A stretch of DNA of 64,000 nucleotides from positions 372,001-436,000 of the forward strand of contig MPMM01000002.1 in assembly GCA_002238505.1 (NCBI GenBank). Reading direction: 5' to 3'. A program made the translations under genes and the position numbers. Of the stretch, positions 1 through 64,000 are shown in pieces (position 1 is the stretch's first letter; each line of letters opens with the position of its first letter). The notes below the pieces were generated by a model. The model saw only the letters and a list, made by a program, of their open reading frames with translations, was not told the DNA's origin and did no database searches. The DNA comes from SAR202 cluster bacterium bin22 (GTDB lineage: Bacteria; Chloroflexota; Dehalococcoidia; Lucifugimonadales; UBA3495).

Positions 1-603
1 CTCCGCTCGGAACCCTCATGGCTGGTTGATAATGGCCCGCTGGACTTTTATGACGTAAAGGGAATGTTGACCTCCATGCTGGCCCTGCTGGGTCTAACGC
101 CATCCTGGGAACCTGCATCAGGGGAGGAGAATCCTGCCCTGCATCCCGGTCGGGCCGCAAGGATCATGTGCAGCGGATCCCAAATAGGTGTGCTGGGTGA
201 ATTGCACCCATCAATCGCCGAACGTTTCGATCTGAGGTACCGGCCCGCAGTAGTGTTCGAGATTTATTTGGACGATCTGCTGACATTGCCTGCCGGGTCG
301 GGCCGGAATTTCCAATCGTTAACCCGGTTCCCGTCAGCTCACCGAGATGTGGCTCTGGTTGTGCCTGAAGAAGTGCCTGCCGGCAACGTTCAGGAAATCC
401 TGGACCGCCATCGCCTGGTTGAAAGGGTGGAGTTGTTCGATGTTTACGCTGGGGAGAACCTGGAAGCTGGCATGAAGTCCCTGGCCTTCCACGTTTACTT
501 CCAGTCGTCCGACCACACTTTGACCGCCGAAGAGGTTAACCGCACCCTGGACGGATTGCTTCGGATTCTCCAGCGTGACGTGGGAGCCACGCTAAGGGAC
601 TAG
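1..603 (+). CDS. pheT: Phenylalanyl-tRNA synthetase beta subunit, C-terminal part
   Basis: Cytoplasmic PheRS beta chain, which with PheS charges tRNA-Phe. Only the C-terminal 200 codons are present; the frame is open from base 1, so the gene begins outside the window. The start shows a DFYDVKG motif typical of the B3/B4-to-core region of PheT, and the last ~95 residues form the ferredoxin-like anticodon-binding domain (FPSAHRDVALVV, then LFDVYAGENL, then SLAFHVYFQSSDHTLT). The stop is TAG. The moeA start lies 68 bp downstream on the same strand. The internal ATG at 64 is not the true start because the upstream codons match the family. Identification is firm. Confidence 0.95.
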   Translation, partial: LRSEPSWLVDNGPLDFYDVKGMLTSMLALLGLTPSWEPASGEENPALHPGRAARIMCSGSQIGVLGELHPSIAERFDLRYRPAVVFEIYLDDLLTLPAGSGRNFQSLTRFPSAHRDVALVVPEEVPAGNVQEILDRHRLVERVELFDVYAGENLEAGMKSLAFHVYFQSSDHTLTAEEVNRTLDGLLRILQRDVGATLRD

Positions 604-670
604 CTCGGTGGCTTCGCAAACAGACGAAGCCGTTCGCAGTCTTCAATTCGCATCCCTTTAAGGACTAGTT

Positions 671-2044
671 ATGCAAACACCGCACCAGGGTCATCAAGAA
701 TCTGCTGGCCACGGGCACGGTCACCACGCCCCTCCCCATGACCACGGTCATCGGCATGTTGGCGAGGATATGCTCTCGGTCGAGGAAGCCCACCGTCAGA
801 TCATGGCTTGCTTCGCTCCCCTTGAGGTAGAGGAGAAGCCCATACTGGACTGCCTGGGTCAGACCCTGGCAATTGAAGTGCGCTCACCTCTGGCCCTTCC
901 GCCGCTGGCCAATTCCGGTATGGACGGCTACGCTGTCCGACGGGATGACATTATTGGCGCGTCCGAAGATTCTCCCAGGAATCTGCGAGTCATCGGCCTG
1001 GTGGCCGCCGGGCAGGTCTCAGACCAGACGGTGGAGCCCGGCACGGCTATTCGCATCATGACGGGAGCGCCGGTGCCGTCGGGGGCAGATACGGTGGTGC
1101 CTTTCGAGGAAACCGATGAGATTAACAGGCGCTCCTCGGGCAGGACACTGGCTGACATAGACATTCAGGCCGACCTTCCCTTGGGCTGCAACGTGCGGCC
1201 CGCCGGAGAAGATGTCAGGGAGGGAGACCTGGTGCTCGAAGCCGGCACCGTTGTCAGGTCGGCGGAGATAGGCGTTTTGGCGTCGCTGGGCCTGGCAAGC
1301 GCCCGTGTCATTCGCCGCCCCCTGGTATCGGTCCTCTCCACTGGTGACGAGTTGGCATCGCTGGGAGAGCAGCTTTCCGGAGGCAAGATTTACGACAGCA
1401 ACAGTTTTAGCGTGGCCGCTTCTGTAGTGGCCGCCGGGGGTATTCCCAAAGTCCTGGGCATAGCCCGTGATAGCCTGGAAGACATGCACCGCAAGCTGGA
1501 AGAGGTGGTCAATTCCGACCTGCTGGTAACCTCCGCTGGGGTTTCCAAGGGCGACTATGATGTGGTAAAGGACGTACTGACCGAGCGGGGCGATATCAAC
1601 TTTTGGTCGGTGCGGATGCGCCCCGCCAAGCCCCTGGCCTTCGGTATGCTGCGGGGCGATCCGGTAAACGGAACGGGGAAGCCGGTACCGCTAATGGGTC
1701 TGCCCGGCAATCCGGTCAGCGCCATGGTGGCCTTTGAGATGTTTGCCCGCCCGGCGATTCGGACCATGCTTGGGCGAAAACGCTTGGGACGACCGATGGT
1801 CGAGGGAATCTTGACCGCGCCTATTTATAACTCCGACGGTCGCCGGGTTTACGCTCGGGTGGAAGTGGAAAAACGAGATGGAGTCTATTATGCCAACCCC
1901 ACCGGGCCCCAGGGCTCCAACATACTGACATCCATGTCCCGGGCCAATGCCCTGGCAATATGTCCCGACCACCTTTCCCGCAAGGATGCCGGCGAACAGG
2001 TGGACATTATCATGCTCGACTGGAACGAAGAGGTAGATATATGA
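671..2044 (+). CDS. moeA: Molybdopterin molybdenumtransferase MoeA with His-rich N-terminus
   Basis: Inserts molybdate into adenylated molybdopterin in the last step of basic molybdenum cofactor synthesis. The 457 residues include the MoeA core: SGMDGYAV around residue 81, a GAPVPSGADTVVP segment, STGDEL around 223, TSAGVSKGDYD with the conserved GD turn, and GLPGNPVSA near 343. The first ~30 residues are unusual: after MQTPHQGHQESAG comes HGHGHHAPPHDHGHRH, a potential metal-binding tail absent from typical MoeA. An AAGGA-like ribosome site precedes the ATG. The gene ends in a normal UGA and overlaps the next start by 4 bp (ATGA), so the pair is probably translationally coupled. Confidence 0.94.
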   Translation: MQTPHQGHQESAGHGHGHHAPPHDHGHRHVGEDMLSVEEAHRQIMACFAPLEVEEKPILDCLGQTLAIEVRSPLALPPLANSGMDGYAVRRDDIIGASEDSPRNLRVIGLVAAGQVSDQTVEPGTAIRIMTGAPVPSGADTVVPFEETDEINRRSSGRTLADIDIQADLPLGCNVRPAGEDVREGDLVLEAGTVVRSAEIGVLASLGLASARVIRRPLVSVLSTGDELASLGEQLSGGKIYDSNSFSVAASVVAAGGIPKVLGIARDSLEDMHRKLEEVVNSDLLVTSAGVSKGDYDVVKDVLTERGDINFWSVRMRPAKPLAFGMLRGDPVNGTGKPVPLMGLPGNPVSAMVAFEMFARPAIRTMLGRKRLGRPMVEGILTAPIYNSDGRRVYARVEVEKRDGVYYANPTGPQGSNILTSMSRANALAICPDHLSRKDAGEQVDIIMLDWNEEVDI

Positions 2045-2466
2045 CGATCCCCAACCCGGATGTGTCCCAGCAGGAAGAGGAAATCCCTTCCTATCATGTC
2101 AGCTTTGATCGGTTGGATCAGTTGAACCGGTCGGCCATTACTCTGCTGGCGGCCCGGCGACCCGCCATGGTTCCCTCCATGCTCAAGGAGAATAGCGAGC
2201 TGGACAATCCCCAGGAGATTCTGAGTGAGATAGCCGAATATTGCGGAACTGAAGACGACTATATAGACTCAGGCATGCCGTTGCAGGAAATAATTTTCCG
2301 GACTCTACTGGCCCGCCGCAACGAGCCGATGGCTCTCAGTGAACTTCACGATGAGCTTACGCAACGCTGGTCCACGCCGGTTCGACCCATCAATCTCACA
2401 TTGAGAACCCTGGAACGCATTCTCGACAGCGACGACTACTATGGCTTCGCGCGGGTGGAGGACTAA
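2041..2466 (+). CDS. Hypothetical protein coupled to moeA
   Basis: Product not recognised; 141 residues, acidic and soluble, with no signal peptide or membrane segment. The start is placed at the ATG within the ATGA overlap with the moeA stop; an earlier in-frame start at 1960 would lie inside moeA. The C-terminal ~75 residues (IIFRTLLARRNEPMALSELHDEL, then a Leu-rich helix and SDDYYGFAR) look like a winged-helix fold with a recognition-helix-like segment and a short wing; this is inferred from the residue pattern only. The tight coupling suggests a role beside MoeA (regulator or partner of molybdenum cofactor use), but nothing in the sequence proves it. Confidence 0.72.
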   Translation: MTIPNPDVSQQEEEIPSYHVSFDRLDQLNRSAITLLAARRPAMVPSMLKENSELDNPQEILSEIAEYCGTEDDYIDSGMPLQEIIFRTLLARRNEPMALSELHDELTQRWSTPVRPINLTLRTLERILDSDDYYGFARVED

Positions 2467-2513
2467 GAAAGGCCAAACCTGAACAGTATTGGCATAAGCT
2501 CCCGAACTACTGT

Positions 2514-2554
2514 CAAAGAAAAAACGGGGCGGCTGAAAAACAGTCCGCCCCGTT
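2514..2554 (-). terminator. Rho-independent terminator of the infC-rpmI-rplT operon
   Basis: A perfect 10-bp stem (2523-2532 with 2545-2554, AACGGGGCGG and its complement) is extended inside the loop by CTG/CAG. Reading the minus strand, it is followed by TTTTTTCTTTG, a good U-tract. It lies 76 bp beyond the rplT stop and also just past the end of the plus-strand gene at 2466, for which the T-tract is weak. Confidence 0.8.
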
Positions 2555-2573
2555 GTCTGTTACACGACAAGAA

Positions 2574-2599
2574 ACCATTCCCGGGTTATTGGGAATGGT
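2574..2599. repeat. Inverted repeat downstream of rplT
   Basis: ACCATTCCC and GGGAATGGT form a perfect 9-bp stem with an 8-nt loop, between the rplT stop and the main terminator. There is no strong T-tract on the minus side. It could be an auxiliary terminator or an RNA-stabilising hairpin. Confidence 0.5.
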
Positions 2600-2629
2600 C
2601 TCGTTTAATTTACTTGAAGGAAAGTGGGA

Positions 2630-2992
2630 TCAGGCAGCTGTTTTGGCTTCGTTGGAAATGCCAATCAGCTTGTCAAAGCCGGCGGGATCGTTCACCGCCA
2701 GATCGGCCAGCATCTTGCGGTCCACTTCGACACCGGCCAGCTTGAGGCCATACATAAACTGGCTGTAATTGGTACCTGATTGCCGACAGGCAGCGCCGAT
2801 ACGGACAATCCACAGTCGACGGAAATCGCCTTTCCTCTCGCGGCGGTGCCGGTAGGAATAACTCCAAGCGTGGAGCAGCGCTTCCTTGGCCCATTTATAG
2901 TTTCGGCTGGAGGATCCCTGGTATCCTCGGGCCGCTGACAATACTTTCTTATGGCGGTGGCGCTTGGTGACGCCGCGTTTGACTCTGGACAA
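2630..2992 (-). CDS. rplT: 50S ribosomal protein L20
   Basis: Large-subunit protein required early in 50S assembly and, in other bacteria, a translational repressor of its own operon. The 120 residues match the family length and features: start MSRVKRGVTKRHRHKKVL, the AARGYQGSSSRNYKWAKEALLHA helix region, RRERKGDFRRLWIVRI, and the C-terminal globular part FMYGLKLAGVEVDRKMLADLA. It is the last gene of the conserved infC-rpmI-rplT operon, 31 bp after rpmI, and is followed by a terminator. Confidence 0.98.
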   Translation of the reverse strand: MSRVKRGVTKRHRHKKVLSAARGYQGSSSRNYKWAKEALLHAWSYSYRHRRERKGDFRRLWIVRIGAACRQSGTNYSQFMYGLKLAGVEVDRKMLADLAVNDPAGFDKLIGISNEAKTAA

Positions 2993-3023
2993 CGTTAAAC
3001 TCCGGGGTAAATTAACCGACGAC

Positions 3024-3224
3024 CTATGCGTCGTAGGGGATCAACTGGCTCAACCGCTTGACGTCCGCCTTGTCCACGTGGAGCTTGGCGTCGTACTTGC
3101 GGGTTACCTTCTTGGGCTTCTTGCGTCGCAGGTGACTGCTCATGCGCTTGCGCCGCATTAACTTGCCCGAGCCGGTCACATGAAATCGGGCCTTGGCGCC
3201 CTTGTGTGTCTTAAGCTTCGGCAT
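3024..3224 (-). CDS. rpmI: 50S ribosomal protein L35
   Basis: Small, very basic large-subunit protein of 66 residues, the usual size. It starts [14 protein letters not shown] and contains the typical [23 protein letters not shown] run. It lies between infC and rplT in the universal order; its ATG overlaps the last 14 bp of infC, implying translational coupling. Confidence 0.98.
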
Positions 3225-3774
3225 TGGCTAGGTCTTCCACTTTCTTCTCGGATTTTTCAGGCTTGGCCGGATTCGGAATCAATATCATGGACAAGGCCCG
3301 GCCTTCCATTGACGGGGGCTTTTCCAGCCGCACTTCTTCCTTGAGATCGTCGGCTACTTTCTTGAGAAGCGATAGCCCCAGTTGCTGGTGCACCGCCTCA
3401 CGGCCACGGAAACGTACGGTCAACTTGACCTTGGACCCGTCATCGATAAACTCCTTGACCTTGCGGAGTTTCGCGTCCAGATCATGTTCACCGATGTTTG
3501 GCCGGAAGCGCACTTCCCGCAACTCGGTATTCTTCTGGGCCTTCTTTGATTCCCGTTCTTTCTTCGAGTAAAGGTAGCGCAGTTTTCCGTAATCCAGCAG
3601 GCGACAAACCGGGGGATCTGCATTGGGAGCCACTTCCACCAGGTCGACACCATCCTGCCGTGCCTTTTGCAAGGCTTCAGCCAGGGGCATTAGTCCAAGC
3701 TGCTCTCCGTTCTCTCCGATAACGCGAACGCGGGGCGTCCTGATCTGCTCGTTTACTCTATACTGCCTTGCTAT
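3211..3774 (-). CDS. infC: Translation initiation factor IF-3, apparent AUA start
   Basis: IF-3 binds the 30S subunit and discriminates against non-AUG initiation. The conserved N-terminal sequence [20 protein letters not shown] lies upstream of the first in-frame ATG (3690), so that ATG is internal. In this frame a TAA lies shortly upstream, and no ATG, GTG or TTG lies between it and the conserved part. The best start is ATA at 3772-3774, eight bases after a strong GGAGGT (3783-3788). This gives 187 residues, a normal length. The body carries [19 protein letters not shown] and the KEIRFRP-like [10 protein letters not shown]. Rare AUU/AUC/AUA starts in infC are the known basis of IF-3 autoregulation. 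The gene overlaps rpmI by 14 bp. Confidence 0.93.
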
Positions 3775-3830
3775 TCTCTCTTACCTCCGAAAGATTTTCG
3801 TAGGGGTACCTGTTCAGGAAGGGTTGAAAC

Positions 3831-3859
3831 AATGTAGCACACGGCCCATTGGGAGTCAA
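3831..3859 (-). promoter_or_regulatory. Sigma70-type promoter of infC-rpmI-rplT
   Basis: On the minus strand TTGACT (3854-3859) and TACATT (3831-3836) are separated by exactly 17 bp. The predicted transcript start near 3824 leaves a leader of about 50 nt before the infC AUA start, with the GGAGGT site inside it. I saw no clear attenuator hairpin in this short leader. Confidence 0.65.
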
Positions 3860-3994
3860 TCTGCAGTCGTTGCGCTATATTACGGGTTGTACTAGTTGTG
3901 ATACTCGGAAATTCTTTCCTGAACGCCAATTTGCCGCCGGTAGCCCGGCTTACCCGGAGTTTGCACAGTATCGATTGCGGCATCCAGTGGCCCG

Positions 3995-5203
3995 TTATCT
4001 CAGGGACAACATCCTTTCCAGGGCAATGTTGGAGTCCCGTCGAACGTCCTCGGGTACCGTTATCTGGTTGCTTACCACTCCCTCAGCCAGTCCTTCCAGC
4101 ACCCAAAGCAGGTATGCCGGGTGAATCCGGTACATCGTAGAGCAAGGGCAGCTTACCGGGTCCAGGCAGAATATCGTCTTGTCAGGATTCTGCAACGCCA
4201 GTCGGTTTACCAGGCTGATTTCAGTTCCCACAGCCCAAATGCTCCCCGCAGGGGCTTCATTGATAGCCTTGCGGATGAACTCGGTGGACCCGTTCATGTC
4301 AGCCACCTGGAGGGTTTCCATGGGGCACTCCGGGTGTACCAGCACGTTTACGTCAGGAAAACGCTCGCGGGCAGACTGTACCTGGGCCGGTGTAAATCGT
4401 GTGTGGACTGAGCAATGGCCCTGCCACAAAACCATCTTGGCGTTCCGCAATTGTTCAGGAGTGTTGCCTCCCAGGCGCTTGAACGGATTCCACACAACCA
4501 TCTCTTCCAGCGGAATGCCCAGCTTCAACGCCGTATTGCGACCAAGATGCTGGTCGGGCAGGAACAGGACCCGTTCAGCCTCCTGGAAGGCCCACTCCAG
4601 CACTGCCGTTGCGTTGGATGAGGTACAAACGGCGCCATTATTCCGGCCGCACAAAGCCTTGATGCCTGCAATGGAGTTCATGTAGGTGATGGGGACGATT
4701 CCGCCATGGTCGCCCAACACGTCCTGAAGGTCGTCCCACGCATCTTCTACATCGTCCATAGGGGCCATGTCGGCCATTGAACAGCCCGCCGTAATGTTGG
4801 GAAGGATTACCTGCTGGTGCGGAGCGCACAGGATGCAGGCGGTCTCGGCCATGAAGTGAACGCCGCAGAAGACGATATAACTGGCCTCCGGGCGGGAAGC
4901 AGCTTCCTGGGACAGCAAGAATGAGTCTCCCTGGAAATCTGCGTACTTGATGATTTCTTCCCGCTGGTAGTGATGGCCCAGGATAGTTACGTCTGTGCCC
5001 AGCTTCTGCCTCACCTGGTGGATTCTATTGTCCAGTTCTTCCGGCGAGCACCTCAGGTATTCGGGCGGGATTTTCTGCCACCGCACATTGATGGCCAGTT
5101 CTTCCGCGAGAGACTTTGCCGGCAGTTCGTCTTCCGGCCGGCAAAAGGCTGCGTGCTCTATTTCGCTCAGGGGTATGGTAGGCGTCCTGGGCTTTGTTGC
5201 CAT
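3995..5203 (-). CDS. nadA: Quinolinate synthase A
   Basis: 4Fe-4S enzyme condensing iminoaspartate with dihydroxyacetone phosphate to quinolinate in de novo NAD synthesis. About 402 residues. Diagnostic segments are ILGHHYQREEI, FCGVHFMAETA, the cluster Cys in VHFMAETACILC, TYMNS, SSNATAVLEWA, FLPDQHLGRN, the GHCSVHTRF cysteine, VHPECPMET, VGTEISLVNRL and CPCSTMYRI. The ATG at 5203 sits about 5 bases after GGGAG; a GTG two codons earlier (5209) is the alternative. NadB and NadC, the other enzymes of the pathway, are encoded 33 kb away on the opposite strand. Confidence 0.97.
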   Translation of the reverse strand: MATKPRTPTIPLSEIEHAAFCRPEDELPAKSLAEELAINVRWQKIPPEYLRCSPEELDNRIHQVRQKLGTDVTILGHHYQREEIIKYADFQGDSFLLSQEAASRPEASYIVFCGVHFMAETACILCAPHQQVILPNITAGCSMADMAPMDDVEDAWDDLQDVLGDHGGIVPITYMNSIAGIKALCGRNNGAVCTSSNATAVLEWAFQEAERVLFLPDQHLGRNTALKLGIPLEEMVVWNPFKRLGGNTPEQLRNAKMVLWQGHCSVHTRFTPAQVQSARERFPDVNVLVHPECPMETLQVADMNGSTEFIRKAINEAPAGSIWAVGTEISLVNRLALQNPDKTIFCLDPVSCPCSTMYRIHPAYLLWVLEGLAEGVVSNQITVPEDVRRDSNIALERMLSLR

Positions 5204-5353
5204 ATTCACTCCCTCGGTGCTTTGGAGGCTGCCGGTTCAGGGAAGGCTGCGATACATTATGTGCCGTAAATCACGGGCAGCCGGGGCAAACTGTTGAATG
5301 CATTGGGCTATGTTGCGCTTCTAGCCTCTTTCGTAGCGTTTAACAGAATATGC

Positions 5354-6658
5354 TTAGTCCAGCGATTGGGCCCTGCCCTGCAAAGCCCACGGGCTGGCAT
5401 TTTCGATTTCCGCCTGTATCAGTTGGCCTGCCAGGTTGGTGGAGCATCCATTGTCGTCATCTTCAGTTAGGAACACCAGCTTATCCGTGCGAGTGCGGCC
5501 CTGCCATTTGCCTCGCTTCCGACCTTCCACCAGCACCTCCATGGTATGGCCCACCAGTTTGGAGTTAGTCTGACTCAGGATATTCTCCTGAAGGGCGTCC
5601 AGTTCTTTCATCCGGCGGTCTTTAACCTCTGCCGGTACATCATCCTCCATGGTTCGGTGGGCAACGGTTCCGGGACGGGTTGAGTAGGCAGCGCAGTGGA
5701 CTTTGTCGAATTTCAATTCCGAAACCAGGTCCATGGTTCTACCGAACTGCTCTTCCGTTTCTCCCGGGAAACCAACGATTATGTCGGTGCTCATGGAGAC
5801 GGCGGGAATAGTCTCCCGAATGCGCCCGACCAGATCACGGTATTCGTCCCGAGTATAAGGACGGCGCATGTTCTGCAGGACCTCATCGTCGCCCGCCTGG
5901 ACCGGCAGGTTGATGTGTTCGCAGACTTTGGGGAGTTCTGCTACCGCTCGTATGATCCGGTCGTCCATGTATGACGGATGCGAGGTAAGGAAACGTATGC
6001 GGTCCAGCCCATCTATGTCGTTTAGACAGGTCAGCAGCTGAGACAAATCCGGTTTCTCCGGCAGGTCATATCCGTATGCGTCCACCGTCTGGCCCAGGAC
6101 CGTGACTTCACGGACACCCCGATTTACCAGCAGTTCAACTTCGCGGACCACCTCATCCACCGGACGGCTGACCTGGCGCCCCCTTCGATAGGGAATAATG
6201 CAGAAAGTGCACATCAGGTCGCACCCGTGGATGATGGGTACGTAGCAGGTAACATCAGGATGGGTGGGGGCCAGGGACCCTACGCAACCCTCCCAGTCCA
6301 GGCCCTTGCGCTGCCCCACCAGTTCCAGCAATGGCTCAAACTGCTGCGGCTGCATAAACAGGTCAACGTCAGGGAACCGCTTTTCCAGCTGGTCAGTCCT
6401 GGGGCCCACCATGCAACCCATCAGAGCCAGTACCCGGTCGGGCTGTTTCTTCTTGAGAGGATTGACCATCCACAGGTTGCCGACCACCTTATCCTCGGCT
6501 CCCTGCCTGACTACACAGGAATTCAGGACAATTACGTCAGCGGTCTTGGCGGTATCCACGGGCTGGAGGCCAAGCTGTTCCAGGGCTGACCCCAACCGTT
6601 CGGAGTCGGCCTTGTTCATCTGGCAGCCTATGGTCCAAATGTAGTAGGTATCCAGCAA
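5354..6658 (-). CDS. miaB: tRNA-2-methylthio-N6-dimethylallyladenosine synthase (MiaB family)
   Basis: Radical-SAM methylthiotransferase modifying A37 of tRNAs. The order is UPF0004 domain (WTIGCQMNKADSE, LNSCVVRQGAE, MGCMVGP giving three cluster Cys), radical SAM domain (IIHGCDLMCTFCIIPYRRGR with CxxxCxxC, then LGQTVDAYG) and a C-terminal TRAM domain (VLVEGRKRGKWQGRTRTDKLV). I place the start at TTG 6656-6658 (434 aa), because family members begin a few residues before YYIWTIGCQ. The in-frame ATG at 6814 would add 52 unconserved residues and lies inside a TATAAT box with no ribosome site. The exact start is uncertain. Confidence 0.93.
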   Translation of the reverse strand: MLDTYYIWTIGCQMNKADSERLGSALEQLGLQPVDTAKTADVIVLNSCVVRQGAEDKVVGNLWMVNPLKKKQPDRVLALMGCMVGPRTDQLEKRFPDVDLFMQPQQFEPLLELVGQRKGLDWEGCVGSLAPTHPDVTCYVPIIHGCDLMCTFCIIPYRRGRQVSRPVDEVVREVELLVNRGVREVTVLGQTVDAYGYDLPEKPDLSQLLTCLNDIDGLDRIRFLTSHPSYMDDRIIRAVAELPKVCEHINLPVQAGDDEVLQNMRRPYTRDEYRDLVGRIRETIPAVSMSTDIIVGFPGETEEQFGRTMDLVSELKFDKVHCAAYSTRPGTVAHRTMEDDVPAEVKDRRMKELDALQENILSQTNSKLVGHTMEVLVEGRKRGKWQGRTRTDKLVFLTEDDDNGCSTNLAGQLIQAEIENASPWALQGRAQSLD

Positions 6659-6812
6659 TTTAACCTGTTTCTCTAGTGAACTTGCCCGGCATCCACGGAT
6701 GCCGGGCAGAATAAGCTTATCGAATAACCGGGCCACACCTTTCAGAAGGAATGATTCTGCCCTCCGGAACCTCGTACGATAAGTCTGAGTTCCACGGAAG
6801 CGCCCTTGGCAC

Positions 6813-6842
6813 ATTATATACCAAATCTACAGCCCGGCTAAA
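6813..6842 (-). promoter_or_regulatory. Candidate promoter upstream of miaB
   Basis: On the minus strand a perfect TATAAT (6813-6818) is preceded, with an 18-bp spacer, by a poor -35 (TTTAGC, 6837-6842). The ATG at 6812-6814 overlaps the -10 box, which argues against that codon as the miaB start. Confidence 0.45.
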
Positions 6843-6875
6843 GCAGGGCCCAGGTGTTTAACCACTCTTGCCAAA

Positions 6876-6905
6876 ATTGCCCGCCGGATTACTCAGGCGG
6901 GCAAT
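6876..6905 (-). terminator. Rho-independent terminator after the beta-propeller gene
   Basis: A 10-bp perfect stem (ATTGCCCGCC with GGCGGGCAAT) and 10-nt loop, followed on the minus strand by a short TTTT tract. It lies 22 bp beyond the stop of the minus-strand gene ending at 6928 and separates it from miaB. Confidence 0.7.
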
Positions 6906-6927
6906 GATTTTCGCTCTCTCGGCTAAA

Positions 6928-7902
6928 TTATGCCTCGTTCGGAGTCCAGGCCAGCGCCCGAACTTCGGTGAATTCTTTCTTGAGCTTACTCCAGTTTTCC
7001 CCTCCGTCTTCGCTGCGGTACAGTTCGCCGTAAACGCTGTTCGCCAGAATCAGGTTGGGATCGGCAGGATTGGTGGCAAAGTTCCAGACTGGCGAGTTGG
7101 GTTCCACTGGCAGCGGCCGTTCTTCCCACGACTGCCCGCCGTCAGTGGAGCGGCGTATGGTTCCTGTGTTGCCGATGGCTGCGTCGCCGTTGGCCACAAA
7201 CATTACCTGCGGGTCGTCTGTCTTGACGGCCACCCAGCGACAGTAGGGCATCTCCAGCGTAGATGAAGACATCAGGGAGTCGAAGGTCGTGCCGTCGTCG
7301 CGACTGGCAAAAATTTCCCGTGGAGTGCTGACCAGCACCGTCTTCTCCTCGCCCAGGCTGAAGGCCATGCCGTGAATGTCGGGATTGGTTATTCCCTGCT
7401 CAACGTGGCTCCAGGTGTCCCCACCATCCCGGCTGACGTAAACACCGTCTATCTCGACCCCGGCCAGGACTGTGTCGGTATCCACCGGATCCACCAGCAA
7501 GGCCGTAACCCGTGGGTCGCCGATAGCGCATTCCTGTGCTATGTCGGCCGACAACTTCTCCCAGCTTTGGCCGCCATCCCTGCTCCGAAAGAGGAACGGC
7601 GGGCTGGTGCCCACGTAAATGTTTTCCGAGTTGGCCGGATTCACCGCGATGGACCAGATTTTCAGGCCTTCCATGGGCGAGTCCAGTTTCGCCCAGTGCA
7701 TGCCCGAGTCTTCGCTGCGGTAGAAGCCGTTCTCGGCGCCGGCATACACCACGCTGGCATTGCTGGGGTCCACCGTCAGCGCGCGGATCTGAGACTCCCC
7801 GGGGAAGGGGTTGCCCACCCGGCGCCAGCTTTCCCCTGAGTCGGCGCTATGGAAGAGGCCCGCACCCGTAGTTCCAACCATAATGCTGTAATTTCCAGAC
7901 AT
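6928..7902 (-). CDS. BNR/Ycf48-like beta-propeller protein
   Basis: About 324 residues of repeated blades with the Asp-box pattern S-x-D-x-G-x-x-W: SADSGESWRRV, SEDSGMHWAKL, SRDGGQSWEKL, SRDGGDTWSHV, STDGGQSWEER, SEDGGENWSKL. This is the sialidase/VPS10/Ycf48 type seven-bladed fold, used for glycan binding, structural or assembly roles. No signal peptide is seen, so it is probably cytoplasmic, and no catalytic residues of a sialidase are apparent. The start at 7902 is preceded by GGAGG at 8 nt; in-frame ATGs at 7917 and 7947 have no such site. Common in Chloroflexota as an uncharacterised glycosyl-hydrolase-like protein; substrate unknown. Confidence 0.82.
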   Translation of the reverse strand: MSGNYSIMVGTTGAGLFHSADSGESWRRVGNPFPGESQIRALTVDPSNASVVYAGAENGFYRSEDSGMHWAKLDSPMEGLKIWSIAVNPANSENIYVGTSPPFLFRSRDGGQSWEKLSADIAQECAIGDPRVTALLVDPVDTDTVLAGVEIDGVYVSRDGGDTWSHVEQGITNPDIHGMAFSLGEEKTVLVSTPREIFASRDDGTTFDSLMSSSTLEMPYCRWVAVKTDDPQVMFVANGDAAIGNTGTIRRSTDGGQSWEERPLPVEPNSPVWNFATNPADPNLILANSVYGELYRSEDGGENWSKLKKEFTEVRALAWTPNEA

Positions 7903-7998
7903 TCCTTCAACCTCCATACCGGCAATGCGCCAGCAAGAATTCGGCAATTGGTTTCACCTGACGTCTGGCCGACCTGCCTGAGGAGTAAAGACCCTACC

Positions 7999-8499
7999 TT
8001 AAGCGGTGGCCTGAGCCTGACGCGCCAGGGCTTCATCCCACGGACCCGAAAGGCGACCTTTGCTTGTTCCGCCGATCATATATCCACTCGGGTCGTGACC
8101 CCATTCGCTGGCCGGCATCTCGTATGAAAGCTCGATGCCATTGCCGTCCATGTCACGGATGTAAATTCCTATGGCATGGCCGTGGTCCGACACTCGCTCT
8201 ATGGGTATGTTCTTCTCCTTGACCCGTTCGTACAACTCCGCCAGGTCCTCCAGGCTGTGCATGTACCACGCCATGTGATTCAGGCCAACCTGTCCCCGTT
8301 GGGGTCCGGCAGCGTCATCCCCCACCTCTACCAGGGCGATTTCGTGGGAATTTCCAATGTCCGCGCTCATGAAGGCAGCCCGGCCCGGGGTGAATCCGTG
8401 AGTATGCAGGCCCAGCAGGTCTTCGTACCAGTCCCTGGCTCGCTCCGCGTTCCTGACGTAGATATTCACGTGGCCCAGTTGTCGTGGTATGTATCCCAT
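7999..8499 (-). CDS. VOC-family (glyoxalase/extradiol dioxygenase type I) protein
   Basis: Metal-dependent vicinal-oxygen-chelate fold of 166 residues made of two beta-alpha-beta-beta-beta modules. Likely metal ligands are the His in RQLGHVNIYV (about residue 10), the His in LNHMAWY (about 75) and the Glu in GIELSYE (about 124), the H-H-E set of type I extradiol dioxygenases. IRDMDGNGIEL is the usual end of the second module. A GGAGG site stands 8 bp before the ATG. Its size suits a single-domain catechol dioxygenase-like or lyase enzyme. With the nearby dehydrogenases it suggests catabolism of cyclic compounds, but the substrate cannot be read from sequence. Confidence 0.85.
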   Translation of the reverse strand: MGYIPRQLGHVNIYVRNAERARDWYEDLLGLHTHGFTPGRAAFMSADIGNSHEIALVEVGDDAAGPQRGQVGLNHMAWYMHSLEDLAELYERVKEKNIPIERVSDHGHAIGIYIRDMDGNGIELSYEMPASEWGHDPSGYMIGGTSKGRLSGPWDEALARQAQATA

Positions 8500-8689
8500 A
8501 AGTTGCCTCCCAGTTTCGACAAGATAGGGTTAGATATGGTGATTTTCGGCGATTATATCAGCAGGATTGATGCCAAACAAATAAGAATCACCCGTATGCA
8601 GAGTGCTATCAGTAGGTATAAGGTCTCTGGTTCGGACTCTACGTCGATGAAAAGAGCGGGCTCTTTCCGTTAAGGCGGTTAGTGCAAAG

Positions 8690-9766
8690 CTAGTTTGACC
8701 GGCCTTGCTTGAGAGCCGGGAGAGCCTCGCGGATTTCGTCCACATGTACGGCAAAGAAAGTGCCTATAACCCTTTTGCCGCCGGCCTGGGTCTGGGCGGC
8801 CCGAACCAGGCCAATCACCTCCCCATCGCTGTTAAAGACTGGACCTCCGCTGTCTCCCGGGTCCACCGGCACGTCCATCAACAAGTTTCGGATTTCCCGG
8901 TCGTCATCAACGTAAACTACCTGGGAAAGCACCCCCCGGTTGGCCGACGCTGCTCCTACGGTTCCGTCGTCCCGGGGGAAAACCGTGGAATAGCCCAGGG
9001 CCATCAATTCCTGGGCTATGTCCTGACGGGGCACTGTTCCCAGGGGCAGCGGGGCTGCTCGGCTGCTCAACGGCGCCTTATCGGGGTCGAACCTTATCAA
9101 TGCCAGGTCCCTCTCCCGGTCCACTGCTAACACGGTGGCAGTGAATTCGGGCTCTTCGGCCTGGCGAACGGTGACGGTCCGGTTGAAATCAACTACGTGC
9201 TCGTTGGTAATTATCAGGTTGGGCTCGATCAGCCACCCAGACCCTCGGCTGAATCTGGTGTCGATCATGAAGACTGAAGGCCAGGCGTGCTGGTGGATGG
9301 CACGAAAGTCGGTAACCGGCTGGGGTGTAGCGGTAGGCTGGGGCGTAGCCGTGTTAGGAATCGTAACCGGCGTGGCCGTTGGCGGAAAAGTAACCGGGGT
9401 CGGCGTCGGCGCCGGTGTAGCCGTAGGCGGAAGAACTATCGGTGTCGCCGTTGGCTGAGGCGTTGCCGTCGGAAAGGCAGTGGCGGTCGGCGGGGTAGTT
9501 GCCGTGGGTACCAGGGTAGCCGTAGGCACCAGCGTTGGTTCCGGCATCCGCGTAACGGTGGGCTGGGGCGTGGCCGTGGGCAAGGGCGTGGGAATTACCT
9601 GGGGAGTAACGGTGGGCGCGGCAGCCACAATGTCTCGTGCCCGCTGGTCTATGAGCTGGTTGAGCTCCTCATCCGAGGGCCCGCAGGCCGTCAGGGCCAG
9701 GGTCAGGCTGGCGAAAGCCAACCCGACCAGGCCCCGCCTCAGGGCTGTCAGGTCCCATATGTCCAT
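8690..9766 (-). CDS. Lipoprotein trypsin-like serine protease with P-T-rich stalk
   Basis: 358 residues. A signal peptide ends in a lipobox (LALTAC, lipidated Cys about residue 28), followed by a coiled-looking acidic stretch and a ~95-residue stalk built of P-T-A-T-P-type repeats (about 54-150). The C-terminal ~200 residues form a trypsin/HtrA-like domain with His in ITNEHVVD, Asp in RERDLALIRF and Ser in PGDSGGPVF, all three catalytic residues present; no PDZ domain follows. It should be anchored outside the cytoplasmic membrane, with the protease held away by the stalk. Its ATG directly follows the TAA of the upstream aldehyde dehydrogenase (no gap), so translation is probably coupled. Confidence 0.9.
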   Translation of the reverse strand: MDIWDLTALRRGLVGLAFASLTLALTACGPSDEELNQLIDQRARDIVAAAPTVTPQVIPTPLPTATPQPTVTRMPEPTLVPTATLVPTATTPPTATAFPTATPQPTATPIVLPPTATPAPTPTPVTFPPTATPVTIPNTATPQPTATPQPVTDFRAIHQHAWPSVFMIDTRFSRGSGWLIEPNLIITNEHVVDFNRTVTVRQAEEPEFTATVLAVDRERDLALIRFDPDKAPLSSRAAPLPLGTVPRQDIAQELMALGYSTVFPRDDGTVGAASANRGVLSQVVYVDDDREIRNLLMDVPVDPGDSGGPVFNSDGEVIGLVRAAQTQAGGKRVIGTFFAVHVDEIREALPALKQGRSN

Positions 9767-11263
9767 TTAAATGAAGCGTGCCTGCGACCTTGAAGAGTCG
9801 GCGTAATCGATATAGACGGTGATGACTTCGCTGAAGAAATCCATCGCTTCCACACCCTGTTCGCGTTGGCCAACTCCCGAGGCCTTGAGACCGCCAAAGG
9901 GCAGGTGCACTTCGCCGCCCAGCGTGGGGGCGTTGACGTGGACCATTCCTGCTTCCACGGTGTTGATGTATCTGTAAGCCCGGGGCAGGTCACGGGTGTA
10001 CACCGAAGAGGACAGCCCAAACTTGACGCTGTTGGATATCTCAACCGCGTCTTCCAGGTCCCTGGCCTTGAATACCGTCAGAACCGGTCCAAATATTTCT
10101 TCCTGGGCAATACGCATATCCGTGGTGCAGTCGGTGAATATGGTTGGCTCCACGTAGTAACCCTCGTCAAACTCGCCGCCCGTAACCGCATGGCCGCCGA
10201 ATGCCAGGTGCGCTCCCTCTTCGGCCCCAACGCCAATGTATTCCAGCACCGTGTCCAACTGGGACTGGCTGGACAAAGGACTGACATCCGTATCCGGAGC
10301 CAGCCCGTCGCCCACCTTCAACCTGGAAGTGCGGTCGATCAACTGCTCCATAAAGATGTCATAAACATCCTCTTCGACGATCACCCGGCTGGTGGCCGTG
10401 CATCGCTGGCCGGTGGAGCCGAAAGCCCCCTGCACGATACCGCCCAGTGCCTTGTCCAGGTCGGCGTCGGCCAGCAGAATTACCGCGTTCTTGCCTCCCA
10501 TCTCGCACTGTACCTTCTTGAGGCGCTGGGCTCCTTCCGCGTAAATTCCGGTCCCGATTTCGGTTGAACCGGTGAACGAAATACCGTTCACGTCCGGGCT
10601 CTCTACCAGCGCATTGCCCACTGACCCGCCCGGGCCGGTTATCAGGTTAAGGACGCCGGGAGGCAGGCCAGCCTCCTCAAATATTTCGGTCAGCTTAACC
10701 GCGCTTAACGGTGTGATGGACGCCGGTTTGAAAATTAGCGCGTTTCCGCAGATAAGAGCCGGGGCCATCTTCCAGGCTGGAATGGCGATTGGGAAGTTCC
10801 AGGGCGTGATAATGGCTACCACTCCCAGCGGCCTCCGCACCGTGTAGGCAACGGTGCTGGGCAGCTCGGAAGGTGTGGTGTACCCGAACATCCGGCGTCC
10901 TTCGCCGGCTGCGTATTCAATAATATTCATGGCCCGGCGTACTTCGCCCTGGGCGTCGGGCAGGGGTTTGCCTTCTTCCTCGGTTATGGTTCGGGCCAGT
11001 TCGTCACTGCGACGTCCCATTATTTCCAGGGCCCGGAAAAGAACCTGGGCACGGGCCGGCGCCGGCGTATTCGCCCATCCTTCCAGCGCTTCCTTGGCGG
11101 CGGCTACTGCCTGCAGCGCATCCTCAGGAGTAGAAGTCTGAAACTCGCCCAAGACCGTCCCTTTGTGAGCTGGATTCGCTACGGGATAGGTACGGCCGGA
11201 CACGGACTCGACCCATTGTCCGCCGATAAAGTTGCGATGGGGGGCGCCCTGTGTTGTTGCCAT
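9767..11263 (-). CDS. Aldehyde dehydrogenase, possibly 2-oxoglutarate semialdehyde type
   Basis: NAD(P)-dependent ALDH superfamily enzyme of 498 residues. Visible are the cofactor and active-site motifs TPWNFPIAIPAWKMAPAL, FKPAS, FTGSTEIG, the general-base Glu in CEMGGKNAV, the nucleophile in GQRCTATSR and EEIFGPVL. The GQRCTATSR context resembles alpha-ketoglutaric semialdehyde dehydrogenases and related succinate-semialdehyde enzymes. The divergent SMP-30 lactonase gene 220 bp away fits an oxidative sugar-acid route. Exact substrate is inferred only. The gene is followed without a gap by the protease gene. Confidence 0.9.
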   Translation of the reverse strand: MATTQGAPHRNFIGGQWVESVSGRTYPVANPAHKGTVLGEFQTSTPEDALQAVAAAKEALEGWANTPAPARAQVLFRALEIMGRRSDELARTITEEEGKPLPDAQGEVRRAMNIIEYAAGEGRRMFGYTTPSELPSTVAYTVRRPLGVVAIITPWNFPIAIPAWKMAPALICGNALIFKPASITPLSAVKLTEIFEEAGLPPGVLNLITGPGGSVGNALVESPDVNGISFTGSTEIGTGIYAEGAQRLKKVQCEMGGKNAVILLADADLDKALGGIVQGAFGSTGQRCTATSRVIVEEDVYDIFMEQLIDRTSRLKVGDGLAPDTDVSPLSSQSQLDTVLEYIGVGAEEGAHLAFGGHAVTGGEFDEGYYVEPTIFTDCTTDMRIAQEEIFGPVLTVFKARDLEDAVEISNSVKFGLSSSVYTRDLPRAYRYINTVEAGMVHVNAPTLGGEVHLPFGGLKASGVGQREQGVEAMDFFSEVITVYIDYADSSRSQARFI

Positions 11264-11483
11264 TAGTCGTCCTCATGTAAAGGTAAGGTTGCGCAGGATT
11301 GAATGCTATGGAGTAAAGTACCATTAGAGGCTTTAGTGGGCAAGGTAGAATGTGGGTTGGGCAGCCAGCATTCCACGGGCAACCCTCCGCCCGACAGTTT
11401 CAACCTCACTTAACCGAAAGGTGTAAAATCCCGCCAGGCAAGCCCGGGAATAGTGGCTGGAAAACGAAACCAGGAAGTAGTTA

Positions 11484-12476
11484 ATGGCCGGTAAAGCAGA
11501 CTGGACTCCTGAACTCGCACGGCGCTGGGACCAGGGTATTGTTCGTTATCCAGACCCGGCAGTGGAGGCGGTGGACCCGCGGTTCCTTTCATACCTGAAC
11601 GGTAACGCGGCGGTAGAGTGCCTGTTCGCCGGAACCAGGTGGGCCGAGGGCCCGGTGTGGTTTGGCGACTCCAGGTCCCTGATTTTCAGTGACATTCCCA
11701 ACAACCGGATGCTTCGGTACTGCGAAGCATCCGGCGACGTGACTGTGTTCCGCCAGCCATCCAACAACGCCAATGGCAACACACGCGACCGACAGGGGCG
11801 CCTGATTTCGTGCGAACACCTGACTCGCCGGGTTACCCGAACCGAGTATGACGGCAGCATAACGGTGTTGATTGACCGTTTCGACGGAAAGCGCCTCAAC
11901 GCGCCGAACGACGTGGTGGTCCAATCCAACGGAGCCATCTGGTTTACCGACCCTGGCTACGGAATCCTGGTGGGATACGAAGGCCAGCGGGCGGACCCCG
12001 AGTTGCCCACTCGGATTTACTGGCTGGATCCAGGAACCGGCCTGGCCACCGTAGCAGCTGAGGACTTCGTCAAGCCCAATGGGCTCTGTTTTTCTCCGGA
12101 CGAGTCACGGCTGTACATTTCCGATAGCGGCAGTTCCCACGACCCAGATGCTCCTGGCCACATTCGCGTCTTTGGAGTCGGTGAAGGGGGAGTGATGCGG
12201 GGTGGTGAGGTTTTCGCCGACTTCAAGCCCGGGTTCGCCGACGGCTTGCGCACGGACCGTGATGGAAATCTGTGGGCCGGTGTCGGTTGGGCTGGCCCGG
12301 GCTCCAATGGCGTACACTGCTTTACTTCTGACGGCGAGTTGATTGGCCGCATCCACCTGCCCGAGCCTTGCGCTAACCTCTGCTTCGGAGGCCTGCAAAA
12401 AAATCGGCTGTTCATGGCTTGCAGCCAATCGCTGTACGCGCTCTACGTGGAAGCCATCGGCAACCAATATCCTTGA
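11484..12476 (+). CDS. SMP-30/gluconolactonase/LRE family protein
   Basis: 330-residue six-bladed beta-propeller of the calcium-dependent lactonase family. Typical segments are the metal-binding Glu in WAEGPVWF, SDIPNNRML, GNTRDRQGRLISCEH, the central Asn in RLNAPNDVVV, the Asp in GAIWFTDPGYG, KPNGLCFSPDESRLYISDSG and ADGLRTDRDGNLWAG. No signal peptide. It would hydrolyse an aldonolactone or similar sugar lactone to its acid. The divergent aldehyde dehydrogenase suggests the two act in one sugar-acid pathway. Confidence 0.9.
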   Translation: MAGKADWTPELARRWDQGIVRYPDPAVEAVDPRFLSYLNGNAAVECLFAGTRWAEGPVWFGDSRSLIFSDIPNNRMLRYCEASGDVTVFRQPSNNANGNTRDRQGRLISCEHLTRRVTRTEYDGSITVLIDRFDGKRLNAPNDVVVQSNGAIWFTDPGYGILVGYEGQRADPELPTRIYWLDPGTGLATVAAEDFVKPNGLCFSPDESRLYISDSGSSHDPDAPGHIRVFGVGEGGVMRGGEVFADFKPGFADGLRTDRDGNLWAGVGWAGPGSNGVHCFTSDGELIGRIHLPEPCANLCFGGLQKNRLFMACSQSLYALYVEAIGNQYP

Positions 12477-12604
12477 TTGGGGTTGGATGCTCGCCTATCG
12501 CTTGATTGAACCCGTATAGTTACCTCTTGTGGCATCTCTTGTGGCTGCCCTCGCATTTTTGTTGCATCTGCCAGAGAGAAGGAACTCAGTTAGCGCGAGA
12601 ATTC

Positions 12605-12631
12605 TTGGTTCCACCTTGCCCGTAGTATAAT
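12605..12631 (+). promoter_or_regulatory. Candidate promoter of the DUF3500 gene
   Basis: A perfect TATAAT (12626-12631) lies 30 bp before the ATG, with a weak -35 TTGGTT (12605-12610) at a short 15-bp spacing. The TTG at 12631 overlaps the -10 box and is therefore an unlikely start for the gene. Confidence 0.35.
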
Positions 12632-12660
12632 TGGCTATCTTCTACAGGAGAACGATACTG

Positions 12661-13836
12661 ATGACACTGACGTTGCGCGATTTCAAAATACGAAACCGTC
12701 CCGTCGTTTCCGGCCGAAAACTGGCCCCAGACATGCCGGAACAACTGGCAACTAACCTGCGAAACGCCGAAGCGGAAATTGCCCAACCCTTCAAGGGACT
12801 GACTGCCGAAGGGCAGGTAACTACTGGCCTGTATTCGTTGCAGGACACCGGACTTTCCAATGAAGGAATTGCCAATGCCGCCAATGCCTGGCTGGAGTCG
12901 CTTGATTCGGAACAGAGATCTGCTGCCAGCTTCGGGCTGGACAGTGATGCCTGGCGCCGCTGGAGCAATATCCACGTTTTCCTGATGCGTCATGGCGCCA
13001 TGATGGCACCCATGTCCCAGGCCCAGCGGGACCTGACCTTCAACATGCTCCGCGAAAGTTTCAGCCCCGCCGGTTTTGAACTTGCCCGCAACATAATGAA
13101 GCTCAACGAAGCCATCCGCGAAATCACCGGTAGTGATGAAGAATTGGGCGAGTGGCTGTATTGGATGAGTGTGATGGGTGAACCCTCCGCCGAGGGCCCC
13201 TGGGGCTGGCAGTTCGACGGCCACCACCTCAACGTCAACTGTTTCCTGCTGGGAGGCCAGATGGTAATGACTCCCATGTTTATGGGTTCGGAACCGGTTG
13301 CCGTTGACATCGGCAAGCACGCCGGTACCCGCGTCTTCCAGGCCGAAGAAAGCATCGCCCTCAATCTGGCCCGTTCCTTCTCCGCCGAGCAAAAAAGCAA
13401 GGCCATTGTCTCCGACGACGTTCCCCCCGGCGTCTTCACCGGCGCCTTCCGGGACAACTTCGAAATGCGCTACGAGGGGATCAAGTTTGGAGACTTGTCC
13501 AGCCACCAGCAGGCAATAATGTTCGACCTCATTGGTACCTACATTAACCGGATGCGCTCGGACCACGCCCAGTTGAAGATGGATGAGATCAGGGAGCACC
13601 TGGGCGATACCCACTTTGCCTGGATGGGCGGCGTCGAGGAAGACAGCGTTTTCTACTACCGCGTCCACAGCCCGGTGGTTCTGATCGAGTTTGACCACCA
13701 GAATGGCATCTTCCTGGACAACGATGAACCCAGCCGCAACCACATTCATACAGTGGTGCGGACGCCCAATGGTAACGATTACGGCAAGGACCTTCTGCGT
13801 CAGCACCGGGAGCAGCACCACCACTCCCATGACTGA
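12661..13836 (+). CDS. DUF3500 family protein
   Basis: 391 residues beginning MTLTLRDFKIRN, after AGGAGA at about 9 nt. It shows the hallmarks of DUF3500: WGWQFDGHHLNVN in the middle, FMGSEP, and the C-terminal HIHTVVRTPNGNDYGKDLL. A His-rich tail (HREQHHHSHD) closes the protein, perhaps a metal-binding end. No signal peptide is evident. The biochemical role of the family is not established to my knowledge; the conserved His residues suggest a metal site. It is followed 63 bp later by a DUF1330 gene on the same strand and may be cotranscribed. Confidence 0.87.
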   Translation: MTLTLRDFKIRNRPVVSGRKLAPDMPEQLATNLRNAEAEIAQPFKGLTAEGQVTTGLYSLQDTGLSNEGIANAANAWLESLDSEQRSAASFGLDSDAWRRWSNIHVFLMRHGAMMAPMSQAQRDLTFNMLRESFSPAGFELARNIMKLNEAIREITGSDEELGEWLYWMSVMGEPSAEGPWGWQFDGHHLNVNCFLLGGQMVMTPMFMGSEPVAVDIGKHAGTRVFQAEESIALNLARSFSAEQKSKAIVSDDVPPGVFTGAFRDNFEMRYEGIKFGDLSSHQQAIMFDLIGTYINRMRSDHAQLKMDEIREHLGDTHFAWMGGVEEDSVFYYRVHSPVVLIEFDHQNGIFLDNDEPSRNHIHTVVRTPNGNDYGKDLLRQHREQHHHSHD

Positions 13837-13899
13837 TTCTTAGGACTGTGCCCCTGGTGTTTAAGGAATTCAACAGTTCACAAGGCAAAGGAGCATGAT

Positions 13900-14187
13900 A
13901 TGGCCGGCTATATGATTGCCGACGTTACAGTGACCGACCCGGCGGGTTTCGAGGAATACCGCAAGCTGGTCAGCGCGACTATTGAGGCCTACGGAGGCCG
14001 TTACATGGTTCGGGGCGGGGATACCGAGACCGTGGAGGGTGACTGGAATCCCAGCCGCCTGGTCATTCTGGAGTTTGACAGCGTGGATCAGGCAAAAGCC
14101 TGGTACTACTCCGAAGAGTACGCCGGACCCAAAGAGATGCGGCATAACTCGGCCACCACCAACGCCATTTTTGTGGAAGGTCTCTAG
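13900..14187 (+). CDS. DUF1330 family protein
   Basis: 95-residue ferredoxin-like dimeric alpha/beta-barrel protein. The family pattern is clear: MAGYMIADVTVTDPAGFEEYR, GGRYMVRGGDTETVEGDW, RLVILEFDSVDQAKAWYYSEEY and ending in AIFVEGL. Function of the family is unknown; members are soluble and often sit beside catabolic genes. A strong terminator stands 53 bp downstream. Confidence 0.92.
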   Translation: MAGYMIADVTVTDPAGFEEYRKLVSATIEAYGGRYMVRGGDTETVEGDWNPSRLVILEFDSVDQAKAWYYSEEYAGPKEMRHNSATTNAIFVEGL

Positions 14188-14239
14188 ACGTCCCTGCTAC
14201 AGGATCCAACCCCTCCTGAAATCGGCATGGGTCAAAAAG

Positions 14240-14276
14240 AACTCCCTCGGTGCAAGCCAATTGCACCGAGGGAGTT
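14240..14276. terminator. Bidirectional terminator between convergent genes
   Basis: A perfect 16-bp stem (14240-14255 with 14261-14276) and a 5-nt loop GCCAA. The minus-strand exit has TTTTT, the plus-strand exit only a weak T-rich sequence. It lies between the DUF1330 gene and the convergent VOC gene and can serve both. Confidence 0.85.
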
Positions 14277-14302
14277 GCTCGTTTGGAATATATTATTGAA
14301 GC

Positions 14303-14704
14303 CTAGTGCCACTCTGCGTGGTACATAACCTCAATCAGGTTACCGTCCGGGTCCCTGACGAAGCCTGCCAGCTTGCCGCTGTCATTCAGCTTGGGCTCCC
14401 GGCCCGGTTCGAAATTGACCCCTACCTCGTTAAGGTTGGACAGCCAGGCGTCCCAGTCTTCCACTTCCACTGCAAAATGGTTGGTGGAATGGGGTTGGGG
14501 GTTGGTCTCCACGTGCAGGTGCACTTCCGTGTTCCCCAGCTTCAAATAGCGTGGCCCGTCTTCAGTCCACTCCGCGCCGAACACCTTGCCGTACCATTCC
14601 TGGCTGCGGGGCACGTCGCTGGTTTCCACGTTGGTGTGCTGGATCATGCTTACCTTGATGCTGCCCTTGTTAATAGTTGGCATATAAGGGTTGCGTTCCG
14701 GCAT
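14303..14704 (-). CDS. VOC-family (glyoxalase-like) protein
   Basis: 133 residues with two VOC modules: VSMIQHTNVETSDVPRSQEWYGKVFG and HSTNHFAVEVEDWDAW, ending FVRDPDGNLIEVMYH. Candidate metal ligands are His in IQHTNV, His in TNHFAV and Glu in LIEVMY. The ATG at 14704 follows GAGGTG at 6 nt; a GTG three codons earlier overlaps that ribosome site. Probably a lyase or dioxygenase-like enzyme of unknown substrate. Confidence 0.83.
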   Translation of the reverse strand: MPERNPYMPTINKGSIKVSMIQHTNVETSDVPRSQEWYGKVFGAEWTEDGPRYLKLGNTEVHLHVETNPQPHSTNHFAVEVEDWDAWLSNLNEVGVNFEPGREPKLNDSGKLAGFVRDPDGNLIEVMYHAEWH

Positions 14705-14799
14705 GGTTATCACCTCTTTTGAAAGTATTCGGGCAAAAGTCGCGCATTCCTGTCCCGAATCATTGAATGAAATATATTACAGTGATCCTTCACGGTCAA

Positions 14800-15219
14800 T
14801 CAGTCCTGAATGTTCATCGCTTCCAGGCCAATCTGGGCCAGTTCCTCGTCCCGAATCAGGTAGCCGCCCACTCCAATTCCTCCCATGATTATGCCCTCCC
14901 GGGACTTTACGACTACTCCACCTTCGCCGGGGGTCAGGCTGGGATCGCCGTAATCACTTACGGTTCGGCCCCTTTCCTTCAACTGTTCGCCATGCGCTCC
15001 CGTATCCATCCCCATAATTGCCGCAGTATAGGCCTTGCGGAAGGCGTGACGCCGGGCGTACAGCCGGACGTGGTCCATCTGGGCGTAGGCCACCATATTG
15101 CCTGCGTCGTCCACTATCGAAATTGCCACCGGCATGCCGCCAGGTTTGGTCGCCTCTTCGATTATGGCCTTCATGGCGGCCTGAGCCTGTTCAAAGTCAA
15201 TAAAGGGTTTTCCCGACAT
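14800..15219 (-). CDS. GlcG/HbpS family (heme-binding-like, DUF336) protein
   Basis: 139 residues from the ATG in MSGKPFIDFEQA; an in-frame start further upstream (15294) would add 25 residues of no family character. Family features are the AISIVDDAGNMVAYAQMDHV strand pair, a helix of small residues (RRHAFRKAYTAA), and the Gly-rich GGVVVKSREGIIMGGIGVGG segment. GlcG/HbpS proteins are found with glycolate and propanediol use and in heme binding; the specific role here is unknown. It probably acts in the cytoplasm (no signal peptide). Confidence 0.87.
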   Translation of the reverse strand: MSGKPFIDFEQAQAAMKAIIEEATKPGGMPVAISIVDDAGNMVAYAQMDHVRLYARRHAFRKAYTAAIMGMDTGAHGEQLKERGRTVSDYGDPSLTPGEGGVVVKSREGIIMGGIGVGGYLIRDEELAQIGLEAMNIQD

Positions 15220-15467
15220 TTTCCTTCTGCTCCTATCTCCACTTTCCAGGGGAAAGCCATTGCTGGCCGATTCAGGACAGATGATACCACGCAAGGGCTA
15301 CCGGGCTCGTGTCGCCAGGGGCAGTTCGGGTTGCCTGATCGCAGGCTGAGCGTCTTCGCCATAAGGAAGGGCCACCTAACCCGATGGTACAATTATATTG
15401 GTACTTTGGCAGACGAAGATGGGCTGCCAGCCCGTTTGGGGACACCGGGAACGGGAGGTGTGAATCC

Positions 15468-16595
15468 ATGAAAGAAATTAGTAGGGAAGCTAGGGCTCGC
15501 CTGGCCGCTTTGAAGGAGACCTATGAGGAAGCATCCGCTTATGCTCTGGGGTATCCGGTCAACTTTGATTTTGACTACGAAGAAATCCTGCCCTTCCTGA
15601 AATTCAATGCAAACAACGTAGGCGACCCTTTCCACGGCACCAACTACCGGGTCAACAGCCATGATTTTGAACGGGAAGTAGTTGGGAAATTCGCAAACCT
15701 GATGCGCCTGGACCCAGAGGACGCCTGGGGCTATGTGACTACTGGCGGCACTGAGGGAAACATGTACGGGCTCTATATGGCCCGGGAACTCCATCCCCAG
15801 GGCGTGGTCTATTTCTCTCAGGACACTCACTACAGCATCCTGAAGATCATGCAGGTTCTGAATATGCGCAACATCATGATCAAGAGCCAGGATAACGGGG
15901 AGATTGATTACGACGACCTGTACGAGACCATTCGTATCAATCGTGATGTCCCGGTGATCATGATGGCCAATATTGGCACAACCATGAAGGGAGCGGTGGA
16001 CGACCTTCGCAAAGTGCGCAAGATTCTGGATGACCTGGCTATTCGGCAATCATACATTCACTCGGATGCGGCCCTCAGCGGTATGATTCTGCCCTTCGTT
16101 GCCGACCCCCAGCCATATGGATTTGACGAGGGCGCCGACAGCCTGGCCGTCAGCGGTCATAAGTTGATCGGTTCTCCCATACCCTGTGGCGTTGTGCTCA
16201 CCAGGAAAGAGTATGTTGCCCGCATATCGCGCTCGGTTGAATACGTTGGGGTGATGGACACTACCATTCCGGGCTCTCGCAACGCGTGGACACCGCTGCT
16301 ATTGTGGTATGCCCTCGAGAAACACGGAATGGAAGGCCTTACCGATATTGTGGCGGAAATGCTGTCGGTGGCTGAATATGCGGTCCAAAGGTTCAATGAC
16401 AGCGGCATTCCCGCCTGGCGGCATCACAACTCTGTAACAGTCGTTTTTCCCAGGCCGCCCCAGGAGGTGGTCAGCAAATGGCAGCTTGCCCCTTATCGGG
16501 ACATTGCTCATCTCATTACCATGCCCCATGTAACCCGGCAACTGGTCGATCAACTGGTGGACGAATGCTTGGCCATTGCCCCGGCTACCCGCTGA
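15468..16595 (+). CDS. PLP-dependent decarboxylase, histidine-decarboxylase-like
   Basis: Group II PLP decarboxylase of 375 residues, with the length and motifs of bacterial pyridoxal-type histidine decarboxylases: TTGGTEGNMYGLY, SQDTHYSILKIMQVL (stacking His about 121), NIGTTMKGAVDDL, HSDAALSGM and the PLP Lys in SGHKLIGSP (about 232). It also has GSRNAWTPLLLWYAL, where histidine decarboxylases usually show GSRNG followed by a His or similar residue. The start at 15468 follows GGGAGG at 9 nt. Likely products are CO2 and an amine. Substrate is inferred from the motif similarity only. A double ACT protein gene follows 163 bp downstream on the same strand. Confidence 0.86.
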   Translation: MKEISREARARLAALKETYEEASAYALGYPVNFDFDYEEILPFLKFNANNVGDPFHGTNYRVNSHDFEREVVGKFANLMRLDPEDAWGYVTTGGTEGNMYGLYMARELHPQGVVYFSQDTHYSILKIMQVLNMRNIMIKSQDNGEIDYDDLYETIRINRDVPVIMMANIGTTMKGAVDDLRKVRKILDDLAIRQSYIHSDAALSGMILPFVADPQPYGFDEGADSLAVSGHKLIGSPIPCGVVLTRKEYVARISRSVEYVGVMDTTIPGSRNAWTPLLLWYALEKHGMEGLTDIVAEMLSVAEYAVQRFNDSGIPAWRHHNSVTVVFPRPPQEVVSKWQLAPYRDIAHLITMPHVTRQLVDQLVDECLAIAPATR

Positions 16596-16758
16596 AATAG
16601 GCGCCAGTTCAGAGCGCCTTCTTCCATCAAGTTTGAAAATCCAGTTTGGATGGCGACTCACGATATGCTGTCGCCCCTTGTGACAGGCAGACCCACGATA
16701 AATTCCTGGAACTGTTGGCAGCCGTTTGCGGCGCAAGCCATTTAAGGGAGGATATTAC

Positions 16759-17157
16759 TTGGAACGCATAGTAATTATGGCCCGCGACGATGTGGGAGTA
16801 CTCGCGGATATAACCAGCGTCCTGGCGCAGGCCAGCGTCAATCTGGAGTCCATCAATACTCAGGTCAACGGGGAGCACGGGACCATAATCATCAGCACTG
16901 ACGACACAAACCGCGCCCTAACAGCGTTGGCGGGTGCCGGTTACTCCGCGGTAACCGACGACGCGCTGCTTATTCGGCTAAAGGACGAGGCCGGCGCCCT
17001 GGCCCGTGTGGCTCAGCGCTTCAGCGAGGCAGGCATAAATATCCGAAGTGTCCACATTCTGGACCGGAAGGACGGTTTTGCCACTATAGCTCTCTCCACG
17101 TCGACCGACGACAGGCCACGGGCCGAAGCCCTGGTGGGCCCGGAAGAAAGGGTGTGA
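16759..17157 (+). CDS. Tandem ACT domain protein
   Basis: 132 residues consisting of two ACT ligand-binding domains: ERIVIMARDDVGVLADITSVLAQASVNLESI (about 2-65) and IRLKDEAGALARVAQRFSEAGINIRSVHIL (about 68-130). Such proteins bind amino acids and regulate metabolism or act as stand-alone sensors. The start is a TTG at 16759, seven bases after GGGAGG (16746-16751); no ATG is available in the conserved region. It follows the decarboxylase gene and may sense a related amino acid (inference). It ends in a UGA with no conserved sequence beyond it. Confidence 0.87.
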   Translation: MERIVIMARDDVGVLADITSVLAQASVNLESINTQVNGEHGTIIISTDDTNRALTALAGAGYSAVTDDALLIRLKDEAGALARVAQRFSEAGINIRSVHILDRKDGFATIALSTSTDDRPRAEALVGPEERV

Positions 17158-17637
17158 TATCCACCGAGGCCCGCCCTCTGGACTGGTCATATTCCATTAG
17201 GTTGCTGAACAGCTAAGCCTCATCTGTCCATTGGGTTTCTGACTCCAACTCGCTGATACCTGCCCCTTTCGGGCCGTCTGACCGGCGCCTGGCATAATGT
17301 TGAAGCAGCTAGAACCTGGCGGACTACCAGGGCACGCGCCTCTTCGGACAACTGGGGAATCTCCCTTAAGAGTAGGTGGCTGGGGGATGCCCTCACCGAG
17401 GCGTTCATTAGCTCCTGTCTGGGAAATCTCCAAATACAAAGTGAGCGAAAATAAATGAGAATGGCCGGAAATACCTTTTTCCCCAGAATCAAGAAAGGGA
17501 CAGGCAAAGTCATCCCTTTCCTTAGGGGGCATTCGCTTTATTGACTCCCCAGTATGGCCAAACCTATAATTCCCGAATCTACCCCAGCCCGGCCGAACCG
17601 AAATTGCGGGAAATAACCTGTCCCGTCGGAGGATTTC
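17158..17637. other. Gene-free stretch before the LigB-type gene
   Basis: About 480 bp between two plus-strand genes. Open frames on the minus strand here run on into the antisense of the downstream gene and resemble no family. I see no tRNA, strong terminator or repeat. The promoter of the downstream gene presumably lies in it, but no clear box was found. Confidence 0.5.
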
Positions 17638-18678
17638 ATGGGAGAAATACTTGGTATTGGCGCGACTCACTATCCACCTGGCCTGGTTCCCGACGAATAC
17701 AAGCCCTGGCCCCTGACTCGCATGCTCAAGACCAACCGGATTCCTGAGCATATGAAGAACCCTGCCAACTGGCCCGTCGAAATGCAGGCCGAATGGGGCG
17801 ACGACGAGGGCATAACCGCTCACCGTGCCCACCGGGCTCAAGTCTTCGGTGCCTTCAGGAAGCTCCGAGAGGAAATCGACGCCTTCAATCCCGACTTTAT
17901 CCTGCTTTGGGGCGATGACCAGTACGAGAACTTCCGGGAGGATATAATTCCCCCCTTCTGCGTCCTGGCCTACGACCAGATCGACTTTGAGCCTTACTAC
18001 CGCATCGGCGACAGGCCCAACATCTGGGACGAGCCCAAGGATAAAGTGTTTAGCGTACCGGGCCATCAGGCCGCCGGCCGGTACTTGACTCGCCGCCTGA
18101 TTGAGCAGGGCGTGGATATGGCCTATTCCTACAAGCCTTTACACGAAAAGGCCGGCCTGGGCCACGCTTTTGCCAACACCCTGCTGTTCCTGGACCTGGA
18201 CCGGAAGGGCTTCAACTATCCCATATTGCCCATGGCGGTGAACTGCTACGGCAGCAACGTGGTGCGAATGCGCGGTGGGGCCGAAGTCTTCGAAGAGGAA
18301 CTGGACCCACCTTCGCCCACGCCGACTCGCTGTTTTGAGGTAGGCCAGGCCACCGCCCGAGCCCTGATAGACAGCCCCTATCGGGTAGTACTGATGGCTT
18401 CATCCAGTTGGTCTCACGCCTTCCTGACCGAAAAGAACAGCTGGGTTTATCCTGACCTGGAAGCCGACCGGGTGCTCCTCGATGCCCTGCGGAAGGGTGA
18501 ATATGACACTTGGAAGAACTGGACCCTGCACCAGGTGGAAGAGTCGGGCCAGCAGGAAACCCTTAACTGGCAGTGTCTGGTGGGCGCAATGGCCGAACTG
18601 AACCGCCATGCCGACTATCTGGAATGGGCCGAGTGCTGGAGTTTCAACGCCCCCAAGTGCCTGGCCGTGTTCAAATAA
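17638..18678 (+). CDS. LigB-type (type III) extradiol ring-cleavage dioxygenase-like protein
   Basis: 346 residues in the class III extradiol dioxygenase (LigB) superfamily: N-terminal MGEILGIGATHYPPGL with a metal-ligand His, PDFILLWGDDQYENF, PILPMAVNCYG and the late ASSSWSHAFL with a conserved His; these fit a non-heme Fe(II) enzyme. GGAGGA precedes the ATG at 5 nt. The substrate is probably a catechol or a linear analogue; whether the enzyme retains ring-cleavage activity cannot be told. It ends shortly before a hairpin terminator and is convergent with the M16 peptidase gene. Confidence 0.85.
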   Translation: MGEILGIGATHYPPGLVPDEYKPWPLTRMLKTNRIPEHMKNPANWPVEMQAEWGDDEGITAHRAHRAQVFGAFRKLREEIDAFNPDFILLWGDDQYENFREDIIPPFCVLAYDQIDFEPYYRIGDRPNIWDEPKDKVFSVPGHQAAGRYLTRRLIEQGVDMAYSYKPLHEKAGLGHAFANTLLFLDLDRKGFNYPILPMAVNCYGSNVVRMRGGAEVFEEELDPPSPTPTRCFEVGQATARALIDSPYRVVLMASSSWSHAFLTEKNSWVYPDLEADRVLLDALRKGEYDTWKNWTLHQVEESGQQETLNWQCLVGAMAELNRHADYLEWAECWSFNAPKCLAVFK

Positions 18679-18710
18679 CCTGGCAAGCCCCCCGTCAGTA
18701 AGAACAAGTT

Positions 18711-18736
18711 TGGCCGCCCCTTTAAGGGGGCGGCCA
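18711..18736. terminator. Hairpin between convergent genes
   Basis: TGGCCGCCCC and GGGGCGGCCA form a perfect 10-bp stem with a 6-nt loop, 33 bp after the plus-strand stop. T-tracts are weak on both sides, so intrinsic termination is likely but not certain. Confidence 0.6.
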
Positions 18737-18816
18737 TTCTGTGGCAGTGATAATGTTGGAGGACTGTCTCTGTATCCTGCGTTGCCGGAACATTGAGATC
18801 AGGATGGTGATTGACG

Positions 18817-20091
18817 TCAGAAGTTCAGCAGCGCCTGCAAGTCCTTCTCCTTGTTTTGGGGCCCCACAACCGCCAACCGGAGCTTGTTCGGGTCGAGGAG
18901 TCTCTCGGCAACGTTCGCTATATCCTCCGAGGTGACTCGGTCAATCTCTTCGACAGTTTCGTCAATGGTGGAGACCTTGCCCAGCAACAGTTCCTGGGCC
19001 CCCAGCCAGGCGGCTACGGAACGGGTGTCTTCCATCCGCAACAGCAGCCGGCCCTTGGTGAACTCTCGTGACTTGTTTAGTTCCGCGTCGGGCACCGGCT
19101 CCCGCATACCGGCCAGATCGTGTATAACTGCCCGGACTGCCTCCTGAGTCTTGCGGGGCTCGACTCCGCAGTAAACTACCAGCGAACCGCAGTCCCGGAA
19201 ATGGTTCAGGGAACTGGAAACATCGTACGCCAGCCCCTGTTCCTCGCGCAGGTTCAGGAACAGGCGGCTGCTCATGCCGTCTCCCAGCACTCCGTTGAGG
19301 ATGGCCAGCGCGTACCGGTCTGGGTCCGTCAGCGAAATTCCGGGCAGCCCAAGGCAGATATGGGCTTGGTCGGATTGTCGGTCCTCAACCTTGGCGATTG
19401 AACCTATCCCCCTTTCGCCGTAGTAATCAACTGCCGGTTCCCACCGCAGGGACTCCCTGGGCTGCCAGTGTTGGGTAGCCTCGTTGACCATGGCTACAAT
19501 CTCGCCGTGATCAATGTTACCGGCCACGGCAATGGCCGTGTTGGAGGGGTTGTACTGCTGCATCATGTAGTCGCGGACTTGATCAAGGTTTATGTTGTCC
19601 ACCGATTCCAGCGTTCCACCCACATCGCGCCCCATGGCCTGTTCCGGCCAAAGCAACTCGTCGATTAGCAGGTCCACCCGGTGGGACGGATAGTCGTAGG
19701 TCATTCGGAGTTCCTCCTGGATGACCTCCCGTTCCTTCTCCATTTCACCGGGGTCCAGGATAGGATTCAACACCAGGTCCAGCAGCACCGCGAAGGCCTG
19801 GTTGAAATGAAGCCTGGCAACCTTGCACCAGAAGACCGTTACCTCACGGTCGGTGCTGGCGTTCATTATCCCGCCCACCCCTTCAATGGCTTCGCTGACG
19901 TGGCGGGCCGTTGGCCAGCTTTTTGTGCCCTTGAAGGGCAGGTGCTCCAGGAAGTGAGACAGGCCTGCCATCTCATCCGATTCGTAACGTGACCCGGCTC
20001 CAACGCTGATGGTGATGGATACCGACGTTGAATGAGGCATGGCGGAGGTCAGGACCCTCAATTGGTTGTCCAGTACGGTGCGTTGGAACAT
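18817..20091 (-). CDS. M16 family zinc metallopeptidase
   Basis: 424-residue pitrilysin/processing-peptidase-type protein with an N-terminal catalytic domain and a C-terminal domain. The inverted zinc motif HxxEH is present in GLSHFLEH (about 46-50) and the third ligand Glu in the following EREVIQEEL helix. The FKGT that normally follows as HMLFKGT here reads HLPFKGT. The second domain shows GDGMSSRLFLNLREEQGLAYDVSS, the usual R/Y substrate-binding box. An ATG at 20091 follows GAGG at 5 nt (a GTG two codons earlier overlaps it). Probably cytoplasmic; no signal peptide. Function is likely peptide or protein processing. Confidence 0.92.
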   Translation of the reverse strand: MFQRTVLDNQLRVLTSAMPHSTSVSITISVGAGSRYESDEMAGLSHFLEHLPFKGTKSWPTARHVSEAIEGVGGIMNASTDREVTVFWCKVARLHFNQAFAVLLDLVLNPILDPGEMEKEREVIQEELRMTYDYPSHRVDLLIDELLWPEQAMGRDVGGTLESVDNINLDQVRDYMMQQYNPSNTAIAVAGNIDHGEIVAMVNEATQHWQPRESLRWEPAVDYYGERGIGSIAKVEDRQSDQAHICLGLPGISLTDPDRYALAILNGVLGDGMSSRLFLNLREEQGLAYDVSSSLNHFRDCGSLVVYCGVEPRKTQEAVRAVIHDLAGMREPVPDAELNKSREFTKGRLLLRMEDTRSVAAWLGAQELLLGKVSTIDETVEEIDRVTSEDIANVAERLLDPNKLRLAVVGPQNKEKDLQALLNF

Positions 20092-20200
20092 TTCCACCTC
20101 AGTAAAATTACCTTGAAAGAAAAAGGAAGCCTGCTCGATCAGGTCGCTGAGCAGACTTCTGGATTAGCTTGACTGGGATTACCTGAACTACAACGGACAG

Positions 20201-20845
20201 CTATTCGGTTTCCAGCCAGTCTACGTCGCCAAACAGCTCGGGGGAATGGGTCTTGGATGAAAATACCTGATAGCGGCTCCGCGCTTCTCCGATGGATGTA
20301 TCCACCGAACCGTGACCGGCGTAAACTGCTACATCGTCCGGCAGGGTAAGCAGCTTCGAGCTGATGCTGTTCAAAATCTGCTGAAGCAGTTCGGGGCTGC
20401 GGGACTTGCCAGGCCCGCCCGGAAACAGGGTATCTCCGGAGAAAAGGTGCTTGCCTACCAGGAAGCAAGTAGCCCCCTCGGTGTGGCCGGGTGTGAATAT
20501 GGCCTGGACGGTCTGGTTTCCAAAGGTAAGGGTGTCACCGTCGTTCAGGACAGTCTCGGGAGAGCGAGGCAGACCGTCCACGTCGTTTGCGTGAACCGCC
20601 ACCGGCGCTCCGATGGCACCGGTAATTTCATGGAAACCGTTCAGGTGGTCCTGGTGCTTGTGGGTTATCAGGATGGCCTTAATCTGGACATCGCCCACCT
20701 GGTTGATCAGCTTTTCCGGCTCGGCCGGCGTGTCAATAATTATTCCCTCATTGGTATCAGGGCAGACTACGATGTAACCGTTGTTGTCATAGGGGCCCAT
20801 GTTAATCTTGGCTATCTTTACTTCGCCGTCATAATGCAGATCCAT
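20201..20845 (-). CDS. MBL-fold metallohydrolase
   Basis: 214 residues from the ATG that follows GGAGGA at 6 nt. The metallo-beta-lactamase signature THKHQDHLNG (residues 61-70) supplies the HxHxDH set; later ligands are His in FTPGHTEGA and Asp in FSGDTLFPGG, and AGHGS supplies the last His. The overall plan resembles glyoxalase II and related thioester hydrolases. Substrate is unknown. It lies upstream of the M16 peptidase gene on the same strand and could be cotranscribed with it. Confidence 0.9.
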   Translation of the reverse strand: MDLHYDGEVKIAKINMGPYDNNGYIVVCPDTNEGIIIDTPAEPEKLINQVGDVQIKAILITHKHQDHLNGFHEITGAIGAPVAVHANDVDGLPRSPETVLNDGDTLTFGNQTVQAIFTPGHTEGATCFLVGKHLFSGDTLFPGGPGKSRSPELLQQILNSISSKLLTLPDDVAVYAGHGSVDTSIGEARSRYQVFSSKTHSPELFGDVDWLETE

Positions 20846-21165
20846 AGCGCTTCCTCCGAGAAAGTCGGGGTTCAATTCGTGGCTATTCTACCAAATGGCG
20901 AAAGGGGTTACTAGCGACTTCCAGGATGCAGTAGGGTTCTCTATTGAGTGGTCCACCCGTAGGTGCAGTTCGTGAACCGCCCCCGCCCTGAACCCTTATT
21001 GATATTCCGCCGGCCTGTCACCTGAATTGGTAACCTGCCAACAGTGTTCAGCCCTGCCTGGATCCTCATCGCAATCAGATGTTGGGCAGTCACACGGACT
21101 GCCCAACCAAATTCGTTACCGTTAGGGTCGTACTGCCCCCGAAAATCGCAGACGGCTTAGGAGGC
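20846..21165. other. Intergenic stretch with one hairpin
   Basis: About 320 bp between the 3' end of an aldehyde dehydrogenase gene and the start of the MBL gene, both on the minus strand. It holds the 11-bp hairpin at 21081-21107 and otherwise nothing I can name. Confidence 0.5.
21081..21107 (-). terminator. Hairpin after the second aldehyde dehydrogenase gene
   Basis: GTTGGGCAGTC and GACTGCCCAAC pair perfectly over 11 bp with a 5-nt loop, 58 bp past the minus-strand stop at 21166. There is no clear T-tract on the minus exit, so it is a likely but imperfect terminator. Confidence 0.5.
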
Positions 21166-22677
21166 CTAATTCAGCCGTTGGCCCGGGCCGCTATTGGCAT
21201 ACCAGTCAAAGCCCTGGGGTTCTACGCGGACACAAACGTACTTGGGAGCGGTGTACTCGTTAATGAACTCGAAGCTGCCTTCCCGCCCATAGCCACTGTC
21301 CTTGAATCCCCCCCAGGGGATACCGGGATGCAGGCGATGGTGGTCGTTAATCCAGACGATTCCCGCTTCCACTTCACCGGCCACCCTGTGAGCGCGGGCC
21401 ACATCCCTTGTCCAGATTGAGCAACCCAGTCCGTAGGGAATGTCATTGGCTATCGCTACAGCCTCTTCCTCGGTATCGAAGGGAATTACGCACACTACGG
21501 GCCCGAAAATTTCTTCCTGTGCGACTTTCATCCTCGGACTTACGTCGGCCAGAACAGTCGGTTCGATGAAGTAGCCGTTGGCGTACTGGCTTCCCTCGGG
21601 ATGTTTGCCTCCGTGGGCAACCCGTGCTCCTTCTTCCCGCGCCCCGTTAACGTAACTGAGGATGCGGTCATAGGACGGCCTGGAGACGACCGGTCCCATC
21701 TGGGTATCGAATTCGGTGGGATCTCCAATGCGAATGCTTGCCACCTTCGCCGACAACTGTTCCACGAACTGGTCATATATGGAACGGTGAACCACGGCCC
21801 GTGAGCCCTGAATGCAGGTTTGGCCGGAAGCCACAAAGGACGCGAAAGCGCAGCCGTTAACTGCGTCGTCCAGGTTGGAGTCGGGAAATACAATGACCGG
21901 CGCCTTGCCCCCAAGCTCTGCCTGGAAAGGCGTGAGGTTGCGGCCCACTACTTCGCCAACTGCGCGCCCGGTCTCTGTACCACCGGTCAGGTCCAGCTTG
22001 CCCAGCCGTCGATCTGCGGCCAGGGCCTTGCCGGCAGTGGGGCCGAAACCGTTTACGATGTTCAAAACTCCGGGTGGCAATCCCGCTTCCAGTGCGATAT
22101 TTCCGATTTCCGTGGGAGTCAAGGGGGCCCATTCGGAGGGCTTCAGTACTACAACGCAACCCGCTGCCAAGGCCGGCGCCAGCTTCTTGGAAGCGATCAT
22201 CATTGGGTGGTTCCAGGGCGTCAACTGACCAACCACGCCCAGGGGGATGCGAACAGTGTAGTTCAAGTGGCCCCGGTCCGTGGGGACGGTGGAACCCTGG
22301 ATCTTGTCGCAGAATCCCGCAAAGTAACGAAAGTAGCTGGCCACCACCAGCATTTGGGAAGAGGTCTCGGATATAGGCCGGCCGTTGGATATGGACTCCA
22401 TCCGACCCAACTCCATTCGCCGCTCCTCTACGATGTCGGCAATTCGCCAAAGGATTTTGCCGCGTTCCGAGTCGGGCATGGTTGACCAGGGGCCGTGCTT
22501 GAAAGCTCTTTCGCCGCTGGCAACGGCCTCTGCTACGTCCCTCTCGTTGGCATTGGCCATTCGGGCTACCGTCTCGCCGGTAGCCGGATTCTCCACGTCA
22601 AAGTAATCGCCGCTGCCGGAGGGTTTCCACTCTCCGTCAATCAACAAGTCATACTGAAGGGTCTTGGTTTGGGTCAT
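21166..22677 (-). CDS. Aldehyde dehydrogenase family protein
   Basis: 503-residue NAD(P)-dependent aldehyde dehydrogenase. Motifs include LTPWNHPMMIASKKLAPAL, LKPSEWAPLTP, LTGGTETGRAV, the general base in FQAELGGKAPV, the catalytic Cys in ASGQTCIQGS and EEIFGPVVCV; the C-terminal WGGFKDSGYGREG is standard. It differs clearly from the other enzyme at 9767-11263 (GQTC against GQRC), so the two are not a recent duplication. The closest style is that of betaine- or hydroxymuconic-semialdehyde dehydrogenases; the substrate is not decided by sequence. Confidence 0.92.
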   Translation of the reverse strand: MTQTKTLQYDLLIDGEWKPSGSGDYFDVENPATGETVARMANANERDVAEAVASGERAFKHGPWSTMPDSERGKILWRIADIVEERRMELGRMESISNGRPISETSSQMLVVASYFRYFAGFCDKIQGSTVPTDRGHLNYTVRIPLGVVGQLTPWNHPMMIASKKLAPALAAGCVVVLKPSEWAPLTPTEIGNIALEAGLPPGVLNIVNGFGPTAGKALAADRRLGKLDLTGGTETGRAVGEVVGRNLTPFQAELGGKAPVIVFPDSNLDDAVNGCAFASFVASGQTCIQGSRAVVHRSIYDQFVEQLSAKVASIRIGDPTEFDTQMGPVVSRPSYDRILSYVNGAREEGARVAHGGKHPEGSQYANGYFIEPTVLADVSPRMKVAQEEIFGPVVCVIPFDTEEEAVAIANDIPYGLGCSIWTRDVARAHRVAGEVEAGIVWINDHHRLHPGIPWGGFKDSGYGREGSFEFINEYTAPKYVCVRVEPQGFDWYANSGPGQRLN

Positions 22678-22777
22678 ACAATAGTTCCTTTCGCCGCTTT
22701 CAATTGTGTCGCCCAGACGGAAACCGCAGGTAATTCACCGGTCAGACGACCTGTGGAGGCCATCAAAAGTTTCTGCG

Positions 22778-25700
22778 CTAGTCGTCGCCTACGCCCACTG
22801 GTTCTTTAGCCCGCGGCCTGGTTGTCTTCTTTGCAGCCTTCTTTCTGGGTTTCACCGGCGTTTCCTCTTCTATATCCACTGGAGCAACGGGCGCTGGCTC
22901 CACCACCAACGGGGCTCTTCCATTGGCTTCCAGTAGTGGCTTCAGGAATCGGCCGGTGTGAGAGTCGGGATGCTGGGCCAGTTGCTCGGGAGTTCCTGTA
23001 GCAATTAACTCGCCACCCCGGTCCCCGGCGCCGGGGCCCAGGTCAATAATCCAGTCGGCGTTCTTAATCAGGTCCAGATTGTGCTCGATTAGCACTATTG
23101 TGTTCCGGTTGTCCACCAGGCGGTGCAGCACTCGCAGCAGCGCCGCGCAGTCTTCGAAGGACAGGCCGGTGGTGGGCTCATCCATCAGGTAAAGCGTCTT
23201 TCCGGTGGCCCGCTTGGCTAGTTCTGTGGCCAGTTTTACCCGCTGAGCCTCCCCTCCGGACAGGGTAGTGGCGGGTTGCCCCAATCTAATATATCCAAGT
23301 CCCACATCCCGCAGGGTTTCCAGCTTCGGCCGGATACGCGGGAAGTTGTAGAAGAAATCCAGGGCCTGTTCTACTGTCATTTCCAGAACGTCGGCGATGC
23401 TCTTGTCACGGAGGGTGACTTCCATCGCCTCCCGGTTGTAGCGGCGGCCGTGACAGATCTCGCAGGGCACGGTAACGTCAGGCAGGAATTGCATCTCTAT
23501 CTGGTTGTAGCCTTCGCCCTGGCAGGCTTCGCAACGGCCACCCTTGACGTTGAATGAGAATCGTCCAGGCTTGTAACCCCGTACCCTCGCCTCAGGCAGG
23601 GAGGCAAACAGTTCCCGAATGGGCGTGAAGGCCCCGGTATAGGTGGCAGGATTGCTTCGAGGTGTTCGGCCGATGGGCGACTGGTCGATGTTGACGACCT
23701 TGTCAATGTTTTCCATGCCGGTAACATCGTCATGGTCACCGGGGTAATCGCGAGCCTTGTTGATTTCCTGGGCCAGCCGCTTGTAGAGAATGTCGTAGGT
23801 CAGAGTGCTCTTGCCGGAACCCGACACTCCGGTAACGCAGGTCAACATACCCAGCGGTATGGAGACGTCCACGTCCTTGAGGTTGTTCTCCCTGGCCCCA
23901 GTTACGTTGATGTGCAGGCCGTTGCCGGACCGTCTGCTTTCGGGAAAAGGAATTTCCCTGGCCCCGCTAAGGTACTGGCCGGTCAGCGAGCCTCCGTTAT
24001 TCATGACCTCGTCAATATTTCCCGTAGCAACAATGTGGCCCCCGTGCTCTCCCGCACCGGGCCCCAGGTCAACTATAAAATCTGCGGCACGCATCATCGC
24101 TTCGTCATGTTCGACCACAATGACCGTATTGCCCATATCCCGAAGGCTGGTAAGAGTATTTATCAGCCGGTGGTCATCGTGTGGATGCAGCCCAACCGTG
24201 GGTTCGTCGCAAACATAAAGGACTCCCGTCAATCCGGAACCGATCTGGGTGGCCAGTCTTACCCGCTGGGCTTCTCCGCCGGAGAGAGTACGGGCCGTAC
24301 GGCTCATAGTCACGTAGTCCAGCCCGATGCCGTCAAGAAACCTGAGCCTGCCGTCTATTTCCTTTAGGATCTGGTTGGCGATTGACTTGTCGCGGCCGGA
24401 AAGGACTTCCCCGAGGCGCTTGCCCTTTGTGTCTGGGTCAATGGCGCGAACCCATTCCACGCCCTGGGCGATGTTCATCGCGGTGACATCCATAATGCTC
24501 AGGCCGCATACCTTCACTCCCAGCGCCTCCGGCTTCAGGCGTTGACCCTTGCAGGCCTGGCAGGGACGGGCAGTCATGTACCTCTCGATTTCTTGCCGGG
24601 TGTGGTCCGAGTCCGTCTCTCGATAACGCCGTTCCAGGTTTGGGATTACTCCCTCGAAGCGGGTCTCCCAACTGTAAGTGCGGCCGTTGTGAGTGCGGTG
24701 CCGGACAGTAATCTTTTTGCCCTTGACCCCGTAGAGGATGACCTTCAAATGTTCCTCATCCAGGTCCTTTACCGGCATCTGGGGGGAGAAGTCGTGGGTG
24801 CGGGCCACAGACTCCATCATGCTCATATACCAGCCAGACGATGCTCCCGTTCGGTTCCAGGCCACCACTGCCCCTTCCAGCAGTGACAAGTTCCGGTTGG
24901 GAATTACCAGGTTGGGATCAACTTCCAGCTTGAAGCCCAGGCCGGTGCACTGGGAACAGGCGCCGTGGGGACTATTAAAGCTGAAAGTCCGGGGTTCAAT
25001 TTCTGGCAGGCTGGTGCCGCAACGGACGCAGGCAAATTGTTCGGAGAAAACCAGCTCTTCTTCCTTGGCCCCCTCTTCCCGTGGCTGCCTTAAGACCTGC
25101 AGCACTCCTTCACCTTCTCGCAGGGCCGTCTCTACAGATTCGGAAACCCGGCTCAACTCAGTGTCGGGCCTGACAATGATGCGGTCCACCACCAGTTCTA
25201 TGTAGTGCCACTTCTGCTTGTCCAGGTTAAGGTTGTCGGTCTCGTCCAGCATCAAAATTTCGCCATTCACGCGAATGCGAACAAAGCCTGCCCTGCGCGC
25301 GGCTTCAAATACGTCCTTGTGTTCGCCCTTCTTGCGGCGTACCTTGGGCGCCAGCAGGGTAATCCGGCTCTCTTCCGGCAGTGACAGAATGGCGTCCACA
25401 ATCTGCTGAATGGTCTGCCGCTCTACAGGCCGGCCGCACTTGGGGCAGTGAGGTTTACCCACGCGGGCGAAAAGCAGGCGCAAGTAGTCGTAAATCTCGG
25501 TAACGGTTCCCACGGTGGAGCGGGGGTTGTGAGAGACGCCTTTCTGGTCAATGGATATTGCGGGGGAAAGGCCTTCGATGTAGTCCACGTCGGGCTTGTC
25601 CATGCGGCCCAGAAACTGGCGGGCGTAGGCGGACAGGGACTCCACGTACCGGCGCTGTCCCTCGGCATAGATGGTGTCGAATGCCAGGGAGCTTTTGCCG

Positions 25701-25810
25701 GAACCGGAGACACCGGTGATAACTACCAGCTTATCCCGGGGGATGGTCACTTCAATGTTCTTGAGGTTATGCTCCCGAGCGCCTTTTACGTGGATAAAGT
25801 CCTGAGGCAT
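22778..25810 (-). CDS. uvrA: Excinuclease ABC subunit A
   Basis: DNA damage recognition ATPase of nucleotide excision repair. 1010 residues, somewhat longer than the usual ~940-970. Present are the two ABC modules with Walker A ([14 protein letters not shown] and [13 protein letters not shown]), two LSGGEAQRV signatures, and zinc-finger Cys pairs ([33 protein letters not shown]). The extra length is a C-terminal tail of about 50 residues that is first acidic and Pro-rich and then Lys/Arg-rich ([16 protein letters not shown]), probably disordered. No uvrB or uvrC is in the window. Confidence 0.97.
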
Positions 25811-26030
25811 AGGCCAACATCCTGTGGGAAAAAGTCAATGCCGATTTTAACATTCAGGGGTTGCTATTGCACGGAAGGGGGGAATGGAGAGAGTCTGGAC
25901 TGACCGTAGTAGTCGGTTTGGCTTGGCCGCCAGGTCCTTGAATTGACGTCCCTGGCCAAGCCTGTCCACTCCAGCTTATGAAGTTCAAAGGCCGGGGTCT
26001 GCCGAAGAAGTCAAGGATCTAGCGGTGCCC

Positions 26031-26819
26031 TTAACCGGATATGGCCGCGAGTTCCCTCTCTTCGACCTGATCTTTGCTTTGTTCGGCATACGAGGATTCC
26101 AGCCTGCGGTTTCTAACCCGGAATCCAGCCATCTCCATGTCCTGGTTTGCCAGAAGAATCCTGAGGTCTCGGCGCGCCTTCCTGATCTTTCGGATTTCGC
26201 TGGTTACAGTCCAGGCCGCTATTGCAGGTCCCAGCAGCAGCCCAACACCGGAAATGCCAGCTAAGGCAGCTCGGGCAGCCGTGGAAGCGGCGACGGACCC
26301 GCCAGTTGACGAGGCGCCTCCCCCAAACATCAACAGTCGCGGGGCATAGGGAACTATCCGAGCGCCCACCGGCTGTATAACTCGCAACCCAACAGGCTGT
26401 ACCACGCGCAATATGCTGGCGGACGTGGTCTTCCACACCACGCCGCTGACTGCGCTGAAGGAATGGCGGCTGATAATTACCCTGGCAGATCCGGTTGACC
26501 CCTGGGTAAGGGTGGTCTTTTCCTTGCGCCGAATGAGCCTTTTCCACCGAGACTGACGGGTCCCTTCAACGGCTTCTTCCTCAGGCTCAGGTGGCAACAG
26601 GGACGACGGTAATTCCGGAGCTTCCAGGCCAAGCTGTCTGCAGAGGTAATTCTGGCGCAGGTAATACTCGGTGAGCAAATGGCGATGACGTTCTTTTGCG
26701 TCCGCTAACCGAGTCCTCAGGTCGTTCAGTTCCTTCCGGGACTTCAGCTTGCCCACCATCTGGGCGGCGGCTGAACCTACAGTGATGGCAATTGGAATTG
26801 CGAGCAGGGGTAGTGGCAT
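26031..26819 (-). CDS. Hypothetical protein with coiled coil and hydrophobic segments
   Basis: Not recognised; 262 residues. A short hydrophobic N-terminus (PLPLLAIPIAITVGSAAA) is followed by a charged, probably coiled-coil region (RKELNDLRTRLADAKERHRHLLTEY), a basic linker, a Gly/Ser/Ala-rich hydrophobic segment (about 165-205, ISGVGLLLGPAIAAW) and a second basic helix (EIRKIRKARRDLRILLA). This suggests a membrane-associated protein. The ATG is only 5 bp after the stop of the biotin carrier gene, with AGAGGA before it, so the two are cotranscribed and probably translated together. Confidence 0.65.
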   Translation of the reverse strand: MPLPLLAIPIAITVGSAAAQMVGKLKSRKELNDLRTRLADAKERHRHLLTEYYLRQNYLCRQLGLEAPELPSSLLPPEPEEEAVEGTRQSRWKRLIRRKEKTTLTQGSTGSARVIISRHSFSAVSGVVWKTTSASILRVVQPVGLRVIQPVGARIVPYAPRLLMFGGGASSTGGSVAASTAARAALAGISGVGLLLGPAIAAWTVTSEIRKIRKARRDLRILLANQDMEMAGFRVRNRRLESSYAEQSKDQVEERELAAISG

Positions 26820-26824
26820 GTCCT

Positions 26825-27271
26825 CTATTCCAGCTCTATCAGGGCATCGTTGGCGCCCACGGAGTCCATGGGCTGAACGTATATATCCTTAACTACGCCG
26901 TCCTGGGCGGCGCGGATGCTCTGCTCCATCTTCATGGCTTCCACGACACATACTTCGTCGCCCGCGGCAACCCGGTCACCCAGTCGCACGCGAATGGCAA
27001 TTACTCGTCCCGGCATAGGGGCGCGCAGGATCTTGTCTGATGGGTCGAAGGTCGATGGAGCCCCGCCTACCCTGGGCAGCGCGGGAGGGGCAATCCGGCT
27101 GGGAGGACGTCTTCCCCTTCTGCTGGGAGGTTGGGGCGACTCAGACAGGGGCGCCTCTGCATCAACGTAGTAGGTTTGCCCGTCCACGTTTACTTCCACC
27201 GGTGAGCGGGTCACGTCACCCACTTCTACGGTGAACCACTGGTCTCCTACTCTGAGCCGATAGGTGGGCAC
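26825..27271 (-). CDS. Biotin/lipoyl carrier protein (acyl-CoA carboxylase type)
   Basis: 148 residues. The C-terminal ~70 form a biotinyl domain with PMPGRVIAIRVRLGDRV and the biotin-accepting Lys in VVEAMKMEQ; the family-wide VEAMKM is intact. An N-terminal beta domain (YRLRVGDQWFTVEV, VNVDGQTYYVDA) and a Pro/Arg-rich linker precede it, as in gamma/BCCP subunits of acetyl-, propionyl- or methylmalonyl-CoA carboxylases or decarboxylases. The start is GTG at 27271. No carboxylase or transcarboxylase subunit lies nearby, so its partners are elsewhere. Confidence 0.88.
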   Translation of the reverse strand: MPTYRLRVGDQWFTVEVGDVTRSPVEVNVDGQTYYVDAEAPLSESPQPPSRRGRRPPSRIAPPALPRVGGAPSTFDPSDKILRAPMPGRVIAIRVRLGDRVAAGDEVCVVEAMKMEQSIRAAQDGVVKDIYVQPMDSVGANDALIELE

Positions 27272-27465
27272 GTGCTAGCCTGCTTCCTTCGGTTGCAACG
27301 GCCTCGCGAATGTGGAAATGTTGCCAGGGCCGTACCTGAAAAACAGTGTAGCGTAACACTCTGGGCTTTGCAAAAACTGTTGCCCGTCGGGATTGAACAG
27401 GTTTGGTCGAATGGGAATACAGAGTGGAAGAATTATTGCACTCCATGTCCTTAAGGCAGCTTCGG

Positions 27466-28233
27466 TCAGGCCCTGTCGGCGCGGGCCAGTTGGTTCAGGA
27501 AGGAGTTGGTGCGGATTTCCCTGTCCAGCCAGTACTGCAATGTTCCCGTCAAGATCGCCCGCAGCTCCTGGGTCAACGTGTCGTCCAAAGTTAAGGAAGG
27601 CAATGTTGCAGCATCGCTGCGAGCCAGCAACCGCAGCACTTTAAGGGCTCGGAGAGAAAGGGGACGCAAGGCTGCCTGGTCTGGAGTGCAGTCGGGACAA
27701 TAAACTCCGCCGCCGTCCGCGCTGTAACGGTGGCGGTCGGGTTCAATATCACCCCGGCATTCCACACAATTCAACAGTTCCGGCATCAGTCCCGAAACGC
27801 CCAGCAAGTGAAGCTGGAAATGAAGCAATGGCAGTTCGTCTTCCGGTGATTCTCCAATGGATTCAAGGGTGGACCGGGCCAAGTCGTACAGTGGTTCGTT
27901 GGGACTGGCTTCAGAACCAAAGCCATCGACGAGTTCGGCCACCTGCAGCCCCCTGGAAATGGCGGTCAAGCTGGATTTGAGGGGCGTAAAGTTGTGCAGC
28001 GTTTCCGCCTGGCTGATGACGTCCAGGGTTCTTCCCCGTGACAGGGCCAGGCGGGTCAGGGTGAGGGGTTCCAGATGTCCCACAAGTTTGGCGGTGGACC
28101 GACGGGCTCCCTTGGCAACAGCCCGTAACTTGCCAGCATCTCTGCTAAACAGGGTTACCAGCAGGTCGGCTTCGCTCAGCGGCATATTCTTCAGTACCAG
28201 CGCCTCGGCGCGGTACATTCGGGGCGGCGGCAT
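27466..28233 (-). CDS. recO: DNA repair protein RecO
   Basis: 255 residues of the recombination mediator that anneals ssDNA and, with RecR, loads RecA. It has the N-terminal OB-fold start (YRAEALVLKNMPLSEADLLVTLFSRDAGKLRAVAKGARR) and the zinc module with four Cys (LLNCVECRGD and YCPDCTPDQAAL), then the helical C-terminus. An alternative ATG at 28218 begins MYRAEA. It lies next to recR, its partner, on the same strand. Confidence 0.95.
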   Translation of the reverse strand: MPPPRMYRAEALVLKNMPLSEADLLVTLFSRDAGKLRAVAKGARRSTAKLVGHLEPLTLTRLALSRGRTLDVISQAETLHNFTPLKSSLTAISRGLQVAELVDGFGSEASPNEPLYDLARSTLESIGESPEDELPLLHFQLHLLGVSGLMPELLNCVECRGDIEPDRHRYSADGGGVYCPDCTPDQAALRPLSLRALKVLRLLARSDAATLPSLTLDDTLTQELRAILTGTLQYWLDREIRTNSFLNQLARADRA

Positions 28234-28292
28234 AGCGGCTATACATCCTCGAAACTGGCAGCCAGGTCCATCGTTAAGTCAGGGTTAGCCGG

Positions 28293-28910
28293 CTACTCCA
28301 GGGCCTGTCTGCCCTGGAAGGCCCGGCTCAGGGTTACTTCGTCCGTGTATTCCAGAGATCCACCTACCGGCAATCCCCTGGCCAGGTGGGTCACTTTTAT
28401 GTTGGCCCCGGCCAGGTTTCTGGAAATATACATGGCCGTGGCCTCCCCTTCCAGGGTAGGGTTGGTGGCAATGACTACTTCCTTGACCTCTTCGTCGGAG
28501 AGACGGGCGAATAGTTCACGGAGCTTGATCTGGTCGGGGCCGACGCCGTTAAGAGGTGACAGCACTCCGTGAAGCACATGGTAGAGGCCCCGGTAACAAT
28601 GGGTCCGTTCCAGCGCCAGTACGTCTAAAGGTTCTTCTACTACGCAGATTTGTTCCCGGTTGCGCTGGGAATTCGCGCAAACCGAGCAGGGACTGGAGTC
28701 AGTGAGATTCTGGCACTGGCCGCAGAACATTATGCTCTGTTTGACCGCGTTGATGGCGTTGGCCAGGTCGAAGGCTTCCTCATCGGGAAGGCGGATAATG
28801 AAGTAGGCCAGGCGTTGAGCGCTCTTGGGGCCGATGCCTGGAAGTTTGTTCAGTTCCTGTACGAGGCGCGCCAGCGACGGGGCGGCCGATGGCAGGTGCT
28901 CCAGGGTCAT
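28293..28910 (-). CDS. recR: Recombination protein RecR
   Basis: 205 residues. It shows the helix-hairpin-helix start (ELNKLPGIGPKSAQRLAYFI), the four-Cys zinc finger (CGQCQNLTDSSPCSVC) and the Toprim domain with the ICVVEEPLD strand, the SPLNGVGPDQI segment and TNPTLEGEATAMYI. Ends with the conserved LARGLPVGGSLEYTDEVTL. Part of the recO-recR-ybaB-dnaX group. Confidence 0.97.
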   Translation of the reverse strand: MTLEHLPSAAPSLARLVQELNKLPGIGPKSAQRLAYFIIRLPDEEAFDLANAINAVKQSIMFCGQCQNLTDSSPCSVCANSQRNREQICVVEEPLDVLALERTHCYRGLYHVLHGVLSPLNGVGPDQIKLRELFARLSDEEVKEVVIATNPTLEGEATAMYISRNLAGANIKVTHLARGLPVGGSLEYTDEVTLSRAFQGRQALE

Positions 28911-28998
28911 TTCACATCTTCGCGAAAATGGTAATTCTTCATAGATGGAGGTGGACGCTGATTCCTGCTTCAGGCAAGTCCAGCGTACCGCCGGTCGA

Positions 28999-29298
28999 TC
29001 AGGTCAAACCCGGGATGTTCATTCCACCAGTGATGACGCTCATCTTGCTGGCTGCCAGTTGCTGGGTTTTTTCCGTGGCGTCATTGAATGCGGCGGCTAC
29101 CAGGTCTTGCAGCAATTCCAGGTCTTCGGTAGCTTCGGGCTCAATCGCCACAGACTCAACCACCTGTTTGCCGGTCATTACTACCTTGACCACTCCACCA
29201 CCGGCGCTGCCCTCTACGGTCATGGTCTCCAGTTCTTCCTGGATTTTCTGCAACTGGGCCTGCATCCGCTGGGCTTGACGCATCATGTTCCGGTTCAT
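28999..29298 (-). CDS. ybaB: YbaB/EbfC family nucleoid-associated protein
   Basis: 99 residues: N-terminal Met/Gln-rich amphipathic helix (MMRQAQRMQAQLQKIQEEL), the beta-strand block VVKVVMTGKQVVESVAIEPE and the C-terminal helix ending KMSVITGGMNIPGL. A small dimeric DNA-binding protein that nearly always follows dnaX and precedes recR, as it does here. Its ATG overlaps the dnaX stop by 4 bp. Confidence 0.97.
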   Translation of the reverse strand: MNRNMMRQAQRMQAQLQKIQEELETMTVEGSAGGGVVKVVMTGKQVVESVAIEPEATEDLELLQDLVAAAFNDATEKTQQLAASKMSVITGGMNIPGLT

Positions 29299-30977
29299 TC
29301 GACAGTGTCCTCCACGATTCGGGCTCCCATATTCATCGCGGTGCGCACCAGCGGACTGTGCTGGTTGGGCCGGTTGGATTGAGATCCCTCTTCGGTCTGA
29401 CCCGACAGGGTTATCTTGAAGTCGTACGGTGTCCCGAAGAAACGGGTAACCGCCTCAGTAACCATACGGCGGGAATTAGGGTCTTCCAGTTCTTCCTGCA
29501 TGCGCTCCATATTGGGGCGGTGCACGAAGGGTATTAACAGTGTATCACCTTCAAGGGAAATGGTGTTGGGCTTGCAATCACGAAGCAACGCCCCCAGGTT
29601 GTACCTTTTGCCGGTGGCGCGGCCCAGGGCTTTGACCGTAGCCTGCCACATTTCGGGTACGCCGCCCTCACCTCCTGGCTGGCTGGCTGGGACGTCATTA
29701 GTCTGCTGGGAAGCTGCGGGGCGCACTGGGGCCGGACGGGAGCGCTCGGGCTGGCTGGGCGCCCTGTCTCGCATTTCCTGCGCAGGAGCGGCTCCGGTCC
29801 CTTCTGCCGGTGGCGCAGAATTTGGCGCGGAACGCCGGCTGGGAGGCGCCGTCGCCGGGCGATTGGCGGGTGGGGCTTGGGTTTCTTCTGCCGGAGGCGC
29901 AAGGTTGTCATTGCAAATTTCCACGATTGCCAGTTCCAGCGGAAGGGTGGAAGGAGCGTCGTATCTCATGTTGACTTCGCCCCATATCTTCAGGGCCTTC
30001 ACAACGCGCCAGTTCGGGAGGTTCTTTACCAGTTCTACCAGCTGTCCCGTTACATGCTCCGGCAATTCCAGGGCCTCGGCAGCGCCCCATTCCAGCAACA
30101 TGGATGCTCGCAGCAACTCAAGGGTCTGGCGGTGCATCTGCCGCAGGTCAACCCCGTCCCAAGCGGCCCGGTTTACCGACTCCAGGGAAGCGGAAGTGTT
30201 GCCCATGAGCAGGTACTTGACCAGGTCAAGCCAGCGGTCGCCGTACCCCAGACCCAGTAATTCTTCCACTTCGGCAAGGGTTACCTCGTCCCCAAAAGAC
30301 ACTACCAACTGTTCCAGCAGGTTTTCGGCGTCCCTCAGGCTGCCGGCAGCATAGCGGGCAACCAGTCGCATGGCATCCGGCGCCACTGAAACGCCCTCGC
30401 CCTCGGTGATTTCCGTCAACCGCTGGTAAATGCGCTCCGAAGGCAGTCGTCGGAAATCGAACCGCTGGCACCGGGAAACAATTGTAGGAAGGATGCGGTT
30501 GGCTTCTGTGGTGCAGAGGATGAAAATAACGTGGGCCGGTGGCTCTTCCAGGGTCTTCAGAAAGGCGTTGGATGCCTGGTCAGTGAGCATGTGGGCTTCG
30601 TCAATGATATAGACCTTGCGCTTTCCTTCCGCCGGAGCGAAGTTCACCTTGTCGCGGATTTCCCGAATGTCCTCAATGCCACGGTTGCTGGCGGCATCCA
30701 TTTCAATGGTGTCCATAAACCGTTCGTCGTTGAAGGAAACGCAAATGGCGCACTGGTTGCAGGGGTCCCCTTCCTGTGGATCAAGGCAGTTGACCGCCTT
30801 GGCAACAATGCGGGCGGTGGTGGTCTTTCCCGTCCCCCGTGGCCCGCAAAACAGGTAAGAATGAGAGACCCTTCCCTGTTTGATGGCCTGGCGCAAGGTG
30901 TTGGCTACGTGCTCCTGCCCGACCAGGTCGGCAAAGCATCCCGGCCGCCACTTTCGGTAATAGACTTGGGAGGTCAC
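29295..30977 (-). CDS. dnaX: DNA polymerase III subunit gamma/tau
   Basis: 560 residues of the clamp-loader ATPase. It contains YRKWRPGCFADLVGQEHV, Walker A (FCGPRGTGKTTTARI, about 44-58), the four-Cys zinc module (CLDPQEGDPCNQCAIC), Walker B (VYIIDEAHMLT), TLEEPPAHVIFILCTTE and SRCQRFDFRRL. The region about 365-440 is Pro/Ala/Ser-rich linker, followed by a C-terminal domain. It overlaps ybaB by 4 bp and ybeY by 4 bp, so the three genes form a coupled unit. I did not look closely for a programmed frameshift site. Confidence 0.97.
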   Translation of the reverse strand: MTSQVYYRKWRPGCFADLVGQEHVANTLRQAIKQGRVSHSYLFCGPRGTGKTTTARIVAKAVNCLDPQEGDPCNQCAICVSFNDERFMDTIEMDAASNRGIEDIREIRDKVNFAPAEGKRKVYIIDEAHMLTDQASNAFLKTLEEPPAHVIFILCTTEANRILPTIVSRCQRFDFRRLPSERIYQRLTEITEGEGVSVAPDAMRLVARYAAGSLRDAENLLEQLVVSFGDEVTLAEVEELLGLGYGDRWLDLVKYLLMGNTSASLESVNRAAWDGVDLRQMHRQTLELLRASMLLEWGAAEALELPEHVTGQLVELVKNLPNWRVVKALKIWGEVNMRYDAPSTLPLELAIVEICNDNLAPPAEETQAPPANRPATAPPSRRSAPNSAPPAEGTGAAPAQEMRDRAPSQPERSRPAPVRPAASQQTNDVPASQPGGEGGVPEMWQATVKALGRATGKRYNLGALLRDCKPNTISLEGDTLLIPFVHRPNMERMQEELEDPNSRRMVTEAVTRFFGTPYDFKITLSGQTEEGSQSNRPNQHSPLVRTAMNMGARIVEDTVE

Positions 30978-31585
30978 TGTCCTTCCTCCCCGTCATCAAA
31001 AATGCTGGCCAGGGCTTGCCGCTCCAACGCCTGCATTATGGTGGTCTCTTCCGGTTCGATATGATCATGACCCACCAGGTGCAGTGCGCCGTGAGCAATC
31101 AGCAAGGCAAGTTCGTGCTCCACCGGCCGGCCCAGTGCAACGGCCTGGCGGCATGTCTGCGGGTAGGAAACTATGATGTCGCCCAGTGGAGGCAGTTCGT
31201 CAGGGGGGAGTACGAATCCGGGTATCGCGTCCTCGCCTTCAAGTCCAAGAAAGGAAGTTGGCCCGACGGAGGGGGCGTCCTCACCTTCCCAATGGCCTTC
31301 GTGCGTTGAAGAGAAGGAAAGAACGTCAGTCACCTCGTCCAAACCCCGGAATTCCCGGTTGAGGTTGCGGACAGTCTCGTCATCAGTCAATGCCAGGCTT
31401 ACCTGGGCAGGCTCTTCCGGCGAGAGGGCAAACGTGAGCGCTGCCGTAAGCACACGTTCCAGCCAGGCTTCTGAGACATCCTGCCGGTACTCTTCGGCCA
31501 CCGTGATGAAAAGCTCTCGTTCGGACTGAGAAATCAAAGGTGGAACCTGCTTCGGAGTAGGAACAACGTTGGGGTGGAAACCCAT
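30974..31585 (-). CDS. ybeY: Endoribonuclease YbeY, with an inserted loop
   Basis: Metal-dependent RNase of rRNA maturation. The zinc motif HGALHLVGHDH and the preceding PLGDIIVSYP are present, as are the conserved NREFRGLDEVTDVLSF segment. Between SFS and PLGDI lies a loop of roughly 40 residues that is short in most YbeY proteins. The start is uncertain: the ATG at 31585 overlaps a -10-like TAATAT, and TTG at 31537 (MISQSERELF) is an alternative with an AGGT at 7 nt. It overlaps dnaX by 4 bp. Confidence 0.93.
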   Translation of the reverse strand: MGFHPNVVPTPKQVPPLISQSERELFITVAEEYRQDVSEAWLERVLTAALTFALSPEEPAQVSLALTDDETVRNLNREFRGLDEVTDVLSFSSTHEGHWEGEDAPSVGPTSFLGLEGEDAIPGFVLPPDELPPLGDIIVSYPQTCRQAVALGRPVEHELALLIAHGALHLVGHDHIEPEETTIMQALERQALASIFDDGEEGQ

Positions 31586-31614
31586 ATTAGCACGGCTTCA
31601 AAACCGGGCGTCAA
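31584..31614 (-). promoter_or_regulatory. Candidate promoter of the ybeY-dnaX unit
   Basis: Minus-strand TTGACG (31609-31614) and TAATAT (31584-31589) are 19 bp apart (or 18 bp if the -10 is read one base earlier as CTAATA). The -10 overlaps the first ATG of ybeY, so either the real start codon is further downstream or the box is not used. Confidence 0.4.
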
Positions 31615-31683
31615 GCGTAAGCCGAATGCCCTGTCGTGCTACAATGGCCCCAAAATCAGCCCCATTGAGAGGTTCCATAATCT

Positions 31684-32130
31684 ATGTCCAGCGACAACGG
31701 CGGAGAGGAAACTTCCGATATTCAGGAACTGGTACTCCCGGCAGAGGGGGTCGAAGACCTGACCGACCAGCTTACCCATTACATGACCGAGATTGAACTG
31801 GGTGGTCTGACCGACATTATGGGCCAGGTGCTGGACGATTTCCTCGACCAGTGCGGAGGTATGCCTGAAGACCTTTCGGATGCATCAGCCTTTGAGCGAA
31901 TAACGGGAGGACAGTTGGCGGTAACCCTTGCCTACCAGGTGGGACGGCTGGAGGGAAGGTCTCCGCAGATCGTAAACCGCCTCATCCGGCAGGCGGTAGA
32001 AAAATGGCGAGCCCGCGCCTTGGCTGCCTCCGAGGAAATTTCCGATTCCGACCTGCGTAACCCCAAGGAACTGGTCTATCCCCGGCTGCGCCGCTTGCAG
32101 TTCACCGAACCCCCCAATGGAGACCAATAG
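31684..32130 (+). CDS. Hypothetical acidic protein
   Basis: Not recognised; 148 residues, acidic, soluble, without a signal peptide. Helical: VEDLTDQLTHYMTEIELGGLTDIMGQVLDDFLDQCGG, then ITGGQLAVTLAYQVGRLEGRSPQIVNRLIRQAVEKWRARAL. Codon use and position (divergent from ybeY, 112 bp before the amidohydrolase gene) support a real gene. Nothing identifies its function; it could be a small structural or regulatory protein. Confidence 0.65.
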   Translation: MSSDNGGEETSDIQELVLPAEGVEDLTDQLTHYMTEIELGGLTDIMGQVLDDFLDQCGGMPEDLSDASAFERITGGQLAVTLAYQVGRLEGRSPQIVNRLIRQAVEKWRARALAASEEISDSDLRNPKELVYPRLRRLQFTEPPNGDQ

Positions 32131-32242
32131 CAGACAATTCAGGCGATGAACTTGTCTGAGTATCAGCGACGCCTGATTATTCGTTACCGGTCTCAATGAT
32201 TCCACCAGGATTTGTCCATAAACTTGCCGCCAGGAGGATGAA

Positions 32243-33424
32243 ATGACCACGGCAACTGCAAACTACGATCTGTTGCTTAAGGGAGGCACTTTGCTTGACC
32301 CTGGTCAGGGCATCCACGACCGGTGCGATATTGCCTTCCAGAATGGCCTGGTCGCCGAGGTGGCGGAAAACATCGCTCCTGAACAGGCTGCCAACGTTGT
32401 GGACATTGCAGGCAAAATGGTGACGCCTGGTCTAATAGACCTCCATGGTCACTTCTACCACGGTGGAACCGGCAGCGCGGTTCACGCCGACCAGAATTGC
32501 CTGTCTTCGGGGGTTACCACCGGCGTTGATGCCGGGAGTTCCGGGTTCCTGAACCTGGGTGCCATGAGGGACTACGTTTTTCCGGCCCACCGTACCCGCC
32601 TGCTGGCATTCCTTCATATTGGAGCAGTGGGGCTGGCGGCCAACCGGGTGCTGGGCGGCGGACTTCAGGATCTGCGCATTATTGATGTGGACCAGACGGC
32701 CGATGCGGTCAAGGAAAATCCCGGTTTTCTCTTTGGCATCAAAGTGCGCATGGAACTAAATGCTGTGTCCCACTGGGACGCGCCGGAGGCCATGCGACTC
32801 GCCCGGGCAGCCGCAGACCAGTCGGGCGGCAAGTTGATGGTACACGTAAGCGGTACCCCCATTCCACTACCTCAGATTCTGGATTTTATGGGGCCCGGTG
32901 ACATAGTCACCCACGCCTTTAACGGCAATCACGAAGGCATTCTCGACCGGCAGGACCGAATTCGGCCAGAGGTAAGGGAGGCCTCCGAGCGAGGCATCAT
33001 CATGGACCTGGGCCATGCCGGTGTCCACTGTGACGTACCGGTTGCTCAGGCCGCAATCCAGCAGGGACTGCCTCCGGACACCCTCAGCACGGACATCCAC
33101 TTGCCGCCGCCCGGTCGTAGAGTCTATTTGATGAACGATTTGATCAGTAAGTTCCACGCCATGGGAATGTCCCTTGAGGACGCCGTTTCGGCCAGCACTA
33201 TTCGGCCCGCCCAGGTGCTGGGTGTGGATGATAATCTAGGATCGCTGGCGCCTGGATTGTCCGGAGACGCGGCTGTTTATGATCTTCGCGAAGGTCGGTT
33301 TGTCTGGCACGACATGGCACGCAACAAGGTTGAAGGCAAGGTCAGGCTGGACACCTTTCTCACCGTACGAAATGGCGCCGTAGCCTGGCGTGAAGGCAAG
33401 CTGACAGAGATGGGACCTTGCTGA
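32243..33424 (+). CDS. Amidohydrolase/dihydroorotase-like metal hydrolase
   Basis: 393-residue TIM-barrel amidohydrolase with the composite start and end of the family (LLLKGGTLLDPGQGIHDRCDIAFQNG; DAAVYDLREGRFVWHD). Metal ligands are HGH in GLIDLHGHFYHGG, a carboxylated Lys candidate in FGIKVRM, His in LMVHVSG and His in VTHAFNG, and the Asp in LSTDIHLPPPG. This resembles the D-glucosaminate/deacetylase-like amidohydrolases and dihydroorotase relatives; the substrate is unknown. AGGAGG precedes the ATG. The stop overlaps the DUF3179 gene start by 7 bp, so the two are coupled. It ends at an ordinary UGA. Confidence 0.85.
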   Translation: MTTATANYDLLLKGGTLLDPGQGIHDRCDIAFQNGLVAEVAENIAPEQAANVVDIAGKMVTPGLIDLHGHFYHGGTGSAVHADQNCLSSGVTTGVDAGSSGFLNLGAMRDYVFPAHRTRLLAFLHIGAVGLAANRVLGGGLQDLRIIDVDQTADAVKENPGFLFGIKVRMELNAVSHWDAPEAMRLARAAADQSGGKLMVHVSGTPIPLPQILDFMGPGDIVTHAFNGNHEGILDRQDRIRPEVREASERGIIMDLGHAGVHCDVPVAQAAIQQGLPPDTLSTDIHLPPPGRRVYLMNDLISKFHAMGMSLEDAVSASTIRPAQVLGVDDNLGSLAPGLSGDAAVYDLREGRFVWHDMARNKVEGKVRLDTFLTVRNGAVAWREGKLTEMGPC

Positions 33425-35625
33425 TCACTGGCCGCTGGGGGACTGCCACATTATTAGCCGCATTGATTGCGCTGATGGCGGTCGCGGTGGCGTGCAGCCA
33501 GCAGGAACCGGGGATCAATGCCGGAGCGCCCACGTCGTCTCCTGCTTCAACTGCCGGTCCGGCGGACACCAGCAGCGTTGGGGCGGGAACGGATAGCGCC
33601 ACCCCTTCGGCCAGGTCCTCCGGCTCGGCTGCAATTGCCATTGCAGAGAAAGCCGCTGCGACGGTACAGGAGACTGTTGCGCCACCGGACTCCACTACCT
33701 CTGTCCCAGGAAAGGTAGTAACTACTGTCCCCGAAAAAGTAGAAATAACTCACGTTACTCCCGTTAAGTCGCCATCCTCGACCGAAGAGGCGTTGAAGGA
33801 ACTATTCCCCGAAGACACCACCCTTATTCAACTCATCGACCTTTTGGATGAACCGGAATCGTACTGCGTTGATGTTAGTGGATTCGGGTCCAGTCTGGCT
33901 ACGGACCGTCCCCTGCAGGCCCACACGTGCAAGCCTGGCGCCGACGATGAACTGTTCCTGTTCAACCGGCCCGCCGAAGGACAAATTTCCATGCCCGCCT
34001 ATGATTTGTGCATGGAAGCGGAAGGCGAGTCGGTATATGTCCGCTCCTGCACCAATGCCGCTGCGCAGCGATTCGAAGCAGGGGCAGACGGCACGCTGCG
34101 AACCGGAGATGGAGTGTTGTGCCTGTCAGCGGCCCCCGGCGATGGGGAACCTGCTGGGGGGCAGTCCCATCTGCGCCGGGATTTGGTCTTGGTTGACTGT
34201 ACCGTAGGTCAGCGGCACCTGGCGCGCTGGAAAATGCCAGGCAACGATCCCAGCGCATTGCCGGCCGCCTCAACCCAGCTTATGTACGATGCCCTGGATT
34301 CGGCCCTGGGCGGTGATCCGTGGGACATCGTCAGGATTGGCGACTCGGGCAATCCCGCATATATTCCCGTATTGATGGAGATGATCAAGTTCCCCTGGTG
34401 GCATATCGATCGAGAGATAGAACTGGCCCTGTTCGAGTCCCTGGACAGGATAGTGGCAAAGAACCCGGGCCTTTCTGACGCGGAGTCGATCGCCCAGGTG
34501 AACGAGTGGTCCCGCTGGGTCGTGTGGCTCGGACTTCACCCCGAGATATGGCCTCCCCCGGGATTCGCCGGTTGGAAGGGTAGGTTGTTTGCCGAGTTGG
34601 TGGACCCCAATATGGGGGCTTTCCTCTACGATGGTATGCGGTCGAACATTCGCATAGAAGAGATCGTCTGGGGCGGCGTGGAGAAGGATGGAATTCCTGA
34701 CTTGACCTACGCGCCGGTAATCGACGGGGCTGATGCCGACTATCTTGACCCTGCTGACCGCGTATTCGGCGTTTCCTTTAATGGAGAGCATCGGGCCTAC
34801 CCTCACCGCATCGTTAATGCCCACGAGATGGCTAACGATGTAGTAGGAGGTGTGCCCTTCGCCCTGACCTATTGAACTCTCTGCGGAGCTGGAATCGTGT
34901 ATTCCACTAACCTGGACGGCGAAACGATAGAGTTCGGCACTTCCGGCATGCTTTACCGAAGCAACAAACTGATGTACGACCGCAAGACCCATACCCTGTG
35001 GAACCAGTTTACCGGTGTGCCGGCGGCGGGGCCGCTGGTCGGCACCAATATCCGGCTGGAGTTGCTGCCGGTGGTCACTACTACTTGGGCGGAATGGCTG
35101 AAGGCGCACCCGGACACGACGGTACTAGACCTGGAAACCGGAATTTACCCTGCCTTCTTGTATGAATCGGAATGGGACGACAGGTCCATATACTTCGGGT
35201 ATCGGACAAGTCCCCGGACCATGTTCCCCGTGTGGCGACAGAGCGATGCCCTCGTCACCAAGGGCCAGGTAATTGGCCTGAGTATCAATGGCGAAACCAA
35301 GGCCTACCCTCTTGAAAACTTGCGGAAGAACACCGTAGTCAACGACGAATTGGGCGGGGAAGCCCTGGTTGTTGTAACCACCGGTCACCTGGGGAGCCGC
35401 GCCTACCAGCGAGGCGAGGAGTCCTTCAGTGTGGCCGAGGGTGCAGCGCAAGCAGGCAGCGTTATTGCGGACAACTCCGGTCAATTGTGGCGCGTGGAAG
35501 AGGATGCCCTGGTAAGGGAGGACGATTCATCGTTCAGCCTGCCCCGCATACCCACCCATAACGCCTACTGGTTTGGCTGGTATTCCTTCTATCCCGAAAC
35601 CCAGGTTTACAAAGGGGAAGGCTGA
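33418..35625 (+). CDS. DUF3179 lipoprotein with in-frame UGA, candidate selenoprotein
   Basis: One frame interrupted by a single UGA at 34873-34875, codon 486 of 735, read here as selenocysteine. A TTG start gives a lipoprotein signal (LLAALIALMAVAVAC). Three repeats with paired Cys at about residues 148-273 (YCVDV..HTC, LCMEA..RSC, LCLSA..VDC) look like a ricin-type beta-trefoil. The C-terminal ~300 residues are DUF3179. Both sides of the UGA match that family (RAYPHRIVNAHEM before; FGTSGMLYRSNKLMYDR after), and the UGA sits where homologs have the first Cys of CxxC (here U-T-L-C489). A 6-bp stem follows. A nonsense mutation or sequencing error is the alternative, but the remaining 249 codons are intact. 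Confidence 0.8.
34873..34906 (+). promoter_or_regulatory. Recoded UGA with candidate bacterial SECIS element
   Basis: UGA at 34873-34875; a stem of TGGAAT (34890-34895) with ATTCCA (34901-34906), 6 bp, and a loop CGTGT (34896-34900). The loop begins 20 nt after the UGA and its second base is G. These values agree with the bacterial SECIS consensus as I recall it (stem of at least 4 bp, G in the first two loop bases, loop about 16-37 nt from UGA). The stem is only moderately stable. Confidence 0.6.
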
Positions 35626-35710
35626 ACAACCGGAACTTTCAGGGGTGGAGCCAGATATGGCCTGCTTCCGACCGGTTATTCTCAATCTAACGGTCAACAA
35701 AGAAATTGAG

Positions 35711-35742
35711 GGCCCGGGGCGTAAGTCCCGGGCCACGTTTTT
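35711..35742 (+). terminator. Rho-independent terminator after the DUF3179 gene
   Basis: GGCCCGGG (35711-35718) pairs with CCCGGGCC (35727-35734); after three bases comes TTTTT (35738-35742). It lies 86 bp beyond the stop of the full read-through frame at 35625, which supports the longer gene as the end of the transcript. Confidence 0.8.
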
Positions 35743-35783
35743 GGTTGACTTGCTGCCATAATTCGGGGCCCTGAAAAAGCAAA

Positions 35784-36785
35784 TTACCCCTCTATACCAA
35801 AGACCTCCTGGGCATTTTCCCCGAGGATGCGACGCTTTTCGTAGTCGTTCAAATGGTGGAGGGACTTCAGCCAGCCCACCGGGTCGGTGGGTCCCATGTC
35901 GAAGGGGAAATCGTCGCCCAGCATGACCCGGTCCACGCCTACGCGGTCCACGAGGTACTTCAGGCCTTCGTCGCTGTGGGTAATGCTGTCGTAGTACAGG
36001 CGTTGCAGGTAGTCGCTGGGCATATCTTTGATTTCGTTCACTTTGGGCTCCGGCCGTACCCCCGCTCCAAAGTCCATCCGCCCGATGCCGAAGCAGGCGT
36101 AGCCGCCGCCGTGAGCGAAGCAGAGCTTCAAGTCGGGGCACTTGTCCAGCACACCGCCGAAGATAAACGACGCGATGGCTATGGTGGTGTCCAGGGGGAA
36201 GTTGATGAGGTTAGACAGGTAGTAGCGGGTGGCTCGGTCTGAACCGGCCGGATTGTGGGGATGGAAAAATACGAAGGCCCCCAGCCTTTCCGCAGCTTGG
36301 AAGAAGGGCAGGAACCGTTCCTCGTCCCAGTTGTGGCCTTCCATATTGGTATTGAGTTCGACACCCGCCAGGCCCAGTTCCTGCATGGAGCGTTCCAGTT
36401 CCTCCGCCGCTGCGGCCGTGTCCTGCATGGGTACCGTTGCCAGGCCAATGAATCGGTCGGGGCGGCGGCTCGCGAACTCCGCGGTGCCATCGTTCAGTTC
36501 CCTGGCGGAGGCCAGCCCTTCCCCGGGTTCCAGGTGATAGTTGGTCAGGTAGGGGGCGACTGACAAGACGTGCACGTCAACGCCCTGCTGATCCATAAAG
36601 GCCAGGCGATCTTCCGGGGTGAACTGCCACTTCTCGTCAATGGGTCCCGCTACCCTATTCATGGCATTGATGTACTGGATACCGTCACGCACAAAAAGGC
36701 TGGCTCCGTACCAGTTGCCATCCTGGGCGTTGGCCTTCCAGAAACAGTCGGGGACAATGTGGCTGTGAACATCTACGACTTTCAT
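35784..36785 (-). CDS. ACMSD-like amidohydrolase (amidohydrolase 2 family)
   Basis: 333 residues, TIM barrel. MKVVDVHSHIVP gives the HxH metal pair, then FVFFHPHNPAG, the catalytic His in CFAHGGGYACFGIGR, and the late Asp in VMLGDDFPFDMG. This set is typical of aminocarboxymuconate-semialdehyde decarboxylase, gamma-resorcylate decarboxylase and related lyases or hydrolases. Its substrate is not decided. AAGGAG lies before the ATG. The enzyme fits with the aromatic-type catabolic genes elsewhere in the window. Confidence 0.9.
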   Translation of the reverse strand: MKVVDVHSHIVPDCFWKANAQDGNWYGASLFVRDGIQYINAMNRVAGPIDEKWQFTPEDRLAFMDQQGVDVHVLSVAPYLTNYHLEPGEGLASARELNDGTAEFASRRPDRFIGLATVPMQDTAAAAEELERSMQELGLAGVELNTNMEGHNWDEERFLPFFQAAERLGAFVFFHPHNPAGSDRATRYYLSNLINFPLDTTIAIASFIFGGVLDKCPDLKLCFAHGGGYACFGIGRMDFGAGVRPEPKVNEIKDMPSDYLQRLYYDSITHSDEGLKYLVDRVGVDRVMLGDDFPFDMGPTDPVGWLKSLHHLNDYEKRRILGENAQEVFGIEG

Positions 36786-37318
36786 ATCATTGCTCCTTTC
36801 GCAAAGGGCTACAGTATCCCACCAGCCGTTCCAATCAGCAACAACAGACCGGGGTTCGATTGCTCGGGTGGAATCGCTTCATTCCCGCGGAAGCGATGGG
36901 CTGGTTAAACTTGTTAACGGGGCGTGGGCCATGACCGTTGCCGGTTGGAGGGCTCAGGCCAGAAAAATGGTTTCCCCGCCAATGAAGCTCATTTCCGGAG
37001 GTTTCGTATTTGGCGGATCGAATATCCGGACGATAAGCGGCCCAGGATGGCGTGCTTATTGGTTACAACCCTGCTTTGAGACCCTCCTGATGAACGCAAG
37101 ATAGCGAGAAATGAACAAGCCTGGCGGAACGCCTGTGAGGCGACCGTTAAAGCTGTCTATTCTCATAGTAGGCCAGGGTCATGCAGGGTGGCGACGGGAG
37201 GTTGTCACTCAGTTGGAAATGAGAAAGGGAGCAAGGGAGGCCGAGTATCCTGGTACAGCATTCAGCGATGCCAACTCGGGTCTTGTAAATGGGGATTCCC
37301 GATGTCAAACTATGGTAT
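36786..37318. other. Gene-free divergent region
   Basis: About 530 bp between divergent genes (minus-strand amidohydrolase, plus-strand PAC2). Short open frames exist on both strands but none has a ribosome site, family likeness or consistent codon use. No tRNA, repeat or clear promoter boxes were found. Possibly decayed sequence. Confidence 0.5.
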
Positions 37319-38209
37319 ATGAGACTTGGTGAATTTGAAATCAACGAACCCCTTCCCGAGCTGAATGACCCCCACCTGGTAGCGGTACTGCGCCCCTGGA
37401 TAGATGTGGGGCGGGTTGGCAGCCTCAGCCTGGGCCGCATAGAGCGGCATATGCGCGCCAAAGAGCTGGGACGCCTCCACCGGCCCGGCCTGTTTTATGA
37501 CTTCACCCGCTACCGTCCCCGTTCTTACTTCAACCAGGGCAAGCGGGAAGTGTCCATTCCTAACACCATAATCCGCTACGTACAAAGAGAAGAGGGGCAG
37601 GACCTGTTGCTGGCGCACCTGCTGGAACCCCACCTGTACGGCGAGGACTATACCGACGCCATGCTGGAACTGGTGCGCCATATGGGAGTTAAGCGGTACT
37701 CGCTGGTGGGAGCGATGTATGACATGGTGCCGCACACCAGGCCATTGCTGGTGTCCGGTTCAGGGGTTAACGGTGACTTGGAGGACGAACAGAAGCGATG
37801 TCGCGTCCGCACCAGTGACTACGAGGGCCCTTCCACGATTACCTACCTGATTCCCCAGGAGGCAGCCCGCGAAGGCATAGAAACCCGAACCTTTGTGGTC
37901 CACCTGCCCCAGTATTACCAGGTCGATGAAGACCTGATGGGCACCGCCCGCCTGATGGAGATTCTCTGCGCTCAGTACGACCTGCCAGACCGGTTGATTG
38001 AACCCGACAGGGGAAAGGAACAGTACGATTCCATAGCCGAAATGGTGACCAGCGAGGGCGAGGATGTGTCTTCACTGCTGGGCCAGCTTGAAGAACACTA
38101 CGATCGCGAGAACCTGCAGGACGAGCCGTCCCCGCCGCCGCTGTCCGCCAACATAGAAGAATTCCTTCGGGACCTGGACATAGGCTTTGACCGGCCCGAA
38201 GAAAACTAG
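37319..38209 (+). CDS. PAC2 family protein
   Basis: 296 residues from the ATG in MRLGEFEINEPLPEL; another in-frame ATG at 37289 would add ten residues and neither has a good ribosome site. Members of the PAC2 (proteasome assembly chaperone 2-like/DUF75) family share the VGRVGSLSLGRIERHM start and the VKRYSLVGAMYDMVPHTRP middle motif seen here. In bacteria its role is poorly known. The C-terminus is acidic and rich in Pro/Ser. A terminator follows. Confidence 0.85.
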   Translation: MRLGEFEINEPLPELNDPHLVAVLRPWIDVGRVGSLSLGRIERHMRAKELGRLHRPGLFYDFTRYRPRSYFNQGKREVSIPNTIIRYVQREEGQDLLLAHLLEPHLYGEDYTDAMLELVRHMGVKRYSLVGAMYDMVPHTRPLLVSGSGVNGDLEDEQKRCRVRTSDYEGPSTITYLIPQEAAREGIETRTFVVHLPQYYQVDEDLMGTARLMEILCAQYDLPDRLIEPDRGKEQYDSIAEMVTSEGEDVSSLLGQLEEHYDRENLQDEPSPPPLSANIEEFLRDLDIGFDRPEEN

Positions 38210-38278
38210 CTCCATCTGAATCAAGGCAGTGGACCAGACCGCCTGAGCATGCGCTGGTCGGCCGTATTGGCATACTAC

Positions 38279-38306
38279 AGGGCCCGGCATACTAACGCCG
38301 GGCCCT
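38279..38306 (+). terminator. Rho-independent terminator after the PAC2 gene
   Basis: AGGGCCCGGC (38279-38288) pairs perfectly with GCCGGGCCCT (38297-38306) over 10 bp with an 8-nt loop, followed by a T-rich TTGCTTCGCTTTG. It stands between the PAC2 gene and nadB. Confidence 0.75.
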
Positions 38307-38457
38307 TTGCTTCGCTTTGTATGATGGAGAATCTGCGGGGACCCCGCTTTTACACGGGAGGAAGCTTGGCATTTAACCAGGTGGGCAGTATAGTAGGGCG
38401 AAACTCTGGCGAAGGGCCTTCCCGCTACCTGAATTCAGCCCCTGAAATTAATTCTCC

Positions 38458-40020
38458 ATGCCCAATTCGCGGTACGACTACATAATAATTGGCAGCGGCA
38501 TCGCCGGACTCAACACGGCGCTGCTGGCTCGTGAGCATGGGTCCACCCTGATCCTTACCAAAGGGCAGGTGGATGACTGCAACACCCGATATGCTCAGGG
38601 CGGAATAGCGGCAGCCATCGGAACCGGAGATACTCCCAATTTGCACATGCAGGACACCCTGTCTGCGGGAGCGGGTCTGTGTAATCGGGAGGCGGTAGAG
38701 GTCCTTACCAGTGAGGGCCCCCAGCGTGTCGCCAACCTGATCCGGTGGGGGGTCCCGTTTGACACCAGCCACGGAGAAATTTCCCTGGGAATGGAGGGCG
38801 CCCACAGCAGGCCCCGTATTCTGCATGCCGGCGGTGACGCCACGGGGCAACACATAGAACTGGCCTTGGCGTCTCGCGTTGCGGAGTCTGATATCGACGT
38901 ATTGGAATATACCCTGGCTACCGGCATCGTGGTTGAAGACGGTCGGGCTGTGGCCGTTGAAACCCTGAATTGTGAAACGGGTCGCCACGAAACTTTTGAG
39001 GGCCGCCACATTGTGGTAGGTACGGGCGGAGCGGGCCAACTCTTCAAGTACACCACCAACCCGGAAGTAGCCACTGGCGATGGCGTCGCACTGGCGTTCC
39101 GTGCCGGAGCGCGGGTTATGGACATGGAGTTCTACCAGTTCCACCCAACCGCGTTGCGGCTACCATGCGCCCCTACATTCCTGCTTTCCGAGGCTATGCG
39201 GGGAGAGGGTGCCGTCCTGAGGGACGAAGATGGCCGCGCTTTTATGTCGGACTACCATCCTCTGGCCGACCTGGCGCCACGAGACGTGGTATCTCGAGCC
39301 ATTGCCACTGAGATGGAAAAGGCCAATGGCGAATCGGTATATCTTGATGTATCCCATCTCGCCAGTGAAGTAATTCAGAGCAGGTTTCCTACCATTTACC
39401 ATTTTTGCCTGGATCGTGGAGTTGACATAACCAGAAAACCTGCTCCGGTGGCTCCTGCCGCCCACTATATGATGGGGGGTATCCAGATAGATACCTGGGG
39501 CCGCACCAGCGTCCCGGGTCTCTACGCCTGTGGCGAGGCCGCCTGCTCTGCAGTCCACGGAGCCAACCGCCTTGCCAGCAACTCGCTGCTGGACACGCTG
39601 GTGTTCGCCCGGCGGCTGGTGGATTGCAGCCTGGGGCGGGCCCCTGAACCAGCAATGGACGAAGATGAGAGTATGCTGCTCCGGCGGGTTCCTGATAGAA
39701 GCCCGGTATGTGCCACAATGCCCTCGCCGAGCCTGGAAAACCTGCAGGACATCTGCTGGCGGAACGTGGGTATCAATCGTACCGGCTCTCGATTGCTGCT
39801 GACTGCCCGCATACTTAATCTTTGGCAGCGCCTCATGCCAAGCCCGGAAGACCGGGCCTCCTGGGAACTCAGCAACATGGTCCTGCTGGCACGTCTGATG
39901 GTCGAGTCGGCCCTGTTGCGCCAGGAGAGTCGTGGCTCCCATTTCCGGCAGGATTTTCCGGAAACGCAACCGGAGTGGGAAAAGCACGTGGCGCTCACCC
40001 AGGAGGAGGTACTACCATGA
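38458..40020 (+). CDS. nadB: L-aspartate oxidase
   Basis: FAD enzyme oxidising L-aspartate to iminoaspartate, the first step to NAD. 520 residues. N-terminal FAD site YDYIIIGSGIAGLNTALLA, DCNTRYAQGGIAAA, the active-site region GMEGAHSRPRILHAGGDATG, FYQFHPTAL, LLSEAMRGEGAVL and the late HYMMGGIQID and GEAACSAVHGANRLASNSLLD. All are typical. Its UGA stop overlaps the nadC ATG (ATGA), the normal nadB-nadC arrangement. Confidence 0.97.
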   Translation: MPNSRYDYIIIGSGIAGLNTALLAREHGSTLILTKGQVDDCNTRYAQGGIAAAIGTGDTPNLHMQDTLSAGAGLCNREAVEVLTSEGPQRVANLIRWGVPFDTSHGEISLGMEGAHSRPRILHAGGDATGQHIELALASRVAESDIDVLEYTLATGIVVEDGRAVAVETLNCETGRHETFEGRHIVVGTGGAGQLFKYTTNPEVATGDGVALAFRAGARVMDMEFYQFHPTALRLPCAPTFLLSEAMRGEGAVLRDEDGRAFMSDYHPLADLAPRDVVSRAIATEMEKANGESVYLDVSHLASEVIQSRFPTIYHFCLDRGVDITRKPAPVAPAAHYMMGGIQIDTWGRTSVPGLYACGEAACSAVHGANRLASNSLLDTLVFARRLVDCSLGRAPEPAMDEDESMLLRRVPDRSPVCATMPSPSLENLQDICWRNVGINRTGSRLLLTARILNLWQRLMPSPEDRASWELSNMVLLARLMVESALLRQESRGSHFRQDFPETQPEWEKHVALTQEEVLP

Positions 40021-40871
40021 GCCAGCTTCCCCCCGAAGTGTTCAGCCTGATAGACGCCGCCCTGTCCGAGGACGAAACCTTCAATGATCCGACCACCGGA
40101 TTGCTCATTCCACCGGACATTGTCGGGTTGGGAATGCTGCGTGCCAAGGCGGCGGGAACCCTGGCGGGACAGGACGTGGCTGCGGCGGTATTTCGGCGGG
40201 TGGACCCTAACCTGGACTATGACCCTGTCCTTGCTGATGGGGGGGCGCTGAGCCCCGGGTTGGACATCGCGCGAGTGGAAGGCTCCGCTGGCAGTATATT
40301 GCGGGCGGAACGGATCGCCCTGAACTTCATGCAGCGAATGAGCGGCATCGCCAGCGATACCAACCGCTACGTGCGAGCCATCGACGGGTGCCGCGCCCGC
40401 ATCGTGGATACCCGCAAGACGGCCCCCGGGCACCGCTACCTGGACAAATACGCGGTGCGAATGGGAGGTGGTCACAACCACCGCCTGAACCTGGCCGATG
40501 GTATATTGATAAAGGACAACCATATTGAGGCTTTGGCTTCCCGCGAACTGGGCCTGGGAGAAGTTGTTCAACTGGCTTTGGAAAAGGCCTCTCACACCAT
40601 AAAGGTGGAAGTGGAAGTGGAGTCCCTGGCCGGGGTACGGGAAGCCCTGGACGCCGGGGCCCACATCATAATGCTGGACAATATGCCCGTTCCCCTGATG
40701 CAGGAGGCAATGGACATCATCGGCGACAAGGCCGTGGTGGAAGCCTCGGGCGGCATCAATATGGACACGGTTCGGGCGGTCGCGGAAACGGGTGTTCACC
40801 TGATTTCCATCGGCGGCCTGACCCACTCAACCCAGGCGCTGGACATAAGTCTCGACCTGGAGTTCCCATAG
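40017..40871 (+). CDS. nadC: Nicotinate-nucleotide pyrophosphorylase (carboxylating)
   Basis: Quinolinate phosphoribosyltransferase, 284 residues, third enzyme of de novo NAD synthesis. The start is the ATG that overlaps the nadB stop. Motifs: LSPGLDIARVEG, AERIALNFMQRMSGIA, the PRPP/quinolinate-binding VDTRKTAPGHRYLDKYAVRMGGG, HNHRLNLADGILIKDNHI, EVEVES, IIMLDNM, and SGGINMDTVRAVAETGVHLISIGGLTHS. Confidence 0.97.
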   Translation: MSQLPPEVFSLIDAALSEDETFNDPTTGLLIPPDIVGLGMLRAKAAGTLAGQDVAAAVFRRVDPNLDYDPVLADGGALSPGLDIARVEGSAGSILRAERIALNFMQRMSGIASDTNRYVRAIDGCRARIVDTRKTAPGHRYLDKYAVRMGGGHNHRLNLADGILIKDNHIEALASRELGLGEVVQLALEKASHTIKVEVEVESLAGVREALDAGAHIIMLDNMPVPLMQEAMDIIGDKAVVEASGGINMDTVRAVAETGVHLISIGGLTHSTQALDISLDLEFP

Positions 40872-40977
40872 GCTAACTTTGTCCCGCCAGGCTCCCTTCA
40901 GGAAGGATGTATCTCCACGGAAGCGGCCAGGCAAATGTTATTAGCATATTCAGGTTGAAATGAAGGAGAGTAATAGA

Positions 40978-41526
40978 ATGGCGCGACTACCAAATGTAAC
41001 CAGGGAAGAACTGTCGGCAGAAGACCAGCACTTTTTCGATGAAATAGTAGGAAGCCGGGGCAGTGTTCGCGGGCCCTACGGAGTATTGCTGCACAGTCCC
41101 AAGCTGGCGGCTCGGGTGGCCCACACCGGTACCTACGTACGCTTTGACTTCGATGTTCCGGAAGCCCTGAAAGAGGTAATAATCATCGCCACTGCCCGGG
41201 AAATACGCAACCAGTATGAGTTTGCCGCCCATGCCCGTTTGGCCCGTGGCCACGGCGTGACCGAGGAGACCATAGGGGCCATTGCCCGGGGCACGGCTCC
41301 TGATGGCCTTTCCGGAGATGAAGCCCTCGTGGTGAGCTACGTGCAGGAACTCCTGCAAAACCGCAAGATCAGCGATGGTACCTTCAACGCGGTAATGGAG
41401 CGGTTTGGAACCCAGAACACCGTCGATATTACTGGGCTGATAGGTCACTACCTGCTGGTGGGTCAGATACTGACGGCCTTTGAGGTTGAACTTCCGGAAG
41501 GGGCCAAGGCCGAAATAGTGGACTAG
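40978..41526 (+). CDS. Carboxymuconolactone decarboxylase-family protein
   Basis: 182 residues from the ATG nine bases after AAGGAG. The CMD/AhpD fold is indicated by ALKEVIIIATAREIRNQYEFAAHARLARGHGVTEETIGAI. It lacks the CxxC of AhpD-type peroxiredoxin partners (the site reads QYEFAAH), so it belongs with the Cys-free members. Probably a decarboxylase or a stress-related protein of unknown substrate. It stands between nadC and a DinB-family gene on the same strand. Confidence 0.85.
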   Translation: MARLPNVTREELSAEDQHFFDEIVGSRGSVRGPYGVLLHSPKLAARVAHTGTYVRFDFDVPEALKEVIIIATAREIRNQYEFAAHARLARGHGVTEETIGAIARGTAPDGLSGDEALVVSYVQELLQNRKISDGTFNAVMERFGTQNTVDITGLIGHYLLVGQILTAFEVELPEGAKAEIVD

Positions 41527-41666
41527 GGACTGTTTCGGAGACCCTTTACCCTTGGCGGTGGATGGCCAGGCCGGGGTGGCGCATGATCGGAAGTCGACGC
41601 CGCGGTAGCCTTCCGGCCAACAAGTGTCCATGGGAAGGGGTTGGAGTTCGCAGCAGGAGTTGAAGC

Positions 41667-42197
41667 ATGCCAGTAACCGATGGAATTGTTACCGCCCTGG
41701 AACGGAACTGGGATATGGTGGACCGGGCCCTGCAAGGCATGGACCACGAAACCATGGCCCGGCGCCCCAACGATTCCTCTAACTCCGTGTCGTGGATTTT
41801 GTGGCACATGAACCGGGTGTGGGATGCCTTGCTTAACACCTGGCTGCTGGAAACTCCCCAACTCTGGATTCGGGAGGGCTGGCACGAGAAGTATGGCATG
41901 CCCGACGACCCGGATGAAAGAGGCGTCGGCTGGACTGCGGATCAGGTTGCCAACTGGAATCCGCCGCCTGTGGAAGTGCAGCTTGGCTACTACGAGGCAG
42001 TGAAAGCCCAGGCCTCCCAGTACCTGGCCTCGGTGACCCAGGACGACCTGGAAAAACCTATCGTTATTCCGCCCTTTACGGAGCCACGGTCTGTTGGTTC
42101 CGCCATCGGTCAGCGTACCTGGGACAATGTGGCCCACGGCGGCCAGATTGCCTACCTGCGGGGTTACTACCAGGGCATGGGCTGGTACCCAAGGTAG
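41667..42197 (+). CDS. DinB-family protein
   Basis: 176 residues of a four-helix bundle: ALERNWDMVDRALQGMDHETMARRP, then VSWILWHMNRVWDALLNTWLL with a conserved His, and TWDNVAHGGQIAYLRGYYQGMGW near the end with another His. Such metal-site His residues mark the DinB/YfiT-like superfamily, which includes thiol-dependent transferases and hydrolases. Preceded by AGGAG. The particular role is unknown. Confidence 0.83.
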   Translation: MPVTDGIVTALERNWDMVDRALQGMDHETMARRPNDSSNSVSWILWHMNRVWDALLNTWLLETPQLWIREGWHEKYGMPDDPDERGVGWTADQVANWNPPPVEVQLGYYEAVKAQASQYLASVTQDDLEKPIVIPPFTEPRSVGSAIGQRTWDNVAHGGQIAYLRGYYQGMGWYPR

Positions 42198-42295
42198 ATA
42201 AAAGTTAGGAGTTGGTGTTGGGGAGTTGATGTTTTCAAGTCAGACCGTATCTTTGGTTTAAGCCAGCCTCACATCGCCAACATCTAACGTAGGGA

Positions 42296-42757
42296 CTACC
42301 TTCTTGGGCGGTGGCGGTCTGCGCTGTCCAGCATGATGGTGACCGGCCCGTCATTTTCCAGGGCCACCTGCATGTACTCCTGGAATACCCCGGTAGCCAC
42401 AGTGAGTCCGGTGGCCTCGAAAAGTTCCACGATGTGCTGGTAGAGACGTTGAGCCTGCTCCGGCGGGGCCGCGCTCGTAAAGTCGGGCCGTCGGCCCTTT
42501 CGAGTATCGCCGTAAAGGGTGAACTGGCTGACTACCAGGAGTCCGGCGCCGGTGTCCAGCGCGGACAGATTGAACCGGTTCTGGTCATCGGCAAATATTC
42601 TCAGGTTGACCGTTTTGTCCACCAGGTACCGGGCATCGGTTTCATCGTCTTCCCTGGAAACTCCCACCAGCACCAACAGCCCAGGCCCAATGCCGCCGAC
42701 CTCGTGGTTGTCCACGCTGACAGTTGCCCGACTAACTCGCTGTATCAGGGCCCTCAA
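42296..42757 (-). CDS. dtd: D-aminoacyl-tRNA deacylase
   Basis: 153 residues of the proofreading enzyme that removes D-amino acids from tRNA. Starts RALIQRVSRATVSV; the catalytic motifs VVSQFTLYGD and GPVTIMLDS (from the second subunit's NxGPxT-like NDGPVT) are present, as is GRRPDFTSAAPPEQA. The start codon is TTG at 42757, after GGGAG at about 7 nt. Confidence 0.95.
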   Translation of the reverse strand: MRALIQRVSRATVSVDNHEVGGIGPGLLVLVGVSREDDETDARYLVDKTVNLRIFADDQNRFNLSALDTGAGLLVVSQFTLYGDTRKGRRPDFTSAAPPEQAQRLYQHIVELFEATGLTVATGVFQEYMQVALENDGPVTIMLDSADRHRPRR

Positions 42758-42800
42758 TTTCCAGCTCCCTTGCAGTTGCCTACAGCCATTGGGTCAATAC

Positions 42801-42829
42801 AAACAAAGGCCCAGAACTTAATCTGGGCC
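42801..42829 (-). terminator. Terminator downstream of the FmdB-type gene
   Basis: GGCCCAGA (42808-42815) and TCTGGGCC (42822-42829) form an 8-bp stem with a 6-nt loop. The minus-strand exit is T-rich (TTTGTTTG). It lies 32 bp after the minus-strand stop at 42861. Confidence 0.7.
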
Positions 42830-42860
42830 CGTAATGGTCGTGCTCTTGAGGCCGGGTGTC

Positions 42861-43178
42861 CTATGCAGTAGTTTCCGCCGCTGCTGTGGTGGATTCGCTC
42901 TTGGACTCGGAGGATGAGGATCCGTTGGACGAGTCGGAGGACTTGCTTTCAGAGGCGGAGGAGCCTTCCTTTTCCTTGGTTTCCGGGGGTGGAGACTTGG
43001 GCCGACCGTAGTCGGTGGTGTAGAAACCGGAACCCTTATAGATGACGGGTACCGCGTGAAATACCCTGCGTCCCTCACCGGCGCACTCGGGACAAACCCC
43101 GGAACCGGCTTCCTTGAAGCTCTGGACTAGCTCAAATGTGTGGTCGCAACTGGTGCACTGATAATCGTAGCGGGGCAA
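42861..43178 (-). CDS. FmdB-family zinc-ribbon protein
   Basis: 105 residues. The N-terminal zinc ribbon has two Cys pairs (YDYQCTSCDHTFELVQSF and GVCPECAGEG) and the family-specific YKGSGFYTTDYGRP follows. The C-terminal ~40 residues are low-complexity, rich in Ser, Glu, Lys and Thr, and probably disordered. The start is a TTG six bases after GAGGAGG, giving MPRYDYQC, the normal family beginning; the upstream ATG at 43244 is unlikely. FmdB-type proteins are putative regulators; the target is unknown. Confidence 0.87.
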   Translation of the reverse strand: MPRYDYQCTSCDHTFELVQSFKEAGSGVCPECAGEGRRVFHAVPVIYKGSGFYTTDYGRPKSPPPETKEKEGSSASESKSSDSSNGSSSSESKSESTTAAAETTA

Positions 43179-43446
43179 TTTATTCCTCCTGAGGAACTGC
43201 GCCCGGCCAACGCCGGTTGGCTTATCAATAGCGCAATCATTCACTTTGTTAATAATTTCACCGACAATTTATCATTGGCAAACCACTGTGTCAAATACGA
43301 CAGCGGCGTTTTTCCGCCCTTCCCACCTTGTCTTCAATTCCCACAAGAATTAACCTCAGATGTCCTTCACAGCCTTGTAATGGGGGCGCTGACTCTATAT
43401 CATCGTGAGCTAAGGCAAGTGTCGCAGCGCCTGGGAGGAGGAAGTC

Positions 43447-43701
43447 ATGGGTAGAAGAAAAAGGCTCATAATCATCTCGTTGGTGAGCGTGGTTGCCCTG
43501 TTTGTGGCGTTGGCGGCGTTGCTTTTCCTGCCTCTGCTTATAGCAGTCGGCGTTGTTGGAGTGGCCGTGATAATTGTATTGATCACGACGGCGGGGCCAT
43601 CACAGCGGCGTTGGGACGCAGTGTCCCGGGCTGAAGCTGCCGCTGCGCAGCGTGGTGATCAGTCCGCCTTCTTGGGCGACCGACACGACCATACTTTCTA
43701 G
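43447..43701 (+). CDS. Small membrane protein
   Basis: 84 residues, not recognised. A basic start (MGRRKRL) precedes about 45 hydrophobic residues that make one long or two short transmembrane helices (IIISLVSVVALFVALAALLFLPLLIAVGVVGVAVIIVLITT), then a polar tail that starts RRWDAVSRAEAA. A strong GGAGGAGG lies before the ATG. The 3' end overlaps the convergent amidase gene by 4 bp. Confidence 0.68.
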   Translation: MGRRKRLIIISLVSVVALFVALAALLFLPLLIAVGVVGVAVIIVLITTAGPSQRRWDAVSRAEAAAAQRGDQSAFLGDRHDHTF

Positions 43702-44921
43702 CAATTGGCTTGACCAGCCCTTTCTTCCTTTCCCTCCGCAATTTTTGCGGCCAGGGCCATTAACGCTTCGTCCGTGCCCTTGTCACCCAACAGGGAAAGC
43801 CCCACAGGCAAGCCATCCACCTCAGCCAGCGGCAACGATATCTGTGGCCTTCCCGTATTTCCCGCAATAGAGGTGAGCGCGCTATTGCGTAACCGCAATT
43901 CGTGGCGTTGTGAAACAGCCTGACCCGTCGGAGGAGCAGGGCTTATGGTGGTGGGCAGGCACACCACTTTGTTACCGCCGGCAAAGACTTCATTAACCCG
44001 GGCAACGATGTCTTCCCGCCGCAACTGGGCCGCGGCAACCTGGGCGTCGGTAACTCCACGAGCCAGTACATAGCGGTCTGAAACCTCAAAGCTGAAGGCC
44101 GGATTATACCGGTCAATCCATTCGCGCACCGACTCCCAGGCTTCCCTGCTCTGGAGTATCTGTTGCTGGTTGGACCAGTCCGTCAGGCTGCTGGGAGAGA
44201 GCCGTACTTCCGATACCGCCTCAAAGAGGGAACTTATACGATCTGTCGCCGCCGCCAGGGCTTCCCTTGTCTCGGGTTCGGCCAGCGCAAAGGCGTCCTC
44301 AGCTACAATAAGCTGGGTAGGCAATACAGAGTCGCCACTGGAATTCAGGAGGACGTGCCCAACCCGCTGGAATGTAATGGCATCGCGGGCGAACCAGCCG
44401 ATGGTGTCATAGCTGGGGGCCTGCAGCAGCATACCTCCCCGGGGGATGCGCCCGTGGGTGGGCCTCAGTCCGTACAGGCCGCAAAAGCTGGCCGGAACCC
44501 GCACCGAGCCGCCGGTATCGGAACCCAGGGCAAAGTCCACCAGTTCACCGGCCACTGCCGCTGCCGACCCGCTGGATGAACCGCCAGGCGCCCGCCCTGC
44601 TGCGCGGGGGTTGGTCGGCGTCCCATAGTGAACGTTTTCCCCGAAAATGCCCCGGGTCAGTTCGTCCGTAATGGTCTTACCCGCCAGTTCAGCGCCAGCG
44701 TCCACCAACTGCTGCACCACCCAGGCGTGGGCTTCTGCGGGAGAGTGGGTAGCCTGCCAGGTTGGATTGCCCGCGCCGGTGACTTTCCCCGCTACGTCAA
44801 AAATGTCCTTGGAAGCAAAGGTTAATCCGGAGAGGGGACCGTCCCCGCCAGGCAGCCAGGTGTCATCGCCCGGACAGAAGGCATTCAGGGTATCGATAAA
44901 CTCTCGTCGATTCGGCATCAT
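43698..44921 (-). CDS. Amidase (amidase signature family)
   Basis: 407 residues. The Ser-cisSer-Lys catalytic triad is visible: Lys in TFASKDIFD, the cis-Ser in APGGSSSGSAAAVA and the nucleophile in GSDTGGSVRVPASFCGLYGLRPTHG, followed by the C-terminal SIAGNTGRPQISLPLAEVDGLPVGLSLLG. The ATG at 44921 follows GAGGAG at 8 nt; a GTG three codons earlier is the alternative. Cytoplasmic enzyme hydrolysing an amide or related bond; the substrate is not known. It lies downstream of rpsU on the same strand, separated by a terminator. Confidence 0.92.
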   Translation of the reverse strand: MMPNRREFIDTLNAFCPGDDTWLPGGDGPLSGLTFASKDIFDVAGKVTGAGNPTWQATHSPAEAHAWVVQQLVDAGAELAGKTITDELTRGIFGENVHYGTPTNPRAAGRAPGGSSSGSAAAVAGELVDFALGSDTGGSVRVPASFCGLYGLRPTHGRIPRGGMLLQAPSYDTIGWFARDAITFQRVGHVLLNSSGDSVLPTQLIVAEDAFALAEPETREALAAATDRISSLFEAVSEVRLSPSSLTDWSNQQQILQSREAWESVREWIDRYNPAFSFEVSDRYVLARGVTDAQVAAAQLRREDIVARVNEVFAGGNKVVCLPTTISPAPPTGQAVSQRHELRLRNSALTSIAGNTGRPQISLPLAEVDGLPVGLSLLGDKGTDEALMALAAKIAEGKEERAGQANC

Positions 44922-44962
44922 CGGGTACACTCCTCGGCGGTGATTGCAACCGGCAAAACAAG

Positions 44963-44984
44963 AAAACGGCCCGCAAAACGGGCC
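44963..44984 (-). terminator. Terminator of rpsU
   Basis: GGCCCG (44968-44973) and CGGGCC (44979-44984) form a short stem with a CAAAA loop, extended by flanking A-T pairs. The minus-strand exit is TTTTCTTGTTTT. It lies 36 bp beyond the rpsU stop. Confidence 0.7.
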
Positions 44985-45020
44985 ATTCTAATGGGTAAAT
45001 CAGTTCTGAGCCGGGCTGGT

Positions 45021-45206
45021 CTAGCGGCGCTGACGGCGGCGTCGGCGGGCGGCCCGCTGGGCGGCCAGACGTTCTTTCTGGGCCTTGGACCGGAAGAACC
45101 GGCGGTCCTTCAACTCACGCAGAATACCGGCGTGCTGTACCGAGGCGCGAAAACGGTTGACCAGACTCTCGGGGCTTTCGCCTTCACGGGGAGTTACAAA
45201 TGCCAT
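45021..45206 (-). CDS. rpsU: 30S ribosomal protein S21
   Basis: 61-residue basic protein: FVTPREGESPESLVNRFRASVQHAGILRELKDRRFFRSKAQKER, then an Arg-rich tail (RRRRRQRR). It matches bS21 in size and order of features. It stands alone, followed by a terminator. Confidence 0.95.
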   Translation of the reverse strand: MAFVTPREGESPESLVNRFRASVQHAGILRELKDRRFFRSKAQKERLAAQRAARRRRRQRR

Positions 45207-45453
45207 TCAATTCTCCTTTGCCATTTGTGAGATTGCGATTGCCGATAATGTACCACACAGGGCTATAGCAAGCAAGGCAAAGCTGGTAACCGTAACTGTT
45301 CACATTTGGAGGGGATTCCCACCCTGAAACCGCCGTACCGGCTTACGCCGGAAAGACGGCACTGGACGCCAGCCAGTTCCCCTGCATTTGAGCAGTTACC
45401 GACGACCGACAATACCCAGAATGGCTGCCCGATGGTCAACCTGGGTGGCACGC

Positions 45454-46200
45454 CTATTCCTCGTCCTTCTGGACAAAGGCCCCGTCGGCCATTTCCATGC
45501 GCCGGGTGCACATACCCGCCAGCGCCAGGTCATGGGTGGCGGTGATGACGGTGACTCCCCGGTCGCGAGCGATATCCCTCAGGATGGAGGCGATGGTTAT
45601 GCCCGTAACGCTGTCAAGCTCGCCCGTCGGTTCGTCAGCGAAGAGCACGGCAGGACCGGTGACCAGGGCGCGGGCAATGGCCACCCGCTGCTGTTCTCCG
45701 CCCGAGAGTTCGTAGGGTCGATGGCCGGTCCTGGAGCCCAGTCCTACGAGGTCAAGGGCTTCAGCTGCCTTCTGACGCCGCTCCCGCCAGCCCGATCCTC
45801 CGATGTGCAAGGGCAATTCCACGTTCTCGAAAGCGGAAAGCAGAGGTATCAAACCAAAGGACTGAAATACAAACCCTATGCGTGTTCTGCGCAGATCTAC
45901 GAGTTGCGCCTCCGAAAACTCTGCCAGGTTGCGACCCTCAAAAACTATCCCGCCAGAACTGGGCTGGTCCAGGCCCGCCAGCAGGTTTAACAGGGTGGTC
46001 TTGCCCGAGCCTGACCGGCCAGTAATTGCCAGGAACTCCCCCTGTGCAATATCCAGGTCAACCCCGTCGACTGCGGTTACAGCCTGCGCACCGGTCCCGA
46101 AGGTCTTGAAGACCCCGCGAGCGGAAATGATGCTGGATGCTGGGACTGCACCCCGGTTGTCCGGAGTCGCCTGCGATGTTCGATAAGTGGGCCGGTTCAT
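45454..46200 (-). CDS. ABC transporter ATP-binding protein (MacB/LolD type)
   Basis: 248 residues. Walker A ([17 protein letters not shown]), Q-loop (VFQSFGLIPLLSAFENVELPL), signature ([16 protein letters not shown]), Walker B ([12 protein letters not shown]) and the H-loop (THDLALAG) are intact. The LolD/MacB-type DEPTGELD is typical for mechanotransmission exporters with FtsX-like permeases. It is the last gene of a four-gene minus-strand set: two permeases (51004-54399 and 47515-50925), a larger ATPase and this one. Confidence 0.93.
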   Translation of the reverse strand: MNRPTYRTSQATPDNRGAVPASSIISARGVFKTFGTGAQAVTAVDGVDLDIAQGEFLAITGRSGSGKTTLLNLLAGLDQPSSGGIVFEGRNLAEFSEAQLVDLRRTRIGFVFQSFGLIPLLSAFENVELPLHIGGSGWRERRQKAAEALDLVGLGSRTGHRPYELSGGEQQRVAIARALVTGPAVLFADEPTGELDSVTGITIASILRDIARDRGVTVITATHDLALAGMCTRRMEMADGAFVQKDEE

Positions 46201-46286
46201 TGCCTGACTGCTCCTGGGGATTCTGCCAGTTTCTCTAATGCTCCAATTCAGGGAAGCCAGAAGGGGCGGCTGCCTGGCGTCTCACG

Positions 46287-47477
46287 CTAGTCCCCTTTCT
46301 GGGTCTCCTGCTGTGGACGGCGGAACATGGCGTGGGGATCCGGAGCCGGAGCTTCAGCCTCAACCACAACTGCCGCTTCAGCCTCAACCGCAGCCGGAGC
46401 GTCGGCCTCAACCACGGTTGGCGCTTCAACCTCAACCACAGCCGCGAGTTCAGGTTCCGACTGCTGCCGGACTTCCTGCACCGGGGGCGGAACCGGGTCT
46501 TGCTGTGGCTGGACCGGAACTGGGGCAGAATCGGGTCGTCCTGCGGGGCTGATGGTCACCCGACCCTCCAGGTAATCCGCTGCAGCTAGTCCTGCAAGGC
46601 CGTTGCGCCGCAACTGTTCAACCTGGTCCGGGGGAAGCTGAAGCCGGCCGACCCGGTCAACAACCAGGTATTCCTGCTGAACCAGGTCGCCCCGGCGACG
46701 GTAAGTAGTCTGCATGAAACTCTCTGCGCTGATGCGGCCGTCCCGAATGTGAACCACGCGGTTTACGTGGCGGGCCACGCCGGGGTAGTGGGTAACCACC
46801 AGGACCGTCACGCCCAGCGCCCGGTTCATCTCCCTGAGGAGGTCGAAAATCTCGTCTGCCATCTGAGTGTCCAGTTCGCCGGTGGGTTCGTCGGCCAGGA
46901 GCAGGGGCGGACGGTTGGCCAGGGCCACTCCGATAGCTACCCGCTGCTGTTCACCGCCCGATAGCTGGTCAGGGAACCGCTGGGCCTTGTCTTCCATGTG
47001 CATGGCTTCCAGCAGTTCGCCGCTGCGCTGGCGGCGTTGTGATTTGGGAACCCGGGCGATGGCCATGGGCAGTTCGATGTTGTCGCGAACGTTCAGGTAC
47101 GGCACCAGGTTTCGGGAGGTGGACTGCCATACGAAGCCCACTTCCTGCCGGCGGTAGATTACCAATTCCCTGTCCGAAATGTTGAGCAGGTCCCTTTCTC
47201 CAACTCGCACCTGCCCGGCCGACGGCCGTTCCAGCCCGGCAAGTATATTGAGCAGGGTGGTTTTGCCGCTGCCGCTGGCTCCCACGATGGCAGTGACCTC
47301 GCCGGGGACAACTTCCAGGTCAACACCCCGCAGGGCTACTACTTCCAGGTCAGCGAGCTTGAATATCTTGAAAAGATCCCGGCATTCCAGATATGGAAGT
47401 GGGTGTCCATCCGAGCCAATAGCGGCGGCGATTGTCGCCGGACTGGGGACTTGATTCCCCTGTGTATCAATTGCCAT
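46287..47477 (-). CDS. ABC transporter ATP-binding protein with repetitive C-terminal tail
   Basis: 396 residues from the ATG in MAIDTQGNQ after AGGAAG; an in-frame start further upstream (47528) would overlap the permease gene. The N-terminal ~230 residues are a MacB/LolD ATPase: [70 protein letters not shown]. Then comes a ~100-residue extension that is Pro/Gln-rich and ends in repeated (V/A)EA(D/E)AP units, probably disordered. Such an extension is not usual in MacB/LolD ATPases. It is the upstream neighbour of the smaller ATPase gene. Confidence 0.92.
46340..46460. repeat. In-gene degenerate tandem repeat
   Basis: Imperfect units of about 18-27 bases around GCCTCAACCAC and GCTTCAGCCTCAACC. 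They encode the (V/A)EA(D/E)AP tail of the ATPase on the minus strand. The copies differ at synonymous and non-synonymous sites, so the region is an old or variable repeat. Confidence 0.6.
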
Positions 47478-47514
47478 TTGTAACTTCCTGCAATTAAGGG
47501 TCTCTTGTCTCGGA

Positions 47515-50500
47515 TTAGCCTGCTTCACCGGCGCGCAGCACCTGCTGAATGTTCAGCCTGCCCGTAAACCAGGCCAGCCATACGATGTTGCTTACGGCCA
47601 CCGCCGTCAGGGCCAGGTAGGCCACCGCAAGCGTAATCCAGTTGGTTTCCAGGGCCATGGGCGGCGTTACCCGTACGCCTCCCTCCGACACTTCCAGTAC
47701 TGGAAGCAGCGTGGTGCCGATCTGCTGACCTGCCCAGGTGCCCAGTACGACGCCGCAGACCACCATCAAGAGGAGGTTAAACCATACCATGCCGTTCAAC
47801 TGCCTGGTTGAAGAACCGAGAGTACGCAGCAGGGCAAACTCCGTGCGGCGTTCCCCGGTGTCCACATAGGAAAAGAGGACCACGCCGGAAGCGCTGGCCA
47901 GTACCAGGGCCAGGAACATCAGGGCCAGCAGACCTCCCCAACTGGCATTCGCCAGGGGTTGTTCCACTCGCTGCCGGATTTCTTCCGAAGCGGTAAGGGA
48001 ACCCTCAACGGGCACTTCCATATCGTCAAGAACGGCAGTCAGGAACTCTGCTGCCCCCGCCTCATCCGCAGCGGCTGCCCAGATTTCGTTGGGGCCGGAG
48101 CCGGGGCGCCTGCCCAGGCGGTCGCTGTACAGGTTGAAGGTGGCCTGGTCAATCACCACGAAGGGCTGGGACCGTGGGTCCATGGTGGGGAAGTAATCAG
48201 CCACCGCCACGATCTTGACGGGAAACGCCACATTTGAAGTGCCGACGCTGATCACGTCGTTCAACTGGGCGTCAGCCTCCTCAAGAATCTGGGGCGAAAC
48301 GATGGCTGCCACCGGGGCATCTGAGGGTCCCGGACGAATAGCCCGCAGGCTTACCCCGCCGGGGGCCCAACTGTACGCCGCAGACCGGCGCCCGGGCTCG
48401 CGGCCCACCGCTTCGCTGGTCTCCAGTGCGTACAGACCGGGCCGGGTGTAGTCTTCCACTACCTCCCAGCCTTCCAGGGACTGGAAATCGGCGATGGAAA
48501 CCTCGCCTTCAGGAGTTACGGCTGTCAGGTCGTCCAGGAACAGTACACCCGGGTCACTGAGGCCGAAGCGGCTTGATACCTGCAGATTTATCAGTGTGAA
48601 TGGCGGCTGGACTGTAATTGGCTGGCTGCTGCCCCGGGTAGGCCGGGGCTGGAGTTCACCTGCGATTTTCTGCCAGCCAGCTTCGCTCGGTTCCCCAATG
48701 AGGGCGTCGAAAGTATAGCCCCGGCCGTCCCGTATTCTGGCCCCTACAACGAGGCGTGCCCTGGGCTGGCCCGGATTGGCCCAAAGCGCCAGGGCGGTGG
48801 TCTCCTCCGGCAAAGGCAAGCCGCTGCCGACTCCTGGCAATATGGCGCGGGAAATCTGAAGCTCAGCTGGTTGCTGGTCGCTGGAGAGTTCCGGTGGAGT
48901 CTGGATGGACCGCATGAGTGATCCGAGGGTCTGGCCCTCGGCAAAATCCGGACGGAACCAGGCGACCTGGGCGAATCTTGAACTGTCCACCGCCAGCAGG
49001 TCAAAGCGCACGCTGCTGAATCCCTGGGTAAGCAGGTTGCCAGTCATGCGGGATACTTCCGCCATCCGCAGGCCCGGGATGTCGCTGCTGTGGACCTGGT
49101 CCAGGCCCAATGATGATACCGGCATGCGATGTCCGGCATGTTGAACTCTTACGTCTGCGCCTACCTGGTAGCGGGCGCGGTCTTCCTGGCTGCGTTCCAG
49201 GGTTGACCCAAAAGCGCTGCCAATAACGCCCAGCGCCGTGGCCAGCATCAAGAGCACCACCAGGCTGCCAGGGGCGATTGGGTCCCGGCCCACACGGCGC
49301 AGCCCCTGGACCAGCCACACAGGGCCTATGGGTTCTATTGCGCGGGCCAAAATGGCGACCGCCAGGGGGAAGAACCGCAGCACTATCAACCCCAGTGCCA
49401 GCAGGGCCAGAACTGGCCCCAGCAGCAAGGTAAAGTCGATTTCCAGTTCCCCTCGACCCACCGGCCTGAGCAGGAATGAACTGCGGCTCTGTATCTGCCA
49501 CCAGATGAAGGCAATCAGCGCCAGCAACAGGAAATCCAGGTAATAGCGGTGCAACAGGGGGGCGCGGGCCGGGCGGGCGCCGGCCTGCCTGAATTCCACA
49601 ATTCCCTGCCTCGCCGCAACCAGGGTAGCCAGGGTCAGTACTGTAACCGAAAGAAGGGCGCCGGCTGCGCCAAGGAGAAAGGCGCGCCCCGACAGGGCAA
49701 TTATGATGCCGTCTCTCTGTACGTCGAAGAACAGGCTTCCCAGCAGGCTGGCAACTGGTGCGGCCAGGATCGTGCCCACGATTACCGCGGGAATGGTCAG
49801 AAGCAACCCTTCTACAAAAATCATCAGGCCCACTTGAAAGGTGGTAGTGCCTCTGCTTTTCAGCATGGCGATCTCTGCGCTGCGGGAGCGGATAGTCAGG
49901 GCAGACACCAGCGCCAGGTAATAGGCCAGGATGCCCACAACCAGGAACACCATCAGGTAAAGGGGTATGCGCGACAGGACGAGCTGTTCGGAGTAATCGT
50001 CCAGCAGCCGGTCCAGCTTCAGCGAAATTGTGGAGTTGTCCAGTCGCGAAACAAGCTCGTAGCGCATGTTTCTGATGGACTGCTGCACCTCATCCACCTG
50101 GCCAAAGCTGAAGCCCTGACGGTCCAGGTCGTATATCCAGGTTACGTTGGAATAGATGCCCGGGTATTCGGTGCCAATGCGCTGCAGGATTGCCGACTCG
50201 GTGGTGAACATGGGAATCGTTGGCCACTCACCGTTGTGATTGCTGAAGTTGTGGTCCCGCCCGAACCAGAAATCGTCCTCTGGGTTGATTCTCTCGAAAA
50301 TGCCTACAATGCGGACATTGATGATCTTGGCTTCCGTGTTGCCGGTGGCTGGATGGATGAACAGGGAGTCTCCCAGGTTCATTCCCACCATTTCGGCCCC
50401 GTCCTCTTCGACTACCACCTCCAGTACGTCTCCGCCGGAGGCGGTGGCATCCCTGGGCCAGCGGCCTTCCAGGAGTCGGCTCCGGTCCTCATCAAAAAGG

Positions 50501-50925
50501 CGGGTCATGAATTGGATGCGTCCCCGGGGCCGAGAGTCCTGCTCGGTGCTGAACCTGGGGTCGCCGGTATAGAAGAATGTGGACGTTTCCAGAAGTCGGG
50601 CGTGGTCTTCCACGTAGGGTTCGAAAACGCCGGTTACCCGGTCGTCCACAAATTCCGTACTAGTCTGGTAAACGGAGGGACGGCTTTCCGAGATGGACGG
50701 TTCTTCCAGGTTCAGGAAGATGCGAACCCAGAAATTGGCCTCACTGGCCTCGGCCTCGCGCAAAGTGCGCCGCAGCGCAGCCTCGGCAAGCAGGTCCGAG
50801 AAGACCACACTGCTGGAAAGCAGCGCTACCGAAAGCAGGATGCCCATGAACAGCACGAGTTCCAACCGCCACGCCGTGGCGATTCGCCTTCGAGCTATCG
50901 TATAAGCCAGTTGCAGAAAGGACAT
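47515..50925 (-). CDS. FtsX/MacB-like ABC transporter permease
   Basis: 1136 residues, about three times the length of a standard FtsX-like permease. It starts with a membrane helix after the MSFLQLAYTIARRRIATAWRLELV signal-anchor region, followed by a large extracytoplasmic domain, a block of FtsX-type helices (LPLYLMVFLVVGILAYYLALVSALTIRSRSAEIAMLKSRG), a second helix cluster, a second large domain, and a final FtsX unit (GERRTEFALLRTLGSS and LMVVCGVVLGTWAGQQIG). Two FtsX repeats in one chain resemble a fused LolC/E-like or MacB-like exporter. Its 3' end is close to the ATPase gene. Confidence 0.9.
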   Translation of the reverse strand: MSFLQLAYTIARRRIATAWRLELVLFMGILLSVALLSSSVVFSDLLAEAALRRTLREAEASEANFWVRIFLNLEEPSISESRPSVYQTSTEFVDDRVTGVFEPYVEDHARLLETSTFFYTGDPRFSTEQDSRPRGRIQFMTRLFDEDRSRLLEGRWPRDATASGGDVLEVVVEEDGAEMVGMNLGDSLFIHPATGNTEAKIINVRIVGIFERINPEDDFWFGRDHNFSNHNGEWPTIPMFTTESAILQRIGTEYPGIYSNVTWIYDLDRQGFSFGQVDEVQQSIRNMRYELVSRLDNSTISLKLDRLLDDYSEQLVLSRIPLYLMVFLVVGILAYYLALVSALTIRSRSAEIAMLKSRGTTTFQVGLMIFVEGLLLTIPAVIVGTILAAPVASLLGSLFFDVQRDGIIIALSGRAFLLGAAGALLSVTVLTLATLVAARQGIVEFRQAGARPARAPLLHRYYLDFLLLALIAFIWWQIQSRSSFLLRPVGRGELEIDFTLLLGPVLALLALGLIVLRFFPLAVAILARAIEPIGPVWLVQGLRRVGRDPIAPGSLVVLLMLATALGVIGSAFGSTLERSQEDRARYQVGADVRVQHAGHRMPVSSLGLDQVHSSDIPGLRMAEVSRMTGNLLTQGFSSVRFDLLAVDSSRFAQVAWFRPDFAEGQTLGSLMRSIQTPPELSSDQQPAELQISRAILPGVGSGLPLPEETTALALWANPGQPRARLVVGARIRDGRGYTFDALIGEPSEAGWQKIAGELQPRPTRGSSQPITVQPPFTLINLQVSSRFGLSDPGVLFLDDLTAVTPEGEVSIADFQSLEGWEVVEDYTRPGLYALETSEAVGREPGRRSAAYSWAPGGVSLRAIRPGPSDAPVAAIVSPQILEEADAQLNDVISVGTSNVAFPVKIVAVADYFPTMDPRSQPFVVIDQATFNLYSDRLGRRPGSGPNEIWAAAADEAGAAEFLTAVLDDMEVPVEGSLTASEEIRQRVEQPLANASWGGLLALMFLALVLASASGVVLFSYVDTGERRTEFALLRTLGSSTRQLNGMVWFNLLLMVVCGVVLGTWAGQQIGTTLLPVLEVSEGGVRVTPPMALETNWITLAVAYLALTAVAVSNIVWLAWFTGRLNIQQVLRAGEAG

Positions 50926-51003
50926 TTTCCTGGTAGGCAGCCCCTTGTTGATAACCCCTCAAGTAAGGTTCAAAGCAAAAACGATGGTGAGTTGTGGGCT
51001 TTC

Positions 51004-54000
51004 CTAACCCCTGTTCCGCAGTATATCAGAGGGTTTCAGGCGGCCCACCGCCACCCCCGCAACAATGATGGAGAGGGCCGCGGCAATGGCCAGATTCACG
51101 ATTACCAGGGTCACCAGCCACGTTTGAACCGTAATGACCATTGGCGGAACTATCGGCAGACCGCCCGGGCTGACACCAAGGAAGCCCAGTGTCCACCGGC
51201 CAAGGTAATAGCCGATCAATGCTCCTGCAACCAGCCCCACAGTAGATACCAGCAGTCTCTCCAGCACCAGGAGTCCCAGCAGCTGGTTCCTGGAAAATCC
51301 CAGGGCGCGGGTTACCGTCAACTCTACCCGGCTGCCGTTTACGGCTACGATGGCGTGGGTAGCCAGGGCCAGCGTCACAACCAGGGTCAAGGCTCCCAGG
51401 CCCAAAAGGGTCAATCCATTCCAGCCGCCACCGGCCAGAGGGTCCTGGGCGTACCTTTCCACCAGCCCGGTTCGGTCCCGTATGTTTGCTGATACCGAGG
51501 TTGCTTCTCGTACCGAGCGTATCGCTTCGTCCCGGTCTTCGCCCTCCTCCAGCGCCAGCCAGTATTCATTGGGCGGTGTGGGTATGCCCCTTGGCAGCCT
51601 CATGGTGTAGTCCTCAAAGGACTTCAGAGATACCAGCAGGAAAGACTGCTCCCGCCGCAAAATGGTTGGAAAATGGGTTACGGTTTCCTGCACCGAAAGA
51701 GGCACCAACTGGGTTCCCACATCCACCCTCAGGAACTGGGCGCCCGTAAGGTCGGGGCTGCCTACAGCGGCCAGGGGGAAATCACCGGGAGGAATGAATA
51801 TGCCGCGTGGTTCCTGCAACAGGGGGTCCTGCCAGGTGAACTCCATGGCCCGGCCCTCATCCCTGCCGGCCCGGCTGGTAACCGATGCGCCATCCGATGT
51901 TCCGCCGTGGTGAGGAAGGGTCACCCAGCGGCCAACGTCTTCGAAGTCCTCAATTACCTGCCGCCCGTCGGCATCGGTATTGGCCCCGCTGGCGTCTGTC
52001 TTCAGTTTGACGGTAATGTCGTCAACGTAGATAGACCCCGGTGGCATCCGGTACAGGGACCGCCCCACGAAGTACAGGGCAACAACGTTGAACGGTGGAT
52101 CGAGCCAGACCTTTTCCTCCGGCATAGGCGCCTCGAAATAGGTCCACACACCCTGGCTGTCAGATCGTTGGAAGCCGCCGTGGGAAAGCTGGACTGTTCC
52201 CAGATCCAGGTTCTCGTGGCTCCCGTCGGCGTCGGCAATCCTCAACCACATACTGAGCGACTGCTGCACCGTACTCTCGGCAAAGGTCTCGTTGCTGACC
52301 CATACGCCGATGCTTTCGGCATCCTCGGGGACGGGTATTCCCGATGGAAGGTTTCCGCTCAGGTCGGGCAATCTGGACTGGCCGCGTCTTAGTGGAGTGA
52401 CCAGTTCGGATAGGGTCTTGCCCGAGGTGGAAAAATCCTCCCGGAACCAGGCCACATCCACCAGTGAAACCGGATCGACTCCCAGCAAAACGGCCGAAGA
52501 CCCGGGGTCCACGTCCAGCAGGGTTACTGCTTCTCGTTGAACGGGAGTAAAGGAATGAACCGAGGGCAGGGAGGCCAGGTTGTTTTCCGTGTCGCTGGTA
52601 GGGGCAATTATGTGCACCTCCAGTTCACCGCCAGACCGGTACAGCGCCTGCTCCTCCTGGCTGCGTCCCAATGTGGCCTGGAAGGATGCGCCAAATACGC
52701 CCAGGGCTGCGGCCAGCATGACAATGACCGTTAGCGAGCCGTAAGGCAGAGGGTCGCGGGCTACCCGGGAAAGGGCAAAAGCGGCCCATGCCGGGGCCAC
52801 CAGGCGGGCCGCCCAGGCCAGCGCCTTCACGACTAGGGGCAACACCCGCAGTACCAAGAAGGCAGCTGTAAGCAGGGCCAGGGAGGGAGCGATCAACAGG
52901 CTGACGTCAAGTTCGGAGCGACCGGTTGTGAGGGTACGTTGCAAGAAACTGCCGCGTTGTTCAATTTGCCACCAGACCAGCCCCAGGGCAATCACCACCA
53001 GCAGGTCGATGTAGTACCGCTGCAGGAAGGGGATGGTTGGCGGGCGCGCCCTTTCCCTCAGAAAGTCCAGCAAGCCTATTCTGGCCAGGTTAAAGTTGGC
53101 GGCAGCCAGCACTGCCAGGCTCATCAACCCGCCGACAGCCCCCATCAGGAACATGTCGGCTCTCAATCCTATTTCCAAGGCCTCGGTGCCACCCTTGGGG
53201 TCTATGGTGCCGAAAAGCGCGAGGCGGAAAATCAGCATGGCCAGGAGCGGCCCAACAATTGTAGCTGCAATCACTAGGATGGCTTCGGCCAGGGTAATGA
53301 CTGTCCCCACCTGAAGCATGCTGGCGCCACGGCTGCGCAGCAGGCCCGCTTCTTCGCTGCGGGACTTGGCCAGCAGGCTGGTGACCAGAATCAGGAAGTA
53401 GAGGATAACCACTACCACCAATGAAATGAACAAATAGATGGGGGCCCGGGCCCGGGTCACGGCGCGCTGGTAGCTGGCCAGCAACCCGGTATCCCGGCTG
53501 TTCTCAAGTCGGGTCAGTATGAGGGAACGGGGCACGCTCTTGTTGATGTCGGATTCCATGCCCTCAAAGGCGTCCCTGGTCGGCTGTACCAGGTCCGCGT
53601 TAAGCACGTCCGTGTCCAGGTACAGGTACCAACCGAAGTCGCCTACCAGGGTGGGGAACCTGGCGCCTATGCCGTTGAAGAACAGTTCCTCCGGTACGTA
53701 CAAGGGCATCAGGACGATTTCCCCCGCTTCCTGCGGGCCGAAGTAGTCGTGGAAACCCATCCAATACTCTTCCGTAGTATCAATGGGTTCAATGATGCCC
53801 ACAACCTTCACGTGTATCTGCTGGTCCAGGTCGGTCCGGTACGGGAGTATTACGGCCTCAGAGCCCAATTCCCAGAACATTACGGAAGCCGTATCCTCGC
53901 CCACGGCAACCTCAATGGATAGTCGCCCGTCGCTCTCCCCGGGCGTCGGGGAGGGCCACTTACCGTCAATCAACCTGGCATGCTGTTGAAAGTCTGTTAG

Positions 54001-54399
54001 AAAGAAAGGGCGGGCAGAGGGAGCGCCCAGGAGTTGAGATTGGTCAAAAGGTTCCTTTACCAGCAGTATTTCAGGCTGGGGGCGACCGTAACGCTGGATG
54101 TCCCGGAGCATGAAACCCAGGCGGTTTTCCACGATTTCTTCGAGGGTGGAGCGCAGATTGTTGTAATCGGCGGGTCCCAGGGGGCGGTTTTGGGAGATGA
54201 TGTGGGTGTTTAATATCTGGCGACTTGTCGATGCTATGCTGTGCTGAAGGCCTGCCTCCGCCAGGGCGCGAGTGTAAACGGCGCCCAGCGACATCAAGGT
54301 TACTGCGGCCAGAACCCCGAAGCCGGTAATGGCAAGCAGCGCCCACGAAGATCGCAGACGCCGGGGCAGCAGCCAAAGCAATGAACTAATCCAGTTCAT
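51004..54399 (-). CDS. FtsX/MacB-like ABC transporter permease
   Basis: 1131 residues and the same plan as the next gene: N-terminal membrane helix (SWALLAITGFGVLAAVTLMSLGAVY), large external domain, FtsX block (LFISLVVVVILYFLILVTSLLAKSRSEEAGLLRSRG), second helix cluster and external domain, and a C-terminal FtsX block (SRVELTVTRALGFSRNQLLGLLVLERLL). The two permeases share architecture and short motifs, so they are likely ancient duplicates forming a heterodimer. Together with the two ATPases this would be one exporter of lipoproteins, lipids, peptides or drugs; the substrate is not readable. Upstream lies the MITE-like element. Confidence 0.9.
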   Translation of the reverse strand: MNWISSLLWLLPRRLRSSWALLAITGFGVLAAVTLMSLGAVYTRALAEAGLQHSIASTSRQILNTHIISQNRPLGPADYNNLRSTLEEIVENRLGFMLRDIQRYGRPQPEILLVKEPFDQSQLLGAPSARPFFLTDFQQHARLIDGKWPSPTPGESDGRLSIEVAVGEDTASVMFWELGSEAVILPYRTDLDQQIHVKVVGIIEPIDTTEEYWMGFHDYFGPQEAGEIVLMPLYVPEELFFNGIGARFPTLVGDFGWYLYLDTDVLNADLVQPTRDAFEGMESDINKSVPRSLILTRLENSRDTGLLASYQRAVTRARAPIYLFISLVVVVILYFLILVTSLLAKSRSEEAGLLRSRGASMLQVGTVITLAEAILVIAATIVGPLLAMLIFRLALFGTIDPKGGTEALEIGLRADMFLMGAVGGLMSLAVLAAANFNLARIGLLDFLRERARPPTIPFLQRYYIDLLVVIALGLVWWQIEQRGSFLQRTLTTGRSELDVSLLIAPSLALLTAAFLVLRVLPLVVKALAWAARLVAPAWAAFALSRVARDPLPYGSLTVIVMLAAALGVFGASFQATLGRSQEEQALYRSGGELEVHIIAPTSDTENNLASLPSVHSFTPVQREAVTLLDVDPGSSAVLLGVDPVSLVDVAWFREDFSTSGKTLSELVTPLRRGQSRLPDLSGNLPSGIPVPEDAESIGVWVSNETFAESTVQQSLSMWLRIADADGSHENLDLGTVQLSHGGFQRSDSQGVWTYFEAPMPEEKVWLDPPFNVVALYFVGRSLYRMPPGSIYVDDITVKLKTDASGANTDADGRQVIEDFEDVGRWVTLPHHGGTSDGASVTSRAGRDEGRAMEFTWQDPLLQEPRGIFIPPGDFPLAAVGSPDLTGAQFLRVDVGTQLVPLSVQETVTHFPTILRREQSFLLVSLKSFEDYTMRLPRGIPTPPNEYWLALEEGEDRDEAIRSVREATSVSANIRDRTGLVERYAQDPLAGGGWNGLTLLGLGALTLVVTLALATHAIVAVNGSRVELTVTRALGFSRNQLLGLLVLERLLVSTVGLVAGALIGYYLGRWTLGFLGVSPGGLPIVPPMVITVQTWLVTLVIVNLAIAAALSIIVAGVAVGRLKPSDILRNRG

Positions 54400-54530
54400 G
54401 CCGTCCCAGTCAGGTCAGCATTGGGGTCGAGGTTCTGATATAAAGACTTGTCCTCAAGTCGATGTCCCCCGGGAAGGGTCAGGGTAAGAATGTGAGTAAC
54501 TGGATTCAGCATTGAGCGTTCCCCTGTGGG

Positions 54531-54659
54531 CTAAGAGACTATCTCAAAAGCCCTTCCCCCTTGACGGGGGAAGGTCAGGATGGGGGTGAAAAGCAACTTC
54601 TCTTGCTGTCGCAGCTTGCCCAACGTTCTGCCTTGAATAATTCGGAGATAGTTTCTTAG
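54531..54659. mobile_element. MITE-like palindromic element
   Basis: A 129-bp segment bounded by 15-bp terminal inverted repeats (CTAAGAGACTATCTC at 54531-54545; GAGATAGTTTCTTAG at 54645-54659) that differ at one position. A second perfect 9-bp palindrome with a 5-nt loop (CCTTCCCCC, GGGGGAAGG, 54552-54574) lies inside. There is no open frame. The right repeat reaches into the ctaG stop codon (54656-54658). A clear target-site duplication beyond a possible TA was not seen. It could be a nonautonomous transposon relic or a REP-like element. Confidence 0.55.
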
Positions 54660-55732
54660 TTCTCCGCTTCACGACTTGCTGCCCTCTGGGCTGCTTCCAT
54701 CCGGTCCTTTTCCTGTTCCTGCTGGTACCACATTATCATAACGATGCCGGCCGCAAAGATGCTCATCATATCTCCCACTACCCACAGCAGCAGGCCACCT
54801 AATTGCTGGTCAATGATAGCGTCCAGCGGAAAGGGTTGAGGGAACTCCGTGTATGCCTGGTACAGCAGGCCGCGGGAGAAGGTTATGGCCGCCCCCAGCA
54901 CGGTATTGGGCAATACGATAAGGCCCAGGTACAGAACCCGCAATCCATAATGCATTCTCGAGCGGTGGGGTTTGGGGTCGATCACCAGCCACCAGAACAG
55001 GAAGCCCGAAAACAGCATGGAGATATGCATCAGTTCGTGGATTAAGTCGTTCCGCACCGCAGGGTCGTGCATGAACGGGACCTGCCACAGGTAGAGAGCC
55101 CCGAGAAAAACTCCAACGGCCAGGACGGGGTTGGTCAGACGATAGTAGGCCCGCCGGACCCAGGACTGTCGCACCAGAGTTCGTACACCGCCCTGCAGCA
55201 CCCACAGTGGCAGTCCCCTCAGCATTGGCGTCAGTGGCGCGCCCAGCAGGACCAGCAGGGGCCCTATCATGCGGATCATCAGGTGCTGTACCTGGTGGAT
55301 GAAAAAGTAGTGCTCGGCCAGCGGGTCAATGGGAGACTGCAGTGCGAGGAACAGAACCAGCAATCCTGAGAAAAAGGAAGCCTTGTGCCATGCCGTCACC
55401 GGATGGCTGGGCCTCTCCCATTTTCCCAGGCCATTTACGTAAAGATATGCGGCAGCAAACAGGAACAGGGTGGGCAGGGGGTTCTGCGTGTTCCAGGCAA
55501 GCCACACGTTATCCCCGGGATCCACCCCTCCGTGGGCGTATGCTGCCGGGGCGCTGGCAAGGAGATGCCAAAGCACGGCCGCTCCCATTCCCATCAGGAC
55601 CCAAACTTTAATGCAGTTCAGCCTGGGCAGGCTGATTCTTCTTCTGGCGCCCGAGCCAGGCCCGGCTTGCCTGGAGATTCCGGAACGGGAAGGGCGCAAA
55701 CCGGGTGTGGTTGAGCCGGGATTAAGAGGCAT
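54656..55732 (-). CDS. CtaG-like cytochrome c oxidase assembly protein
   Basis: 358 residues from the ATG in MPLNPG; a further in-frame start (55777) would lie inside the upstream gene. Several membrane helices and the CtaG-type (Caa3_CtaG) motifs are present: VQHLMIRMIGPLLVLLGAPLTP, ELMHISMLFSGFLFWWLVIDPKP, and LVLPNTVLGAAITFSRG. Conserved His residues (HQVQHLM, HELMH) are candidate copper or heme-related ligands. Such proteins help assemble caa3-type oxidases. No oxidase subunit is in the window. Confidence 0.87.
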   Translation of the reverse strand: MPLNPGSTTPGLRPSRSGISRQAGPGSGARRRISLPRLNCIKVWVLMGMGAAVLWHLLASAPAAYAHGGVDPGDNVWLAWNTQNPLPTLFLFAAAYLYVNGLGKWERPSHPVTAWHKASFFSGLLVLFLALQSPIDPLAEHYFFIHQVQHLMIRMIGPLLVLLGAPLTPMLRGLPLWVLQGGVRTLVRQSWVRRAYYRLTNPVLAVGVFLGALYLWQVPFMHDPAVRNDLIHELMHISMLFSGFLFWWLVIDPKPHRSRMHYGLRVLYLGLIVLPNTVLGAAITFSRGLLYQAYTEFPQPFPLDAIIDQQLGGLLLWVVGDMMSIFAAGIVMIMWYQQEQEKDRMEAAQRAASREAEN

Positions 55733-56306
55733 TGGCTGCCTGCCTTTGTTTCTGAGCCCGGCGGATGGTCCACCCAACGTAAGCCAGGCCGGCCAAGAGG
55801 AAAACGGACATGCCGGCGAATACCACTGAACCCACCCAGTATTGGCGGGGAGGGGGTATAGTCACGGTACCCACATGGGTCTGTACCCGACCCAGCGGGC
55901 CAATGACCTCCACGCTTACTTCCCAGGGACCGTCTAACTCCAGCTTCATGCGCGCCCGGTAAATTTCGGGCCTTTCCGGCACCGGAAGAGCGGTTGCCCA
56001 GCCGGTCTCACCATAGCCTTCGTGCAGGGTATGGATGATGACGCGGGCCCCTGGCACCGGTTCGCCGGTGACGGCGTTCAGGACGGCTACGCTTACCAGC
56101 GCACTGCCGAGTGACAATTTGGATGCCTCGGCTTCCACGTACAGTTCATAGCCTCCGGCAACCACGCTGCGGTCAATCCAGACGGGCCCGGCATTATTAT
56201 CCAGTTGGCCTGCGTCCTGGGCGAAAACTGTGGTGGCGCCCAGTAATGGGGACAGCAGAATGGTCGCTACGATGGAAAGGCAGGGAAGCAGTTTGCGGAG
56301 GGTCAA
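55722..56306 (-). CDS. Secreted, membrane-anchored YtkA/FixH-like protein
   Basis: 194 residues: a signal peptide (LLPCLSIVATILLSPLLGATTVFA), a beta-rich domain of about 120 residues (with VSVAVLNAVTGEPVPGARVIIH and DGPWEVSVEVIGPLG), and a C-terminal membrane helix (VGSVVFAGMSVFLLAGLAYVGW) with a basic tail. The immunoglobulin-like domain matches YtkA/FixH-type copper/oxidase-assembly proteins in style. The 3' end overlaps the ctaG start by 11 bp and its ATG overlaps the upstream small gene by 4 bp. Confidence 0.75.
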   Translation of the reverse strand: MTLRKLLPCLSIVATILLSPLLGATTVFAQDAGQLDNNAGPVWIDRSVVAGGYELYVEAEASKLSLGSALVSVAVLNAVTGEPVPGARVIIHTLHEGYGETGWATALPVPERPEIYRARMKLELDGPWEVSVEVIGPLGRVQTHVGTVTIPPPRQYWVGSVVFAGMSVFLLAGLAYVGWTIRRAQKQRQAANAS

Positions 56307-56581
56307 GGCTGATATCCTCGAAAGGCGAAGTCACGGGTGAATGTGGCGGGGCGCTCCGCTGCCCAAGAGCCAGCCAGAACCAGTCCAATGGAAGCGGCGC
56401 CAGTAACAGTGCGGGCGACATCCGACAAAGGGGTCAGTCCGGCGGGAAAGAAGCCGCCCACTGCTGCCAACAGCAGGCAATTGCCGGTCAGCGCCAGTAC
56501 GGCCAAGTGTCCCCTGCGGTCGGCGGAGCGGCCTATGTGATCGTGACCTTCGGAATGGGGGTGAGCCAATCCGGCCTCCAA
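56303..56581 (-). CDS. Small membrane protein of the ctaG group
   Basis: 92 residues, not recognised. A His-rich start (MEAGLAHPHSEGHDHIGR) precedes two membrane helices (LAVLALTGNCLLLAAVGGFFPAGL and GAASIGLVLAGSWAA). The stop overlaps the next ATG by 4 bp (ATGA), suggesting a coupled operon with the YtkA/FixH-like and CtaG-like genes. The His residues and company suggest a role in copper handling or oxidase assembly, which is inference. Confidence 0.6.
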   Translation of the reverse strand: MEAGLAHPHSEGHDHIGRSADRRGHLAVLALTGNCLLLAAVGGFFPAGLTPLSDVARTVTGAASIGLVLAGSWAAERPATFTRDFAFRGYQP

Positions 56582-56747
56582 AGGCTCTGGAAGGGAGACC
56601 GGTCAGTTCCTTGCTGGCGTGCACCGGTGACCCCGTCTATAAATCAAGCCTATCCAGTTTACCAGATTGAACTGCAGCAGGACGGTTGGCTCTGCGCCAC
56701 ATTGGCTATTCCGCTCCCATCCAGAGTAACAAGAAAGAGACCGGAAC

Positions 56748-57413
56748 CTAGTCCTTAATCTGGAACGTCTTCTTCCATACGCCGGGCGAACCGGTGGCGT
56801 GGGTCATCATGGGACGGATACGTTCGGTGGAGGGGTCTATGTCTCGTTGCCGGTCCCATTCTTCGCTCTCGGAAACACATTCGTGCTCGAACTCGTAAAC
56901 TGTGGCATACATTGGCGTCCCACGTACCGACTTGTAACGGCGCCCCCGAATGACTCCGGGAACCGTCTCGTAGTTGGGGACGTAAATTCCGCTGTACCAG
57001 CGATTCCATTCGTCCTCGTTCTCAGGCCCCACATCCATGCGACCAATCTGAAGGGCGGGGGCCATGTCGCTGCCGGCAATTTCCGGCGTCAACTCGGTGG
57101 GGTGAATCATCTGGTAAACGTTGCTGATTAACGTGGTTGCAATGGAGGGGGCCGATGCTCTTTGCGCCCACTCGGACCTGGGCCGGTTCTTGAAGGCTTC
57201 GGTTTCGACAACCGCCACGCTTTCCAGTTCGTAACAGGCAAGGTGCCGGGGTCCGCTCTTGACCGCCTCGTATCGGGCGGCATTCAGTATGCCGGGTATG
57301 GCCAGCAACTCCGGAATGTGTTCCTCGTTGTACCAGGCGTTGAAGTCGTCCTCTTTGTCGGCCGGAACATCGGCCCAGACCATCAACAATCCGTTCCCTT
57401 TCTTATCTGGCAT
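56748..57413 (-). CDS. Dimeric alpha/beta-barrel family protein
   Basis: 221 residues made of two ferredoxin-like repeats: MVWADVPADKEDDFNAWYNEEHIPELLAIPGILNAARY and QIGRMDVGPENEDEWNRWYSGIYVPNYETVPGVIRGRRY. The WYNEEHIPELL-type start of each repeat resembles EthD/DUF4286-like domains. The likely active or ligand-binding site lies at the two repeats' interface. Ordinary cytoplasmic protein; substrate unknown. The next gene upstream, at 57481, is an FAH-family hydrolase, so the pair may serve one catabolic route. Confidence 0.78.
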   Translation of the reverse strand: MPDKKGNGLLMVWADVPADKEDDFNAWYNEEHIPELLAIPGILNAARYEAVKSGPRHLACYELESVAVVETEAFKNRPRSEWAQRASAPSIATTLISNVYQMIHPTELTPEIAGSDMAPALQIGRMDVGPENEDEWNRWYSGIYVPNYETVPGVIRGRRYKSVRGTPMYATVYEFEHECVSESEEWDRQRDIDPSTERIRPMMTHATGSPGVWKKTFQIKD

Positions 57414-57480
57414 ATCTGCTGCTCCTGATTGGCCCGTTGTATCCCGGGCAGTTTTGGGAGGGTGGTTGCCTGGTTAGTGA

Positions 57481-58500
57481 TTATGGGAGTTTCAGTTCGT
57501 ACACGTAGCCAGTAGCTATCCCGGGTACGGGCGCTTCAATTTCTATGCCGACGCCGTACCGGTAGTTGGCGTCCTCGCCCACCTTGGGTCCCACAGTGTT
57601 GCGAAGGGTGCCGAGTCCTTCCACCTCGAATTCCACCACGTCACCGGGTTGCAGCCAGCGCGCTTCGTATCCCTTGCGAATGGCCTCGCCAATGGAACCG
57701 CCACCCACGGTGCCGCAGCCCAGTACGTCGCCCACTGCTACTCGGCTGTCTTTGGAAGCCCGTTCCACCATTGCGCCCCAGGTGTGGTAAGAGAGACTTC
57801 CGTCGCTGTCTTCAACCCAGGGGACACCGTTGACCCGGCCGGAACACTTTACGTGAAGGCGCCCGTTCCGAATCAGGGGGGCCAGTTCGTCGGTGGTCAC
57901 CAGGCAGGGGCCCAGGGAAGAAGCGGTGTCCTTGCCCTTTGCGGGGCCAAGGCCTACAGCGCTTTCGTCCCGCTGCAAATCCCGGGCGCTCCAGTCATTG
58001 AAAATCAGGAAGCCGGCGATGTAATCCAGGGCGTCGGCTTCGGCCACGTTGGAGCCTTCCTTTCCGATGACGCAACCAATTTCCAGCTCATAGTCCAGCA
58101 TGTTAGATGCCGAGGGATGCGGCACGGTATCGTCCGGGCCGTAAACGCACAGGGGGTTGGAAAAATAGAAAATTGGCATCCTGTACCAGGCTTCTTCACG
58201 CTCTCGGGTTCCCTGCTGAGTGGCGTGCTCCTCGAAAATCATGAAATCCCGGATGGTGGGCGGGCGCAGAATGGGCGACTGGAGCTGAACATCTTCCAGC
58301 GCAAAAACGGGCGCCGGGGAGTTTTCCTGCCCTAACGCTGCCTGTACCCTGGCCACGGCGTCACTTCCGGTTTCCAGTAAAGCCTGAACGTCCCTAAGTG
58401 TCTGGGGCGCCCCCAGCAGGACGGTAACGTCAACTACTGAGTCTTCCTGCAGAACCCCGCATCGGGGTCCGGTTCCCGTGTTGTAGGTAACCAGTTTCAT
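57481..58500 (-). CDS. Fumarylacetoacetate hydrolase family protein
   Basis: 339 residues from the ATG that follows GGAGGA at 6 nt (an in-frame start at 58566 is upstream of this site). FAH-fold segments: RDFMIFEEHA, the metal-ligand acidic pair in LDYELEIGCVIGKEG, NDWSARDLQRDE, LGPCLVTTDEL, GDVLGCGTVGGGS and GDVVEFEVEGLGTLRNTV. The likely metal ligands are Glu and Asp in LDYELEIG and Asp in NDWSARD. Family members hydrolyse C-C bonds in ring-cleavage products or decarboxylate oxo-acids. The substrate here is unknown. Confidence 0.92.
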   Translation of the reverse strand: MKLVTYNTGTGPRCGVLQEDSVVDVTVLLGAPQTLRDVQALLETGSDAVARVQAALGQENSPAPVFALEDVQLQSPILRPPTIRDFMIFEEHATQQGTREREEAWYRMPIFYFSNPLCVYGPDDTVPHPSASNMLDYELEIGCVIGKEGSNVAEADALDYIAGFLIFNDWSARDLQRDESAVGLGPAKGKDTASSLGPCLVTTDELAPLIRNGRLHVKCSGRVNGVPWVEDSDGSLSYHTWGAMVERASKDSRVAVGDVLGCGTVGGGSIGEAIRKGYEARWLQPGDVVEFEVEGLGTLRNTVGPKVGEDANYRYGVGIEIEAPVPGIATGYVYELKLP

Positions 58501-58642
58501 AGCTAATCCTCCGTAGTGGGACTGTTCCTGTTCAAGCGGCCTGACTTTGGTTGGTAAATATACCACAGCCCCAATGGAGTCAGGGAGGAGCCCTACTGGC
58601 TGGCAGTACCACCGGGTCGGTATTCCATTTCTTTTGTTGTGG

Positions 58643-58672
58643 TTGCCTTTCCTGCCTGAATATAGTTAATAT
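58643..58672 (+). promoter_or_regulatory. Candidate promoter of the OsmC gene
   Basis: TTGCCT (58643-58648) and TAATAT (58667-58672) with an 18-bp spacer, 42 bp before the ATG. A transcript start near 58679 would leave the strong AAGGAGGT ribosome site in the leader. Confidence 0.45.
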
Positions 58673-58714
58673 TAGCCACAAGTCGGATGGAATAGACGAA
58701 AGGAGGTCAGGAGT

Positions 58715-59164
58715 ATGGCAGAACTAGCCCTTGCATATCGGGTCAGAAGCTATAGTACGGGGACCCCCGGGCGCGCCATTTGTAATACCCGAAACCACCA
58801 CTGGGTGGCCGACGGTTCTGGCGGAGAGGAAGTTGGCGCCGGCGAACTGTTCCTGTCTGGCATCACTGCCTGCGCGGTGAACATGGTTGAGCGCATTGCC
58901 ACCGGCGAGGAAATTCCTCTCAACTGGATGGATGTCAGCATTGAAGCCTTCCGAGACCCCGACCGCGCTGGCATCGCCGACGAAGGCGCTGTGTCGCTCT
59001 ATGACGACATTAAGGTCCACTTCCAGATGTGGGGGTTGGATGACGATCAGGGGCAGTACCTGGTAGATCAGTGGAAACGCCGTTGACCCCTTTACGGTTC
59101 GGTCGCCGTGGCGACCCCGACTACCAGCGTCTCGGCTGAGGTGTTCGCTGAAGCCCACCATTAG
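58715..59164 (+). CDS. OsmC-family peroxidase with in-frame UGA, candidate selenoprotein
   Basis: 149 codons if UGA at 59084-59086 (codon 124) is read as selenocysteine; a conventional call would stop there at 123 residues. OsmC-type thiol peroxidases use two Cys; the first is C53 in SGITACAVNM, and the family ends with a second Cys in a context like R-C-P-(I/L)-Y-G. Here the frame reads QWKRR, UGA, then PLYGSVAVATPT and on to a UAG at 59162-59164, so the UGA holds the second Cys position. A 6-bp stem-loop starts 15 nt after the UGA. I recall Sec-containing OsmC-like proteins from marine metagenomes. An AAGGAGG site precedes the ATG. Confidence 0.85.
59084..59116 (+). promoter_or_regulatory. 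Recoded UGA with candidate bacterial SECIS element
   Basis: UGA at 59084-59086; stem GGTCGC (59101-59106) with GCGACC (59111-59116), a perfect 6-bp GC-rich stem; loop CGTG (59107-59110), with G at position 2. The loop begins 20 nt after the UGA, the same spacing as in the DUF3179 gene. It meets the usual bacterial SECIS conditions. Confidence 0.68.
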
Positions 59165-59211
59165 CAGCCTCTTTCATAACTGCAGCGAAACGCTAATAGC
59201 TAAGAGTAGCA

Positions 59212-59246
59212 AATCGGTGATGCAGGCACTGCATCGCCGATTTTTT
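59212..59246 (+). terminator. Rho-independent terminator of the OsmC gene
   Basis: A 14-bp stem with one G-U pair (59212-59225 with 59229-59242), a 3-nt loop GCA and a run of TTTTTT. It stands 48 bp beyond the UAG of the extended frame and about 126 bp beyond the UGA. Confidence 0.85.
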
Positions 59247-59592
59247 ACGCGCCTTTGGCTGCCTTAGGTTGTGTCTCCTGCAAGGCGCTAGAATCTGGAT
59301 CTGAAAACTTCCGAAACCTATTTCTTTATGTTATGCTCAAGTCGCTTGGACCCGGCCCAATATTGGGCTTGGTGCGAACGGCGCCCAGATACCTTTTACA
59401 ATATTTTTCAGAGCGCACAGGGCGCCGTTGCCAGCATTGTCCTAATCATTTTATTTGTTCTGCGTTTACCGTCGAAATTGTCCCGTGGATGTGGTGGTTG
59501 AGTGTTGTTGATGAGGTAGGGAAGTCGGCATGATTGTTGCCCTCGAACATTAGCCGAGAGAGGCGTCGAACGCAGGGAAAGGAGTAATTTGC
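59247..59592. other. Intergenic region before the PIN-TRAM gene
   Basis: About 346 bp between the OsmC terminator and the PIN-TRAM gene. A plus-strand frame of 92 codons here has no family likeness or ribosome site and I do not call it. The promoter of the following genes is probably here, but I see no convincing boxes. Confidence 0.45.
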
Positions 59593-60651
59593 GTGTTCGA
59601 TGTATGGACCCTGAGACTCATTGGCGCGGGAGGGCTTGGCGTTTTGGGGTGGCGCCTGGGGCCCTATGTTCCAGACCTGCCAACTGACAGTAAGCAGATA
59701 ATCCCCTGGGGCATAGTACTGGCCATTGTGGGTATCCCGGTTGGAGCTTTTGTCACGCCCTATTTGTTTCTCCGCCCCTGGCGCAAGGTAGTCGCCTATA
59801 TCAATTCCGTACCCGGCAGTACCCTTCTATCTTCGGCATTCGGCGCGCTGATTGGACTTGTTTTTGCCGCGCTGATTTCAATCCCCTTTTACAGCATTAA
59901 TGGCTGGATGGCCTGGGGCATTCCCATAATCGTGAGCCTTACCCTGGGTTCCTTCGGCCTGTTGCTGGGCGGCCTGCGAGGCAGGGATGTTCAGGCCGTT
60001 TTCCCCTCCCTGGAACAAACAGCCCATACTAACGGCGTAGCCGAACAGGGACGCAACGGCAAGATACTGGTGGATACCAGCGTAATTATCGATGGCCGAA
60101 TTGCCGACCTTACTGGTACCGGATTCCTGGAGGGGACACTGGTTGTCCCACGCTTTATCCTTGACGAGCTTCGTCACATAGCCGATTCCAGCGACCCCCT
60201 GCGCCGCAATCGCGGACGAAGAGGGCTGGAGGTTCTGGGTCGCTTGAGGAGGGATGACAGCATCACGCTGGACATCCTGGATGTGGGTATTTCCAACGGC
60301 GACGAAGTAGATTCGATGCTGGTCCAGATGGCCCGCACCATGAAGTGCCCCATCCTGACCACGGACTATAACCTGAATCGGGTAGCGGAATTCCAGGGGG
60401 TACAGGTCCTCAACGTCAATGAACTGGCCAATGCCCTGAAATCCATAGTCCTGCCCGGCGAGGAAATGCGGGTCAATATCGTGCAGGAAGGCAAGGAACT
60501 TGGGCAGGGGGTAGCCTACCTGGATGACGGCACCATGGTGGTGGTCGAGGGTGGCAAGCGGTACATCAACGCCTTCCATGACGTGACCGTAACCCGAGTG
60601 CTGCAGACCGCAGCCGGGCGGATCATCTTTGCCCAGTCCAAGAACAACTAA
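59593..60651 (+). CDS. PIN-TRAM domain membrane protein (YacL-like)
   Basis: 352 residues: four N-terminal membrane helices (about 10-130), a PIN nuclease-type domain starting ILVDTSVIIDGRIADL (first Asp), RFILDELRHIADS and the late ILTTDYNLNRVAEFQGV, and a C-terminal TRAM domain (MRVNIVQEGKELGQGVAYLDDGTMVVVEGG). In Firmicutes and other phyla yacL precedes ispD-ispF; the same order here supports the identification. GTG start eight bases after AAGGAG. It may cleave RNA at the membrane; the true substrate is not known. Confidence 0.92.
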   Translation: MFDVWTLRLIGAGGLGVLGWRLGPYVPDLPTDSKQIIPWGIVLAIVGIPVGAFVTPYLFLRPWRKVVAYINSVPGSTLLSSAFGALIGLVFAALISIPFYSINGWMAWGIPIIVSLTLGSFGLLLGGLRGRDVQAVFPSLEQTAHTNGVAEQGRNGKILVDTSVIIDGRIADLTGTGFLEGTLVVPRFILDELRHIADSSDPLRRNRGRRGLEVLGRLRRDDSITLDILDVGISNGDEVDSMLVQMARTMKCPILTTDYNLNRVAEFQGVQVLNVNELANALKSIVLPGEEMRVNIVQEGKELGQGVAYLDDGTMVVVEGGKRYINAFHDVTVTRVLQTAAGRIIFAQSKNN

Positions 60652-60686
60652 CCTGCAGGACTAGAACCGATATCTGTAAGGGCGCG

Positions 60687-60788
60687 GTGAAGACGTTGAG
60701 TGACCTGGTTGCTCTTCTGGCCTCCGCGCCTTTGGTTTTTGTGCCCTTGGTATTTGTGGAAGAGATCTTCAAGGGACCGGCGGCTTGA
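60687..60788 (+). CDS. Possible small hydrophobic protein before ispD
   Basis: A 33-codon frame beginning GTG after AAGGG and ending TGA, which overlaps the TTG start of ispD by 3 bases (TTGA). It would encode one hydrophobic helix (LVALLASAPLVFVPLVFVEEIF). The overlap and ribosome-like site would allow coupling to ispD. It might equally be a leader or a chance frame; no family likeness. Confidence 0.3.
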   Translation: MKTLSDLVALLASAPLVFVPLVFVEEIFKGPAA

Positions 60789-61480
60789 GTTCAGAAGCAA
60801 CAGTAGGGGTGGTGATAGTTGCCGCTGGCAGCAGTACCCGCATGGAGGGGGTGGACAAGACCTTCGCCCCCCTGCTGGGCCGTCCCCTCATTACGCACAC
60901 ACTGGACTCTTTCGAAGAATGGCCGGTCATCTCCCAGGTGACGCTGGTGCTTTCCGCAGATTCCGTTGAAGCAGGGAGATCGGTAGTCCAGGAGCATGCG
61001 TACCGGAAAATCTCCCGCGTGGTTGCCGGTGGGGCACGCCGGCAGGACTCGGTAAAGGCGGGACTCGACGCACTAAAACCCTGTCGCTGGGTCATGGTCC
61101 ACGACGGCGCGCGCCCTGGCGTGGACATACCGCTGTTGGAACGGGCCCTGGCGGCAGCCTATAGTTCACCCCACGGCGCGGCCATCGCCGGTGTCCCGGT
61201 CAAGGACACTATAAAGACTGTGGACGCTTCTGGCCGGATCACTGGCACGCCACCCCGTGAATCCCTGTGGGCCGCCCAGACTCCCCAGATATTCGCTTAC
61301 GACGTGCTCTGTCGGGCCCACGCCCAATTTCAGGGTGAGGCCACCGACGATGCCATGATGGTGGAATCTCTCGGCCACCACGTAACTGTATTCCCCGGTT
61401 CTTACGAGAACCTTAAGGTAACCACGCCCGAGGATCTGGTGGTGATGGAAGCCATACTACAGGCGCGGGCATCAGGCTGA
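60785..61480 (+). CDS. ispD: 2-C-methyl-D-erythritol 4-phosphate cytidylyltransferase
   Basis: 231 residues of the MEP isoprenoid pathway enzyme that makes CDP-ME. VVIVAAGSSTRMEGVDKTFAPLLGRPLI gives the CTP-binding motif, with GGARRQDSVKAGL, VHDGARPGV and AGVPVKDTIK, TPQIF and DDAMMVE all in place. The start is TTG at 60785; no ATG precedes the nucleotide-binding motif. ispF follows 103 bp downstream. Confidence 0.95.
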   Translation: MSSEATVGVVIVAAGSSTRMEGVDKTFAPLLGRPLITHTLDSFEEWPVISQVTLVLSADSVEAGRSVVQEHAYRKISRVVAGGARRQDSVKAGLDALKPCRWVMVHDGARPGVDIPLLERALAAAYSSPHGAAIAGVPVKDTIKTVDASGRITGTPPRESLWAAQTPQIFAYDVLCRAHAQFQGEATDDAMMVESLGHHVTVFPGSYENLKVTTPEDLVVMEAILQARASG

Positions 61481-61583
61481 TACGGCAATTACCGCAGACC
61501 AGGGCAGGAAATAATGAGCATTACCTCTTCATCGCGTACATCCATGATTAGATTCCATAGTTAAGTAGCCAGGTATCCCGACA

Positions 61584-62075
61584 ATGCTCCCCGACATCCG
61601 CACCGGAATTGGCTTTGACTCTCACGCCCTGGCGCCCTGGCGACGCCTGGTGCTGGGAGGAGTTGCAGTTCCCCACGACCTCGGCCTGGTCGGCCACAGC
61701 GATGGAGACGCCCTGACTCATGCGATTATGGATGCCCTTTTGGGCGCCGCCGCACTGGGAGACAAGGGTCAACACTTTCCGTCTTCCGATGAAAAGTACC
61801 GCGATATTTCCAGCCTGCTATTATTGGAACAAGTGCGGAAACAGATAGGCGCTGCTGGTTGGCGCATAGCTAACGTAGATGCTACAATGTTGGCTCAGAG
61901 GCCCCGTTTGGGGCCTTTCATTCCGGAAATGAGGAACCTTATAGCAGATTCCCTGGAGACCCAGCCGGACCGAATCAGCATCAAGGTCACCACCACTGAT
62001 TACTTGGGTTTTACGGGCCGTGAAGAAGGCATCGCCGCTGTGGCGGTGGCCACCATCTTCCGACCACTCGAATAA
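61584..62075 (+). CDS. ispF: 2-C-methyl-D-erythritol 2,4-cyclodiphosphate synthase
   Basis: 163 residues, normal size. Zinc ligands are D12 and H14 in GIGFDSHAL, plus H46 in ALTHAIMDALLGAAALGDKGQHF. VGHSDGDAL, NVDATMLAQRPRL and KVTTTDYLGFTGREEGIAAVAVA are family motifs. It acts after IspD and IspE in the MEP pathway; the ispD-ispF order is standard, but no ispE is in the window. Confidence 0.97.
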   Translation: MLPDIRTGIGFDSHALAPWRRLVLGGVAVPHDLGLVGHSDGDALTHAIMDALLGAAALGDKGQHFPSSDEKYRDISSLLLLEQVRKQIGAAGWRIANVDATMLAQRPRLGPFIPEMRNLIADSLETQPDRISIKVTTTDYLGFTGREEGIAAVAVATIFRPLE

Positions 62076-62162
62076 TTTTCCTTTACCCCCTTCGGAATGA
62101 CGCGCTTATGGGCTTCTTCCCAGGGGGATTTGCAAGGGTGAGAAGGGACTCACGGCAAGGCT

Positions 62163-63557
62163 ATGCGGCTGTATAACACCCTGACGGGCGAAGAGAAGGA
62201 GTTTGTCCCGGCCGACGGTAACACCGTAAGAATGTATGTCTGCGGTGTGACACCCTATTCTTCCACCCACGTTGGACACGCCCTCAGCTACGTGGTCTTC
62301 GACACCCTCCGCCGCTACCTGGAATACCAGGGCTACCAGGTCAGGCACATTCAAAACTTCACCGACGTGGACGACAAGATCATCCAGCGTGCCCAGGAAG
62401 CAGGCATCAGCGAGGAAGATCTTACCGCCCAGTACATCGACGACTTCTTCCGCACGATGGATGCCCTGAACATCCGCCGCGCCGACGTGTATCCCCGGGC
62501 CACCCAGGAAATCGAACCTATCCTGGACACCATCCAGAGCCTGGTAGATAAGGGATTTGCCTATCCCGCCAATGGCGACGTCTATTTCCGCGTCAACCGC
62601 AAGGAAGACTACGGCAAACTCAGCCACCGCACCCTTGATGGCATGATCGCCGGCGCACGGATCCAGGTGGACGAGGACAAGGAACATCCCATGGACTTCG
62701 TCCTGTGGAAGGGCGCCAAGCCAGGCGAACCCTCCTGGGAAAGCCCCTGGGGCCCGGGACGCCCGGGCTGGCATATTGAATGTACCGCCATGTCCCTGCG
62801 CTACCTGGACTATCCGCTGGACATACACGGGGGCGGTCAGGACCTCATCTTTCCCCACCATGAGAATGAAATCGCCCAAAGCGAGGCTCATACCGGCATA
62901 GCCCCATTTGCCAATCATTGGGTTCACAATGGCCTGCTGCAACTGGGCGAAGACAAGATGAGCAAGTCCCTGGGGAACCTGGTTTCGGTGGAGGAAGCGC
63001 TGGAGCGTAACAGCGCCGACGCCCTTCGCCTCTATTTCCTCAGCTCTCACTACCGCAGCCCCCTGCAGTACAGTGACGACGGCTCGGCGGCCATGGAACG
63101 CAGCATGGACCGATTCCATCACGCGTTGCGCCCCTCCGAAGCTGATGTGAATGTTTCGGGCGACGCCGGTTCAATGGACCCAGCGCCCTACCGTGAACGA
63201 TTCATCGGCGCCATGGAGGATGACCTGAACACCCCGCAGGCCATTGCGGCCCTCTTTGACCTGGCTCGCGAGATTAACCGTGAGCGGGACAGCGGGCGTT
63301 CCACAACGGCGGCCCAGGCGACCCTGCGGGAACTGGGCGGCGTGCTGGGGCTTACCTTCGAGGAATCGTCTGCGGGAAGCGACGAGCTGGCGGCAAAGCC
63401 ATTCATCGACTTGCTGGTAAACACCCGCACCGAGCTTCGCCAGGCTCGCCAGTTTGCCTTGGCCGACCGGATCCGTGATGAACTGGCGGCACAGGGGGTG
63501 GTTCTGGAGGACTCAGCCCAGGGTACGGTGTGGCGGTATCAAAGGGGCGCCTGGTAG
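62163..63557 (+). CDS. cysS: Cysteinyl-tRNA synthetase
   Basis: 464 residues, class I. The zinc Cys and HIGH equivalent lie in [31 protein letters not shown] (HVGH); [25 protein letters not shown] and [20 protein letters not shown] are typical, and KMSKS is intact in [10 protein letters not shown] (about 264-268). The C-terminal DALR domain and a Cys-specific region follow. It follows ispF as in many bacteria. It stops before a hairpin terminator. Confidence 0.97.
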
Positions 63558-63585
63558 AGGCGCTTAAACCGGCAGGAAATGAATC

Positions 63586-63609
63586 GGGGCAGGCTGCATG
63601 GCCTGCCCC
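63586..63609. terminator. Hairpin between cysS and the convergent DoxX gene
   Basis: GGGGCAGGC (63586-63594) pairs with GCCTGCCCC (63601-63609) over 9 bp with a 6-nt loop; only weak T-tracts follow on either strand. It separates the two convergent genes. Confidence 0.55.
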
Positions 63610-63645
63610 AAGCTTGTTTCAGGAGGATTCGGTCGGGGCGTAATC

Positions 63646-64000
63646 CTAGAAAATCTCCTTCTTGAAGAACCACCGCTCAATACCGTACTTTCGACTGCCC
63701 AGAACTCCGATAAGTCCGGCAATGATAAACCACAAGATGGCGACTTCCCCGCCATTCTCCCCGTAACCACCCGGCGGGAAGATGTGAGGCCACACCCCGT
63801 TTCCAGCGTGGACCCGGAAATACGCCACTACCATGGTGACGCACAGGGCGCCTGCCCCTAATCGGGTAAAAATGCCCAGCCCAATCAGGAAAGCGGCAAT
63901 GAACTCCACCCATCCGGCGATATCAACCAGGGCTCCCAGGGGATGTTCTGCCGGAAATCCCCACAGCAGAAATGCTTTCTGTGCCCCATGTAACGCGACG
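63646..64000 (-). CDS. DoxX-family membrane protein, partial
   Basis: The frame is open to the end of the window, so the N-terminus is missing; about 118 codons are visible. The segment LHGAQKAFLLWGFP resembles the DoxX N-terminal 'GxQKLFGWFG' helix, and FIAAFLIGLGIFTRLGAGALCVTMVVAYFRVH is the central pair of helices. AILWFIIAGLIGVLGSRKYGIERWFFKKE is the last helix and basic end. The DoxX family of membrane proteins is found in redox or respiratory complexes and in unrelated settings. The GTG at 63909 is internal. Confidence 0.75.
   Translation of the reverse strand, partial: VALHGAQKAFLLWGFPAEHPLGALVDIAGWVEFIAAFLIGLGIFTRLGAGALCVTMVVAYFRVHAGNGVWPHIFPPGGYGENGGEVAILWFIIAGLIGVLGSRKYGIERWFFKKEIF

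Follow-up and report, generated by a model that had tools for sequence, protein, structure and literature searches.

A candidate OsmC-like selenoprotein with selenocysteine at the second redox position

Within the window, by which we mean the whole 64,000-nucleotide stretch of DNA analysed here, lies an OsmC-like frame that meets a UGA and continues beyond it. Is this UGA a true stop, or is it read as an amino acid, and in that case as which one and with what role? We consider it very probable that the gene (58715..59164, + strand) encodes a 149-residue selenoprotein of the OsmC/YhfA fold, whose UGA would be decoded through a SECIS hairpin and whose Cys53 and Sec124 would undergo redox cycling. 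Going only by the names of the nearest records, the host may be marine or sponge-associated.

The frame and its in-frame UGA

The frame starts with an ATG at 58715, and a Shine-Dalgarno AGGAGG (58701..58706, + strand), read directly in the sequence, lies 8 nt 5' of it. The UGA (59084..59086, + strand) is codon 124, and 25 further codons lead to a UAG at 59162-59164, giving 149 residues when the UGA is read; these coordinates, already given in a preliminary description of the DNA, were reproduced. The gene is assigned by its orthologues and by a Pfam OsmC match (PF02566) that spans the UGA, covers residues 39-136 and scores 37.5 bits (cut-off 27.5). In the sequence alignment to Ohr, Cys53 (codon TGC, 58871..58873, + strand) corresponds to the first, peroxidatic Cys and residue 124 to the second, resolving Cys (VCPY).

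Relatives were collected from sampled genomes, most of them draft or metagenome assemblies. Eleven came from a scan of GTDB genomes, ten of them with UGA at the same codon (L017-L022, L024-L027) and one with UGC (L023). Class- and phylum-wide searches added several Alphaproteobacteria and showed the family in 24 of the 301 Chloroflexota genomes sampled, while viral contigs and plasmids yielded no relatives of the gene. The working set comprises 41 genes: 36 have UGA at codon 124 (the window gene and 35 further ones from Chloroflexota and Alphaproteobacteria), and five have a Cys codon, UGC or UGU, at the identical position. The preliminary description had allowed for a Cys codon hidden in the reads. 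The assemblies instead give UGA at the same codon in the ten close relatives and in further genomes, and since it recurs in so many separate assemblies it is not a sequencing error.

Conservation downstream of the UGA, proposed earlier as a check, is indeed seen. Between the window gene and L017 the 25 codons of the tail show 10 synonymous differences and not one non-synonymous, and the tail is therefore under selection at the protein level.

If the UGA were a true stop, the gene would be a degraded or truncated OsmC ending at residue 123. In favour of this, UGA serves as a normal stop in the window, and a standard ORF call ends at it, just as had been predicted for conventional annotation. 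However, the same codon is UGA in 36 genes of two phyla, the tail is intact and protein-like, five relatives carry Cys at the site, and the SECIS hairpin described below is kept only where the UGA is present. Truncation is in our judgement scarcely credible.

The genome (G000) has what is needed to insert selenocysteine: SelB (348 bits) and SelA (542 bits), both full-length, SelD (386 bits) and a tRNA-Sec with anticodon UCA. A lack of this machinery had been named as a point that would speak against a selenoprotein. Further, SelB is above the cut-off in 29 of the 30 other genomes that bear the family.

The UGA could also be read in another way, by near-cognate suppression or by a genome-wide recoding to Trp or Gly, and further genes with in-frame UGA do exist in this genome (SelD, a DUF3179 protein and a second OsmC, of the NF041052 type). 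However, Sec sites of all these kinds are already known, and tRNA-Sec, SelA, SelB and SelD are all encoded here. Relatives that lack the UGA have Cys in its place, never Trp or Gly, and the hairpin is kept by the UGA genes only. We give such readings almost no weight.

Two of these genes deserve a description of their own. The SelD gene (L013, G000:C57:40142-41065) has an in-frame UGA in the context SHCAGUAAKI and looks like a Sec-containing SelD. In the window, a gene at 33418-35718 (+ strand) encodes a DUF3179-domain protein with an in-frame UGA at 34873-34875 (ALTYUTLCG); DUF3179 is among the families listed as containing Sec, with the motif UxxC/T (PMC13188914). In the N-terminal part of the protein, a match to a ricin-type beta-trefoil lectin domain lies barely above the cut-off. 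The OsmC-like gene had been called the second candidate selenoprotein of the window, which fits the presence of this protein, probably the other one that was meant.

The tree of the family requires at least four changes between Sec and Cys. The host genomes of the Cys versions (L143, L146, L148, L023 and L037) keep SelB, in G725 as a fragment only; the exchange is therefore not tied to loss of the Sec system. In the same tree, for which no root was inferred, the genes of Alphaproteobacteria group together with support inside the diversity of Chloroflexota, and this suggests that gene and SECIS may have moved together by lateral transfer.

Neighbouring genes are shared with close Chloroflexota only, namely the upstream gene on the opposite strand and the region 59593-63557 downstream, and they differ in Alphaproteobacteria. 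Across both groups, the comparison of neighbourhoods gave no conserved neighbours and no hint at substrate or function. A scan for sigma-70 promoters and terminators found nothing. Inspection by eye shows an inverted repeat of 15 bp around a 3-nt loop (AAATCGGTGATGCAG-GCA-CTGCATCGCCGATTT), followed by TTT, just 3' of the gene at 59211-59243; the terminator scan gave no hit for it. An antisense ORF at 58724-59161 was set aside as a shadow of the coding strand.

The hairpin after the UGA

A hairpin, GGUCGC-CGUG-GCGACC (59101..59116, + strand), follows the UGA. In all 36 UGA genes it begins exactly 14 nt 3' of the UGA and has a 6-bp stem and an N-G-U-N loop of 4 nt. All six stem pairs are formed in each of these genes, against three to four of six in each of the five Cys genes (Fisher p 1.3e-6, a value to be read with the non-independence of the sequences in mind). 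A G stands in the first two loop positions in 36/36 UGA genes and is missing in four of the five Cys genes. All five Cys genes thus appear to have lost the hairpin.

In the SECIS of E. coli fdhF the hairpin also stands directly after the UGA and has a GGUC-type loop, in which bases 1 and 4 are complementary with GU between them, and the stem carries a bulged U. The hairpin described here shares the placement, the complementarity of loop bases 1 and 4 and the GU between them, but its stem is without the bulged U and its loop can also be CGUG or AGUU. Bacterial SECIS elements are described as having a loop of 3-9 nt with a G in its first two positions, a stem of 4-16 bp, 16-37 nt from UGA to loop and an energy of at most -7.5 kcal/mol (PMC13188914). 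The present hairpin, with a 4-nt loop, 20 nt from UGA to loop and energies between -8.8 and -13.3 kcal/mol, agrees with all of these rules.

Within the alignment of the 36 UGA genes, three pairs covary, with 22 compensated cells, and the score was reached by 0 of 500 shuffles; it is 0.305, while slid controls give at most 0.047. Mapped on the tree, the states of the three pairs require a minimum of 3, 4 and 6 changes. One of the pairs joins loop positions 1 and 4, which occur as C-G, G-C and A-U. These two positions are third codon positions of the adjacent Ala131 and Val132, and their perfect complementarity is therefore not derived from the protein. Further, conservation at fourfold-degenerate sites is 0.76 in the stem, compared with 0.42 before and 0.35 after it.

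It should be noted that the 57 nt after the UGA, folded alone, are unremarkable compared with shuffles (z -0.72), so it is comparison, rather than energy, that makes the case for the hairpin. When single UGA genes are recoded synonymously, the P values are 0.03-0.06 each, which are weak on their own because the codons of V-A-V-A favour such a hairpin. A search of Rfam over the SECIS, at the gathering level and with E up to 10, gave no match.

The hairpin is encoded by the peptide V-A-V-A-T, present in 35 of the 36 Sec proteins and in 0 of the five Cys proteins. Since no Cys version has it, we infer that the peptide is preserved for the sake of the RNA; the hairpin appears to impose it on the protein.

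The comparative data are consistent with a SelB that, carrying Sec-tRNA(UCA), would bind the hairpin at 59101-59116 and so let the UGA at 59084-59086 be decoded as Sec. The preliminary claim that the UGA replaces the second redox Cys of OsmC is borne out by the Ohr alignment, the conserved UGA, the UGC or UGU of five relatives, the covarying SECIS and the full Sec machinery.

Relation to other OsmC proteins

The AlphaFold2 model, a monomer, has an OsmC fold with pLDDT 81, and residues 27-37 fall below 50. The top matches in a structure search are OsmC-family entries with Z of 9-12; S-adenosylmethionine synthases also appear (Z ~9) and were taken as shared topology. The closely matching 1ml8, which we take to be YhfA of E. 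coli, aligns with Z 11.3, rmsd 1.6 and 23% identity over 95 residues, and has Cys where the window protein has Sec.

With the thiol peroxidases Ohr of Xylella (4xx2) and OsmC of E. coli (1nye) the window protein shares the fold and two aligned redox positions, where these proteins have CP at the second. It differs from them by Sec in place of the resolving Cys and by Gly at the Glu of Ohr, and identity in the structural alignments is only ~11-21%. In the sequence alignment the catalytic Glu of Ohr (PEQ) falls on Gly43, with an acidic residue, Glu44, one position later. This one feature sets the protein outside the Ohr subfamily, and its two-residue redox pair is retained.

Both redox positions that define the OsmC superfamily are occupied: Cys53 is invariant (41/41) and residue 124 is Sec or Cys. 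Invariant or nearly so in the 41 genes are Arg20, Glu44, Phe46, Cys53, Ala62, residue 124 and Pro125. Arg20 (58772..58774, + strand), a candidate catalytic Arg, is the same in 41/41, and in the monomer model it lies in an N-terminal part of mixed confidence. Another cysteine, Cys23 (58781-58783, context ICN), is conserved among the Chloroflexota and Alphaproteobacteria that make up the clade of the window gene, and the deeper branches lack it; it might act as a third redox residue specific to this clade.

A single Sec-containing OsmC-like family, with the motif UxxT, is recorded in surveys (PMC1088965, PMC2398784, PMC9312934, PMC13188914), those of the Sargasso Sea and GOS among them (PMC1088965, PMC2398784), and NCBIfam NF041052 (OsmC_like_Se) fits this family. 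The statement in the preliminary description that Sec-containing OsmC proteins had been reported from metagenomes is thus right as far as it goes, but those proteins have Sec at the first Cys and belong to a different family.

The two families are alike in having an OsmC fold and one Sec, in being bacterial and in occurring in Chloroflexota. However, in NF041052 Sec takes the place of the first Cys (AFULLTQ) and the second is kept, whereas the window family keeps the first and has Sec at the second (R-U-P-L-Y). Members of NF041052 in this class read A-F-U-L-L-T or L-F-U-E-M-T; in the window protein the UxxT motif is absent, the first site being Cys53 (CAVN) and the second Sec (UPLY). Sec at the second, resolving-position Cys, together with the invariant first Cys, argues that the window gene represents a separate Sec-OsmC subfamily, as judged from sequence comparison. 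A description of such a subfamily was not found in the literature searched, a search that left most subscription journals outside.

Could the window protein nevertheless be simply a member of NF041052? Both are OsmC-fold selenoproteins of Chloroflexota, and a tree in which the two are joined as one clade gives p-AU 0.30, so a common origin is neither shown nor rejected. However, the window protein scores 19.8 bits against NF041052, far from the curated cut-off of 95, its Sec is at the other Cys, and the two families form separate clades with support of 99/98 (window clade) and 100/99, in a tree that leaves out the row at a contig edge (L068). Further, BLASTP between the two OsmC copies of this genome gave nothing significant. 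Membership in NF041052 is very unlikely.

The second copy (L117, G000:C39:96011-96427) is a distant Sec-OsmC of the NF041052 type, with LFUEMTQ and Sec at the first Cys. Other OsmC genes also carry UGA at the first Cys. Four of them (L100, L101, L102 and L103), with the context G-[TS]-U-T-x-x-T, are below the NF041052 cut-off and are perhaps a third Sec-OsmC group; one further relative (L099, G027:C96; VGULSV) has a long branch.

Possible chemistry and meaning

Ohr uses its first Cys to attack the peroxide and its second to resolve, after which the enzyme is reduced by lipoylated proteins (PMC5962072). By analogy, Cys53 and Sec124 are likely to form a two-residue redox pair. The folded protein, presumably a dimer, would hold them at the two Ohr/OsmC redox-pair positions, and they would cycle between selenol/thiol and selenenylsulfide while a peroxide or another oxidised substrate is reduced. 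The protein is most likely a thiol/selenol peroxidase or reductase on a YhfA/OsmC fold.

Two schemes for this pair are almost evenly balanced. Either Sec124 attacks, with the roles swapped, or Cys53 attacks and Sec124 speeds resolution and re-reduction. The second is favoured because Arg20 and Cys53 are invariant. The first is favoured because the Glu of Ohr is missing and because Sec is usually placed at the attacking position. A broader version of the first we hold at somewhat less than an even chance: a widespread OsmC subfamily, as yet without a name, whose Sec would attack from the "resolving" site and whose classical peroxidatic Cys would resolve, and which would have arisen separately from the Sec-first OsmC proteins.

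The peroxidase reading, and only that one, is rivalled by a non-peroxidase OsmC relative with Sec124 as nucleophile: a YhfA-like thiol carrier, or a persulfide or protein-disulfide reductase. It is supported by the Z and rmsd of the match to 1ml8 and by the Glu of Ohr not being in place here. Moreover, YhfA proteins, for which no activity is known, have neither of the Ohr residues Arg and Glu (PMC8945050). However, Arg20, Cys53 and the acidic residue 44 vary little or not at all, which fits an activated Cys too. We regard the non-peroxidase reading as a serious, if slightly less favoured, possibility.

Returning to the selenoprotein as a whole, the gene would represent a second, distinct Sec-OsmC subfamily, one that standard annotation truncates before its redox residue. 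The conserved V-A-V-A-T, seemingly owed to an overlapping RNA element, is a warning when conservation near a UGA is read as protein function. Finally, one genome would have OsmC proteins bearing Sec at either redox position, and with both positions available in one fold, what Sec contributes at the attacking site, as against the resolving one, becomes directly testable.
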